Origin: Clostridiales bacterium
Lineage (GTDB): Bacteria; Bacillota; Clostridia; Christensenellales; Borkfalkiaceae
Direction of reading: 5' to 3'
Assembly: GCA_022781715.1 (NCBI GenBank)
Contig: JALETB010000022.1
Location: 1 to 57,361 of the forward strand
DNA: 57,361 nucleotides
This document shows, piece by piece, positions 1 through 57,361 of this stretch. Numbering within the stretch: position 1 is the first letter of the stretch; each line of letters begins with the position of its first letter. A model generated the notes under the pieces. It was not told where the DNA came from and did not search any database. It saw only the letters and a program-made list of their open reading frames with translations. The translations under genes were made by a program, and so were the position numbers.

Positions 1-1
1 A

Positions 2-1042
2 AGACTTGACGAGAACGGCTACACCGAAGCAACGATAACCAGACAGGATAACGGGCTCAGAGTAGAGATTCCGTCCATCGACAATCCGGACGACGTTATG
101 CAACTCATCGGCGATCAGGGCGAACTTCAGTTCAGAGATTCTAAGGGTAACGTCAAAGTAAGAGGCGAACACGTATCGGACGCGAGATCGGGTTACGATA
201 AGAATGGCGATCCCACCGTCTATCTCGAATTTACGACGGACGGCGCGAAACTTTTCGCAAGCGCGACCAAAGCGATCGCCGCAAAAGAGGACGGAGTGGA
301 CAACAAACTCTCCATTTATCTCGGCGACAGGCTTATTTCCTCGCCCACCGTTTCCGAAGAAATAGCAAACGGACAGGCTACTATAACCGGTATCGATTCC
401 ATCGACACCGCAAAGACGATAGCGTCGGTAATCAAGAGCGGCTCGCTCGAAATCGCTTTCGAAATAAGCGAATCGAGGGCTATAACCGCAACGCTCGGAG
501 ATAACGTTCTCGACGGAGCGATGCTTGCCGCAGCAATCGGTCTTGTGGTTGTTTTCATATTGATGATCACGTTTTACAAAGGAATGGGCGTTGCTTCTTC
601 GCTCGCCCTTATGATTTACGTAATTCTTTACGTCGCCATTCTTGCGATTTTCCCGGGCGTACAACTTACGTTCCCCGGCATCGCGGGTATCATTCTTTCG
701 ATAGGTATGGCGGTTGACGCCAACGTAGTTATTTTCGAAAGAATCAAGGACGAATACGGCAACGGTAAGAGAGTTAAAGCTGCTGTAGACGCAGGTTTCA
801 AGAGAGCGGTCATCACCGTCCTCGATTCCAACGTCACGATAATCATCGCGTCCATCGTTCTCTGGATTTTCTGTTCGGGTTCGATAAAAGGTTTCGCGAT
901 AACGCTTTTCCTCGGCGTAATCGTTTCGCTCTTCACGGCGATTTTCGTCACGAGATGGCTTATCAATGTCATGAAGCCGTTCGGCGGAACGGAAGATGAA
1001 GGCGTTGCAAAACTCTTCAATCTTAAAAGGAGGGATGCATAA
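2..1042 (+). CDS. secD: Protein translocase subunit SecD (C-terminal part, truncated by window start)
   Basis: Frame is open from base 2 through the listed ORF; SecD TM region motifs (FPGIAGIILSIGMAVDANVVIFERIKDEY); directly followed by secF. Confidence 0.95.
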   Translation, partial: RLDENGYTEATITRQDNGLRVEIPSIDNPDDVMQLIGDQGELQFRDSKGNVKVRGEHVSDARSGYDKNGDPTVYLEFTTDGAKLFASATKAIAAKEDGVDNKLSIYLGDRLISSPTVSEEIANGQATITGIDSIDTAKTIASVIKSGSLEIAFEISESRAITATLGDNVLDGAMLAAAIGLVVVFILMITFYKGMGVASSLALMIYVILYVAILAIFPGVQLTFPGIAGIILSIGMAVDANVVIFERIKDEYGNGKRVKAAVDAGFKRAVITVLDSNVTIIIASIVLWIFCSGSIKGFAITLFLGVIVSLFTAIFVTRWLINVMKPFGGTEDEGVAKLFNLKRRDA

Positions 1043-2157
1043 TGGCTTCTTTGAGAAACAAAAACGTTAAAATCGTTGAAAAATTCGTTATTTTTCTTTG
1101 CGTAAGCATTCTCGTCATCGCTGCAGGCGTTGCGATGATATTCATAAAAGGAATGAACCTCGGCGTGGAATTCAAAGGCGGTATGACCTTTGAAGTTTCC
1201 GTTGAAGACGAAGTTGCTGCGACCAACCTTTCGGGCGCAAAAGAAGACGATTTCAAGTCCGACTTAAACGCATGGCTTGCTTCCGGAAACGTCAAACTCG
1301 GCGCGGACGCTTACACGTTCAATCCCGCGGCAAATGTTCAGAAAGCCGGCGCGGACACTTACGAATTCAGAGTTGACAGAGATGCAAAAAAGAACGGCGC
1401 CGATTATGTTCTTGACAGCAAGAGCGAGAATTTCACCGAAATCTTTGCGAAAGAATCGGGCGAAATGAGCGTTGCCGTTAAAGATTACGTTATCGATTGG
1501 TTCAAAACCAACATGAGCATAGAACTCGAAACGGACGACGTTTCGGTCAGAACTCACACGATCGGCAACGAAGTTATGCAGTCGATTATCAAAAACGCGG
1601 CTATCGCGGTTGCGGTTGCCGTTGCGGCTATCCTTGTTTATATCGCTATAAGGTTCACCTGGGTATCCGGTCTTGCGGCTATTCTCGCACTCGTTCACGA
1701 CGTACTCGTCATGACCGCGCTCACCGCGATTTTCCAGATTCCGGTCAACTCAACCTATATCGCGGCAATCATCACGATAATCGGTTATTCGATCAACGCG
1801 ACGATCGTTATTTTCGATCGCGTCAGAGAACTTGAAAAGACCCCGTCATATGCTGTTCTTTCCGATGCGGAGATCGCTAACAAAGCAATCGTGAACACGC
1901 TTTGGAGATCGATTCTCACCACCGTCACGACTTTGGTTATGATCATTTCGCTCGCGATTGTCGGAAACTCGACCATACGTGAATTTGCGTTCCCGATTAT
2001 TTTCGGACTTCTCGCAGGTGCGTACTCGTCGATACTTCTTTCGGCTCCGATCTGGGTATATTTGAGAAAGTTGTTCAGAATGTCCGGCAAAAGACCGACC
2101 CTGAAAACAAAAGCGGCAAAGACCGAAACCGTAGAAGCGGCAGAGGCTCAGGCTTAA
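1042..2157 (+). CDS. secF: Protein translocase subunit SecF
   Basis: GVEFKGGMTFEV and AIITIIGYSINATIVIFDRVRE motifs; overlaps secD stop by 1 nt. Confidence 0.95.
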   Translation: MASLRNKNVKIVEKFVIFLCVSILVIAAGVAMIFIKGMNLGVEFKGGMTFEVSVEDEVAATNLSGAKEDDFKSDLNAWLASGNVKLGADAYTFNPAANVQKAGADTYEFRVDRDAKKNGADYVLDSKSENFTEIFAKESGEMSVAVKDYVIDWFKTNMSIELETDDVSVRTHTIGNEVMQSIIKNAAIAVAVAVAAILVYIAIRFTWVSGLAAILALVHDVLVMTALTAIFQIPVNSTYIAAIITIIGYSINATIVIFDRVRELEKTPSYAVLSDAEIANKAIVNTLWRSILTTVTTLVMIISLAIVGNSTIREFAFPIIFGLLAGAYSSILLSAPIWVYLRKLFRMSGKRPTLKTKAAKTETVEAAEAQA

Positions 2158-2171
2158 TAAAAAAACATTTT

Positions 2172-2199
2172 CGGGCGGATTTGTTATCCGCCCGTTTTT
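2172..2199 (+). terminator. Rho-independent terminator after secDF
   Basis: CGGGCGGAT-TTGTT-ATCCGCCCG then TTTTT. Confidence 0.9.
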
Positions 2200-2250
2200 G
2201 CATTTAATGAAAAGGAATACGGAACGATAATAACGGAAAGATAAAACGGA

Positions 2251-4530
2251 ATGATAATTACTAAAACACCGCCGTCAGGCTCAGAAAACTTAATAAAAGA
2301 AATATCCGGACGATGCGGCGTTTCAACGGCTTTTGCAAAACTTTTGGTCACGCGTGGAATAAAATCCGCCGAAGAAGCCGAAAAATTTATCAGACCGGAC
2401 AAAAAATATCTCCACGATCCTTATCTTTTCGGCGGAATGAAAGCCGCAACTGAGCGCATAAAAGCCGCAAAGGAAAACGGCGAAACCGTAGTTATTTATG
2501 GCGATTACGACGCAGACGGAATAACCGCCACGGCGATTATGTACAGGGGGCTGAAAGTTTTCGGGATAGACGCATACGCAGTTGTTCCGGAAAGGGAGAA
2601 CGGCTACGGACTTACGGAAGGCGTGCTTGAAAGAGTACTCGAAGAATATTGCCCGGATCTTATCATAACGGTCGACTGCGGAATTTCGTCTTATGCGGAG
2701 ATAGAGGAGTTGAAAGACCTCGGCGTGGACGTAATCGTGACAGACCACCACGAAATTCCCGAGCAAATTCCCGATTGCACGGTCGTAAACTGCAAACTCG
2801 GCGACGGATATCCGTTCGACGGACTGTGCGGCGCGGGCGTTGCGTATAAGGTTATCAGCGCGCTTGTCGGCGAGGAGGCGGATAACTTTCTCGATCTCGT
2901 TGCCGTTGCTACGATTGCCGACAGCATGCCGCTCACGGACGAGAACAGAATTCTCGTGAGCGAAGGTTTAAAACTGATAAAAAGCGGCAGATGCTCGAAA
3001 GTTATCAGAGCGATATGCGAGTCGGGCGGGGCAAAAGAATTGGTTGCTTCCTCGCTTGCTTACACGGTCGCGCCGAGGGTGAACGCCGCCGGCAGAATGG
3101 GCGACGCGTATTCCGCGCTTGTCGCGTTCACTTCGGAGGATAATTTCGAGATTAAGATTCTCGCCGACAAACTCAACTCGTATAACGCGGCGCGGCAGAC
3201 GGAATGCGACGTTTTATATAAAGCCGCTAAGGAAAAACTCAGAACAAAATCGCCGCTGTCGCGGATTATCGTTCTCTATGACAAAGGTTGGAAATCGGGA
3301 ATTATAGGCATTGTCGCGGCGAAATTGATGGAAGAATACTCGAAGCCGGTCATACTTTTTTCCGAAAAAGACGGCGTTTTGCACGGCAGCGCACGCTCGC
3401 TCGGCGACATTAACATTTTCAAGTCTCTCACGGCGGTTCAGGACGTTCTTGAAGCGTTCGGCGGACACGCTCAGGCGGCAGGCGTTACGATAAAAAAGGA
3501 AAACATCGGCGTTTTCGAGGAGAAAATCAACGAATACATAGCGAAAACTTACGACGCGACAGCCTTTGCCAAGGATATCGAGGTGGACGGATTCATCACC
3601 GGTAAGTTCAAGGCGGAACTCGCCCGCGAACTCGAACTTTTTGAGCCTTGCGGGGTGGACAACCGTAGACCTGTTTTCGCTTTAAACGTTACGGAAGCGA
3701 ACGCCTCGCCGCTCAAATACGGCTCGCCGCACGTTTCGTTTTCCACGCCTTATATCGACCTTTTGTATTTCAACGGCTACGATTCGCTCGCGCTTTTGAA
3801 TTCCGCGAATGAAAAAACGGTCGTTTTCGAGCCGAGATTGTCCACTTTTAACGACAGAGAATCTCTCAAAGGCATTGTAAAATCCGTTTCGGCAGTTATC
3901 GGCGACGGTGAGGACGTTAAATTTTCGCTTTACCGGAACCAACTGTCAAACGCCGACGAGTTGGAAACTTACGAAAAAATCGACACGGCGCAGGCTCAGA
4001 AATTCATAGACGAAGCGACCAAAGAGATTTACGGTACGGTTTTCGTTGTCAACAATCCGGACTCGCTGAAAAAATACAAGAGGCTCGAAACGTTCGACCG
4101 TGAGTATCTGAAAAAGACGTGCAAGGGCAATTTAAACGTCCTTTGTTACGGAATTTCAACCGTAGATTTTGACGAATACGAGCGCGTTGTTTTTCTCGAT
4201 AAACCGCTCTATATGCCGATTATCGGCATAAAAACGTATGTCAACACCGAGTTGAACGGGTTTGATGCGGAGGGGTTGAAAACGGACAGAGACGCACTCG
4301 TCGGCGCATATCTCGAACTTAAAAATATCGCCGGCGGATTTACGGACGTTAAGGAAGCCTGCGAAAAGTGCGGAGAAAAAAACGCGAAGCAACTCGCGCT
4401 CGCCGTAAAGGTATTTGAAGAATTGGGTTTGCTCGTGCAAAAAAACGGAAAATATTTGGTCGTCGGCGGAAAAAAATGCGATATTAATTCGTCGGTGATA
4501 TTAAACAGAGTAAAAGATTATATAAAGTAA
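2251..4530 (+). CDS. recJ: Single-stranded-DNA-specific exonuclease RecJ
   Basis: DHH/DHHA1 motifs: YGDYDADGITATAIMYRGL, ITVDCGISS, VTDHHE, GGHAQAAGVTI. Confidence 0.95.
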   Translation: MIITKTPPSGSENLIKEISGRCGVSTAFAKLLVTRGIKSAEEAEKFIRPDKKYLHDPYLFGGMKAATERIKAAKENGETVVIYGDYDADGITATAIMYRGLKVFGIDAYAVVPERENGYGLTEGVLERVLEEYCPDLIITVDCGISSYAEIEELKDLGVDVIVTDHHEIPEQIPDCTVVNCKLGDGYPFDGLCGAGVAYKVISALVGEEADNFLDLVAVATIADSMPLTDENRILVSEGLKLIKSGRCSKVIRAICESGGAKELVASSLAYTVAPRVNAAGRMGDAYSALVAFTSEDNFEIKILADKLNSYNAARQTECDVLYKAAKEKLRTKSPLSRIIVLYDKGWKSGIIGIVAAKLMEEYSKPVILFSEKDGVLHGSARSLGDINIFKSLTAVQDVLEAFGGHAQAAGVTIKKENIGVFEEKINEYIAKTYDATAFAKDIEVDGFITGKFKAELARELELFEPCGVDNRRPVFALNVTEANASPLKYGSPHVSFSTPYIDLLYFNGYDSLALLNSANEKTVVFEPRLSTFNDRESLKGIVKSVSAVIGDGEDVKFSLYRNQLSNADELETYEKIDTAQAQKFIDEATKEIYGTVFVVNNPDSLKKYKRLETFDREYLKKTCKGNLNVLCYGISTVDFDEYERVVFLDKPLYMPIIGIKTYVNTELNGFDAEGLKTDRDALVGAYLELKNIAGGFTDVKEACEKCGEKNAKQLALAVKVFEELGLLVQKNGKYLVVGGKKCDINSSVILNRVKDYIK

Positions 4531-4605
4531 AAGCAATCGTCGTTGCGCCGCAAAAGGTTGCAATCACTCGCGACTAAGGAAAGCGACGATAAACGTCGGA
4601 AAATT

Positions 4606-6741
4606 ATGTACGAAGAAATTGTTGAAAGCATCGAAAAAGGCGGCTATTCGGCAAGCGAACGCGAAGTTCTGAAAAAAGCGTTTCTTTTTGCACAGAAAGC
4701 CCACGAAGGACAAAAACGCGCCTCGGGCGAAGAGTATTTCACTCACCCCGTGGCAGTCGCGCAGATCCTTGTCGACCTCGGAATGGATTATTACACCGTT
4801 GCCGCGGCTTTTTTGCATGACGTAATCGAAGATACGCCCGTTTCGGAAGGCGATATAAAGGAAGAATTCGGCGAAGAAATTCTGGAACTTGTCGAAGGCG
4901 TTACGAAACTCGATAAAATCGAATTCAAATCCCACGAGGAAGAGCAGGCGGAAAACTTCAAAAAGATTTTCGTCTCGATGGCCAAGGACATCAGGGTCAT
5001 CATCATCAAACTTGCGGACAGGTTGCATAATATGCGTTCGCTCAACTTCCTTTCCAAGGAACGCCAACTGAGAATGGCTCGCGAAACGCTGGATATTTAC
5101 GCACCCATCGCGGGCAGACTCGGTATCTCGCAAATCAAATGCGAACTCGAGGATCTTTGCCTTAAATATCTCGACCCCGAGGCTTACGAATATCTCGCAG
5201 TCAACATCAACAGCCAGATCAGCGAAAGGAAAGAGTTCGTCAATTTTGTCGTTAACGAAATAAAGAAAATACTGAAAGAATCGAATATCGAGGGCGAAGT
5301 GTTCGGCAGAACCAAACACTTTTACAGTATCTATAAAAAGATGAAGCGACAAAACAAGACCCTCGACCAGATTTACGACCTCACGGCGGTGAGAATAATC
5401 GTCGACACGGTTGATCAGTGCTATGAACTTTTCGGGAAAATTCACCAGGAGTGGAAGCCTATCCCGGGCAGAATAAAGGATTATATCGCCACGCCGAAAG
5501 AGAATATGTACCAGAGTCTGCACACCACGGTCGTGACGAACATAGGTAAGATTTTCGAAATTCAGATCCGAACCAAGGAAATGAACCGCACGGCTGAATA
5601 CGGTATCGCCGCGCACTGGAAATATAAGGAAAACAAGGAAAACACGGACGCGTTCGATAAACGTCTGAGTTGGATAAGAGAAGTCATGGAGTGGCAGGGC
5701 GGCCTGAATAACTCCACGGAATTCCTCGAAAGCATCAAGGGCGACCTCTATAACAACGAGGTTCTCGTGTTCACGCCTAAGGGCGAGGTCATCAGCCTTG
5801 TCAAGGATGCGACGCCTATCGATTACGCTTATAAAATTCACACCGAAGTGGGCAACAAGTGCGTCGGGGCTAAGGTCAACGGCAAAATGGTACCCTTAAA
5901 CACCACGCTTCAGGTCGGCGACGTTATCGAGATAATCACGTCGAAAATCTCCAAAGGTCCGTCGTGGGACTGGCTCAGGATAGCCAAATCCTCGGGTGCG
6001 AAAGCGAAAATTAAAGCCTTCTATAAAAAGGCGATGCAGGTCGATAACGAAAGAGTGGGCAAAACGATGCTCGAAAACGAGGCGAAAAACCGCGGTTATA
6101 ATTTCGGAGATCTGCTTAATCCGATCAGTTTTGAAAGGCTCAGTCAGAAACTCTCCGTTTCGACGCCCGAGGAAATGTGCGCGGCGGTCGGCTGCGGCGC
6201 GATAACCATAAACAGCGTTCTTTTAAAACTTATCGATTTCCACAAAAAGGAAACACCCATTCCCGACAAAATTGCGGACAGTAAGGTCAAACGCAGTTCC
6301 GAAAACGTCGGCGGCGTAAAAATCAAGGGCATGAGCGGACTCCTGGTTCGCTTTGCCGGTTGCTGTAACCCGGTTCCCGGCGACGATATAGTCGGTTTTG
6401 TTTCTCGCGGGAGGGGCGTAACCGTTCACAGGCGCGATTGCCCGAATATGAAAAACGAAGACCCGGGCAGGCTTTTAGAGGCGGAATGGGTAGGCGATCA
6501 GGGTTCGTACAGCGTTTCAATAAGGGTTATCGGCGGCGAGGACGCGCCTATTCTCGTGTGTGTTTCAAACGCGTGTACCGAACTTGGGCTGATGATAGTT
6601 TCCGTTAACGGAAGAATCGACGCGAAGAACCATCAGTCTATCGTCGAGTTCACGATAAAACTCGGCAAGAAAAGCGATCTCGATTTGCTTATCAACAAAG
6701 TCGAGCAGAACAGTTGCATAACGGAAATATTCAGAATATGA
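4606..6741 (+). CDS. RelA/SpoT family (p)ppGpp synthetase/hydrolase
   Basis: HD domain (FLHDVIEDTPV), synthetase domain, TGS (VFTPKGEVISL), ACT; ATG at 4606 preferred over TTG at 4543. Confidence 0.95.
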   Translation: MYEEIVESIEKGGYSASEREVLKKAFLFAQKAHEGQKRASGEEYFTHPVAVAQILVDLGMDYYTVAAAFLHDVIEDTPVSEGDIKEEFGEEILELVEGVTKLDKIEFKSHEEEQAENFKKIFVSMAKDIRVIIIKLADRLHNMRSLNFLSKERQLRMARETLDIYAPIAGRLGISQIKCELEDLCLKYLDPEAYEYLAVNINSQISERKEFVNFVVNEIKKILKESNIEGEVFGRTKHFYSIYKKMKRQNKTLDQIYDLTAVRIIVDTVDQCYELFGKIHQEWKPIPGRIKDYIATPKENMYQSLHTTVVTNIGKIFEIQIRTKEMNRTAEYGIAAHWKYKENKENTDAFDKRLSWIREVMEWQGGLNNSTEFLESIKGDLYNNEVLVFTPKGEVISLVKDATPIDYAYKIHTEVGNKCVGAKVNGKMVPLNTTLQVGDVIEIITSKISKGPSWDWLRIAKSSGAKAKIKAFYKKAMQVDNERVGKTMLENEAKNRGYNFGDLLNPISFERLSQKLSVSTPEEMCAAVGCGAITINSVLLKLIDFHKKETPIPDKIADSKVKRSSENVGGVKIKGMSGLLVRFAGCCNPVPGDDIVGFVSRGRGVTVHRRDCPNMKNEDPGRLLEAEWVGDQGSYSVSIRVIGGEDAPILVCVSNACTELGLMIVSVNGRIDAKNHQSIVEFTIKLGKKSDLDLLINKVEQNSCITEIFRI

Positions 6742-7361
6742 TAAAAATTATTAAAAAGCCCGTCGCTCCGATCGACGCGAACTCGTATACGGTGATCGAT
6801 ACCGAAACTAAAAAGTGCCTGTTAATCGACTTCGGTGCGGACTTTTCACGTTTAATGAGGTCTTGCGACGACCTTGGATTGGTTGTTTGCGGCGCAATTT
6901 TAACGCACGGGCATTTCGACCATGCGATGAGCGGATACCTCGCAAAGGAGAGGGGAGTGAAGGTTTACGTTCCCGAGGGGGACGAAAAAATGCTTTACAC
7001 CGACGACAATCTCGCCAAAAAATTCGGCGTGAGCGCGCCGTTTTATCACGCGGACGAGGTGTTGAAAGAGGGCGAGACGGAAATCGGCGGGATAAAAATC
7101 AACGTCATTTCCACGCCCGGTCATACGAAAGGGTCGAGTTGTTTTCTTATCGACGGAAAACTTTTCACCGGCGACACGCTTTTTTACGGCTCTTACGGCA
7201 ACACGTCTTTTCCGGGCGGGAGTTTTGCCGAAATCAAGGATTCGATAACGAATAAACTCTTTAAACTTGACGGCGATTATGAGGTTTTTCCCGGTCACGG
7301 CGAAAACACTTATCTCGATTACGAAAGGAAATATAATTACATAAACGATGATAACTACTGA
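6738..7361 (+). CDS. MBL-fold metallohydrolase (glyoxalase II-like)
   Basis: THGHFDH metal-binding motif, STPGHTKGS, FPGHGE; ATGA overlap with upstream stop. Confidence 0.85.
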   Translation: MIKIIKKPVAPIDANSYTVIDTETKKCLLIDFGADFSRLMRSCDDLGLVVCGAILTHGHFDHAMSGYLAKERGVKVYVPEGDEKMLYTDDNLAKKFGVSAPFYHADEVLKEGETEIGGIKINVISTPGHTKGSSCFLIDGKLFTGDTLFYGSYGNTSFPGGSFAEIKDSITNKLFKLDGDYEVFPGHGENTYLDYERKYNYINDDNY

Positions 7362-8715
7362 TATCCCCTGGCTAGAGGCCGAACTGCTCGAAGAGAGTAA
7401 ATTCTTTTCTTCGGTGACCGACAAAACGATAATTACTCATTCGTCGAGAGAAGAAAACGGTTTTTTTCTTAACGAAATAACCGTGAACGGTAAGGCTTAC
7501 GGCTATGCCGACCGCCACGAATATAACGGCGAACTCGAACATAAGCGTTATTTGAGGCGTTACGCAAAACTCGCGTTGTTTCTTGCGCTCACTGATTTTA
7601 CGGGCGAAAAATCGGAGTGGGGCGCGCTTACCGGCATAAGACCCGTCAAGTTCGCTTATTCCGAGGGCGAAAACTGGCGCGAAATCATGAGCGAAGAAAT
7701 GCGTGTTTCGCCCGAAAAACTCGATATGGTCGGACGGATAATCGAGGCGCAGAAAGGGATATATTCAAAGGAAAACGGCAACGCAGATTTTTTTGTCGGC
7801 ATACCCTTTTGTCCGTCGCGCTGCGCGTATTGTTCGTTCGTTTCAAACGAAATCGGCAAGGAAAAGCAAGTTCCGCAGTACGTCGACGCTCTCTGCCGCG
7901 AAATCGAGGCGACGAAACCGTTTTTTAAAAAATATCGTTCGTTTTATATCGGCGGAGGAACGCCCGTTTCGCTCCCGACCGACAGTCTCGAAAAAATTCT
8001 GAAAACCATCGGCAAGCCCGGTACGGAATATACCGTCGAGGCGGGCAGACCCGATTGCATTAACGACGAAACGCTCGCGCTGCTCAAAGAATACGGCGTT
8101 ACCAGAATCTGCGTGAATCCGCAGAGTTTCAACGATAAAACGCTTGTCGAAATCGGCAGAAAGCACACCGCAAAAGATATTTTCGATAAGTATGCTTTGG
8201 CGAAAAAATACGGTTTCGATATAAATATGGATCTGATCGCAGGGCTTCCCGGCGAGTCGCTCGGCGATTTTAAATACAGCATAGACGCCGCCGCAGAACT
8301 TTCGCCGGAGAACGTAACGGTGCATACTTTGTCGCTCAAAAAGGGGAGCATTCTGAAAGAAAAAGTCGAAAGACTCGCTCCGGGCGAAATAAAGAATATG
8401 ATCGATTACTCGGCCTATAAGTTGATTAACGAGGGTTTTTCGCCTTATTATATGTATCGTCAGAAGTATATGGCGGGCAATTTGGAGAATACCGGTTACG
8501 CAAAGCCCGGCAAGGCGTGCGTTTATAATATCGACGTTATGGAGGAGATCGCTTCTAACCCCGCATGCGGCGCAAACGCCGTATCCAAAAGACTTTACGC
8601 CGACGAGGACAGAATAGAGAGATACGGCGCGCCGAAGGATATAAAAACCTATATCGAAAAAAACGACAGAATCATTGCCGATAAAACGGCTTTTTTCGAC
8701 GGTTGCAACCGCTGA
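7348..8715 (+). CDS. hemZ: Coproporphyrinogen III oxidase-like radical SAM protein (HemZ-like)
   Basis: Radical SAM CxxxCxxC (FCPSRCAYCSF), IGGGTPVSL, HemN/HemZ-type organisation; overlaps the MBL gene. Confidence 0.85.
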   Translation: MITTDIPWLEAELLEESKFFSSVTDKTIITHSSREENGFFLNEITVNGKAYGYADRHEYNGELEHKRYLRRYAKLALFLALTDFTGEKSEWGALTGIRPVKFAYSEGENWREIMSEEMRVSPEKLDMVGRIIEAQKGIYSKENGNADFFVGIPFCPSRCAYCSFVSNEIGKEKQVPQYVDALCREIEATKPFFKKYRSFYIGGGTPVSLPTDSLEKILKTIGKPGTEYTVEAGRPDCINDETLALLKEYGVTRICVNPQSFNDKTLVEIGRKHTAKDIFDKYALAKKYGFDINMDLIAGLPGESLGDFKYSIDAAAELSPENVTVHTLSLKKGSILKEKVERLAPGEIKNMIDYSAYKLINEGFSPYYMYRQKYMAGNLENTGYAKPGKACVYNIDVMEEIASNPACGANAVSKRLYADEDRIERYGAPKDIKTYIEKNDRIIADKTAFFDGCNR

Positions 8716-8817
8716 CTCCTTGCGGCAGACTAAAAAGAAGCACTCAACACTAAAAACCAAGCCCTAAAACCGTGCGGCAGACAAAAGCATAACCTATAAA
8801 ATAATCATAATAAAATC

Positions 8818-8852
8818 GAGCAACCGCGTTAAAACGATTGCTTTTTTTTATT
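8818..8852 (+). terminator. Probable terminator after hemZ
   Basis: AGCAA..CGTTAAAACG..TTGCT followed by T8. Confidence 0.6.
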
Positions 8853-8876
8853 ATATATGGTAATATACTTGCAGAT
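8844..8876 (+). promoter_or_regulatory. Candidate sigma70/A-type promoter for rpsO
   Basis: TTGCTT - 17 nt - TAATAT, overlapping the preceding terminator T-run. Confidence 0.5.
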
Positions 8877-8954
8877 GCTCGTTGCGCAGTACGGCGAATA
8901 CTCGACGCCGCGCTTCGCTCTGAAGCGAAATTTCCATTCAGGAGGATAAACAAC
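8877..8954 (+). promoter_or_regulatory. Structured rpsO 5' leader, possible S15 autoregulatory element
   Basis: Hairpin CGCTTC-GCTCT-GAAGCG just upstream of the RBS GGAGG; S15 leader autoregulation is known in bacteria. Confidence 0.4.
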
Positions 8955-9218
8955 ATGGAAAAAGAAAGAAAATCAGAAATCATCAACACTTACAAAAGAC
9001 ACGACGGAGACACCGGTTCCGCTGAAGTTCAGATCGCTCTTTTGACCGAGAGAATCAACCACCTCAACGAACACCTTAAACTCAACAACAACGACAAGCA
9101 TTCTCGTCGCGGACTTTTGAAAATGGTTGGTCGCAGAAAGGGTATGCTCGATTATCTTAAATCTGTCGATATCGAAAAGTACAGAGAGATCATCGCTAAA
9201 CTCGGACTCAGAAAGTAA
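8955..9218 (+). CDS. rpsO: 30S ribosomal protein S15
   Basis: [50 protein letters not shown] upstream. Confidence 0.97.
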
Positions 9219-9224
9219 ACTTCG

Positions 9225-9249
9225 GGGAGTATTTCATACTCCCTTTTTT
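9225..9249 (+). terminator. Rho-independent terminator/attenuator between rpsO and pnp
   Basis: GGGAGTAT-TTC-ATACTCCC then TTTTTT. Confidence 0.9.
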
Positions 9250-9360
9250 GCTAAATACTCGTCTTAGTCATCTGTGCGGAAGAAAAGTCGCGGCAAAACC
9301 GTCCGTCGGGATAACCCGGCGAAACGAACGGAAAAGTTCCGCGGTTTTTTCTTTCGATGT

Positions 9361-9524
9361 CGGACAAGGTTCATCCTTGTCCGGCGCGCTGATTTTAAAA
9401 ATAAAAATTCGTTTTTCACAGCCGTCGCTTTAAAGCGATTAAAGCGTTTATCGCCTTTAAAGCATGCGGGCGGGGGAGAACGTTTCTGAGGCGAAGCGAA
9501 AAAAAGAAGGTGCGCTTCGGCTGT
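9361..9524 (+). promoter_or_regulatory. Structured pnp 5' leader
   Basis: Hairpin CGGACAAGG-TTCAT-CCTTGTCCG; long-range ACAGCCG(9418)/CGGCTGT(9518) enclosing an AAAGCG/CTTTAAAGC-rich multi-hairpin region. Confidence 0.45.
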
Positions 9525-9548
9525 AAATCAGAGAAAAAGGAGAATAAA

Positions 9549-11651
9549 ATGTTAGAAAACCACAAAGAATTCAAAACTTTGGTCGGCGGACGCGAAGTTA
9601 CGGTAGACGTGGGCAAATACGCTCAGCAGGCTAACGGATCGTGTATCGTCAAATGTGGCGAAACCATGGTTATGGTCAACGTTACCATGGCTGCCGAACC
9701 AAGAGCGGGAATGGACTTCTTCCCCCTTTCCGTCGACTATGAAGAGAAAATGTATTCCGTCGGTAAAATCCCCGGCGGTTTCAAAAAGAGAGAGGGCAGA
9801 GCGAGCGATAAGGCTATTCTTGTATCAAGACTTATCGACAGACCCATCAGACCTCTTTTCCCCAAGGGGCTTTTCAATGACGTAACCGTCGTTGCCACCG
9901 CCCTTTCTGTAGATCCCGATATCGCTCCCGAACCGCTTGCGATGCTCGGCAGTTCCATCGCGCTCAGTATTTCCGATATCCCGTGGGCTGGTCCTACCGG
10001 TTCGGTAGTCGTGGGCATCGTCGACGGCGAATACGTTATCAACCCCACCGTCGCTCAGAAAGAGAAGAGTACGCTTGCTCTTAACCTTTCGGGAACGAAG
10101 GACGCTATAATGATGGTTGAAGCGGGCGCGAAGGAAATCGACGACGAAGCAATGGTCGGCGCGATTCTTTTCGGTCACGAAGAAATCAAAAAGCAATGCG
10201 CGTTCATCGAAGGTATCGTTGCCGAATGCGGTAAGAAGAAACTCGAAATGGAACTTTATCACGTTCCCGAAGATCTCGACGCGGCAGTTCGCGCTTACGC
10301 GAGCGAAAAACTCGATTACGCTCTCGACACGTTCGACAGAGTGGAAAGACAAAATCGTCAGGATGAAGTTGAAAAAGACTGTCTCGAACATTTCGCGGAG
10401 CAGTTCCCCGATATGGCGAGAGAAATCAAGGATTCGCTTTACTATATAACCAAGGAAAAAGTCAGAGCGAAGATCACCAACACAGGAGTAAGACCGGACG
10501 GAAGATCGCTCACCGAAATCAGACCTATCTGGTGCGAACACGGAATTCTCCCGAGAGTTCACGGCAGCGCGGTGTTCACGAGAGGAATGACCCAGGTTAT
10601 GACTACCTGTACTTTGGGAACTATTTCCGAAGTTCAGAAACTTGAAGGCCTCGACAACGAAGAATATAAGAGATATATCCACCATTACAACATGCCCGGT
10701 TACGCTTCGGGCGAGGCTAAGCCTTTGAGGAGCCCCGGCAGACGTGAAATCGGTCACGGTGCTTTGGCTGAAAGAGCTCTCGAACCTATGATTCCGTCCG
10801 AGGACGAATTCCCGTACGCAATCAGACTCGTATCCGAAGTTCTTTCCTCCAACGGCTCCACTTCACAGGCTTCCGTCTGCGGCTCCACGCTTGCCCTTAT
10901 GGATGCGGGCGTTCCCATCAAGCGTCCCGTTGCGGGTATCGCTATGGGTCTTATCAAGGATACCGAAAGCGGTAAAATCTCCGTTCTTTCAGATATTCAG
11001 GGCTTAGAGGACTTCCTCGGCGATATGGACTTCAAGGTTGCGGGTACGGTCAACGGTATCACCGCAATCCAGATGGATATTAAGATCAAAGGCATCAGCG
11101 AGGAAATTCTCAGAAAGGCTATCAGGCAGGCGAACGAAGGCAGACACTTCATTCTCGGCAAGATGCTCGAGTGCATTCCTGCTCCCAAAGCCGAACTTTC
11201 CAAATACGCTCCCAAGATTATCTCGTTCAACATCGCAACGGATAAAATCAAGGACGTTATCGGCAGCGGCGGAAAGACGATTAACAAGATTATCGACGAA
11301 ACCGGCGTTAAGATCGACATCAACGACGACGGCAAAGTGTGCATAGCGACTTACGGCGAGGATCTTTCCATGGCGGAAAAGGCTAAGGCTATGATTATGA
11401 GCATTGCGAGAGATCCCGAAGTAGGCGATATGTTTATATCCACGGTCGTGAGAATCCTTCCCAAAGTGGGCGCGTTCTGCGAACTCGCTCCCGGAAAGGA
11501 CGGAATGATTCACATTTCCAAGATGAGCGAAAAGAGAATCAACTCTGTCGACGAAGTTCTCGCTATCGGCGACACCGTTAAAGTCGAAATAATCAAAATC
11601 GGCGAAAAGGGTATCGACCTTAAACTTCTTGAAAAAGTAGTCGCAGAATAA
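9549..11651 (+). CDS. pnp: Polyribonucleotide nucleotidyltransferase (PNPase)
   Basis: RNase PH-like domains, KH (IKDVIGSGGKTINKIIDETGVKIDI), S1 domain; classical rpsO-pnp synteny. Confidence 0.97.
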   Translation: MLENHKEFKTLVGGREVTVDVGKYAQQANGSCIVKCGETMVMVNVTMAAEPRAGMDFFPLSVDYEEKMYSVGKIPGGFKKREGRASDKAILVSRLIDRPIRPLFPKGLFNDVTVVATALSVDPDIAPEPLAMLGSSIALSISDIPWAGPTGSVVVGIVDGEYVINPTVAQKEKSTLALNLSGTKDAIMMVEAGAKEIDDEAMVGAILFGHEEIKKQCAFIEGIVAECGKKKLEMELYHVPEDLDAAVRAYASEKLDYALDTFDRVERQNRQDEVEKDCLEHFAEQFPDMAREIKDSLYYITKEKVRAKITNTGVRPDGRSLTEIRPIWCEHGILPRVHGSAVFTRGMTQVMTTCTLGTISEVQKLEGLDNEEYKRYIHHYNMPGYASGEAKPLRSPGRREIGHGALAERALEPMIPSEDEFPYAIRLVSEVLSSNGSTSQASVCGSTLALMDAGVPIKRPVAGIAMGLIKDTESGKISVLSDIQGLEDFLGDMDFKVAGTVNGITAIQMDIKIKGISEEILRKAIRQANEGRHFILGKMLECIPAPKAELSKYAPKIISFNIATDKIKDVIGSGGKTINKIIDETGVKIDINDDGKVCIATYGEDLSMAEKAKAMIMSIARDPEVGDMFISTVVRILPKVGAFCELAPGKDGMIHISKMSEKRINSVDEVLAIGDTVKVEIIKIGEKGIDLKLLEKVVAE

Positions 11652-11661
11652 TTACAAACCG

Positions 11662-11702
11662 TCGCCGCGGCTTATCCGAAATATGTCGCGGCGATTTTTT
11701 TT
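11662..11702 (+). terminator. Rho-independent terminator after pnp
   Basis: TCGCCGCG...CGCGGCGA then T8. Confidence 0.9.
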
Positions 11703-11773
11703 AACTTCGTTCCGGGGTTTGAATTCTGTGACGGGTTGCGGGTTATAATGCGATAAAAAATATTAAAGTCGGT

Positions 11774-11788
11774 CTATAAGTCGATTAA
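11774..11788 (+). repeat. 15-mer CTATAAGTCGATTAA, copy A
   Basis: Exact match; other copies at 22258, 29443(-), 34817(-). Confidence 0.8.
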
Positions 11789-11892
11789 CGCGAATATATA
11801 TAATTCATCAAATCGTTTGATTTTTAAAATCCGAGCGGAATTATTTAGAGCGACGTTACAACAAAAGCGGGATAATAAAGGAGGTTGGAATA

Positions 11893-12783
11893 ATGCATAT
11901 TATCGACGTTGTTTTGATTTCAATAATCGGGATAATCGAAGGGATAACCGAGTGGTTGCCCATATCGAGTACCGGACATATGATGATTTTCGAGCATTTT
12001 TTCGGCGGAGCGTTCACCGAAGGTTTCTTCACAAGCGACTTCAAAGATATGTTCGAATATCTTATTCAACTCGGAGCGATAATTGCCGTCGTCGTCGCTT
12101 TCTGGAAACGAGTTTTTCCTTTTACGCTTGAAAAACGCGAAAAAATCGGCGAAAACGGACAGACAATAACGAGGAACGCCGTCGCGAGTAAGCCCGAAGT
12201 GTGGCAAACCTGGCTCAAAGTCCTCGTCGCGTGCGTCCCGGCGGTCGTCGCGGTCGTTGCGGATAAATTGTTCGACAACCTCGGTGAAACGGGTAAAATC
12301 ATCGTGGTCGGAGCAATGCTCGCGCTTTACGGCGTCGCGTTCATAGTCGTCGAAAGGCTGCATAAAAACAAAGAGCCGAAAACTGGTACGGTCGGCGAGA
12401 TAACCCTGAAACAAGCATTTTTTATAGGCTGTTTTCAGGTTCTTGCGGCGGTTCCGGGGACGTCTCGTTCGGGCGTCACGATAATCGGCGCGTTGATTTT
12501 AGGTCTTTCGAGAACGGCAGCGGCGGAGTTCACGTTCTTCCTTGCCATTCCCACGATGATCGGCGCAAGCGGATATAAAATTCTGAAATTCATTCTTCGG
12601 GGAGGAGAAATCACCGTTCCGCAGATTTCCGCAATCGCGCTCGGAATGGTCATCGCGTTCGTCGTTTCGCTTTTCGTGATAAAATTCCTCACGGAATTCG
12701 TTAAAAAACACGATTTCGAGCCGTTCGGCTGGTATAGAATAGTTCTCGGTATACTCGTTATAGTTTTGTGTCTTGCGTTCTGA
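11893..12783 (+). CDS. uppP: Undecaprenyl-diphosphatase (UppP/BacA)
   Basis: GIIEGITEWLPISSTGHMMI and PGTSRSGVTI motifs. Confidence 0.95.
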   Translation: MHIIDVVLISIIGIIEGITEWLPISSTGHMMIFEHFFGGAFTEGFFTSDFKDMFEYLIQLGAIIAVVVAFWKRVFPFTLEKREKIGENGQTITRNAVASKPEVWQTWLKVLVACVPAVVAVVADKLFDNLGETGKIIVVGAMLALYGVAFIVVERLHKNKEPKTGTVGEITLKQAFFIGCFQVLAAVPGTSRSGVTIIGALILGLSRTAAAEFTFFLAIPTMIGASGYKILKFILRGGEITVPQISAIALGMVIAFVVSLFVIKFLTEFVKKHDFEPFGWYRIVLGILVIVLCLAF

Positions 12784-12926
12784 CGTCCGGCAAAAATAGT
12801 TTTATAGCTTGCATTCTGAAATCTGAATCGGTTTGTCTGCGTATCAATAACTTTAGAGTCACAACATAAGGGGAAATAGGAATAAAAAAGTAGAAAGTAA
12901 ACAAATAGATAAATCAGGTTTTACTT

Positions 12927-14390
12927 ATGAAGAAAAACTTTGAAATGAATATGTGCGAGGGCAAAATCTTCGGCAAACTGGTGGTTTATGCCCTTCCGTT
13001 AGTTCTGACGAACGTTCTTCAACTTCTGTTCAATGCCGCGGACGTTGCGGTGCTTGGAATTTTCGTCAGCGACGACGCCGTTGCGGCGGTCGGTGCGACG
13101 GGCGCGTTGATAAATCTCATAATCGGCTTATTCGTCGGTCTTTCAGTCGGCGCGAACGTGCTTGTGGCGAGGTTTTCGGGCGAGAAAAACGTCGATTCGG
13201 CGCACAAAACGGTCGGAACTTCGGTTATAGTCAGCCTTATCACGGGCGTAATTCTTGCTTTTATCGGATATTTCTTTGCAGGAACGTTTCTGGAGTGGAC
13301 TAATTGCGATCCGGACGTACTCGGTATGGCGACGAAATATCTGAAGATATACTTTATCGGCATGCCGATAATGATGCTTTACAACTTCTGCGCATCAATT
13401 CTGAGGGCAGTCGGCGACACTATGCGTCCGTTGATTTTCCTTATCATCGGCGGCGTTGTAAATATCGGGCTTAACATTTTTTTCATTCTTGTTCTCGATA
13501 AAACGGTGGAGGGCGTTGCTATAGCAACGGTCGTTTCGCAGGGTATATCGGCGGTTCTGTCGATCATCGTACTTTTAAAAGGTAAAGGCTACGCAAAACT
13601 CGATATGAAGAAGTTCAGAATATACATGTCCGAACTCAAAGAGATGATAAGAATCGGCTTGCCGGCAGGCTTGCAGGGCTGCGTGTTTTCCATTTCCAAC
13701 GTTCTCATTCAGTCCACGATCAACACGTTTTCAAAAACATATATGACGGCGAACACGGTCGCGGGGCAGTTCGACGGATTTATTTATAACGCCATGAATG
13801 CGGTCGCGCTCTCGTGCCTTGCGTTCGTCAGTCAGAATTACGGCGCGAGGAAGTTCGACAGAATAAGGACGGTCGTAAGGCAGTCCGTTCTGCTCGTAAC
13901 GGTGATAGGTCTTGTGATAGGCGGCGGGATAATTTTGTTCTCGGCGCAACTTTGCGGGCTTATAACCGACGACCCGGAAATAATAAGAATCGCTCAGAAC
14001 AGGCTTTATATTCTCGCTTCCACCTATTTCACGTGCGGCATAATGGACGTTTTGAGCAATTTTATGCGCGGACTGGGCAAATCGACCACGGCGATGATAG
14101 TCAGCCTTTCGGGCAGTTGTCTGTTCAGAATAATCTGGCTCAAAACGGTGTATCTGTTAAATCCGACGATCGAAATGGTTTACATCGTTTATCCGATAAG
14201 TTGGGTGCTGACGATAGGCGTTTATATGATAATGTATTTCCCGACGCTTAACCGCGCTAAAAGGGAAGTTGCAAAAGCAGAAGCGGAAGCCGGGAATAAA
14301 AAAACCGAAAAGACGGAACTTGAAAACAAAGAAATCGAGAACAGGGAACTCGAGGAGGCGGACGCTGTCGCGGAAGCGGAAAAATGTTAA
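12927..14390 (+). CDS. MATE family efflux transporter
   Basis: MatE fold, 12 TM; Glu-rich C-terminal tail. Confidence 0.9.
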   Translation: MKKNFEMNMCEGKIFGKLVVYALPLVLTNVLQLLFNAADVAVLGIFVSDDAVAAVGATGALINLIIGLFVGLSVGANVLVARFSGEKNVDSAHKTVGTSVIVSLITGVILAFIGYFFAGTFLEWTNCDPDVLGMATKYLKIYFIGMPIMMLYNFCASILRAVGDTMRPLIFLIIGGVVNIGLNIFFILVLDKTVEGVAIATVVSQGISAVLSIIVLLKGKGYAKLDMKKFRIYMSELKEMIRIGLPAGLQGCVFSISNVLIQSTINTFSKTYMTANTVAGQFDGFIYNAMNAVALSCLAFVSQNYGARKFDRIRTVVRQSVLLVTVIGLVIGGGIILFSAQLCGLITDDPEIIRIAQNRLYILASTYFTCGIMDVLSNFMRGLGKSTTAMIVSLSGSCLFRIIWLKTVYLLNPTIEMVYIVYPISWVLTIGVYMIMYFPTLNRAKREVAKAEAEAGNKKTEKTELENKEIENRELEEADAVAEAEKC

Positions 14391-14433
14391 AAAATTTGTA
14401 TAAAACGCAAAGTAAATACTGAAGAGGTTACAA

Positions 14434-15434
14434 ATGAAATATCAGGTTTTATACAATCCTAAAGCAGGAAACGGAACGGGCGAAACCAAAACCAAAAACA
14501 TCGAAAAATACCTTCCGGGCGGAGAAATCGTCTATTACGACCTTACGCAGAACAACACGGCGGAACTCATCGCCAAGTTTCCCTTATGCGACAAAATCGT
14601 CATTTCCGGCGGCGACGGAACGCTCAATCGCTTCATAAACGACACCGCGGATATGGAAATTTTGCACGACGTTTATTATTTCGCGACGGGTAGCGGAAAC
14701 GACTTTATACACGACCTCGGCGGCAACAAAGATGACGCGCCGGTGCTTATCAACGAGTACATAAAAGATTTGCCGAAGTTACGGTCAACGGCAAAACTTA
14801 TAAATTCCTTAACGGGGTAGGGTACGGAATCGACGGATACTGCTGCGAATTCGGCGATCAGTTGCGTGAAAAATCGGACAAACCCGTCAATTACGCGGGC
14901 ATCGCGATAAAGGGTTTGCTTTTCCATTTCAAACCGAGAAACGCCGAAATAGAAGTGGACGGCAAGAAGTATACCTTCAAAAAAGTGTGGCTCGCACCCA
15001 CCATGCACGGCAGATTTTACGGCGGCGGAATGAACATCACTCCCGCTCAGGACAGGCTTAAATGCGAAACGGAAACCTGCGGCGTGCTTCACGGCTCGGG
15101 CAAACTTAAAACGCTCATGGTTTTCCCGTCCATTTTCAAGGGCAAACACGTCAAACACACGGAAATGTTCACGCCCCTTTGCGGCAACAGAATAACCGTA
15201 AAGTTCGATAAACCCACGGCTGTGCAGATCGACGGCGAAACCATTCTCGGAGTAACCGAATATTCGATAGCGTCGAGGGCGGTCGTGAAAGCGGCGAAGG
15301 CGGAAAGCGACGTCGGCTGGCATCCCGAAAACCCGATTCGTACATTGTTTATCGGGATAAAAAGACGCAACGAAACAGACTGCAACGCGGAAATAAGACG
15401 AAAGTTGAGATTTTTGTTAAATTTTTCAAAATAA
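14434..15434 (+). pseudogene. Diacylglycerol kinase/lipid kinase-like gene split by a -1 frameshift near nt 14775
   Basis: Frame 1 (14434-14820) carries YNPKAGNGTG and ISGGDGTLNRF...GSGNDF; the same protein continues in another frame as EVTVNGKTYKFLNGVGYGIDGYCCEFGDQLREKSDKPVNYAGIAIKGLL... Confidence 0.85.
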
Positions 15435-15506
15435 TTGGCAAAACCCCTTGAAAAATTTCCGGTTATGGTTTAGAATATAATAAAGAAAAAACGGAGGAAC
15501 GTTTTA

Positions 15507-15905
15507 ATGATAAAACTTATTTATGGCCCGAAAGGCTTTGGCAAAACTAAAATCATAATGGACGATATCAACGTCGCCGCAGAAAAAGCGAAAGGCAACG
15601 TCGTTTTTATAACCGATAAATCTATTTGTTCGGTATCGATAAACATTAACGTAAGATGCGTATATACCGATGAATACGGAATTTCTTCCGTCGAAGCGTT
15701 GAAGGGCTTCATTATGGGCCTTATTGCGGGCAACAGCGATATCGAAGCGATTTTCATCGACGGTATCTTAAGAATTGCCGATTGTAAACTCGGCGACCTC
15801 GAAGATCTCTTCGCGGCGATCAAAAAGGTCGAAGGCGTTAAGTTCGAAATGACGGTCAGCGCGGAAAAGGCAGACCTTCCTAAGTTCATGCTCGAATATG
15901 TGTAA
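15507..15905 (+). CDS. Small P-loop ATP-binding protein of unknown function
   Basis: Walker A-like GPKGFGKTK at the N-terminus, Walker B-like IEAIFIDG. Confidence 0.65.
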   Translation: MIKLIYGPKGFGKTKIIMDDINVAAEKAKGNVVFITDKSICSVSININVRCVYTDEYGISSVEALKGFIMGLIAGNSDIEAIFIDGILRIADCKLGDLEDLFAAIKKVEGVKFEMTVSAEKADLPKFMLEYV

Positions 15906-15935
15906 TAACCGGCGCGATAACAAATAAATAAAAGC

Positions 15936-15970
15936 GAGGCGGATTTCCGTAAAAGATTTCCGCCTTTTTT
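15936..15970 (+). terminator. Rho-independent terminator
   Basis: AGGCGGA...TCCGCCT then T-run. Confidence 0.8.
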
Positions 15971-15975
15971 ATTGT

Positions 15976-16004
15976 TTGACAAACAGTCGGAATTAATATA
16001 TAAT
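15976..16004 (+). promoter_or_regulatory. Sigma70/A-type promoter
   Basis: TTGACA - 17 nt - TATAAT, immediately upstream of the 16035 CDS. Confidence 0.85.
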
Positions 16005-16034
16005 AAACGAAAACACGTTAGAAAGGAAAGAATT

Positions 16035-16766
16035 ATGAAGCAGGTAAAAACGCCGGCAACTTCCGAAGAAGTGAAGCCCGCAGAATTAAAAGAAGAGCAG
16101 CAAAGCGTAAAAATTTATCCGGACATCAATTATAACAGAAAAGAACGCCGCAAATCGCTTATTTACGGCGCGCTTCTGGTCGTTCTGATGGGCGGAATGG
16201 GCGCGAGTATATTTATTCAGGGCTTGAACAATCCCGAATCCGGCACCGTAGGTTATCTCATGGGCGCGATAATGCTCATTTTCGTGATTATATTTTTATC
16301 GATGATTCCGTCGTCGTTCAAACAGTACCCGGTAGACGGCAAGCCGCTTATCGAAATCACACCCAAGGCGATAACGATTAACGGCGAAACGAAGAAAATT
16401 TCGGATATTCTCGAGGTTCGTCTCACGATAACTCTCGCTCCCGTCGGGAATAAAGAGGAAAACGAAAAGTACGTTGAATCGCTTCTTGATAAAGAACCCG
16501 CAAAACACGTCACCGGCAACGTAGATTTCGCGGTTAAAGCAATCGGCAAAAAAGGCGAAACAACCAAAACGCTTTTCACCACGGTCGCCGATTCTTACGA
16601 AGCCCTCGTCGCGCTTTATCAGGCGGGCGTTAAGCATTACAGCATAGTGTATTCGCTCAAAAAAATAGCGAAAACCTCGCGTTACAATCTCGGTGAAACG
16701 GTTACGGAAGAGGGTGTGAAACTTTCCGAACTTTCCAAAAAGGACAGAATGAAACAACTGTTCTGA
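16035..16766 (+). CDS. Hypothetical membrane protein
   Basis: ATG with upstream GAAAGGAAAG; two N-terminal hydrophobic segments. Confidence 0.7.
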   Translation: MKQVKTPATSEEVKPAELKEEQQSVKIYPDINYNRKERRKSLIYGALLVVLMGGMGASIFIQGLNNPESGTVGYLMGAIMLIFVIIFLSMIPSSFKQYPVDGKPLIEITPKAITINGETKKISDILEVRLTITLAPVGNKEENEKYVESLLDKEPAKHVTGNVDFAVKAIGKKGETTKTLFTTVADSYEALVALYQAGVKHYSIVYSLKKIAKTSRYNLGETVTEEGVKLSELSKKDRMKQLF

Positions 16767-16787
16767 AAAAATTATCGAAAAACACTG

Positions 16788-16813
16788 AAAAGCGGCTTAA
16801 AACGCCGCTTTTT
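16788..16813 (+). terminator. Rho-independent terminator
   Basis: AAAAGCGGC-TTAAAAC-GCCGCTTTTT. Confidence 0.9.
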
Positions 16814-16815
16814 GT

Positions 16816-16844
16816 TTGACTTTTTTTGCGTACAGCGGTATAAT
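16816..16844 (+). promoter_or_regulatory. Sigma70/A-type promoter
   Basis: TTGACT - 17 nt - TATAAT upstream of the AbrB-like gene. Confidence 0.85.
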
Positions 16845-16889
16845 CGACGGGTATGAATAGTATGAAAAGTATAACGAAACTTACGCGGG

Positions 16890-17138
16890 GTGACGGATAT
16901 GCCTAAGGGAAAACAAATTCTCGCTAAAAACGCGGAAAAAAGAGTTTTCGGCACGGCAAAAGTCGGCGAAAAAGGGCAGATAGTTATCCCTAAGGAAGCG
17001 AGAGAGGCTTTCGGGATAGAATCGGGCGACACAATGCTTATTTTCGGCGATATTTCGTGCGGAATAGTAATCACAAAACTCGACGTTTTAAACAAAACGG
17101 CGAACGAAATTATAGAAAAAATAAAGGAAAACAAATAG
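16890..17138 (+). CDS. AbrB/SpoVT-type DNA-binding regulator
   Basis: SpoVT-AbrB swapped-hairpin signature GTAKVGEKGQIVIPKEAREAFGIESGDTMLIFGD. Confidence 0.9.
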   Translation: MTDMPKGKQILAKNAEKRVFGTAKVGEKGQIVIPKEAREAFGIESGDTMLIFGDISCGIVITKLDVLNKTANEIIEKIKENK

Positions 17139-17140
17139 AA

Positions 17141-18421
17141 ATGAGCATACTTAACGCTTATAAAGAACTGGGAATTTCAGACGAGGTTTATTCCTTTGGC
17201 GAAAAAATACTCGAATCGTTAAAGGATAGGTTCGATAAAATCGATAAAATAGCGGAGTACAATCAGTGCAAAGTGCTTGCCGCGATGAAGAAAAACAGAG
17301 TAGACGCGGCTTGCTTTGCCGCTTCCACGGGCTACGGCTACAACGACCTTGGCAGAGATAAAATAGAAAGGGTTTACGCCGATACGTTCCACACCGAAGC
17401 CGCGCTTGTCCGCCCGCAGATAGTTTGCGGCACGCACGCTTTAACCGTCGCGCTTTCGGCGAATCTGCTCCCCGGCGACGAGCTTTTGTCCCCCGTCGGC
17501 AAGCCTTACGACACGCTCGAAGAGGTTATCGGCATCAGAGAGAGCAAGTGTTCGCTCAAAGAATACGGCGTTACTTATAAGCAGGTGGACCTTTTGCCGG
17601 ACGGAACTTTCGATTACGACAATATTGCACTCGCGATAGGCGAAAAGACGAAACTCGTGACCATTCAACGCAGTAAAGGTTATCAGACACGCCCCACTTT
17701 TTCGGTTAAGCAGATAGGCGAACTTATCGCTTTCGTGAAGAAAATCAAACCGGACGTGATCGTTATGGTCGACAACTGCTACGGCGAATTCGTTGAGGAA
17801 ATCGAGCCGTCGGATGTCGGCGCGGATATGACGGTCGGCTCGCTCATCAAAAACCCGGGCGGCGGTTTAGCCCCCGTCGGCGGGTATATCTGCGGTACGC
17901 AGGAATGTGTGGACAGATGCGCATACAGGCTTTCCGCTCCGGGGTTGGGGCAGGAAGTAGGCGCGAGTCTCGGCGTTATGCAAAGTTTTTATCAGGGATT
18001 TTTCCTTGCGCCCACGGTTGTTTCGGGTGCGGAAAAGGGCGCGATTTTCGCCGCGGAAATTTACGAAAGGCTCGGATTCAAGGTCTTTCCGCCGGCAAGC
18101 GAAGAACGTCACGATATAATTCAGGCAATCGAACTCGGCAGCAAAGAGGGGATGATTGCTTTCTGCAAAGGAATTCAGGCTTCCGCGCCGGTTGACAGTT
18201 ACGTAACGCCTATTCCGTGGGAAATGCCGGGCTATGAAAGCGAAGTTATAATGGCGGCGGGCGCGTTCATTCAGGGTTCGTCCATCGAACTTTCCGCCGA
18301 CGGACCGATAAGAGAGCCTTATGCGGTGTTCTTTCAGGGCGGCTTGACCTGGTATCACGCAAAAATAGGTATTCTCACATCCTTGCAGGAAATGCTCAAT
18401 GCAGGGCTTGCAAAACTCTGA
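17141..18421 (+). CDS. Methionine gamma-lyase / aluminium-resistance family PLP protein
   Basis: FAASTGYGYNDLGRDKIERVYADTFHTEAALVRPQIVCGTHAL; characteristic ALUMINUM_RESIST family sequence. Confidence 0.85.
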   Translation: MSILNAYKELGISDEVYSFGEKILESLKDRFDKIDKIAEYNQCKVLAAMKKNRVDAACFAASTGYGYNDLGRDKIERVYADTFHTEAALVRPQIVCGTHALTVALSANLLPGDELLSPVGKPYDTLEEVIGIRESKCSLKEYGVTYKQVDLLPDGTFDYDNIALAIGEKTKLVTIQRSKGYQTRPTFSVKQIGELIAFVKKIKPDVIVMVDNCYGEFVEEIEPSDVGADMTVGSLIKNPGGGLAPVGGYICGTQECVDRCAYRLSAPGLGQEVGASLGVMQSFYQGFFLAPTVVSGAEKGAIFAAEIYERLGFKVFPPASEERHDIIQAIELGSKEGMIAFCKGIQASAPVDSYVTPIPWEMPGYESEVIMAAGAFIQGSSIELSADGPIREPYAVFFQGGLTWYHAKIGILTSLQEMLNAGLAKL

Positions 18422-18480
18422 GGTCAAAACTTTGAGTGTATTTAAAATCGAACAATTAAAATAATGGAGAACAAAAGATA

Positions 18481-19401
18481 ATGTGGTTTTTACTCGCGCT
18501 CATCGCGCTTGTTTGTTGGAGCGGATCCGATCTGTTTTCAAAAATCGGTTCCAAGCCGGACGATAAATTCAGCCAGTGGAAAATGGTCGTCGCAGTCGGT
18601 CTTGTAATGGGCATTCACGCAGGTATCGAAATAGTATTTTTTAAAGTGCCGTTTTCGCTTGAAGCAATGTGGACTTATCTGCCCGCGTCCTTATGTTATA
18701 TTTCCTCGATGTTTATCGGGTATATCGGGCTGAGGTATATCGAACTTTCCATTTCCTCGCCTATATGCAACACGTCGGGAGCGTTTGCATCGCTCTTCCT
18801 TATCATATTTTTTGCGGACAGAGCGGGCATCGAAAGCCAGACGCAACTCGTGATGACGATTGTGGGAATAATAGTGTGCGCGCTCGGCGTAACGGGTCTC
18901 GGTTTTGCCGAAATGAGCGAAGACGACGAAATAAGAGCGCGCAGACAGGAAACAGCGAACGTGAAATACAGCAAAAGTTGGCTCGCGCTCGCGATTCCCA
19001 TAATTTATTGTTTTATCGACGCGGCGGGAACGGTCGCCGATTCGTTTATTCTCGACGTACTTGACGAGGACGTGGCGAATGTCGCTTATGAACTCACGTT
19101 CCTTCTTTGCGGAATAGTCGCCGCGATTTACGCGTTTGCTATCAAAAAGGACAAGCCGACGGTAAAACGCGAAGCCCCGAAACTTATCGGAGCGATCAGC
19201 GAAACGGTGGGGCAATTTGCTTATATTTCCGCCATTGCGGCAAACACCGTGGCAGCAGCGCCGATAATTTCCTGTTATTGCGTGCTTTCGGTTGTGTGGA
19301 GCGCGATATTCCTCAAAGAAAGATTGTCGTGGAAGCATTACGCGGCGATTGCGATAACTGTCGTCGGAATTGCCGTTCTCGGTATATTCGGCGGGGAATA
19401 A
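18481..19401 (+). CDS. DMT/EamA-like transporter
   Basis: About 10 TM, two EamA-like halves, terminal FLKERLSWKHYAAIAITVVGI. Confidence 0.75.
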   Translation: MWFLLALIALVCWSGSDLFSKIGSKPDDKFSQWKMVVAVGLVMGIHAGIEIVFFKVPFSLEAMWTYLPASLCYISSMFIGYIGLRYIELSISSPICNTSGAFASLFLIIFFADRAGIESQTQLVMTIVGIIVCALGVTGLGFAEMSEDDEIRARRQETANVKYSKSWLALAIPIIYCFIDAAGTVADSFILDVLDEDVANVAYELTFLLCGIVAAIYAFAIKKDKPTVKREAPKLIGAISETVGQFAYISAIAANTVAAAPIISCYCVLSVVWSAIFLKERLSWKHYAAIAITVVGIAVLGIFGGE

Positions 19402-19424
19402 GCGGCAAAAGTTTATAATAATAG

Positions 19425-19462
19425 CGGCGGCGGATTGTCCAAAAGCAATCCGCCGCCGTTTT
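19425..19462. terminator. Terminator between convergent genes
   Basis: CGGCGGCGGATTG / CAATCCGCCGCCG perfect 13-bp stem then TTTT. Confidence 0.85.
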
Positions 19463-19482
19463 AGCGTTACGGTTAAAATGAT

Positions 19483-20421
19483 TCAGTGTTTGTCGGAATA
19501 AAGATTAATCACGGCGTTCGCCGCGTTACAAACGTCGTAAATAAGTTTTTTCGGGTGTAAAATGCTCACCTTATCGCCGAAGCCGAGCAGTTTTGAGATG
19601 AGCCAGTCGTCGCACGGAATCGTCGCCGAAGCGTAAAGATTTCCGTCCGCACCCTTATAAACCGCGTCCACGCCCAGCCATTCTTCAACGTCCGCGCGGG
19701 CGGCTTCCGTAAGTTTCAGTTCTATGGTTTCACAAGGCAAGTCCTCGAACCATCTTTCCAGTTTAAGATTGCTTTTCGCGTCCTCGCGCGGGCTGTATTT
19801 TTTGTCGGTAAGGTTTGCGTAAACAATTCTCGATGTCTTGAAAATTCTGAAATCGTTCCTTAAAAGGCAGAACGCGTAAACGTACCAGAAACCTTGTTTC
19901 AGCAAAATAATCTGCGGCTCGATCTCGCGCATGGTTTCCTCGCCCGATTTGTCGCGGTAGCAGATTTCGAGCGTCGACTGATTTTCGATTGCTTTTTCCA
20001 CCGTATAAACGACGTTTTTAACGTTGTCGTTGCCGTACCAGTTCGAGCCGTCAATGATAAAGTGCGAGGCCGGCATACTTTCGCTTGCAAAATCCGAACG
20101 CTTGAGCGAGCAGAGTTTGTCCAGCGCGGATTCGATGTCGCTGCTGCCGAGTTGCTCGTTGCACGATTCGAGCGTCGAAACCACGGCGTTGAACTCGCTT
20201 TCGGTCATAACGCTCGCGGGCAGTCTGAACGATTCGGCAATGTAATAGCCCCCGTTTCTGCCCGGTTCGGAAATAAGCGGGATATCCGCAAGGCTTATCG
20301 CCGTGAGATAGCGGAACGCGGTGCGCGTGGAGATGTCGAACCTTCTCGCGATATACGCCGCGCTGACTTTCTTTTTGGAAAGCAGCAAAAACAAAATTTT
20401 AATCATCAATTCGTATTTCAT
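19483..20421 (-). CDS. HTH (HTH_11-type) + WYL domain transcriptional regulator
   Basis: N-terminal wHTH (KKVSAAYIARRFDISTRTAFRYLTAIS) and WYL-like region with EPQIILLKQGFWYVYAFCLLRNDFRIFKTSRI. Confidence 0.85.
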   Translation of the reverse strand: MKYELMIKILFLLLSKKKVSAAYIARRFDISTRTAFRYLTAISLADIPLISEPGRNGGYYIAESFRLPASVMTESEFNAVVSTLESCNEQLGSSDIESALDKLCSLKRSDFASESMPASHFIIDGSNWYGNDNVKNVVYTVEKAIENQSTLEICYRDKSGEETMREIEPQIILLKQGFWYVYAFCLLRNDFRIFKTSRIVYANLTDKKYSPREDAKSNLKLERWFEDLPCETIELKLTEAARADVEEWLGVDAVYKGADGNLYASATIPCDDWLISKLLGFGDKVSILHPKKLIYDVCNAANAVINLYSDKH

Positions 20422-20437
20422 TTTTTTCGCCCGCTTG

Positions 20438-20492
20438 TTTACAGAAATTATGTAAATATTTTACTAAAGGATGTTCCTTTTGTCAAGAAAAT
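20438..20492 (-). promoter_or_regulatory. Promoter/operator region of the WYL regulator
   Basis: On - strand TTGACA-17 nt-TAAAAT; spacer holds AAAGGA-ACA-TCCTTT inverted repeat; downstream TTTACA-N7-TGTAAA inverted repeat 17 bp before the ATG. Confidence 0.7.
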
Positions 20493-20551
20493 CTGTCCGC
20501 GATAGATAAAGCCGCGTTTATTTATTATCGGAAAATGCAATAATACGGTAT

Positions 20552-20710
20552 ATGAAAGTAAATATTTATCTTAATAACGAAAGACTTGAAAACGAAGACG
20601 TGAAAAAATACAAATGCGTGAGTTCTGTCGTAAAGGACGCGGTCAACGAGGCGTATTACAGATATCTCGACGAACAGACCGGATCGCGCGGCGGTAAAAA
20701 CGTCAAGTGA
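20552..20710 (+). CDS. Small ORF (52 aa) overlapping the recombinase start
   Basis: MKVNIYLNNERLENEDVKKYKCVSSVVKDAVNEAYYRYLDEQTGSRGGKNVK; GTGA overlap with the downstream gene. Confidence 0.55.
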   Translation: MKVNIYLNNERLENEDVKKYKCVSSVVKDAVNEAYYRYLDEQTGSRGGKNVK

Positions 20711-22242
20711 AAGAAAAGAGCAAAAAAATCACATTCGATTATCCGTTATACGACGAGATAACCGACGAGGACGATGAGATAACAGCGGCGTATCTCCGCG
20801 TTTCCACGGATACGCAGGCGCAGGAAGGTTACGGCCTCGACGTTCAGTATGCCGCGATAAAAAGATACGTCGAGGCTTACGACGTCAAAAACGTTTTCAT
20901 TTTCGCCGACGACGGCTACACCGGAATGAACGAGGTTCGTCCGGCTTTTTCGGCTATGTCGAAGTTGATGAAAGAGGGCAGGGTTAAATTCGTCATCACG
21001 TACAGTCTCGACCGAATCGGAAGAACGCAGATGATTATTCTGCGTTTTTTAAAAGAGCAGTGCGAGGCGGCGAAATGTGATTTTTACGCCGTGAAAGACA
21101 ACGTCGATTCGAGGAGCAGGCAGACTTACGGCATATTGATTTCCATATTGTCAATTTTCGCGGAGTTCGACCACGATGCGATCATTTCCAAACTCACGAG
21201 CGGCAGAATTCAGCGTGCAAAAGAAGGATTCTGGAAGGGCGGGGGAAAGCCGCCGTATGGCTACAGATACTCAAAAAAAGAAGGAGAACTCGTCGTTTGC
21301 GAGGAAGAAGCGGAAAAGGTTAAAAAAGTTTTCGATATCTACACGACGAGCGGTTTTTCACCGAAAAAAATAGCGGATATCGTCGGGCTTTCGTCCGACA
21401 AAGCCGTGTTCAATATTTTGAAAAACAGAATCTACATCGGCGAGGTTTTTTATCGCGGCGAAAGTTATAAGGGGCGCCATAAGTCGATTATCGACTCTGA
21501 AACGTTTGAATCGGCGCAGGAAATACTGAGAGAAAAAAGCGTTAAAAGGAGCGGTTCGGTTTATCTTTTGTCATCGCTTTTGGAGTGCGGTGAATGCGGC
21601 GCGAAAATGCGCTATATGAAGTGGGGTAGAAAAGGCAGACAGATAAAAAACGGACGAGAAAAGAACGCAGCAAAGGGCGACGGCGAACTCAGAATTTTGT
21701 GTTATTCGTATTTCCCGAACAGCACCAAAAAGTATCTCGTAAAATCCGAAAATTGCCCGAACGTGATTTTCGACGCGGAGGCAATCGAAGCCGCGGTGAT
21801 TGAATCCGTTATGCGTTTCGCGGTGGAATACGGAGAAGAAAGAGAGAGAAAAGAGTTGTCCGCAGATGATATAACCGAGGGGTTGAAAGCGAAAAAAGAT
21901 AAATTGGCGGCGGAATATTCGCGGCTCGTGAACGCTTACAGAAAACTCGGCGACGAGGAACTTTTGGAACAGGCGGCGACGATAAAACGAAAAATTAGGA
22001 GACTCGAGAAGGATATCGCTGACGAAGCGGAAAAGAAAACTCTCCTGAAAAACGAACGAAAAAAGATCGAAATAATCCGCACTTTGCCCGACACGTGGGA
22101 TAAAATGGACGACAGAACGAAACAAAGAATTATCCGCGGACTTGTCGAAAAGGTCGTTGTGACTAAAGGCAAAATAGACGTACACCTGCGCAGTTCCGCA
22201 TATGACAAAATCCCTGAGGTTTCGGCCGAAAAAAAAGAATAA
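20707..22242 (+). CDS. Large serine recombinase (resolvase/invertase family)
   Basis: AYLRVSTDTQAQEGYGLDVQ catalytic Ser motif, SLDRIGR, recombinase domain, CxxC zinc-ribbon-like segment, C-terminal coiled coil; GTG start. Confidence 0.9.
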   Translation: MKEKSKKITFDYPLYDEITDEDDEITAAYLRVSTDTQAQEGYGLDVQYAAIKRYVEAYDVKNVFIFADDGYTGMNEVRPAFSAMSKLMKEGRVKFVITYSLDRIGRTQMIILRFLKEQCEAAKCDFYAVKDNVDSRSRQTYGILISILSIFAEFDHDAIISKLTSGRIQRAKEGFWKGGGKPPYGYRYSKKEGELVVCEEEAEKVKKVFDIYTTSGFSPKKIADIVGLSSDKAVFNILKNRIYIGEVFYRGESYKGRHKSIIDSETFESAQEILREKSVKRSGSVYLLSSLLECGECGAKMRYMKWGRKGRQIKNGREKNAAKGDGELRILCYSYFPNSTKKYLVKSENCPNVIFDAEAIEAAVIESVMRFAVEYGEERERKELSADDITEGLKAKKDKLAAEYSRLVNAYRKLGDEELLEQAATIKRKIRRLEKDIADEAEKKTLLKNERKKIEIIRTLPDTWDKMDDRTKQRIIRGLVEKVVVTKGKIDVHLRSSAYDKIPEVSAEKKE

Positions 22243-22257
22243 GCATTGAAAGACGGG

Positions 22258-22272
22258 CTATAAGTCGATTAA
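22258..22272 (+). repeat. 15-mer CTATAAGTCGATTAA, copy B
   Basis: Exact match, 15 bp after recombinase stop. Confidence 0.8.
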
Positions 22273-22291
22273 TTGAGTATTTTTAAGGAAA

Positions 22292-22321
22292 TTTGCCGCC
22301 CGCCTGCAGGCGAGCGGCAAA
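22292..22321. terminator. 30-bp near-perfect palindrome between convergent recombinase and asd; probable bidirectional terminator
   Basis: TTTGCCGCCCGCCTG|CAGGCGAGCGGCAAA, one mismatch. Confidence 0.6.
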
Positions 22322-22328
22322 CAAAATA

Positions 22329-22354
22329 TTAGTGATGACGAATGGAATTCCTAA
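22329..22354. repeat. 26-bp dispersed repeat, copy 1 (overlaps asd stop codon)
   Basis: TTAGTGATGACGAATGGAATTCCTAA; 25/26 identical to 37153-37178. Confidence 0.8.
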
Positions 22355-23337
22355 TGCGAGAATATGTGTTCCGCAATCTGGACGGCGTTCAACGCTGCGC
22401 CTTTGAGCGTGTTGTCGCCCGCGGCAAAATACGAAAAACCATTTTCGAAAACGCCGCTTTTGCGGATTCTGCCGAAGAGAATCTCATTCTTTCCGTCGGC
22501 GTCCGTAGCGTTCGGGAATGGCGAAAACAATGCGGCGGGATACTGCATCTCGTCGGTAAGCGTTGGATAATCGACCGGTTTTTCGGTTTCGACTTCCACG
22601 CTCACTCCGTGACAGTTTTCCACAGGCACGCGGACGCATGTGGCGGAAACTTTAACGTCAAGTCCCGTGATTTTCCTCGTTTCGTTCACCATTTTCAGTT
22701 CTTCCTCAGTGTGTCCGTCCGATAGGACTTCGCCGATTTGCGGGATGAACGTTTCGGAAATATTATAAGGATAAAATTTACCGGTGAAGCCCTGCCTCGT
22801 CAGCAAAAGGTCGGCTATGCCTTTCATTCCGCTGCCGCTCACAGCCTGATATGTCGAGAAAACGAGGCTTTTAACGCCGTATTTCTCGATAACGTTTTTT
22901 AATGGAACGAGCGCGATTATTGTGGAGCAGTTCGGGTTTGCCACGATGTTTTTCGGAATTTCTGTCATACTTGCCGCGTTGATTTCGGGGATTACGAGCG
23001 GAACGTCTTTATCTGATCTGAACGCGCTTGAATTATCGATGACGATCGCGCCGCTTTTCGCGAAAAGCGGCGCGTATTTTAACGAAACGTCCTTTCCCGC
23101 GGAGAAAAACACAAAATCGAATTTCCCGTCGATGTTTTCGTCCAGTTTTTCAACGGTCGGTCTTTTGCCGCCGAACAAAATCCTTTTGCCTTCGCTTTTT
23201 TCGGACGCGAAAACTCTTAATTCGCTTATCGGGAAACGCCTTTTATAAAGAGTTCCGAGAATTTTTCTGCCGATAAGTCCCGTCGCCCCGACGACCGCCA
23301 CGCTGTATTTTTTGTTTCCGTTTTGATTTTTATCCAT
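22351..23337 (-). CDS. asd: Aspartate-semialdehyde dehydrogenase
   Basis: VAVVGATGLIGRKILGTL, VANPNCSTIIALVPLKNV. Confidence 0.95.
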   Translation of the reverse strand: MDKNQNGNKKYSVAVVGATGLIGRKILGTLYKRRFPISELRVFASEKSEGKRILFGGKRPTVEKLDENIDGKFDFVFFSAGKDVSLKYAPLFAKSGAIVIDNSSAFRSDKDVPLVIPEINAASMTEIPKNIVANPNCSTIIALVPLKNVIEKYGVKSLVFSTYQAVSGSGMKGIADLLLTRQGFTGKFYPYNISETFIPQIGEVLSDGHTEEELKMVNETRKITGLDVKVSATCVRVPVENCHGVSVEVETEKPVDYPTLTDEMQYPAALFSPFPNATDADGKNEILFGRIRKSGVFENGFSYFAAGDNTLKGAALNAVQIAEHIFSH

Positions 23338-23345
23338 AACACAGT

Positions 23346-23444
23346 GTATGCTTTTTCCGTGCCGGGCGTTACTTTTATTAAAAGTTTTCCTGTGTCGGGC
23401 GTTACTTTTATAAAAAATTTTTCTGCGCCGGATGTTGCTTTTAT
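23346..23444. repeat. Three 33-bp imperfect tandem repeats upstream of asd
   Basis: Units 23346-23378, 23379-23411, 23412-23444 share a (C/T)GGGCGTTACTTTTAT-like core. Confidence 0.8.
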
Positions 23445-23452
23445 AAAAACAA

Positions 23453-23486
23453 AAGCCCCCGATAATCGGCTTATACGGGGGTTTTT
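23453..23486. terminator. Terminator downstream of the ATP-grasp gene
   Basis: CCCCCG...CGGGGG with flanking A-run/T-run. Confidence 0.8.
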
Positions 23487-23515
23487 ATGGTTTAATTAAG
23501 TTTTTGAATCGCCGC

Positions 23516-24400
23516 TTACGCCTTTAAATCTTTGACGGAGCGGATAATGTGCGCGGCGTATTTTTCGGCAACGTTAATCCCGGTGACTTTTTCAAATTCT
23601 TTGAAAAACGCGTTGGAGTTCACTTCGCAGAGGATAAGCCCGCTTTTACCGAAAAGAAAATCTATTCCGCAATAGTCGAGTTTGAGTATGCGGGCGATTT
23701 TTTCCGCGAGAGTCACGGTTTTTTCGTCTGCGTCGAACGCCTCGCCCCTTCCGCCCGCTGAAACGTTGGAGCGGAAATCTCCCGAGGACGTCCTTTTCAT
23801 TGCGCCGACGTATTTTCCGCCGACAACGATAACGCGCAGGTCCGTTCCCTTGCTTTCGGCGATAAATTTCTGATAAACGTGAGGGACGAATCTGAGTCGC
23901 TCCGCCGTATCCGCAAGTTCTGCCTTGTCGCGCACGATATGCACGCCTTTCCCGAGCGAGCCGTAACATTCCTTAACGATCATCGGAAATCCGAGTTTGC
24001 CGGCGAGAAAATCGATGGAATCGCCGTTTATCGAGCCGTAAGACGAATAACACAGCGACGCGGAATATGTTTCCGGCATAGGGATGCCGAACCCGGCAAG
24101 TTTGATATAAGTGAGCATTTTATCGTCGCAATCGGTCATCGCGGAATAGCAATTAAAGCATTTCAAACCGCTTTTTTCGAGTTGCAGAAGGGCGTGTTTG
24201 TCCTTGTCGTAAAAAACGCAGAAGTCGTAGCCCTTATATTTTACGGTGATGTCTCCGTCCGAAATTCCGCAGGCGGAAACATCGAGCGGGCGGACGTCGG
24301 TTTCGACCCCGATTTTCCGGAATTCTTCTTTCAGCCTGAGCGGCTGGTTGAGTTGGCTCGCCTCTTTCGCATAGGCGTTGACGATTATAAGACCTTTCAT
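23516..24400 (-). CDS. RimK-type ATP-grasp ligase
   Basis: MKGLIIVNAY..., ATP-grasp motifs FPMIVKECYGSLGKGVHIV, DLRVIVVGGKYVGAMKR, LILCEVNSNAFFKEFEKVTGINVAEKYAAHII. Confidence 0.9.
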   Translation of the reverse strand: MKGLIIVNAYAKEASQLNQPLRLKEEFRKIGVETDVRPLDVSACGISDGDITVKYKGYDFCVFYDKDKHALLQLEKSGLKCFNCYSAMTDCDDKMLTYIKLAGFGIPMPETYSASLCYSSYGSINGDSIDFLAGKLGFPMIVKECYGSLGKGVHIVRDKAELADTAERLRFVPHVYQKFIAESKGTDLRVIVVGGKYVGAMKRTSSGDFRSNVSAGGRGEAFDADEKTVTLAEKIARILKLDYCGIDFLFGKSGLILCEVNSNAFFKEFEKVTGINVAEKYAAHIIRSVKDLKA

Positions 24401-24552
24401 GACTTTTATTTTAAAATCAAAACTCTGAAAAGTCAAACGCTTGCGTGTAAACAGAGCAAAAACCCGAAAAAACCTTTTTTGAAAACGATAAAACGCTGCA
24501 AAAGCCGCAAATATGAAAGAATTGTGTAAAAAAATCGCCCGATTAAATATAA

Positions 24553-24592
24553 TTGACAAAAATCGCTTTATATTATATTATAATACATAAGT
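24553..24592 (+). promoter_or_regulatory. Candidate promoter for the DUF5685-like gene
   Basis: TTGACA followed by TATTAT at 17 nt (or TATAAT at 20 nt). Confidence 0.65.
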
Positions 24593-24609
24593 ACTCAGGA
24601 GATTTTTGT

Positions 24610-25497
24610 ATGTTCGGCTACGTAAAACCCGACACGCCGTATCTGTATATAAAGGACGATACGCTTTATAAGTCGCTTTATTGTTCCGTATGCAAAAGCA
24701 TAGGGAAGATCTGCGGTCAGCGCGCGCGGCTCGGTTTGACGTACGACATAGCGTTTATGTCCGCGTTTATTCACAACGTTGCGGGCGTGGACGTTAAAAT
24801 CGAAAAAAAACACTGCGTCGCTCACCCCGTAACGCGCCGCCCGATTGCTAACCGCGACGATATAACCGATTTTTGCGCCTGCGCCAACGTCGCGCTTGCT
24901 TACTATAAAATCGAGGACGATATCGTGGACGGCAACGGCGGGCAGATAAAGAAGTTGTTTTTCTCCAAAGGCAATAAAAGAGTGGAGAAAAAGCACCCCG
25001 AAATAGGCGAGATTATCCGCAGAAGGTATTCCGAACTTCGCAACCTCGAAAAAAGCGAATGCGACAGCGCGGATATGGTCTGCGAGCCTTTCTCGCAGAT
25101 GATGGTGGAACTCGGAGGCGCCGCTCTTGCCGGAACAAAATACGGAAAAGACGACGAGAAGAAATTTAACGGCGTAGAGCAACTTTTGTATTATCTCGGC
25201 AAGTGGATATATCTCATCGACGCGCTCGACGATTACGATAAGGACATCAAAGAGAAAAACTACAATCCGTTTTATTTCTGTTTCGGGAAAGAACCCGATT
25301 TCAAATCGCTTCTCAAAAATCGCGGGCAGGACGTTTCGTTCGTGTTCTCGTCGGTTTTTTCGGGACTGAAAGAAGCGTTCGGCGAGTGTGAATTCAAATT
25401 CGATTCCGCGCTCATAGGCAATATAATTCTGAGAGGGATTCCCTCCGTAACATCAAAAACATTCAAAAAGGAAGAAAAAAAGAAAAATGGCAAATAA
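24610..25497 (+). CDS. DUF5685-like protein
   Basis: MFGYVKPDTPYLYIKDDTLYKSLYCSVCKSIGKICG..., family signature recalled from clostridial proteins. Confidence 0.7.
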   Translation: MFGYVKPDTPYLYIKDDTLYKSLYCSVCKSIGKICGQRARLGLTYDIAFMSAFIHNVAGVDVKIEKKHCVAHPVTRRPIANRDDITDFCACANVALAYYKIEDDIVDGNGGQIKKLFFSKGNKRVEKKHPEIGEIIRRRYSELRNLEKSECDSADMVCEPFSQMMVELGGAALAGTKYGKDDEKKFNGVEQLLYYLGKWIYLIDALDDYDKDIKEKNYNPFYFCFGKEPDFKSLLKNRGQDVSFVFSSVFSGLKEAFGECEFKFDSALIGNIILRGIPSVTSKTFKKEEKKKNGK

Positions 25498-26113
25498 TTT
25501 ATACGATTTATTCGGGCTTGACGAAACTTGTACCGACGCCGAACTCGACGCGGCATACGGTAATTTGCGTTCGAAGTACGCCGAGGACAGATTTTTAGAG
25601 GGCGAAGCGGGGAATATCGCCGCGAAAAAACTCACCGAAATCGACAACGCTTACCGCGACATAATCGCGATGCGCAGAGAGACGGCGAGCGGAAATTCTT
25701 CCGCGGGCAACGCTTTCGGCTCGGTTGAGGAAAAAATCAAGAACGGCGACCTTGCCGGGGCGCAGAGCGAACTCGATTCGTTCAACGAGCGCAACGCCGA
25801 ATGGCATTATCTGCAATCGGTTGTGTTCTATAAGAAAAAATGGACGAACGAGAGTAAAAAACAACTCGAAATCGCAATGCAGATGGATTCGTCCAACGAA
25901 AAATATAAAACCGCGTATAACAAACTCGTCGATAAAATCAAATCCGATTCGGATAAAAGTTTCTCGAGTTATTCCGGCGACAAAAACGGAAAGCATTATC
26001 GCGGCGACGAAACGGGCGCGCCCCAGATGGGCGGCGATTCCTGTATCGACTGGTGCTGCCAGATGGCTATCTGCAACATCGCTCTGAACTGCTGCTGCAA
26101 CAGTTGCCATTAA
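25487..26113 (+). CDS. J-domain-like protein with Cys-rich C-terminus
   Basis: N-terminal YDLFGLDETCTDAELDAAYGNLRSKY resembles a J-domain but lacks HPD; C-terminal CIDWCCQMAICNIALNCCCNSCH. Confidence 0.7.
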   Translation: MANNLYDLFGLDETCTDAELDAAYGNLRSKYAEDRFLEGEAGNIAAKKLTEIDNAYRDIIAMRRETASGNSSAGNAFGSVEEKIKNGDLAGAQSELDSFNERNAEWHYLQSVVFYKKKWTNESKKQLEIAMQMDSSNEKYKTAYNKLVDKIKSDSDKSFSSYSGDKNGKHYRGDETGAPQMGGDSCIDWCCQMAICNIALNCCCNSCH

Positions 26114-26137
26114 AGCGGCGAGACGGGCTAAATAACG

Positions 26138-26677
26138 ATGAAGCAATCCAGACTTATCGCGCTGTCCGCAATAGCGACGGCGTTTTCTGTGGTGTTTATG
26201 TCGCTCGGCGCGCTTATTCCCGCGCTCGATTATTCGGGGATATTCATGGCGAGCCTTTGCGTTATGATTCCGCTTGCAAAAAAGAGCGCGAAAGCGGGTT
26301 TATTGACCTATGCGGCTACTTTGTGTTTAAGTTGCCTGTTTGTCGGCGCCACCACGGGCAGGTGGGAAATGATCGTGATTTACGGCTTGTTTTTCGGACT
26401 GCATCCGACCGTGAATTACCTTTTCCGCGAAAAGAATTTCAATAAATATATCGCTTCTCTAATAAAAATCGCGTGGTTTGTCGGCGTGTTGATTCTGATT
26501 TACAACGTCTTCACCGACTTTTTGTTCGACGCGAGTTTTTTGCAGAAAGATTGGGTTAAAAAGTATATTTATCTGATTATAGTCGTCGGCGGCGGCGCGT
26601 TGTTTGTCGCTTACGATTTTCTGATGCTGAGATTTCAGCGCATCACGGACGCTCTGGTTGCAAAAATGAATTTTTAA
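26138..26677 (+). CDS. Predicted integral membrane protein (ECF-S-like topology)
   Basis: Five or six hydrophobic helices; no cytoplasmic domain. Confidence 0.6.
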   Translation: MKQSRLIALSAIATAFSVVFMSLGALIPALDYSGIFMASLCVMIPLAKKSAKAGLLTYAATLCLSCLFVGATTGRWEMIVIYGLFFGLHPTVNYLFREKNFNKYIASLIKIAWFVGVLILIYNVFTDFLFDASFLQKDWVKKYIYLIIVVGGGALFVAYDFLMLRFQRITDALVAKMNF

Positions 26678-26690
26678 CGCAACCGCTGAA

Positions 26691-26778
26691 ATGAACGCAA
26701 CGCCTGAAATGAACGCGATACCTGAAATGAACGCGACACCTGAAATGAATGCGACGCCTGAAATGAACGTGATCGCGA
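26691..26778. repeat. 18-bp tandem repeat array (about 5 copies)
   Basis: Repeats of ATGAACGC(A/G)(A/C/T)(C/A)(G/A)CCTGAA; in one frame reads MNATPEMNAIPEMNATPEMNATPEMNVIAKINS. Confidence 0.9.
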
Positions 26779-26879
26779 AAATAAATTCGTAAATTATAAT
26801 CTCAAATGCCGGCGGAATTCCGCTCGACCGACAAACGGATTATCAAGATACATCAAAGGGGATTTACGTCGGAGGAAAG

Positions 26880-28283
26880 ATGGAAAAAAACGAGGAATAC
26901 GTCGGAATCGTCGAACGGATAGGTTCGGGCGGCGAGGGGATAATAAAAAACGGAGAATACACGGTTTTCGTTCCGTACGCTCTTCCGACGGAGAAAATCA
27001 AATACAGGGTTCTGAAGGTTAAAAAGAACGTGGTTTTCGGTAAGATGACCGAATTGTACGTTCCCGCGGAGGACAGGGTAAGACCGAAATGCTCCGTTTA
27101 CGAAAAGTGCGGCGGCTGTCAACTTCAGCACCTGAAATATAAGTTGCAACTTCAGTTGAAGAGAAAAACGGTTAAAGATTGCCTTTCCAAAATAGCGTTC
27201 ATCGACGAAAAGGTTTTATCCACCGTGCCGAGCGAACTCGAGTACGAATACAGAAACAAACTTCAACTGCCGATAAGAACGGAAAGATACGGCGTCGCGA
27301 TAGGCTTTTTTGCGCAGAACAGCCACAGAATTGTGCCGATAAACGATTGTCCGATTCAGCCGTCCTGGTGCAAAAAAATCATCAAAGCCGTGCGAAGATA
27401 CGTTTCGGAATGCGACGTTACGGCTTATAGCGAAGAGAGCAAGGTGGGGCTTTTAAAGCATGTCGTCGTAAGAGACGTCGACGGAAAACTGCTCATAACA
27501 TTCGTCATAAACGGCAACGAATTGCCGAAAAGAACCGAATTAATCGCGATTTTAAGCGAGGAATTCAAGAGTTTCAGTTTGTTCGAAAACATAAACAAAG
27601 ACGATACGAACGTGATTTTCGGCGAAAAGTTCAGGTGCGTTTACGGACCCGAGAAAATCAGTTCGTCCGATATGGGCGTCAAGTACGAAATCGGTCCCGA
27701 ATCGTTCATGCAGGTCAACGACCTCGTTCGCAGGAAGATTTATCACGATGCGGTCAAGGCGGCGGAGATTATCCCCGGAACGACCGTTATAGATGCTTAC
27801 AGCGGCGCAGGGCTTCTGACGGCGATATTTGCGAATCGCGCGCAAAAGGCGGTAGGCATAGAGATTGTCAAGGAGGCGGTCGATTGCGCCGACGAGTTGA
27901 AACGAATCAACGGTCTTGACGGCAGAATGGAGAATATCTGTGCGCCGTGCGAGGCTATGCTGCCGGTCGTTATGGAGCGGGAGAGGAAGTCGGGCGCGCG
28001 TTGCGTGCTGGTTCTCGATCCGCCGCGGCAGGGCGTTAACGAAAAACTCATCGAATCGATTAAAAAATCGCGTCCCGAGCGGATAATTTACATATCGTGT
28101 TCTCCGCAAACGCTTTCGAGGGATCTGGGATTGCTGACGGGTACGTTGGAGCGAGACGGGCAGGAATTGAAGAAAAGCGAAAATCCGGAGGGGTTATACA
28201 AAATCGAATCCATCCGTCCGTACGATATGTTTGCTCAGACAAAGCATGTGGAAACGTTGGTGGTATTATCCCGCAAAAGATAA
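26880..28283 (+). CDS. 23S rRNA (uracil-5-)-methyltransferase, RumA/RlmD family
   Basis: TRAM domain, CxxxxxCGGCQLQHL Fe-S motif, DAYSGAGLLTA, VLDPPRQG, YISCSPQTLSRDL. Confidence 0.95.
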   Translation: MEKNEEYVGIVERIGSGGEGIIKNGEYTVFVPYALPTEKIKYRVLKVKKNVVFGKMTELYVPAEDRVRPKCSVYEKCGGCQLQHLKYKLQLQLKRKTVKDCLSKIAFIDEKVLSTVPSELEYEYRNKLQLPIRTERYGVAIGFFAQNSHRIVPINDCPIQPSWCKKIIKAVRRYVSECDVTAYSEESKVGLLKHVVVRDVDGKLLITFVINGNELPKRTELIAILSEEFKSFSLFENINKDDTNVIFGEKFRCVYGPEKISSSDMGVKYEIGPESFMQVNDLVRRKIYHDAVKAAEIIPGTTVIDAYSGAGLLTAIFANRAQKAVGIEIVKEAVDCADELKRINGLDGRMENICAPCEAMLPVVMERERKSGARCVLVLDPPRQGVNEKLIESIKKSRPERIIYISCSPQTLSRDLGLLTGTLERDGQELKKSENPEGLYKIESIRPYDMFAQTKHVETLVVLSRKR

Positions 28284-28299
28284 TTGTATAATTATGAAA

Positions 28300-28326
28300 A
28301 AAGAGTCCGAGCGCGTCGGACTCTTT
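28300..28326. terminator. Terminator-like hairpin
   Basis: AAAGAGTCCGA-GCGCG-TCGGACTCTTT, 11-bp perfect stem. Confidence 0.75.
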
Positions 28327-28583
28327 ATTATAAACGGCGTTTTGGCAAGGTTCGTTTTAATCTTGGCGGGCATAAGAGAAAATCGTTCGCGGCCATGACG
28401 GAAAATCCGAATTCGAGCCGTTTTAATGTCGGTTCGGGCGTTAAAAATACGCTTGCCGACCCGAAAACCGACTCAAAATACGAAGTTATCGGAAAATCAG
28501 TTGTAAAAAGGCGTGTTTTGTGTTAAAATAAGAATGGTATATTATAGCAAACGCCGCGCATCAGCGAAAAAACAGGAGCCGTA

Positions 28584-29813
28584 TTGAGTAAATATTACGC
28601 CGTTAAGGGTAACGGAGAAAAACACCTTTTCACCGACTGGGACGCCTGCAAGGACTTCACCGCAGGCAAAAAAGGTTATAAATTCAAGAGTTTTTCAACG
28701 AAAGAGGAGGCGGAATTCTATCTCGAAGATAAGGATTACGCCGAAAACGCCGTGGCGGAAGATTTGAAAAACGGTTACGCCGTTGCTTACACGGACGGGA
28801 GTTTCGAAGAGTCTGCGGGTGTGTATTCTTTCGGTGCGCTCGTTTTTTCACCGGACGGCACCAAGGCTTCTTTCTGCGACAGCGGCAAAAATCCCGATTT
28901 CATCTCTTCGCGGAACGTTGCGGGCGAAGTTCTCGGCGTTATCGAATCGGTGAAGTGGGCGTTTTTGAACGGCTGCGATAAGTTAAAAATATATCACGAC
29001 TACGAAGGGTTGTCTGCCTGGGCGACGGGGCTTTGGCAGGCGAAAAGCGCGGTGTCGCTTTATTACGTCGAGCGGCTGAAAAAATATTCGGGCGCGGTGA
29101 AAATCACGTTCGAAAAAGTAAAAGGACACAGCAACAACAGTTATAACGAAGCGGTGGACAAACTCGCAAAAGCCGCCCTTTTCGACGGGAAGCGAGAGGT
29201 CGTTTCGGGGATAGGCTGCAAAGTAAGCGGCGTGGGCGACTACGAGGCTTTGTGCGAATATATTTATAAGCAGGTCAAAGGCGTAAAACCCGAACTCGGC
29301 GACGATTATTGCAAGTTTGAAAACAGAGGTAAAAAACTTGCCGTTTATCGAAAGCCCGGCTGCTTGTCGGTTTGCGGCGATAACGGATTGCTGTATCTCA
29401 CCGCTGCGGGTTATTTTTATCGATCATGTACAAAAAACGGCGTTAATCGACTTATAGAACGGTTTTTTGATGTTGAAACAAACGGAGAATTCGGTTCGGG
29501 AGCGGACGTTACGGAGTTTCTCGCAAAAAACGTCCGCACGCAGAATTACGCGCCGTATATCGTTTTCGCGCTTATCGATACGGAAATGAGAATAAGCGGA
29601 GTCCTCGCCTCAAAGGGTTTCACGGGCGAGAAGATTTCCCGTGCGTTCGTTAAAAAGGATGGCGAATTCAAAGTTATTCTTCCGTTCGGCGGCGCGGAAA
29701 AAATCGAAGAGAGTTATGCGTTCTTTTATAATTATCGGACAAAACTCGACGATCTGATTTTTTCGCAAAAGGAATGTCTTGATTTTTGCGCGGAAGCGAA
29801 AAAATATTATTAA
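28584..29813 (+). CDS. Ribonuclease H (N-terminal RNase H1 hybrid-binding domain + RNase H) with additional C-terminal domain
   Basis: KYYAVKGNGEKHLFTDWDACKDFTAGKKGYKFKSFSTKEEAEFYL (hybrid-binding), AYTDGSFEE, GHSNNSYNEAVDKLAKAA; about 200 extra aa at the C-terminus. TTG start. Confidence 0.85.
   Translation: MSKYYAVKGNGEKHLFTDWDACKDFTAGKKGYKFKSFSTKEEAEFYLEDKDYAENAVAEDLKNGYAVAYTDGSFEESAGVYSFGALVFSPDGTKASFCDSGKNPDFISSRNVAGEVLGVIESVKWAFLNGCDKLKIYHDYEGLSAWATGLWQAKSAVSLYYVERLKKYSGAVKITFEKVKGHSNNSYNEAVDKLAKAALFDGKREVVSGIGCKVSGVGDYEALCEYIYKQVKGVKPELGDDYCKFENRGKKLAVYRKPGCLSVCGDNGLLYLTAAGYFYRSCTKNGVNRLIERFFDVETNGEFGSGADVTEFLAKNVRTQNYAPYIVFALIDTEMRISGVLASKGFTGEKISRAFVKKDGEFKVILPFGGAEKIEESYAFFYNYRTKLDDLIFSQKECLDFCAEAKKYY
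29443..29457 (-). repeat. 15-mer CTATAAGTCGATTAA, copy C (inside the RNase H CDS)
   Basis: + strand TTAATCGACTTATAG. Confidence 0.8.
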
Positions 29814-29815
29814 TG

Positions 29816-29915
29816 CGCGGAAGCGAAAAATACTGATGCGTGAAGTAAAAAGTATCAACACGCGGAAGCGAAAAATACTGATGCGTGAAGTAAAAAGTAT
29901 CAACACGCGGAAGCC
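29816..29915. repeat. 45-bp tandem repeat (2 perfect copies + partial) derived from the preceding CDS 3' end
   Basis: CGCGGAAGCGAAAAATACTGATGCGTGAAGTAAAAAGTATCAACA at 29816-29860 and 29861-29905; GCGCGGAAGCGAAAAAATATTATTAA is the CDS terminus. Confidence 0.95.
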
Positions 29916-29977
29916 TTCAGAAAATAATTACGAAAATACTTTAATTCTCCGATATCGGGGAAAAGGAATGAAATACG

Positions 29978-31030
29978 ATGGATAACGAAATAATTTCGCT
30001 TATCGATTCCGTCAAACAGCGGACGGGAATAAGCGTAAGGGTATATCTCGAAAACGGCGACGACAGTTATTCGCCGGTCGCGGGCGAGATGATCGAGCGC
30101 GCCGACGGAAAGGTGGACGGCATTAAAGACGTTGCCGAAAAAGGAAAAACTTATTTCAAGTTTCGCCACAAAGCGGACGAATACGTTGGGTATGTTAATT
30201 CCGAAAACGGCAACGGCGAAAGTATTGCCGGGGTTATTTCGGTCATGCTCGAAAACATCGGCGGCAAAGAGTTTTCAACAACCAAAAAGGAGTCGCTCAA
30301 AAACGTTCTTCTCGGCGAGTGTAACGCTTTGCAGGCTCAGAAGTTTGTCCGGAAGTTCGGTATTCCCGATATGCCTTGTTGCGTTTACGTCGTTTATTCG
30401 CAGGGCGGTTCCATCGACGACGTTATCGACTTTCTCGAAAATTTCAAGTCCAACACCCGCGATCTCGTCGTTGAGACCGACGAAATTTCCTGCGCTTACG
30501 TCAGATTTCAGGACGGCTCATCGCAGGAGAACGACTTCCAGTCGCTCACCGATTACGCCTATCTTATGGCGCAGAGCGTTGAGGAGGAGTTGGGCATAAA
30601 GGTTAAAATCGGCGTCGGCGGCACGTCCGGTTCTTTTTCGGACAGCGCGGTTTCGTATAAGCAGGCGATGATCGCCGTGAGAATGAGCGGCTTGTTCGAA
30701 ATAAAAACCGTCGTCGCGACGTATAAAGATTACGTTTTTATAAAAATGCTTGAGGATTTGCCAAAGTATAAACTGGAAGAGTTTCTGAACGTTTTGTCCG
30801 AACCGGAAACGAAGAGCGTGTTTGCCGACCCCGAAATGCTCGAAACGGCTTCGGAGTTTCTCAAAGCAAACCTGAACGTGTCCGAGGCTTCGCGCAATCT
30901 CTATATGCACCGGAACACTTTGATGTACAGGCTCGACAAAATCGAAAAGTCCACGGGACTCGATATCCGCAAGTTTCAGGACGCGATGACGTTCCGCCTT
31001 ATGACCATATTATATAAACTTCTTGGTTGA
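29978..31030 (+). CDS. PucR/CdaR-type transcriptional regulator
   Basis: C-terminal HTH NLNVSEASRNLYMHRNTLMYRLDKIEKSTGLDIRKFQDAMTFRLM. Confidence 0.85.
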   Translation: MDNEIISLIDSVKQRTGISVRVYLENGDDSYSPVAGEMIERADGKVDGIKDVAEKGKTYFKFRHKADEYVGYVNSENGNGESIAGVISVMLENIGGKEFSTTKKESLKNVLLGECNALQAQKFVRKFGIPDMPCCVYVVYSQGGSIDDVIDFLENFKSNTRDLVVETDEISCAYVRFQDGSSQENDFQSLTDYAYLMAQSVEEELGIKVKIGVGGTSGSFSDSAVSYKQAMIAVRMSGLFEIKTVVATYKDYVFIKMLEDLPKYKLEEFLNVLSEPETKSVFADPEMLETASEFLKANLNVSEASRNLYMHRNTLMYRLDKIEKSTGLDIRKFQDAMTFRLMTILYKLLG

Positions 31031-31124
31031 TGCGGACTGATTGCCAAAGAACGGTTGACTCAGACCGATCGACGCGTTCCGCCTGCGGAAACTTTACACG
31101 AAAATATACCCGAGGGAGGCAGCA

Positions 31125-32474
31125 ATGAAAGACGAAAAAAAGGTTACAGAAGAAAATAAACCGAATAAATCCGCTAAAATATTCAAAAGAATTCTCATCG
31201 TTGTAATAAGCGCGATATGCCTTATCGGTTCGTTCTTTGCGGGGTTCGTCCTGCGCGACGTGAGCGACCCGGATATGGCTTCGCTTAAGTTTATCGTCGA
31301 AACGTATAAAAAATATTACCTCGAAGAATCCGACGATTTTGTTTCGATTATGGGCAACAGCATAATCGACAGATATTCGGAGTATATGACGAAAGAAGAG
31401 TACGAAGCGGTCGTCAAGGGTTCGGCAGGGAGAAGAAAGGGCATAGGTATCTCGTACGATAAAACCACGCTCAGAATTTCGTCGGTCAACGGCAATTCGC
31501 CCGCCCAGAAAGCGGGAATCAAAGAGGGCGACGTTATCAGGGCTGTGAAAAAACCGGGTGAAGAGAGTTTCACTGAAGTCGGCAATTCCGACGAACTTTC
31601 CGCCGTTTTTTCGGCGATATCGGACGACGAGGAGTTTTCTCTTAAACTCGATTCCTCGGGTGAGGAAAAAATCGTTACGGTTGCCCGCGCCGATTATCAG
31701 GAGGCTTACGTTTTTTATAAGGACAACTCAGGCGATTATCGATTTCAGGGTGAAAGCGGTAAGGATATGGCTCTTACCTCTTGCTTTGGCGGCTTGACGG
31801 AACTGGACGAAAAAACGGCATATATCAGATATTCGTCGTTCAACGGCAGGGGAGGTTCGGATGAAAAAGGCTCGTCGGCGTGGCAGATGAAAACTGCGCT
31901 CGCAAAGTTCAAGGCGGACGGAAGGAGCAAACTTATTCTCGATCTCAGAAGCAACGGCGGCGGATATATGGATATTTTAGAGAACGTCGCTTCGCACTTC
32001 ATCGGCGCGAAAAACGGCACGAAAAATCTTATTTCCAAGGCGGTTTATAAGGACGGGAGCGAGGACAGATTCGTTTCGTCTTCGGTCGATTACGCCGATT
32101 ACGGCTTTGAGAAGATCGTCATACTCGCCAATTCGGGAACGGCTTCCGCTTCTGAGGCTCTGATCGGAGCGATACTCGATTACGACGCGGAAAAGCGCGT
32201 GAGCGTTGTTTTGTCCGCAACCGAAATAAACGGCGGCTACGTTTACAGGTCTTACGGGAAGGGGATTATGCAGACGACTTTCCGCAACCCTGTTTTAGGC
32301 GATGCGATAAAACTCACCACCGCAAAAATTTATTGGCCGGTTTCGGGTGTGAGCATTCACGGCGTGGGTGTGGCGAAAAGTTCTTTGCCTGCTTACGCGG
32401 ACAGAATATACGAGCCTGCCGTCGATAAAACCGTCGATTACGAACTGAAAGAAGCGGTTGCCTTGCTCAGATAA
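31125..32474 (+). CDS. S41 family C-terminal processing peptidase (PDZ domain, CtpA-like)
   Basis: N-terminal TM, PDZ region GIGISYDKTTLRISSVNGNSPAQKAGIKEGDVI, LILDLRSNGGGYM, ANSGTASASEALIGAILDY. Confidence 0.9.
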   Translation: MKDEKKVTEENKPNKSAKIFKRILIVVISAICLIGSFFAGFVLRDVSDPDMASLKFIVETYKKYYLEESDDFVSIMGNSIIDRYSEYMTKEEYEAVVKGSAGRRKGIGISYDKTTLRISSVNGNSPAQKAGIKEGDVIRAVKKPGEESFTEVGNSDELSAVFSAISDDEEFSLKLDSSGEEKIVTVARADYQEAYVFYKDNSGDYRFQGESGKDMALTSCFGGLTELDEKTAYIRYSSFNGRGGSDEKGSSAWQMKTALAKFKADGRSKLILDLRSNGGGYMDILENVASHFIGAKNGTKNLISKAVYKDGSEDRFVSSSVDYADYGFEKIVILANSGTASASEALIGAILDYDAEKRVSVVLSATEINGGYVYRSYGKGIMQTTFRNPVLGDAIKLTTAKIYWPVSGVSIHGVGVAKSSLPAYADRIYEPAVDKTVDYELKEAVALLR

Positions 32475-32483
32475 ACATCACGC

Positions 32484-32525
32484 AAAATAAAAGCGATTTC
32501 GTCGCCGTTCCGGCAATGAAATCGC
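32484..32525 (-). terminator. Terminator of the minus-strand ncRNA (possibly bidirectional with the S41 gene)
   Basis: On - strand GCGATTTC...GAAATCGC then TTTTATTTT. Confidence 0.8.
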
Positions 32526-32738
32526 GGTTGTTTAAATTGTCTGCTTGCGCCGTACGCGAAGAAAAATCAACCCGTTTTCTAAAAACAGGTGGGTGTCTTG
32601 TCGAATAAATCCGTTTTTCCGTCGATATAGGCTCGGTTAACCGCAGCCGCGGGCATAACGTATTATTCAGAACGTTCAGGCTCCCTTATTTGATTTGTGG
32701 ATCTAATTAACTTCCGTTTCGAACGCCGCAGATTTTCT
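32485..32738 (-). ncRNA. Structured small RNA, candidate 6S RNA (ssrS-like)
   Basis: About 250-nt non-coding - strand unit with own promoter and terminator; closing-stem TCTGCGGCGTTCG.../...GGCGCAAGCAGA, central AGGGAGCCTGAAC..., hairpins GGCTGCGGTTAACCGAGCC and ACCCACCTGTTTTTAGAAAACGGGTT. Confidence 0.6.
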
Positions 32739-32744
32739 ACTATC

Positions 32745-32774
32745 ATTATATCATAATTTAAAAAATATATGCAA
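32745..32774 (-). promoter_or_regulatory. Promoter of the minus-strand ncRNA
   Basis: On - strand TTGCAT - 18 nt - TATAAT. Confidence 0.7.
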
Positions 32775-32791
32775 ACGTTTGGAGAATAAAA

Positions 32792-33559
32792 ATGAAACTT
32801 ACCGTTCTCGGGAAATACGGTCCCTACCCGGCAGTCGGCGGCGCGACGAGCGGCTATCTGTTGGAAACCGAAAAAGCGTCGTTCGTTCTCGATATGGGTT
32901 CGGGCGTTTTTTCGCGGCTCGAGGGCAAAATCGCGCCTGAAAAAGTCGATTGTATCATAATTTCGCATTTTCACGCCGACCATTGCGCCGATTTGCCTAT
33001 TTTGGGCTACTATCTTCAACGGCTCGACAAGTCGGGGAAGATTAACGGAAAAATAAAGGTGTTCTGCCCGAAGTCCGACTGCGAAATCTGTTCGTCGATT
33101 TCCCGTTCGAAGTATTTCGACGTGACGTTTGTCGAGGAAAAGGAGTATGAATTCCGCGGGGTGAAACTCCGGTTTTTTAAAACGAATCATCCCGAAACGT
33201 GTTATGGCGTGAACATAACGGAAACAACGAATCAATCGGTTGCGACGGACAAAAACGGCATAACGGGCGGCGAAATGAGTTTTTCTTACACGGGCGATAC
33301 CAACGTCTGTCCCGCGGCGGAAGAACTTTTCAAACGCGCGAAAGTCGTCCTTGCAGACGGCGGACTTTTAGAGCGCGATCGCAGTGAATCATCGCCGCAT
33401 TTAAGCGTTGAAAAGTGCGTCGAGTACAGCAATAAGTGGGGCAATAAGTTGATTATCTCGCATATTTGCCCGTCATACGATAGTGAAGAAATTATTAAAT
33501 GCGCAGGAAGAAAAGGGGAATGGACGATAGCGGAAGAGGGGAAGTCTTACGATTTTTAA
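32792..33559 (+). CDS. MBL-fold metallohydrolase (RNase Z/YhfI-like)
   Basis: SHFHADHCADLP, SYTGDTNVCP. Confidence 0.85.
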   Translation: MKLTVLGKYGPYPAVGGATSGYLLETEKASFVLDMGSGVFSRLEGKIAPEKVDCIIISHFHADHCADLPILGYYLQRLDKSGKINGKIKVFCPKSDCEICSSISRSKYFDVTFVEEKEYEFRGVKLRFFKTNHPETCYGVNITETTNQSVATDKNGITGGEMSFSYTGDTNVCPAAEELFKRAKVVLADGGLLERDRSESSPHLSVEKCVEYSNKWGNKLIISHICPSYDSEEIIKCAGRKGEWTIAEEGKSYDF

Positions 33560-35058
33560 GAAAACCCGTTAATTTCAGACCGATACTTTTCTGTGCGATT
33601 TCGTTCGGCGTCGGAATTTTCTTTTTCGGCAAGTACGCAGCAAAAGGCGCACTCGCGGCGCTGTTTTCTTTCGCTGCGGTCCTTGCTTTTATATGCGTCG
33701 CTTTGCCGTTTTGTATCAAACGCAGAAGAAAGGTCTTTCTCATAACTTCGGCGTTCTGCCTTGCGTTCGTTGCGCTCGGTTTGCTCACCGCCGGGATTGC
33801 TTTCAACAAATATCTCGGAGGAAGATTCGAGGCGGACGGTTATTTCGTTTCGGGCGAAGTGGAGTCTGTTTACGAAAACGACGGAAAGTATTTCGCAACG
33901 CTTAAAAATTGTAAGTATAACGGCAAGAGCGGCGGCAAATTTTACTTCAGATACGCTCCGCCGGAACTTGAGAAGTACGATATAGTGGAGATTGTCTGCA
34001 ACGCGGTTCCCGCAGAGACGTTCAAGGGAAGCGGGCTTTCGTCCAACGCTATTTACGGCCGAGCGATGGTTTCCGCGAGAGTGAATCATTATCGCGTCGT
34101 CGGCAAAAGCGATAAAATTTACGCGCGCTTTGCCGTGTTTACCGACGGTATTTTGTCCAAGGGATTCGGCAAGGAGGAGTACGCCGTGGCGCGTGCGCTT
34201 CTTCGCGGCGACACCGACGAAATGGCGGAAACGATTGATTTTTATCGGCTCAGCGGAATCGCTCACGTCTTTGCCGTTTCGGGTATGCACGTCGGGCTTG
34301 TGTTTGCTGCTTTCACACTGATTTTCAAGCCTGTCCGCGTCAGAAAGATTTACAAAAGTCTCGCTATAAGTTGTTTATTGTTCATTTATGCTTATCTTTG
34401 CGGAATGACGGCTTCGTCCGTGAGAGCGGCTGTAATGTGTTCCGTCGCCGCGCTTGTCGGCAGCGTCGGCGAGAAGAAAGACAGAGTCAACGCGATTGCT
34501 TTAGCCTTTGTCGTTGTGCTTCTCATCAATCCGTTCGATTTGTTCCGCGCGGGCTTCGTCTTGTCGTTCGCGGTCAGTTTCGCGATAATTGTTTTCTCGC
34601 GGCAGATAAGCGACAAACTTTCTTTTTTGCCGAAGTTTCTCCGCGATTCGCTTGCGGTGATGATTTCCGCTTCGTCGGTTTCGATTCCGCTTTGCGTAAT
34701 TTATTTCGGAGCGTTCCCGCTTGTGTCGTTTATCACTAACCTTATCGTCGTTCCGCTCGTGAGCGTTTCGTTTTATATGCTTTGGCTCGGTCTTGTTGTT
34801 TCGGTGATTTTGCCGATTAATCGACTTATAGCCTTCTTTGTGCCGGGCAATCTTCTTCATCTCGCCACGGGGCTTTGCAAGGTTTTCGCTAATTTCCCGT
34901 TGTCGATATCGGGTTTCCCGGCGGTGTTTGCTGTCGTTTATTTCGTCGCTTTGCTCTCCGTCGCCGAAACGGTTAACACGGGCAAACGGCTCAGATTCGT
35001 TAACTGCGCTTACGTCGTTTTGTCGCTCGCGCTTCTTTCCTGTCTGTCGCTTGTCTGA
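33499..35058 (+). CDS. comEC: ComEC/Rec2 competence membrane protein without the C-terminal MBL domain
   Basis: SGIAHVFAVSGMHVGLVFA signature and AYLCGMTASSVRAAVM; multiple TM; followed by holA as in Bacillus. Start could also be ATG 33520. Confidence 0.85.
   Translation: MRRKKRGMDDSGRGEVLRFLRKPVNFRPILFCAISFGVGIFFFGKYAAKGALAALFSFAAVLAFICVALPFCIKRRRKVFLITSAFCLAFVALGLLTAGIAFNKYLGGRFEADGYFVSGEVESVYENDGKYFATLKNCKYNGKSGGKFYFRYAPPELEKYDIVEIVCNAVPAETFKGSGLSSNAIYGRAMVSARVNHYRVVGKSDKIYARFAVFTDGILSKGFGKEEYAVARALLRGDTDEMAETIDFYRLSGIAHVFAVSGMHVGLVFAAFTLIFKPVRVRKIYKSLAISCLLFIYAYLCGMTASSVRAAVMCSVAALVGSVGEKKDRVNAIALAFVVVLLINPFDLFRAGFVLSFAVSFAIIVFSRQISDKLSFLPKFLRDSLAVMISASSVSIPLCVIYFGAFPLVSFITNLIVVPLVSVSFYMLWLGLVVSVILPINRLIAFFVPGNLLHLATGLCKVFANFPLSISGFPAVFAVVYFVALLSVAETVNTGKRLRFVNCAYVVLSLALLSCLSLV
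34817..34831 (-). repeat. 15-mer CTATAAGTCGATTAA, copy D (inside comEC)
   Basis: + strand TTAATCGACTTATAG. Confidence 0.8.
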
Positions 35059-35106
35059 TATTTTGACTCTGTAGCGACGGGATTCGCCGAAACGCCTTTT
35101 AAACTC

Positions 35107-35135
35107 TTGATTTTTCTTTTCGATAATGTTAAAAT
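35107..35135 (+). promoter_or_regulatory. Candidate holA promoter
   Basis: TTGATT - 17 nt - TAAAAT just upstream of the ATG. Confidence 0.55.
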
Positions 35136-35142
35136 ACATATT

Positions 35143-36105
35143 ATGAAATTCAAGGAACTCAAAAGAAGCCTTATAAACGGCGTTGAAAGAATTTATCTCG
35201 TCACGGGCGACGATGCTTTTTTCGTGTCGCATTCCGTAAAACTGATATGCGATAAATGCCTTTCTCAGCCCGAACTCAATCTGACTAATTTTGACGGACA
35301 GGACGTGAAGGGTAACCCCGATAAACTGATTTCCGCGCTCGTGAGTTATCCGTTCATGAGCGAAAAGCGGGTGGTTATCGTCAAAGAGTATTACCCCCTC
35401 GCGGCGGACATAAAGGCCCTTTCCGATTATTTTGCGAACCCTTGCGAAACGACGGTTCTCATCGTGTGCGATTCCGCCCCGGCGGACAACCTCGCCAAAC
35501 AGAAAAACGTGACGATTGTAGATTGTTCCAAAGGCGACAAACTTCTTCTCACGGCGTGGATAAACAACCGGGTGAAGGCAGACAACTGCACGATAACTTC
35601 GCTCGCGACGGATAAACTCATCGAATATTGCGACGGCGATATGACGAGGATAAACGGCGAAACCGAAAAACTCGTTTCTTATTGTGCGGGCGGCGAGATA
35701 ACCGACGCCGACGTGGACGCGTTGTGCGTTAAGGAAACCGATTACAAACTTTACGAGGTCGTCGACTTTATCGCCTCGAAGAGATACGACAAAGCCTACG
35801 AAACTTTCACCGAAATGGCGGAGTCGGCGGGCGACGGGCAGAAACTTTTTGTTTCGCTTTATTACCATTTTCGCAAACTTCTTTTCGTTTCGCTTTCCGC
35901 GGAGAGTGACGGCGCGCTGGCTTCTTATCTCGGCATAAAGGAATACGCCGTGAAAAAGGCGCGCGAGCAGGCGAGAAGGTTCTCTCCCAAACGCCTGAAA
36001 AGCGTTATGGACAAACTTTCCGAAGAAGATTCGCTTTTCAAACAGGGCAGAATCGAAGCGAATTCCGCCGTGTGGAACGGCATACTGAATGTTCTCGTCG
36101 GTTGA
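35143..36105 (+). CDS. holA: DNA polymerase III delta subunit
   Basis: YLVTGDDAFFVSHSVKLI..., FANPCETTVLIV; position after comEC. Confidence 0.85.
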   Translation: MKFKELKRSLINGVERIYLVTGDDAFFVSHSVKLICDKCLSQPELNLTNFDGQDVKGNPDKLISALVSYPFMSEKRVVIVKEYYPLAADIKALSDYFANPCETTVLIVCDSAPADNLAKQKNVTIVDCSKGDKLLLTAWINNRVKADNCTITSLATDKLIEYCDGDMTRINGETEKLVSYCAGGEITDADVDALCVKETDYKLYEVVDFIASKRYDKAYETFTEMAESAGDGQKLFVSLYYHFRKLLFVSLSAESDGALASYLGIKEYAVKKAREQARRFSPKRLKSVMDKLSEEDSLFKQGRIEANSAVWNGILNVLVG

Positions 36106-36160
36106 AATCGGCTGAAACGGACTGAAGAAAAATTCAGCGGTTGAAGAAAAATTCAGCGGA
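36099..36160. repeat. Short tandem repeats immediately after holA stop (19 bp x2 plus 10-bp CGG(T/C)TGAAA units)
   Basis: TGAAGAAAAATTCAGCGG at 36123 and 36142. Confidence 0.85.
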
Positions 36161-36258
36161 TTTAATAAGTAAAAAGCCCGAAAATACAAATTTACACGAA
36201 AGATAAAGATAAAAAGGTATATCGCTCGGCAATGCGGCAATATACTTTAGGAGTAGAT

Positions 36259-37080
36259 ATGAAAGATTTTTTTAACAAAGTAGCAAGCACGTTTTCCGCC
36301 GACGCGGCGACCACCGCGCTTACGATCATTCTTTTTTTCGCATTGTTTTTCTATCTGATCAATCTTTTGCAGAGAAACAACGCGCGATGGATGATTGCCG
36401 TTATGTTCGCTTACGTCGCGCTGACCGGCGTGATTTTTATGCTCGTCGAAGAAACGAACAAACAGCCGCTGACTTATTTTTTCGTGCTTGCGCTGCTGGT
36501 TCTGACGATATTCATTCTTTTCGCAACGGAAATCAAAAGGGATATCTGGGATCTCGGAACTAAAAAGGTCGCCGAAACGAAACACGTCATCAAAAACGGC
36601 GCGGCGACTCAGAACGTTAATCATTGTATCGACGAAATCGTCAAAGCCGTTCAGAATATGTCAAAGAACGACGTCGGCGCGATAATAATTCTCGCCAACG
36701 GAAACATGCCGAAAACGATTATCGACAGCGGCGTAATCATCGATTCCGAAATTTCGTCCGCGCTTATCGAAAGCATATTCTTCCCCAAAACGCCCCTTCA
36801 CGACGGTGCGATGGTAATCAACGGTTCAAAGGTTCACGCGGCGGGTTGCTTCCTTCCCCTTTCGCAGGAGGTGAATCTTCCAAAAGAACTCGGCACTCGT
36901 CACAGAGCAGGCATAGGCATAACGGAAACCATCAGCGTAACCTCTCTTATCGTATCGGAAGAAACGGGCATCATTTCGATTGCTCAGGGCGGAAAAATCA
37001 AACGTTACGTCGATTCCGAAATGCTTCGTCAGGTGCTTAAAGAGTACTACTGGCAGGAACTTCTGGAACAGAAAGACTGA
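36259..37080 (+). CDS. cdaA: Diadenylate cyclase (CdaA-type)
   Basis: N-terminal TMs; DisA_N motifs LHDGAMVI and GTRHRAGIGITE; RBS TAGGAG. Confidence 0.95.
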   Translation: MKDFFNKVASTFSADAATTALTIILFFALFFYLINLLQRNNARWMIAVMFAYVALTGVIFMLVEETNKQPLTYFFVLALLVLTIFILFATEIKRDIWDLGTKKVAETKHVIKNGAATQNVNHCIDEIVKAVQNMSKNDVGAIIILANGNMPKTIIDSGVIIDSEISSALIESIFFPKTPLHDGAMVINGSKVHAAGCFLPLSQEVNLPKELGTRHRAGIGITETISVTSLIVSEETGIISIAQGGKIKRYVDSEMLRQVLKEYYWQELLEQKD

Positions 37081-37152
37081 AAGACCGATTAATCGATGAT
37101 TTACCCGCGGCTTTGATCCGGCCGTCTTGGCTTTTACAAAAATATTAAAACG

Positions 37153-37178
37153 TTAGTGATGACGAATGGAATCCCTAA
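37153..37178. repeat. 26-bp dispersed repeat, copy 2
   Basis: TTAGTGATGACGAATGGAATCCCTAA. Confidence 0.8.
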
Positions 37179-37203
37179 AATACAGGAAATAAGGAGAACT
37201 CTT

Positions 37204-37314
37204 ATGAACGGAGAACGTAAAGATAAAACCTCGAAAACTGTTTTGAGAATAATCGTTTCGGCTGCGCTTGCCGCGGTTCTGGCGGTGTTTGTTTTTGTGG
37301 TGATGTATTATTGA
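37204..37314 (+). CDS. 36-aa single-TM small protein overlapping lysC start
   Basis: MNGERKDKTSKTVLRIIVSAALAAVLAVFVFVVMYY; good RBS AAGGAG; TTGA overlap with lysC. Confidence 0.65.
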   Translation: MNGERKDKTSKTVLRIIVSAALAAVLAVFVFVVMYY

Positions 37315-38483
37315 AAGTTGCTAAGTTCGGTGGAACTTCCATGGCGGACGCCTCGGCTATGCGTCGCGCGGCGGAATTGTCCGGCGCGACCGGGATCGGC
37401 CCGATAGCGGTTTCTGCGGGAGGTCGCGTTGCAAACGAAAAAAAAGTAACGGACGAACTTATCGCCGCTCATTCCTCTTTTTGCAGGGGCGAGGGCGAGC
37501 GAAAAATTTTTTCAAATCTATGTTCGAGGCTTTCCGCACTTGCGGAAGAACTCAGAATTAATTTCAACGTAACGGACGAACTTATGAAGATCGGGTGCGA
37601 GGAATCGAAGTCCTCGTCGCCCGATTTTTTGATATCGCGGGGAGAGTATCTATATTCGAAAATCTTCGCAAAACTCACCGCCCGTCCGTTTGTCGATTGC
37701 GCCGAAATTATCCGTTTTAACGACTCGGGCAAGCCCGACTACGAGTTTTCGCGCTATCTTATCAGGGAGAAAAACCGCGAACTCGGCGGGTTCGTCACGG
37801 GCGGGTTTTACGGCTGCGATCCGCGCGGAAAAATCAGGCTTTTTCCGCGCGGCGGGGGAGATATCACGGGTTCGCTGCTGGCTCTTGGAGTGAGCGCGGA
37901 CGAGTATCTGAACTTTACCGACGTGGACGGCGTTCTGAGTTTTTCGCCGTCCTTCGCGGCGCGGTTCGCCGAAAAAACAAGCGTTGCCGAGCCTGCGCCC
38001 GCGGTCGTTCCGCGTCCGTTAAAAGAAATTTCGTTCGGGCGCATGGAGCGGCTTTGCGATTTTTCCGTAAACGTTTTTCACCCCGAGGCGTTGAACGCGC
38101 TCAAAGGGTCGGGGATTCTCGTGAGAGTGAAAAACACGTTCAATAAGTACGCCGATGGCACGGCGATAACGGAAAAAAGCGAAACGCGCGACGAATTTTT
38201 TTTCGCGTCGGACAAATTCGGGGTGATAAAAAGCGTTCTGGCAAGCAAAAAAAACGACGTTTCGCTGTATGCAAAGTTTCTTTCGGAGGCGGGGAGTAAC
38301 GCCGACGACGATGATGAAATTTTTTATTTTTCGGATTGTGACAAATCTGCGGAATTGACCGAAATGTTGCAAATTAAGTTGAAATGTCCTGTTTTTTCGT
38401 CAAAAGAGGGTTATATCGCGCTTATTAAGAGATATAAATCGCCGTCCGAGATTAAAAAAATCTTTTATCGCTTTATCATATAG
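37311..38483 (+). CDS. lysC: Aspartate kinase (divergent)
   Basis: KVAKFGGTSMAD, LFPRGGGDITGSLLALGVSADEYLNFTDVDGVL; TTG start. Confidence 0.85.
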   Translation: MKVAKFGGTSMADASAMRRAAELSGATGIGPIAVSAGGRVANEKKVTDELIAAHSSFCRGEGERKIFSNLCSRLSALAEELRINFNVTDELMKIGCEESKSSSPDFLISRGEYLYSKIFAKLTARPFVDCAEIIRFNDSGKPDYEFSRYLIREKNRELGGFVTGGFYGCDPRGKIRLFPRGGGDITGSLLALGVSADEYLNFTDVDGVLSFSPSFAARFAEKTSVAEPAPAVVPRPLKEISFGRMERLCDFSVNVFHPEALNALKGSGILVRVKNTFNKYADGTAITEKSETRDEFFFASDKFGVIKSVLASKKNDVSLYAKFLSEAGSNADDDDEIFYFSDCDKSAELTEMLQIKLKCPVFSSKEGYIALIKRYKSPSEIKKIFYRFII

Positions 38484-38582
38484 CCGTCACATATCGGTGG
38501 TATATTATAAGCGTAAGCCGAGGCGGGAATATCCCGATAAGGTTTTTAAATCGCTTACCCTAATCCCCCTTAAAATACAAAC

Positions 38583-38623
38583 GAAAAAGGCGGTCCGTCC
38601 GGATCGTCTTTTTCGTTTTTTTT
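38583..38623 (+). terminator. Rho-independent terminator
   Basis: GAAAAAGGCGGTCCG..CGGATCGTCTTTTTC then T8 (G-U compatible stem). Confidence 0.85.
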
Positions 38624-38655
38624 TCGTGAAGACAAACGAAACGCGTGGGCGAGCC

Positions 38656-38695
38656 GGCATTATCCGGCATTATCCGGGTAATGCCGGATAATGCC
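38656..38695. repeat. 40-bp near-perfect palindrome
   Basis: GGCATTATCCGGCATTATCC|GGGTAATGCCGGATAATGCC, one G-U-type mismatch, built from direct repeats of CCGGCATTAT. Confidence 0.9.
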
Positions 38696-38725
38696 GAATA
38701 AAAATGAATATATGATGAAATTCTG

Positions 38726-38754
38726 TTGACTTAGTTTTCGTTTTATTATATAAT
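38726..38754 (+). promoter_or_regulatory. Strong sigma70/A-type promoter for the fakA operon
   Basis: TTGACT - 17 nt - TATAAT followed by about 140-nt leader. Confidence 0.85.
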
Positions 38755-38901
38755 GGTTTAGCGTGCGCAAGTGTCGTTATCCGATGTCAGACCACGATTC
38801 GTTTTATTCTTGGCTGGCATGCGGGTCGATTTTGAGCGGCGATTATTAAAGAATATAAACCAAAAAGGGTCGGCAGTTAAGGTCGATTCAGAGGAATAAA
38901 T

Positions 38902-40557
38902 GTGATTAACACTATTGGCGGAAAAGAATTTGCGAGCATGCTTTCGGGCGGGACTTTTAAACTCGCCGCATACAGGCAGAATATAAACGATCTTAACGTG
39001 TTTCCGATTCCCGACGGCGATACCGGCGACAATATGCTTATGACGTTCGGTTCGGGCGCAGACGCGGCAAAGCGCGCGGGAGGAGATCTCGGCGCGGTTG
39101 CAAAGGCTGCGGCGGATGGAATGCTTCTCGGCGCGAGAGGAAATTCGGGCGTAATTCTTTCGAGAATTTTCGCGGGGATAACCTCCGAATTCAACGGACT
39201 CGAGAGCGCGGATATCGACGATTTCAAAAGGGGAATGAAAACCGGCGTGGCTAAGGCTTACGGCGCGGTTTCCAACCCCGTGGAAGGAACTATTCTCACG
39301 GTGTTCAAAGACGCCGTGAACTATGCCGAGGGCAACGCGCCCGAGGGCGGGCTGGAAGAATACTTCAAAACTCTTCTGGATGAAATGGGTCGTTCGCTTG
39401 ACAGAACGCCCGAACTTTTACCGGTGCTTGCCGAGGCAGGTGTGGTAGATAGCGGCGGCGCGGGGCTTTATTACATATTCGAGGGAATGAAAGACGCTCT
39501 CGAAAAAGGCGAGAATTACGCCGAGGAAAAGAGAACCGAAGTCGCTAAAGCGGCTTCTGCGATAGATTTTTCGCTGTTCGACGAAAATTCCGTTCTCGAA
39601 TTCGGTTACTGCACGGAGTTTCTGCTTCGTCTGCAACGCGCCAAAACGGACGTGGAACAATTCGATGCGGAAGAACTCGCCGCGTATCTCAATTCCGTGG
39701 GCGATTCGGTCGTTTGTTTCAAGGACGGCAGCATAGTCAAAGTACACGTCCACACAAAAGACCCTGGCGGAATACTTCGTTATTGTCAGCAATACGGCGA
39801 ATTCCTTACGCTGAAGATTGAAAATATGACTCTTCAGCACAGCGAAGCGGTCAGCAAAGGGGATAACGCTCAGGCGAAACTTGCGAACCATAAGAAAAAG
39901 AAGACCGGCATAGTCGCCGTGGCGGCTGGCAAAGGGCTTAAAGAAACTTTCCTTTCGCTCGGCGTGGACGAGGTTGTGGACGGCGGGCAGAGCATGAATC
40001 CGTCGGCCGGCGATATGATTGCCGCGTTCGATAAGGTCAACGCGGAGCGCATATTCGTTTTCCCGAACAACGGCAACGTCATTCTCACCGCGGAACAAGC
40101 CGCCGGGCTTTACGACAAAACCGAAGTCATCGTTTTAAAAACCAAGACGATAGGCGAGGGTTACGCAGCTGTTTCGATGATGGAAACCGACGGGACAACC
40201 GAAGATATAGTAGGCGGCGTTTACGAGTCCGTCGCAGAAGTCGTCACGGCGTGCGTTTCGAAGGCTAACAGAAACGCAACCAAAAACGGAGTTTCCGTCA
40301 TAAACGGAGATTATATCGGTTTCGTCGGCGACGAAATTATTTCGGACGACGCCGATAAAAACGAAGCGGCTAAAAAACTTCTCGGCAAGATAAACGTCGC
40401 GGGGTACGGTCTTTTGCTTATGTTTATCGGCGAAGCCGTGACGGACGAAGAAGCCGAAAAATTAAAAAAAGAACTTGAAAAGTCTTACCCGGAAACGGAA
40501 GTAATCGTTATCAAAGGCGATCAGCCCGTTTACGATTACATGTTTGTTCTGGAGTAA
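38902..40557 (+). CDS. DAK2/YloV-type fatty acid kinase catalytic subunit (FakA-like)
   Basis: NDLNVFPIPDGDTGDNMLMTF, GARGNSGVILSRIFAGI; GTG start. Confidence 0.9.
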   Translation: MINTIGGKEFASMLSGGTFKLAAYRQNINDLNVFPIPDGDTGDNMLMTFGSGADAAKRAGGDLGAVAKAAADGMLLGARGNSGVILSRIFAGITSEFNGLESADIDDFKRGMKTGVAKAYGAVSNPVEGTILTVFKDAVNYAEGNAPEGGLEEYFKTLLDEMGRSLDRTPELLPVLAEAGVVDSGGAGLYYIFEGMKDALEKGENYAEEKRTEVAKAASAIDFSLFDENSVLEFGYCTEFLLRLQRAKTDVEQFDAEELAAYLNSVGDSVVCFKDGSIVKVHVHTKDPGGILRYCQQYGEFLTLKIENMTLQHSEAVSKGDNAQAKLANHKKKKTGIVAVAAGKGLKETFLSLGVDEVVDGGQSMNPSAGDMIAAFDKVNAERIFVFPNNGNVILTAEQAAGLYDKTEVIVLKTKTIGEGYAAVSMMETDGTTEDIVGGVYESVAEVVTACVSKANRNATKNGVSVINGDYIGFVGDEIISDDADKNEAAKKLLGKINVAGYGLLLMFIGEAVTDEEAEKLKKELEKSYPETEVIVIKGDQPVYDYMFVLE

Positions 40558-40576
40558 TAGGAGATAAGGAGAGAGT

Positions 40577-41446
40577 ATGTATACTATTTTTACGGATACG
40601 GATTGCGATTTTACACCTGAAACAGCAAGGGAATACGGCTATAAACTTATCAGCATGCCGTTTTCGATCGACGGAAAAACTTATTTTCCGTATGAAGATA
40701 GCGAAACGTTCGATATGCCGCCGTTTTACGCGAAACTTCGCGAGGGGGTTATCCCCACAACGAGCGGCGTTTCCGCAGAGAAATACAAAAATTATTTCCG
40801 TCCCGAATTCGAAAAGGGCAACGACGTGATGTACGTCCATTTTTCGAGGGCGATGAGCGGAACTTTCAACGCGATGGACGAAGCAGTCAAAGAACTCAAA
40901 GAGGAGTTCCCCGAGAGAAAGTTTTATGCCGTCGATACGAAAGGTATCACGATTATCAGTTATAACATCGCCAAGGAAATAGGCGATATGTATAAAAACG
41001 GCGCTTCGCCCGAAGAGATAATCGCGTGGGCGGACAAAGAAGTCCTTTGCTATTCGCAGTATTTCTTCGCCGACGACCTGAAATTTTTCCGCAGAAGCGG
41101 CAGAGTCAGCGGCTTTTCCGCCACAATGGGAACATTGCTCGGCATTCGTCCGATAATTTATATGGACGCCGAGGGCAAAATGCTCAGCATCGGCAAGGAA
41201 CGCGGAAGAATCAAGGCGATGGAAAGGGTTCTTGCGTATATGGACGAACTCGGCGACCGCGTTGCCGATTACAGAATCATCATCGGTCACACCGATTCTC
41301 CCGTAATCGCCGGCGAACTTGCCGAAAAAATCAGGGAAAAATACGGAAAGGACGTCAGACTCGAAGTGGTGACGACAAACCCCACTGCGGGCAGCCATTG
41401 CGGTCCGGACGGAGTCGGCGTGGCGTTCCATTCTAAACATCGTTAA
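40577..41446 (+). CDS. DegV family fatty-acid-binding protein (FakB-like)
   Basis: DegV fold, TTSGVSAEKYKNYF, RPIIYMDAEGKM, IGHTDSP. Confidence 0.9.
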   Translation: MYTIFTDTDCDFTPETAREYGYKLISMPFSIDGKTYFPYEDSETFDMPPFYAKLREGVIPTTSGVSAEKYKNYFRPEFEKGNDVMYVHFSRAMSGTFNAMDEAVKELKEEFPERKFYAVDTKGITIISYNIAKEIGDMYKNGASPEEIIAWADKEVLCYSQYFFADDLKFFRRSGRVSGFSATMGTLLGIRPIIYMDAEGKMLSIGKERGRIKAMERVLAYMDELGDRVADYRIIIGHTDSPVIAGELAEKIREKYGKDVRLEVVTTNPTAGSHCGPDGVGVAFHSKHR

Positions 41447-41464
41447 ATTCCGAGAAACATTAAT

Positions 41465-42601
41465 ATGATAGAGATTAAAAAAGTCGAAAGCAGAAAAGAC
41501 AGAAAAGAATTTCTCGATTTTCCGCTTAAAAAGTATAAAAACAATCCTAATTTCGTCCCGCCGCTCTATGCGGACGAGAAGAAGATTTTCAACGACGATT
41601 ACACTTATAACGACACTTGCGAAACCGCTTATTTCCTTGCAAAGAGAAACAAGGTGACGGTGGGGCGTATTTCGGCAATACTTCAGAAGGCGGCGAACGA
41701 AAAGAACAACGAAAAACGCGTCAGGTTCACGAGATTCGATTGCGAAAACGACGAGGAAGCGGCAAAGGCTCTTTTTAAAGCCGTAGAAGATTTCGCGCTC
41801 GAAAAGGGCATGGACACAGTCTGCGGTCCGCTCGGGTTTTCCGATCTGGAAAGAGAGGGGCTTCTCGTCGAGGGGTTCGATCAACTTTCAACGTTCGAAG
41901 AGCAGTATAACGCCGAGTATTACGGCGCGCTCATAGAGGCTTGCGGTTATAAAAAGGAAGTCGACTGGGTGGAATCGAAAGTTTACCTTCCCGACGAGGA
42001 AGAAATCGCGAAAATTAAAAAAATGTCCGAATTCGTCATGAAGCGTTATGGGCTTCATATGCCGAAGTGCAAATCGATCAACGAATTTCTCGATAAATAT
42101 AAGGACAATTTCTTCAATCTATTAGACGTCGCTTACGAGGGGCTTTACGGAACGGTTCCTTTCACTGACGCGATGAAGAAAACGATGATCGACAATTTCC
42201 GTCTTATCATCGACATAAACCACGTCACTGTTATACTGAACGAGCAGAACGAGGTCGTGTGCCTCGGGCTTTGCTTCCCGTCGCTTGCGAAGGCTTTGCA
42301 AAAATCCGGCGGAAAACTCACACCGATAGCCCTTTTAAAGGTGCTTAAAGCGATAAAAAAGCCGGAAATAATCGATCTCGGTCTTATCGCCGTCCGTCCG
42401 GACTACATAAACTGCGGAGTTACGGCAATAATCGCCGCCGGGCTTATCGATATTTTAAAGCAGGACGGCGTGAAGTACGCCGAAACAAACCTTAACCTCG
42501 AAGACAATTTCGCCATTCAGAATTTGTGGAAGAGGTTTAACGCGGAAAGGCACAAACGCCGCCGCTCTTACGTCAAAGTTCTGGAGAAAACGCAAATATG
42601 A
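41465..42601 (+). CDS. GNAT-like N-acyltransferase protein, YghO-like
   Basis: FLDFPLKKYKNNPNFVPPLYADEKKIFN N-terminal signature; between fakB-like and plsX. Confidence 0.7.
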   Translation: MIEIKKVESRKDRKEFLDFPLKKYKNNPNFVPPLYADEKKIFNDDYTYNDTCETAYFLAKRNKVTVGRISAILQKAANEKNNEKRVRFTRFDCENDEEAAKALFKAVEDFALEKGMDTVCGPLGFSDLEREGLLVEGFDQLSTFEEQYNAEYYGALIEACGYKKEVDWVESKVYLPDEEEIAKIKKMSEFVMKRYGLHMPKCKSINEFLDKYKDNFFNLLDVAYEGLYGTVPFTDAMKKTMIDNFRLIIDINHVTVILNEQNEVVCLGLCFPSLAKALQKSGGKLTPIALLKVLKAIKKPEIIDLGLIAVRPDYINCGVTAIIAAGLIDILKQDGVKYAETNLNLEDNFAIQNLWKRFNAERHKRRRSYVKVLEKTQI

Positions 42602-43572
42602 AAATAGCGATAGACTGTCTTGGCGGAGATCACAGTCCCGCCGCAAACGTCGAAGGCGCGCTTCTTGCGCTCGAAGATTTTTCCGATCTCGCCGTGGTAT
42701 TATACGGCGACGAAACGGCGATAAAAGCCGAACTTTCGGGGAAAACTTATCCTGCGGACAGGGTGGAGATAATCAACGCGCCCGAAGCGGTTGACGGAAA
42801 CGACAAACCTATCGACGCGATAAGGCTGAAAAAGGATTCTTCGATGATCAGGGCGGTTAAGGACCTTCGCGAAAACGAAGAGATAAAGGCTCTGGTTTCG
42901 TGCGGGGCGACGGGTATTCTCGTCGGCGCGTCTATTTTAAGAATAGGCAGGCTCGAGGGCGTGAGGCGTCCCGCGTTCTGCCCCGTTCTTCCCACGATGA
43001 ACGGCGGAATAGTCGGCGTATGCGACAGCGGAGCGAATATAGACGCTTCCGCGGAGCAACTCAAACAGAACGCGATTATGGGTTCGGCATATCTCAAGCA
43101 TGCTTACGGAATCGAAAATCCGAGGGTCGCACTTCTGAATGTCGGAACGGAAGAAGAAAAAGGTGACGACGTCCGCCGCGAAGCGTATAAACTTTTAAAA
43201 GAAGAAAAGTTGGTCAATTTCGTTGGAAACATGGAGAGCAGAGATTTGCTTTCGGGCAAGTACGATCTCGTCGTGTGCGACGGATTCTCGGGCAACGTTC
43301 TGATAAAAAGCACCGAGGGTGCGTGTCTTGAAATGCTAAAAAGGCTGAAAAAGGACATTATGTCGTCTTTCTGGAACAAAATCGGCGCGCTGTTCATGCT
43401 AAGAACGTTTAAAAAAGAAAAAGCGTTTATGGATTACAGAAATTACGGCGGGAGCGTGCTTTTAGGCTTGGAAAAAATAGTAGTCAAAGGTCATGGCTCG
43501 AGCAACGCCGCTGCAGTCCGGAAATGCATCGAACAGGCGTATAAAACGTCGAAAAACGGCAGCGTTATTTGA
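42598..43572 (+). CDS. plsX: Phosphate acyltransferase PlsX
   Basis: MKIAIDCLGGDHSPAANVEGAL, CDGFSGNVLIKSTEG; ATGA overlap. Confidence 0.95.
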   Translation: MKIAIDCLGGDHSPAANVEGALLALEDFSDLAVVLYGDETAIKAELSGKTYPADRVEIINAPEAVDGNDKPIDAIRLKKDSSMIRAVKDLRENEEIKALVSCGATGILVGASILRIGRLEGVRRPAFCPVLPTMNGGIVGVCDSGANIDASAEQLKQNAIMGSAYLKHAYGIENPRVALLNVGTEEEKGDDVRREAYKLLKEEKLVNFVGNMESRDLLSGKYDLVVCDGFSGNVLIKSTEGACLEMLKRLKKDIMSSFWNKIGALFMLRTFKKEKAFMDYRNYGGSVLLGLEKIVVKGHGSSNAAAVRKCIEQAYKTSKNGSVI

Positions 43573-43636
43573 GCGTGATTTAATTACGAAAAACGCCGTC
43601 AAAACAAAAAACGCCACACAAAAAGGAGAAAATAAA

Positions 43637-43858
43637 ATGTTTGAAAAAGTAAAGAAAATACTTGTCGACGAACTTAACGTCGACGAAAGTCTCGTAACCC
43701 CGAATGCAACAATCAAAGGAGATCTCGGCGCAGATTCGATAGATATACTTCAACTTCTTATGACGCTTGAGGAAGAAAGCGGAATAACCATTCCCGATGA
43801 AAAACTTTCCACATTCCAGACGGTGGGAGATATAGTCAATTATCTCGAATCTCTTTAA
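43637..43858 (+). CDS. acpP: Acyl carrier protein
   Basis: GADSIDILQLLMTLEEESGITIPDEKL phosphopantetheine motif (DSID). Confidence 0.95.
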   Translation: MFEKVKKILVDELNVDESLVTPNATIKGDLGADSIDILQLLMTLEEESGITIPDEKLSTFQTVGDIVNYLESL

Positions 43859-43879
43859 TTCCCGCTCAAATTGAACGCC

Positions 43880-43907
43880 GAGCCTTCCTTAACTACAGGG
43901 GAGGCTC
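43880..43907 (+). terminator. Hairpin between acpP and MATE gene
   Basis: GAGCCTTCC...GGGAGGCTC, weak T-run. Confidence 0.5.
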
Positions 43908-43945
43908 TTATGCGTTTTCCGAAACAACGTCAGACAAAGGAAAAT

Positions 43946-45274
43946 ATGAACATAAAAATATCCGATCATTTTACTTATAAAAAATTGTTCACGTTTGTTC
44001 TGCCGCCTGTGTTTATGATGATTTTAACGTCGATTTACGGTGTTATAGACGGCTATTTCATCTCGAACTTCGTCGGAAAAACGCAGTTCGCGGCGATAAA
44101 CTTCATTTATCCGTTCATTATGATTCTCGGCGGAACGGGCTTCATGATAGGAACGGGCGGAACCGCTCTCGTTGCGAAAACCCTTGGCGAGGGTGATGAC
44201 AAAAGGGCGAACGAACTTTTCACCATAATTATAAGGTTCTGCATTCTGCTCGGCATAATCCTCACCGTTTCGGGTATTTTGCTCATTCGTCCTATCTGCA
44301 AACTTTTAAAAGCGACCGAAGAGATGACCGATTATTGCGTGATTTACGGCTCGATAGTCATCTCGTTCACAACGTTTTTCATCTTGCAGAGCAACTTTCA
44401 CAGTTTTTTTTCTGCGGCTGAAAAACAACGCATGGGGCTTATCGTCACGATAATCGCCGGCTGCACCAACGCCGCTCTGGACGCTCTTTTCATCGCCGTT
44501 TTCGATTGGGGCTTGATCGGCGCAGCTCTGGCGACGGGCATCGGACAGGTTATCGGCGGACTCGTTCCTCTCGTATACTTCGCAAGACCGAACACGAGCA
44601 GATTGAGATTTGTCAAAGCAAAACTCGAACTCAAGCCTATTCTGGCGGCGTGCGCCAACGGCTCGTCCGAACTTTTAACGAACGTTTCGTCGTCGATCGT
44701 CAGCATGCTTTACAACATGCAACTGATGAAGTTTTACGGCGAGGACGGCGTGTCGGCATACGGCGTGCTTATGTACGTTCAGTTCATTTTCCTTGCCATA
44801 GAAATAGGGTATTCTATCGGCGTTTCACCTATTGTTTCTTACAACTACGGCGCACAGAACACTAAAGAACTCAAAAACGTCTTTAAAAAGAGTATAATTT
44901 CTCTGAGCGTGTGCGGTCTTGTTCTCACGGCTCTGGCGGAGATTCTCGCGGTGCCGCTCGCCAAGTTTTTCGTCGGTTACGACAAAACGCTTTTCGACCT
45001 TACGGTGCATGCATTCAGGTTGTATTCGTTCGTGTTCGTATTTTCGGGCATAAACGTCTTTTCGTCGGGATTTTTCACCGCGCTCAACAACGGACTCGTT
45101 TCCGCGATACTTTCGTTTCTGCGCGCGCTTGTCTTTCAGACATTTTTCGTGTTTATTCTGCCCGCATTGTTCAAGGCCGAAGGAATATGGTTTGCAACGA
45201 TCGCAACCGAAGCGTTCGCATTCATGACGGCGGTTTTCTTCCTCGTCTTTATGCGTAAAAAATACAATTATTAG
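43946..45274 (+). CDS. MATE family efflux transporter
   Basis: MatE motifs, about 12 TM; ATG 43946 preferred. Confidence 0.9.
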   Translation: MNIKISDHFTYKKLFTFVLPPVFMMILTSIYGVIDGYFISNFVGKTQFAAINFIYPFIMILGGTGFMIGTGGTALVAKTLGEGDDKRANELFTIIIRFCILLGIILTVSGILLIRPICKLLKATEEMTDYCVIYGSIVISFTTFFILQSNFHSFFSAAEKQRMGLIVTIIAGCTNAALDALFIAVFDWGLIGAALATGIGQVIGGLVPLVYFARPNTSRLRFVKAKLELKPILAACANGSSELLTNVSSSIVSMLYNMQLMKFYGEDGVSAYGVLMYVQFIFLAIEIGYSIGVSPIVSYNYGAQNTKELKNVFKKSIISLSVCGLVLTALAEILAVPLAKFFVGYDKTLFDLTVHAFRLYSFVFVFSGINVFSSGFFTALNNGLVSAILSFLRALVFQTFFVFILPALFKAEGIWFATIATEAFAFMTAVFFLVFMRKKYNY

Positions 45275-45286
45275 GAATAATATATT

Positions 45287-47077
45287 ATGATATTCGGAAA
45301 ATACATTAACAAATACTATCTTAAGTATTTATACATATTGCTGCTGGGACTTCTGTCTCTCGCCGCGGTGGACTACGCGCAACTGCTGATTCCCGAACTT
45401 TATAAATACATAATAAACGGAATCGGCAACGGTTTCAACACGATAAACGGGGTAGACGTTCCGTTCAATTTTGATTTCGTGCTTGATAAAATTTGTCTGC
45501 CGATGATAATCGTGATTCTCGTCATCGTTACGGGCAGATTTTTGTGGCGAATCTGCTTTTTCGGCGCGGGCGCGAAGGTGGAAGAGGATTTGCGCCTCAG
45601 AATGTTCGACCGCTGCAAAAACTTATCCGCGAGTTATTATCAGAAAAACAAAGTCGGCAACCTTATGTCGCTTTTCACGAACGACCTCGAGACTGTGCAG
45701 GATTGTTTCGGCTGGGGCGTTATGATGCTTTGCGACGCTCTGTTTCTCGGCGGAATGTCGTTTTACAAAATGGTTGCGTTAAAACCCTTGCTTGCGCTGT
45801 TTTCGCTTATTCCGCTCGCGTGCATGCTCGTCGCGGCGACGGTTATCGGCAATTATATGGAAAAGAAGTGGGAAACCCGTCAGGAAGCGTTTTCGCAACT
45901 TTCCGATTTCTCGCAGGAGAATTTCTCGGGAATAGCCGTAATCAAGGCGTTCGTAAAAGAGGGAAAAGAACTTTCGGCGTTCAAAAAACTCAACAAGCAC
46001 AACGAGGACGTAAACGTTGAATACGTTAAAGCGTCCACTATTCTTAATATCGCCATAACACTTTTCATCGAATCGGTCGTCTGCGTAATTCTCGGTTACG
46101 GCGGCTATCTCGTGTTCGCAGGCTCGTTCAATGCGGGCGAACTTATGGAATTCATCGGTTATTTCAATGCGATTATCTGGCCCGTTATGGCGATTTCGGA
46201 ACTTATCGGAATGAAATCCCGCGGTCAGGCCTCGCTCAGTCGAATCGGCGAGTTGCTTTCCGCCTTGCAGGACGTTAAGGACAGAGAGGGCGCGAAACCC
46301 CTCGGAAACGCGCGCGGCGAGATAGAGTTCAAAAATCTTACGTTCGCTTATCCGGACAGCGAAATTCCGTCCCTGAAGAACGTTTCTTTTAAAATCGAAG
46401 CGGGCGAAAACGTAGGAATCGTCGGAAGAACCGGTTCGGGCAAAACGACAATCGCCGACCTTATTTTAAGAACTTATAACGTTCCGGACGGCACGGTTTT
46501 CATCGACGGAAACGACGTGAACGACGTCACCATAGAATCGGTGAGAAAGAACGCGGCTTACGTTCCGCAGGATAACTTCCTTTTCAGCGACACGATCGAA
46601 AACAACATAGCGTTCGCTTCGGACGAGGTGAGTTTCGATGCGGTAGTCCGCTCGGCAAAACTCGCCGACGTGAACGGCAATATCATCGGATTCCGCGACG
46701 GATATCGTACGGTGCTCGGCGAAAGAGGCGTAACCGTTTCGGGCGGGCAGAAACAGAGAATTTCCATAGCGAGGGCGATGATGAAAAACGCGCCCGTGCT
46801 TATTCTCGACGACGCGGTTTCCGCAGTCGACACCGAAACCGAAAAGACCATTCTCGAAAACCTGCGCCTTACGAGAAAAGGCAAAACCACGATCTTAATC
46901 GCGCACAGAATATCCACGGTTAAAGGAATGGACAAAATAATTTATCTCGAGGACGGCGCAGTGGCGGCGGTCGGAACGCACGAGGAACTTATGAATACCT
47001 GCCCCGAATATAAAAGGACGGTCGAACTTCAGATTATCGAAGAGAAGAAAAAGAAGGAGGAAAACGAAAATGCGTGA
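45287..47077 (+). CDS. ABC transporter, permease/ATP-binding fusion (pair member 1)
   Basis: GRTGSGKTTI Walker A, VSGGQKQR signature, VLILDDAVSAVD. Confidence 0.95.
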   Translation: MIFGKYINKYYLKYLYILLLGLLSLAAVDYAQLLIPELYKYIINGIGNGFNTINGVDVPFNFDFVLDKICLPMIIVILVIVTGRFLWRICFFGAGAKVEEDLRLRMFDRCKNLSASYYQKNKVGNLMSLFTNDLETVQDCFGWGVMMLCDALFLGGMSFYKMVALKPLLALFSLIPLACMLVAATVIGNYMEKKWETRQEAFSQLSDFSQENFSGIAVIKAFVKEGKELSAFKKLNKHNEDVNVEYVKASTILNIAITLFIESVVCVILGYGGYLVFAGSFNAGELMEFIGYFNAIIWPVMAISELIGMKSRGQASLSRIGELLSALQDVKDREGAKPLGNARGEIEFKNLTFAYPDSEIPSLKNVSFKIEAGENVGIVGRTGSGKTTIADLILRTYNVPDGTVFIDGNDVNDVTIESVRKNAAYVPQDNFLFSDTIENNIAFASDEVSFDAVVRSAKLADVNGNIIGFRDGYRTVLGERGVTVSGGQKQRISIARAMMKNAPVLILDDAVSAVDTETEKTILENLRLTRKGKTTILIAHRISTVKGMDKIIYLEDGAVAAVGTHEELMNTCPEYKRTVELQIIEEKKKKEENENA

Positions 47078-48932
47078 ATATTATCCTCTTCTTTTAACGG
47101 GCGCGATAATAGGCGTTTTGTCGATCGTTTTCATAGTGGCGTTTCTCTCCATAAAGGATAAGAAAACCGCTATCGGATTCGACAGAAAAATGAAAGATAA
47201 AGAACTTATAGGCAGACTTCTTGCTTATGCTAAGCCTTATTGGAAGAGTTTTCTGTTCGTGTCGGTTCTCATGTTTTTCACCGTGTCTTACGACATAGTT
47301 TCGCCCTACATAATTTCCAACATCGAGGAACTCGTTCAGCAGGGCGGTTTCACGCTGAGCGAATTGTTCCTTAAAGTCGCGCTGTATGCGAGCATACTCA
47401 TCGTTTCGCTTGCATGTTCTTATTTTCAGGCGATTATTCTCCAGAAAACGGGGCAGAAAATCGTTTCTAAGTTAAGGGAAGATTTGTTCAGTCATATCGA
47501 AAGTCTTTCTCACGCGCAACTCAACACGATTCCCGTCGGCACGCTCGTCACGAGGGTGACGAACGATACGAATGCCCTCTCGATGCTTTTCACGAGTACG
47601 ATAGTCAATCTCGCGAAGAACGTTTTCGTCATCATAGGCGTAGTCGTCGCGATGCTTCTTTTAAATTATGAACTCGCGCTGATGGTGCTTTGTTTTGCTC
47701 CGTTCATCGTGCTTTTCACGGTCATTTTCAGAAAGTTTTCGAGAATGTCATATCGCAAAATCAAGGACGGAACGACCTCTGTGAACACCTTCCTTTCGGA
47801 AAACCTTTCCGGAATAAAAATAATTCAGATTTTCAATCGTGAAGAACGTAAAAAGGAAGAATTCAAAAAGAAAAACTCCGCGCTTGCCAAGGCGAGATTT
47901 TCCGAGATTTTCGTTTTCGGAATTTTCCGCCCCACGGTTTATATGCTTTACGCATGCGCCCTTCTTTGCCTGTTCTATCTCGGCTCGAAGGGTTATCTCG
48001 ATAACGCCGAGTTTCTCGGGCAGAAGATGACCGCCCCCGTAATCGTCGCGTTTTATATGTACATTTCGAAGTTTTTCAACCCGATTCAGAACCTTGCGGA
48101 GCAGTTCAACTTCCTGCAGTCGGCTTTTGCTTCGGCGGAAAAAATCTTCACGATTATGGATATCGACCCCGAAGTCAAGGACGAGCCGGATGCTATCGAA
48201 CTGGACGAAGTGAAAGGCGAAATAGAGTTTAAGGACGTGTGGTTTTCTTATGTCGAAAACGAGTGGGTGCTTAAAGGCGTTTCTTTCAAGGTGAACGCCG
48301 GCGAAACGGTCGCTTTCGTCGGCGCTACGGGTTCCGGCAAAACGACGATTCTTTCGCTTATCTGCCGAAATTACGATATTCAGAAAGGCGAAATCCTGCT
48401 TGACGGAATAAATATCAGGCACATCAAAAAGTCGTCTTTGCGCAAGCATTTCGGGCAGATGTTGCAGGACGTTTTCCTGTTCTCCGGCACGATAAGGAGC
48501 AATATAGTTCTCCGCGAAGAATCTTTCACGGACGAGGAGATCAACGAGGCTTGCCGCTACGTTAACGCCGATAAATTCATCGATAAACTCCCCGCAAAAC
48601 TCGACGAGGAAGTCCGCGAGAGGGGCAACAACTTCTCTGCGGGACAGCGGCAGTTGCTTTCGTTCGCGAGAACGATAATTCATCGCCCGGAAGTTATGAT
48701 TCTGGACGAAGCGACGGCTAATATCGACACGGAAACGGAAATTCTCATTCAGGATTCGCTCGAAAAGATGATGAATATCGGCACGATGCTCATTGTCGCT
48801 CACAGGCTTTCCACGATCCGCAACGCCGACAAAATAATCGTCATCCACAAAGGCGTAATCGAGGAAGAGGGCAGCCACGAAGAACTTCTCGAAAAAAAAG
48901 GCAGATATTACGGTCTGTACGCAAATCAATAA
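47070..48932 (+). CDS. ABC transporter, permease/ATP-binding fusion (pair member 2)
   Basis: GATGSGKTTI, FSAGQRQL, VMILDEATANID; overlaps member 1, suggesting a heterodimer. Confidence 0.95.
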   Translation: MREYYPLLLTGAIIGVLSIVFIVAFLSIKDKKTAIGFDRKMKDKELIGRLLAYAKPYWKSFLFVSVLMFFTVSYDIVSPYIISNIEELVQQGGFTLSELFLKVALYASILIVSLACSYFQAIILQKTGQKIVSKLREDLFSHIESLSHAQLNTIPVGTLVTRVTNDTNALSMLFTSTIVNLAKNVFVIIGVVVAMLLLNYELALMVLCFAPFIVLFTVIFRKFSRMSYRKIKDGTTSVNTFLSENLSGIKIIQIFNREERKKEEFKKKNSALAKARFSEIFVFGIFRPTVYMLYACALLCLFYLGSKGYLDNAEFLGQKMTAPVIVAFYMYISKFFNPIQNLAEQFNFLQSAFASAEKIFTIMDIDPEVKDEPDAIELDEVKGEIEFKDVWFSYVENEWVLKGVSFKVNAGETVAFVGATGSGKTTILSLICRNYDIQKGEILLDGINIRHIKKSSLRKHFGQMLQDVFLFSGTIRSNIVLREESFTDEEINEACRYVNADKFIDKLPAKLDEEVRERGNNFSAGQRQLLSFARTIIHRPEVMILDEATANIDTETEILIQDSLEKMMNIGTMLIVAHRLSTIRNADKIIVIHKGVIEEEGSHEELLEKKGRYYGLYANQ

Positions 48933-48998
48933 CAAAACGGTAGATATTTTACCTCCATTGTGGTACAATATTGTTGAAATATAAAACAAGGTTTAAAT

Positions 48999-49715
48999 AT
49001 GAACGATTTTGAACAAAATAAATTCAGCGAAGTCGTTTCCGCCGACAACGAAGAGGCGGAACAACTCGAAATGTCTGAAGCGAAGGAAATTCCGCAAATA
49101 GACGTTCCGGCGGACGGCGAAGAAACCGAACCGACCGCAACGGCGGAAGAATCCGGAACGCCGGACGGCACGGAACAACTCGAAATCCCCATGGAAGAAT
49201 CCGCAAAGGAAACCGATAAGGAAGAATCCGCAAATGGAATCGATACGGATGAACTCGCGGACGGAATTTTCGCAGAGGAGCCTGCGAACGAAGTTCCCGC
49301 AGAACAACCGGCAAACGAAGTTCCCGCGGCAGAACCTGCGAATGGCACGAGCAGTTTCCGCACCGAAGAAGACGCTGCGTTCACGGCGGAATACGGAGAA
49401 TATCTGGCGAAGAGAAAATATAACAGAACGCCGCTTATTCTCGCGCTTTTCGGGCTTATGTTTTCCGTGTTTTACGGCGCGGGAATCGTTTTGGGAATAA
49501 TCGCGCTCGTTCTGGGCGCGATCAGATATCGCGTTCATAAGTCCGAGCCGTTGAAATGGGCGATCGTCTTGTCGATAGTCTGCATCGCTCTTTCTCTCGC
49601 GTTTATTTTCGCGGTGTCCGGTTCGGCGCTTATAGCCTTCATCAGGCAAATCGAGCAGGAAGAAAGTCAGCAAGGGCTGATAAGAGCGTTCGCACGGGAG
49701 TTATTTGGAAGATAA
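48999..49715 (+). CDS. Membrane protein with acidic low-complexity N-terminus (DUF4190-like C-terminus)
   Basis: Glu-rich region with EPANEVPAEQPANEVPAAEPANG repeats, two C-terminal TMs. Confidence 0.7.
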   Translation: MNDFEQNKFSEVVSADNEEAEQLEMSEAKEIPQIDVPADGEETEPTATAEESGTPDGTEQLEIPMEESAKETDKEESANGIDTDELADGIFAEEPANEVPAEQPANEVPAAEPANGTSSFRTEEDAAFTAEYGEYLAKRKYNRTPLILALFGLMFSVFYGAGIVLGIIALVLGAIRYRVHKSEPLKWAIVLSIVCIALSLAFIFAVSGSALIAFIRQIEQEESQQGLIRAFARELFGR

Positions 49716-50082
49716 TCTGTATAATTTGCTTTCGCACATAAGCGAGGAGTGCAAAGGGAAATACGTGTTGTTTCCGAAGAAAAAACTTCTCGGCGCGTGC
49801 GGCGGCGAAACTGTTACGGAAGAAGAATTAAACGTTTATATAGATTCGCTCGCGGCGGCGGGTTATCTCGACAAAAAGTACGCGGATAACGACGTCGTGC
49901 TATTAAAACCGCTCGGCAAAAGCCTTACGGCGAGCCGGGACGAAAGTCCTGCCCCGCATGAAGTTTTTCCCGCTCCGGACGGCGGCGGAACCGTAAGCGA
50001 ATTTTTAAGGTTTATAATAGCGTTTCTTGGCGGATTTTCGGGCGCGCTTGCGGGAATGGCGGTGTTTGCTTTGCTATGCTGA
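49705..50082 (+). CDS. Small protein: winged-helix-like N-terminus + C-terminal TM (paralogue A)
   Basis: YVLFPKKKLLGACGGETVTEEELNVYIDSLAAAGYLDKKYADNDVVLLKPLGKSL; TM at C-terminus; TTG start. Confidence 0.6.
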   Translation: MEDNLYNLLSHISEECKGKYVLFPKKKLLGACGGETVTEEELNVYIDSLAAAGYLDKKYADNDVVLLKPLGKSLTASRDESPAPHEVFPAPDGGGTVSEFLRFIIAFLGGFSGALAGMAVFALLC

Positions 50083-50429
50083 CGAGAACGGAAAGAAAAG
50101 TCGTCAAAGCCGTCATCGCGGCGGGCGCGGAAAAAGAGAGTTTTCTCATTCCCGAAAAGAGTCTGTTATCTGCCTGCAAAATGGATAAAAAGGACTTGCC
50201 AAAACTGAGAAAAACGCTCAATTCGCTTTCGCTGGACGGTTATTTTGACCTTATAAGGTGTTTAAACGGCGGCGAGGAAACGCTATGCGTCGTTCCCCGG
50301 CACAAGTTGCTTTGTTACAAGCGCGAAAAACGCGAACTCGTCAACGGAATTGCGATAAAGATATTGCTTGCCGTCCTCGGCTCGATAACGGCGTTTATCG
50401 TCACGAGGATTCTTTACGGTTTGTTTTAA
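50076..50429 (+). CDS. Small protein: winged-helix-like N-terminus + C-terminal TM (paralogue B)
   Basis: SFLIPEKSLLSACKMDKKDLPKLRKTLNSLSLDGYFDLIRCLNGGEETLCVVPRHKL; same architecture as neighbour. Confidence 0.6.
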   Translation: MLTRTERKVVKAVIAAGAEKESFLIPEKSLLSACKMDKKDLPKLRKTLNSLSLDGYFDLIRCLNGGEETLCVVPRHKLLCYKREKRELVNGIAIKILLAVLGSITAFIVTRILYGLF

Positions 50430-50453
50430 TGTGGTTTACGGTTTGTTTTAACG

Positions 50454-52424
50454 ATGGAAAAAAAGAAATTTATATTACATTCCGAATATAAGCCGACGGG
50501 CGACCAGCCCGAAGCGATAAAAAGCCTCACCGAAGGCATCGAGGACGGGCTTCGTTCGCAGGTGCTTGTCGGCGTAACGGGCAGCGGAAAAACGTTCACC
50601 ATGGCTAACGTAATTCAGAACGTTCAACGCCCCGCGCTCGTCATAGCGCACAACAAAACACTCGCGGCGCAACTCTGCAACGAGTTCCGCGAGTTTTTCC
50701 CCGAAAACAGAGTGGAATATTTTGTTTCCTATTACGATTATTATCAGCCGGAGTCGTATATTCCCTCAACGGATACTTATATAGAAAAAGACCTTTCGAT
50801 AAACGACGAGATCGATAAACTCCGCCATAGCGCGACTTGCAGTCTGGCGGAGCGTAACGACGTAATAGTCGTAGCGTCCGTTTCGTGCATTTACGGGCTC
50901 GGCGCGCCGGAAGAATATTTCGCCCTCGCCATTTCCGTGCGCGAAGGCGACACGCTCGACCGCGACGAACTCATGCGCAAACTTGTTTCCCGTCAGTACG
51001 AAAGGAAAGATATGGACTTCATGAGGGCGTCGTTCCGCGTTCGGGGCGACGTCGTCGAAATTTTTCCTGCTTCGTCGGATTCGGTTTACGTCCGCGTCGA
51101 ATTTTTCGGCGACGAGGTTGAAAAAATCAGCGAATGCGATTTCGTCACGGGCAAGGTGATTTCCCGCTTGTCGCACGTGGCGATTTTCCCCGCGAGCCAT
51201 TACGCCGTGGGCGACGAAAAAATGGAGGACTCCTTAAAGCGTATTGAAACGGATATGCGCGAAGAGGTGGAGGCTCTCAAAAAACAGGATAAACTTCTCG
51301 AGGCGCAAAGGCTTTTGCAGCGCACGAGTTACGATATCGAAATGATGCGGGAGATCGGTTATTGCAGCGGCGTTGAGAATTACAGCCGGTATTTCGACGG
51401 CAGAAAACCCGGCGACCCGCCTTTCACCCTTCTCGATTATTTCCCGAAGAACTTCATAACTTTCATCGACGAAAGTCATATGACCGTTCCGCAGATCCGT
51501 GCGATGTATAACGGCGACAGGTCGAGAAAGCAGAACCTTGTCGATTTCGGTTTCAGACTGAAGTCGGCTTACGACAACCGACCGCTCACGTTCGCGGAGT
51601 TCGATTCGAGAGTGGGGCAGACGATTTTCATTTCCGCCACGCCCGCGCAGTATGAACTTTCGGTTTCGGATAACAACGCGGAGCAGGTCATCCGCCCCAC
51701 GGGGCTTCTCGATCCGCTCGTGGAAGTCCGCCCGACGAAAGGACAGATAGACGACCTGCAGAGCGAAATCGGCAAGACAATCGCCGGAAAGGGCAGGATT
51801 CTCGTCACCACGCTCACCAAGAGAATGGCGGAAAGTCTTACCGACTTTTTGAAAGAACAGTCGATAAAAGTTCGTTATATGCACAGTGACGTGGACACGC
51901 TCGAAAGAATAGACATAATTCAGGAACTTCGCCGCGGCGACATCGACGTGCTTGTCGGGATAAACCTTTTAAGAGAGGGGTTGGACTTGCCGGAAGTGAA
52001 ACTCGTGGCTATTCTCGACGCGGATAAAGAGGGTTTTCTCCGAAGCGACACCGCGCTCATTCAGACGATAGGCAGAACGGCGCGAAACGCCGAGGGCAGA
52101 GTTATAATGTATGCGGACGTAATCACCGATTCGATGCGCCGCGCGATGGACGAAACGGCGAGAAGAAGAAAAATTCAGCAGGAATATAACGAAAAACACG
52201 GTATTGTTCCGAAAACGATAATCAAAAAAATAACCAACACGCTCGAAATATCGAAAAAAGTCGACCCTGCGAAGGAGATTGCGGCGAAGGATATCCCGGA
52301 AGAAATCGAAAAATTGCAGGCGATAATGAAAATCGCTTCCAAAAATCTCGATTTTGAAAAGTGCATCGAACTGCGCGATACGATAGCGAAACTCAAACAA
52401 AGGCTCAGAGCAAGCCTGAAATAA
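50454..52424 (+). CDS. uvrB: Excinuclease ABC subunit B
   Basis: [40 protein letters not shown]-terminal UVR motif. Confidence 0.98.
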
Positions 52425-52453
52425 CGAAATAACGTTAAAAAACGACAAATAAC

Positions 52454-55282
52454 ATGTTGAATTACATCAGAATAAAAGGGGCTAAGGAAAACAACCTTAA
52501 AAACATCAGCCTCGACATACCGAGAGATAAACTCGTGGTTTTCACTGGGCTATCCGGCAGCGGAAAATCCACGCTGGCGTTCGACACCATTTTCGCCGAA
52601 GGACAGAGAAAGTATATGGAAAGCCTTTCGAGTTACGCGAGAATGTTCCTTGGGCAAATGGAAAAACCTGACGTGGAAAGCATAGAGGGCTTGTCCCCTG
52701 CTATTTCCATAGACCAGAAAACAACGTCCAACAACCCGCGTTCCACCGTGGGAACGGTCACGGAAATTTACGATTATTTAAGACTTTTATATGCGAGGGT
52801 AGGCGTTCCGCATTGCCCCAAGTGCGGCAGAGTGATCGAAAGAACCACGGTCGATTCGATAGCGGAAAAAGTCATGGCTATGGGCGAGGGGAAGAAAATT
52901 CTCGTCAACGCGCCCGTCGTCCGCGGAAGAAAGGGCGAATATTCCAAGCAGATCGAAAGTTACCGCAAAAGCGGCTACGCGAGAATAGAAATCGACGGCT
53001 CGGTTTTCGATTTGTCTGAGGAGATTAAACTCGAAAAAAACATTAAACACAACATTTCCGTCGTCGTGGACAGGCTTATCGTCAAGGACGGAATGAGAAA
53101 ACGCCTTACGGACAGCCTGGAAACGGCTCTCAGACTCGCCGAAGGGCTTGTCGCGATCGAGAGCGACGGCGTAACCACGCTGTATTCCACGAATTACAGT
53201 TGCCCCGATTGCGGAATCTCCATAGAAGAGATAGAGCCGAGATTATTCTCGTTCAACAACCCGTTCGGCGCGTGTCCTGAGTGTAAAGGGCTGGGTTACA
53301 CGCAGAGGATAGACGAAAAACTCGTCATCGGCGACCCGAACAGATCTCTCCGCGAGGGAGCGATGACGGTCACGGGCTGGAATCTCGACACCGGCAGAAT
53401 GACGGAAATGTATTTCCGCGCGCTTTCAAAGCATTACGGATTCAGTCTCGACACGCCCGTCAAAGACCTGCCGCAGGATATCGTGAATATTCTTTTATAC
53501 GGCACGAACGGCGAGAAAATAAGAACCACTTATTCGTCGCGGACGTTCAGTGGCAGTTACGAATCGGCTTACGAGGGCGTGATAAACAATCTCGCCAGAA
53601 GATACAGAGAAACCACGAGCGATTACACCAAGAGCGAAATAGAGAAGTATATGGTCAATTCGCCCTGCTCGGAGTGCCGCGGTTTAAGGCTCAAAAAGGA
53701 AGCGCTCGCCGTCACGGTGGGCAGCCTTAACATCGCTCGGCTTTGCGATTTGCCCGTCGTAAAAATCACGGATTTCATAGATGAACTCGTCCTTTCGGAA
53801 ACGGAGAGCATAATCGCCACGCCGATCGTGAAAGAGATAAAAGCGCGCCTTAAATTCCTCACGGACGTAGGGCTCGGATACCTTACCCTTTCGAGAAGCG
53901 CAGGAACTCTTTCGGGCGGCGAAGCGCAGCGAATAAGGCTCGCAACGCAGATCGGAAGCGGGCTTACGGGCGTGTTGTACATTCTCGACGAGCCGAGCAT
54001 AGGTTTGCACCAGCGCGATAACGAAAAACTCATAAAAACGCTCGAAAGGCTCCGCGATCTAGGGAATACCGTCATCGTCGTCGAACACGACGAAGACACC
54101 ATGCGGGCGGCGGATTATATCGTGGATATAGGTCCTAAGGCAGGCGTTCACGGAGGCGAAGTGGTCGCGACGGGCAGCGTTGAAGATATCTGCAAAGAGC
54201 CGAGGTCGATAACGGGCGATTATCTTTCCGGCAGACGGAAAATCGAAATACCGCTCGCAAGAAAACAGCCCGACGGCAGGTGGCTCAAAATTTTCGGCGC
54301 AAGGCAGAACAACCTTAAAAACGTAAACGTAAAATTCCCCGTCGGGTTATTCACGGCGGTCACGGGCGTTTCGGGCAGCGGCAAGAGTTCGCTCGTAAAC
54401 GAAGTCCTGTTGCCTATAACTTCCAACGAACTCAACGGTTCGAAGATTCGTTACGGCGATTGCGACAAAATCGAGGGTATAGAGTATTTCGATAAAGTCA
54501 TCGCGATCGATCAGTCGCCGATAGGTCGGACGCCGAGGTCGAACGCCGCCACTTACACGGGCGCATTCACCTATATCAGAGAACTTTTCGCCGCGTCGAA
54601 CGACGCTAAGGAAAGGGGTTATAAGGCGGGCAGATTCTCGTTCAACGTTGCCGGAGGCAGATGCGAAAAATGTCAGGGCGACGGCATAATCAAAATCGAA
54701 ATGCACTTCCTGCCGGACGTTTTCGTTCCGTGCGAGCAGTGCAAAGGCAAGAGATATAACCACGAAACTCTTGAAGTTAAATTCAAGGGCAAAAACATTG
54801 CCGACGTTCTCGATATGACGGTGGACGAGGCTGTGGAATATTTCGAAAATATCCCGAGGATTTACTCCAAAATCAAAACGTTGCAGGACGTAGGACTCGG
54901 TTATATAAAACTCGGTCAGCCGGCAACCACGCTTTCGGGCGGCGAGGCTCAAAGGGTTAAACTCGCAACCGAACTCGCAAAACGTTCCACGGGCAGAACG
55001 CTTTATATTCTCGACGAACCCACCACCGGGCTTCACAGTTACGACGTGGACAAACTTATCGGGATTTTAAACAGACTCCGCGATTCGGGCAATACGATAA
55101 TCGTCATCGAGCATAATCTCGACGTGATAAAAGTTGCCGATTACATCGTGGATTTAGGTCCCGAGGGCGGCGACGGCGGCGGAACGGTCATCGCGGAGGG
55201 CAGCCCGGAAAAAGTTGCCGAAAACGAAAAAAGTTATACGGGGCAATTCCTTAAAAAGATGCTCCGGGGGAGATACGAATGA
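52454..55282 (+). CDS. uvrA: Excinuclease ABC subunit A
   Basis: [42 protein letters not shown], zinc motifs, two ABC signature motifs. Confidence 0.98.
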
Positions 55283-55794
55283 TAAGAGACGAATATAACA
55301 AAAAGAAGCAAACCACGGCAAAATTCAGCGCGAAGGAAGAGAGAAAAAAGAAGGAACTCGGCGAGCGGAATTATTACGCAATGCAAATCCCCAAAATCAC
55401 GGATATGTGCAAGGCTCTTTCAACGTCGTTTCTCATAACGATGATTTTTCTCGCCATCGCTTATGCAGTGATTCTCCTTTCGTTCATCGTTTTAAGAGGC
55501 ACCGAAACGCCTTACAGCACCACGAAATTTATCGTTTACACGTCGATTTTCGGCGCGCTTGTCGTATTTTTCGTCTTGTGGCATCTGGTCATCAAGCCCG
55601 CCGAACTCAGAAAAGTGGAGAGATATAAGGCGGAAATCGACAGAATAAACGCGGAAAACCTCAAAAAGATGAGTTATCGTTACGTGCCGACGCAGGCGGT
55701 AAACGTCGCCAAATCGACCGACGACGAAAAATGCGCGGCGGAAAACGCAATCAAAACAGCCGAAAATGATAAAAATACGGCGGGCAACGCTTAA
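55279..55794 (+). CDS. Hypothetical membrane protein
   Basis: ATGA overlap with uvrA; two TMs; charged termini. Confidence 0.7.
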
Positions 55795-55881
55795 ATTCAA
55801 GAAAAAAGACGCTTTAAGCATTAAAAATTATTGACTGAAAAGGATAAAAGTGTTAAAATAAATAAACAAATGAGGCGTGAT

Positions 55882-56946
55882 ATGAATTTTAAAAACTATG
55901 ACGTCGCCCTTATAACGGACGAAAAACAGAGAATGTACTTTCTCGGATTTCACAGCACGGCAGGATATGTCCTTATAACCAAGGAAAAAACTTATTTCGT
56001 CGTCGATAACAGATATCTCAAAGCGGCGGAAAAGGCTTTGAAACCCAAGGGAATCGAAGTCGCTCTCGGCGCTGATTATTCTTTCCTTACGCGCCTTGCG
56101 GAAGAAAAGGGTTATAAAACCGTCGCTATAGATTACGGCGTAGTCACTCTTGCCGGGTTCGAAGCGTTAAAGGCTCTGGGTTTCGCTTATGTGGACGCGT
56201 CGGCGGAAATTCGCGACCTTATGTCCGTAAAGACTGAAGAAGAGATAAAATATATCAAAAAGGCTTGCGATATTGCCGAAAAGGCGTGGCTCGACACCCT
56301 TCCTTTCATAAAAGAAGGCGTAACCGAAAGGCAGGTCGCCAACGAACTGGAATATAATTTCAAAAAGAGAGGCGCGTCCGGAACGTCGTTCGATACGATA
56401 GTCGCGTTCGGCAAAAACGCCGCCGTTCCCCACCACGAAACGGGCGACACGAAACTTAAATACGGCGAGTGTGTTCTTATGGACTTCGGCTGCCTTTACA
56501 AAGGTTATTGTTCGGATATGACGAGAACCATGTTCTACGGCGAGCCGACCGAACCTTTCAAAAAAGCCTATCTTGCCGTTCTCACCGCACATATGAAAGC
56601 CGCTGAAGGAATCAAAGAAGGAATGACGGGCAAGGAAGCGGACGGAATCGCGAGAGATGTTCTTTCTTCGCTCGGTTACGGCAAATATTTCACTCACTCG
56701 TTAGGTCACGGCATCGGCGTGAATATTCACGAATATCCGTATCTTTCGCCGAAGGGTGAAGCCGCTCTTAAAAACAACATGGTTTTTTCCAACGAACCGG
56801 GCGTGTATCTCGACGGTAAGTTCGGTATAAGAATAGAGGATAGTTGTCACCTCGAAAACGGAAAGTACAAAACGTTTATGAAAGACGACAAGTCGCTTAT
56901 AATTCTCGGCGGCGACAAAATCAAAAGAGAAAAACTTTACAAATAA
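55882..56946 (+). CDS. pepP: Xaa-Pro aminopeptidase (M24 family)
   Basis: [48 protein letters not shown]. Confidence 0.95.
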
Positions 56947-56966
56947 GAAGTTTAAGGAGATTATTT

Positions 56967-57361
56967 ATGGTACTTGCAGGCGATTTAAGAAAAGGCGTAA
57001 CGATCGAATACGAGGGAAAGGTTTACACCGTTGTGGACTTTCTTCACGTTAAACCCGGTAAGGGTGCGGCGTTCGTCAGAACCACGCTTAAAAACGTTGT
57101 CGAAGGCAAAACTTTGCAGATAACGTTCAACCCCACCGAAAAATTCGAAAACGCCATTATCGAAACGAAGAAGATGACGTATTCGTATAACGACGGCGAA
57201 TTTTATTACTTTATGGACGAAGAATATAACATGGAGCCGCTCACTTACGATCAGGTCGAAGAGGCTTTGAAGTGGATTAAGGAAAACGATCCCGTTACCG
57301 TGAAATTCTACAAGGGTAAAGCCTTTTCCGTCGATTGCGAAAACTTCGTCGAACTTCTCGT
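56967..57361 (+). CDS. efp: Elongation factor P (3' truncated by window end)
   Basis: [43 protein letters not shown]; not in ORF track because no stop in window; pepP-efp synteny. Confidence 0.95.

Follow-up and report, generated by a model that had tools for sequence, protein, structure and literature searches.

The window, i.e., the whole 57,361-nucleotide stretch of DNA that was analysed, holds at positions 32737–32534 of the minus strand what is, judging from its sequence, very probably (about 97%) the single 6S RNA (SsrS-type) gene of the genome. Membership of this locus in the 6S family is nearly certain. The original prediction had named a candidate 6S RNA here, and the proposal is supported by RF00013 (6S RNA) being the best-matching Rfam family, by homologs that score over the cut-off of that family, by covariation among relatives, and by recovery of the locus with a model from which it had been left out.

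When 551 nt were compared with all Rfam families using cmscan, RF00013 was the best match, extending over the full model (positions 1–187 of 187, corresponding to the 6S RNA body at 32534–32737, the mature ends of which are predicted) with 33.5 bits and an E-value of 3.8e-5. No family scored better, and no other family was found at the locus beyond Ysr201 (E 1.6), a chance match. The curated gathering cut-off of RF00013 is 46.4 bits, and a cmscan of the whole window at the gathering score reported nothing. Thus, the gene was overlooked by routine annotation because its sequence has drifted to a score under the Rfam cut-off. A search of the organism's entire genome with RF00013 also gave no match. 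Since cmscan and R1 (a covariance model described below) do detect the locus, this was put down to a loose pre-filter.

A DNA search of 100 relatives gave matches within the same genus, and five of the first six of these exceed the gathering score of RF00013 (59.8, 57.8, 55.5, 53.4 and 50.6 bits). Homologs from other genera of the family are also over the cut-off, with up to 60.9 bits, and several direct homologs fall just under it. The direct homologs at 47.8–60.9 bits are tied to the window by covariance model R2, which was made from 11 same-genus sequences, leaving the window out. R2 recovers positions 32733–32538 of the minus strand with 133.8 bits (E 5.3e-30), the next match in the window having 10.6 bits. 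At the sequence level, the alignment of the window with its homologs is obvious by eye, in the blocks CTGCGGYGTTCG, TAATT..TCCACAA, ATAAGGGAGC, CACCCACCTG..CGGGTTGATTT and ACGGCRC. A missing 6S gene is thereby filled in for a lineage in which scores fall on both sides of the Rfam cut-off. Because several direct homologs lie just under that cut-off, calls of 6S absence in this lineage would be false, and a clade model such as R1 or R2 would correct them.

The RNA is predicted to form a rod. The closing stem is made of a 5′ strand at 32720–32732 and a 3′ strand at 32540–32552 (both minus strand), pairing CTGCGGCGTTCG with CGGCGC-AA-GCAG; its cells in the alignment of 30 sequences are 99.4% paired, and covariation in the same alignment supports the 3′ strand. 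Next is the central bubble, the 5′ strand of which (32686–32704, minus) holds the motif UCCAC at 32701–32697, and the 3′ strand of which carries a small hairpin, ACCTGTTTTTAGAAAACGGGT (ACCTG..CGGGT; 32570–32590, minus), which is 100% paired in the 30 sequences. The internal (apical) stem occupies 32591–32685 (minus, both strands); it opens with GGGAGC, which pairs across the bubble to ACACCC, and its helices 7–11 are 84–100% paired with many compensatory changes. At its tip is the apical hairpin GGCTGCGGTTAACCGAGCC (32630–32648, minus), found both by folding and by covariation.

Among 30 relatives, 95.0% of the cells at the 6S pairs hold standard pairs, and compensatory changes occur at 37 of the 50 pairs, in an alignment that was fitted to the covariance model. 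Cells changed on both sides number 240 in these 30 sequences, compared with 62 in shuffles and 24–55 in slid controls. An alignment of seven sequences, made by sequence alone, agrees: 20 pairs have double changes, compared with 7.7 in shuffles. The rod closed near both ends, with internal hairpins, that had been proposed from the single sequence is thus borne out by covariation as closing stem, bubble and apical stem. The folding check suggested at the same time turned out otherwise: the body folds at -50.6 kcal/mol (z -0.86), with 41 of 200 shuffles as good, a stability within the normal range for its composition. Single-sequence folding energy was accordingly dropped as evidence for 6S, being not significant. 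As the stability of the body is unexceptional, a single-sequence fold could not have settled the matter; it is the covariation that shows the 6S fold.

The gene is a self-contained minus-strand unit with genes on the plus strand all around it, as seen from the list of open reading frames (ORFs) and a domain search. On one side is an S41 peptidase gene (31125–32474, plus), convergent with 6S; on the other is a gene of the metallo-beta-lactamase (MBL) fold (32792–33559, plus; PF12706), divergent from it, beyond which lie ComEC, another ORF and diadenylate cyclase. Such a unit, placed between an S41 protease and an MBL gene, with a promoter TTGCAT-18-TATAAT and a strong terminator, was what the original prediction described, and each of the elements it named was found in its place in the sequence and the ORF list. 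The -35 element TTGCAT is at 32769–32774 and the -10 element TATAAT at 32745–32750 (both minus strand), separated by a spacer of 18 nt; a TG one base ahead of the latter makes it an extended -10, and transcription probably starts near 32738. This promoter scores under the threshold of the promoter scan because its -35 element fits at only three of six positions. An identical TTGCAT-18-TATAAT is present ahead of 6S in other genera (L045, L049), and a promoter directly before the 6S RNA is found in the window and in most other genera. The intrinsic terminator (32484–32525, minus) has an 8-bp stem with an inner hairpin, then TTTTATTTT; its stem, at -20.1 kcal/mol (z -5.1), is matched in stability by none of 200 shuffles.

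In most relatives, MBL homologs (31–46% identical) are also divergently upstream of 6S; thus, the promoter side of the gene is conserved synteny. The downstream side differs. In several relatives, there is a tRNA-Glu(CTC) gene (in L002, L003, L004, L006 and others) or another tRNA gene behind 6S, whereas there are no tRNA genes at all in the window, where the convergent S41 gene, which is not a 6S neighbour in relatives, occupies that side instead.

Covariance model R1, which includes the window sequence, finds one copy in the organism's own genome (1.67 Mb), with 169.7 bits, the next match having 9.6 bits. It has matches in 101 of 151 genomes (E ≤ 0.1), with one match each in 100 of these 101; the exception (G077) has three, the third of which is weak. 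Thus, 6S is conserved across related species, as a rule as one gene per genome. The genomes without a match are not evidence of 6S absence, because they include incomplete assemblies and more distant members of the order, and because the search filters were stricter. The genome also encodes RpoD (404.6 bits, over its cut-off).

The low Rfam score invites the reading that the window holds a decaying or pseudogenised, non-working copy in which constraint has been lost. Indeed, its RF00013 score is the lowest among the closest relatives, and pairing is lost at a few places in one of seven sequences (e.g., columns 69/166, 71/164 and 72/163 of alignment A1). Against this, the copy is the only one in its genome; its closing stem, GGGAGC, UCCAC and 3′-bubble hairpin are all intact; changes specific to the window often keep the pairing, as in C-G to U-A at 18/219 and 174/184 of A1; and the promoter and terminator are complete. 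We regard decay as very improbable.

The same sub-threshold score could also be expected of a different structured small RNA that merely resembles 6S, but no other family scores at the locus beyond the chance match already mentioned, while homologs exceed the gathering score of 6S, the covariation backs the 6S fold, and R2 recovers the locus; the chance of this being so is minute. Ms1, an RNA of Actinobacteria, binds core polymerase and not the holoenzyme, and no Ms1-type family was among the Rfam matches at the locus. It is described as structurally related to 6S (PMC9130861). Scarcely any weight can be given either to a short protein gene or a mere inverted-repeat intergenic region: a minus-strand, TTG-initiated ORF (32663–33235) does overlap 6S mechanically, but most of it runs antisense within the MBL gene and it takes in only part of the RNA, and the conserved signal is one of pair-wise compensation.

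By its established mechanism, the rod of the widespread 6S RNA mimics an open promoter for the housekeeping sigma factor, thereby occupying RNA polymerase; when NTPs are plentiful, the polymerase copies a short product RNA (pRNA) from the 6S bubble, upon which the RNA refolds and the enzyme is freed. By analogy, expression, polymerase binding, pRNA start and release can be outlined for the RNA of the window. It would be transcribed from its own minus-strand promoter, end at the intrinsic terminator, and presumably be trimmed to about 200 nt, folding as a rod with closing stem, open central bubble and apical stem. By virtue of its family membership, it would, as a mimic of an open promoter, bind sigma-A RNA polymerase, and pRNA synthesis, here probably from UCCAC, would refold it and release the polymerase. 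UCCAC, in the unpaired 5′ strand of the bubble, is conserved in 29, 30, 30, 27 and 30 of 30 sequences (U, C, C, A and C, respectively) and corresponds to about nt 38–42 of the RNA, counted from the likely start at 32738. It is read as the candidate start region of the pRNA template because the pRNA of B. subtilis 6S-1 begins at nt 40 (PMC8876501). The predicted pRNAs, of 8–15 nt, would have as their first base a G opposite a C of UCCAC and continue as GGAUCUAAUU or GUGGAUCUAAUU. A specific candidate motif for the pRNA start thus emerges from the alignment of the lineage.

The RNA resembles the B. subtilis 6S-1-like form of RF00013 in its length of about 200 nt, its rod-like fold (closing stem, central bubble, apical stem), the conserved bubble sequence near nt 40, and its own promoter and terminator; it differs in scoring under the Rfam cut-off. 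It also shares the short hairpin on the 3′ side of the bubble, which is typical of B. subtilis 6S-1 and not of E. coli 6S, and which in 6S-1 is already formed in the free RNA (PMC8876501). The loop of this hairpin is three bases longer in the window than in most sister species.

In most same-genus sister species, the promoter is further upstream, near the MBL gene, and is separated from 6S by a leader of some 15–840 nt. Between promoter and body, sister species carry a structured unit of 101 nt, often in tandem, with a period of about 126–153 nt. It is clearest in L038 (1207–1972, minus), L041 (640–1500, plus), L042 (1696–2045, minus) and L043 (1118–1500, plus), with a divergent copy in L046 (1166–1500, plus). 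The unit folds as a long hairpin flanked by conserved sequence (AAGGCTC ... AGAAACG), and 18 of its 32 pairs show compensatory changes; an Rfam search with it gave only chance matches to unrelated families. R3, a model for this unit, has matches in 34 of 101 genomes, often at least 40 per genome (67 in G003), and has none in the window or its own genome (G000). The copies are dispersed in G003 and other relatives (L065–L121), several being at contig ends. At about half of the loci sampled, the 3′ end lies within about 20 nt of the TAA stop of a convergent gene, and most of the others are inner copies of arrays. Many copies end at -3 to +21 nt from such a stop, which places the reverse complement of the unit directly behind stop codons. 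In four 6S leaders, 6S begins directly at this 3′ boundary of the unit (GTnTATAAgnctTTAA). A Y1 transposase was considered as the mover and rejected, since its presence does not track the number of repeats.

This repeat is a more unusual lead than the 6S gene itself, and may be mobile as DNA, functional as RNA, or both. We tentatively suggest, as a possibility with somewhat less than even odds, that in this genus an undescribed 101-nt structured element, often in tandem, inserts into the 6S leader. Sister species would then make 6S from a long, repeat-containing precursor that needs processing, while the window keeps promoter and 6S uninterrupted; the element could be either a functional RNA or a new kind of dispersed element that settles behind stop codons.

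Another structured-looking stretch, unlike the 101-nt unit, is held in the 534-nt gap between MBL and 6S in G005 (L037, 966–1501, plus; GGAACGGTGCGTGACTGTACGGAGGC...GGCGTTCCTATTTTT). It has promoter-like sequence ahead, T-runs behind, and GTTCGTTTCGGACGT occurring twice, and is possibly a separate small RNA. In the window, short direct repeats (NARKRKILMREVKSINTRKRKILMREVKSINTRK in one frame) are present in the ORF list at 29779–29985, right behind an RNase H gene.
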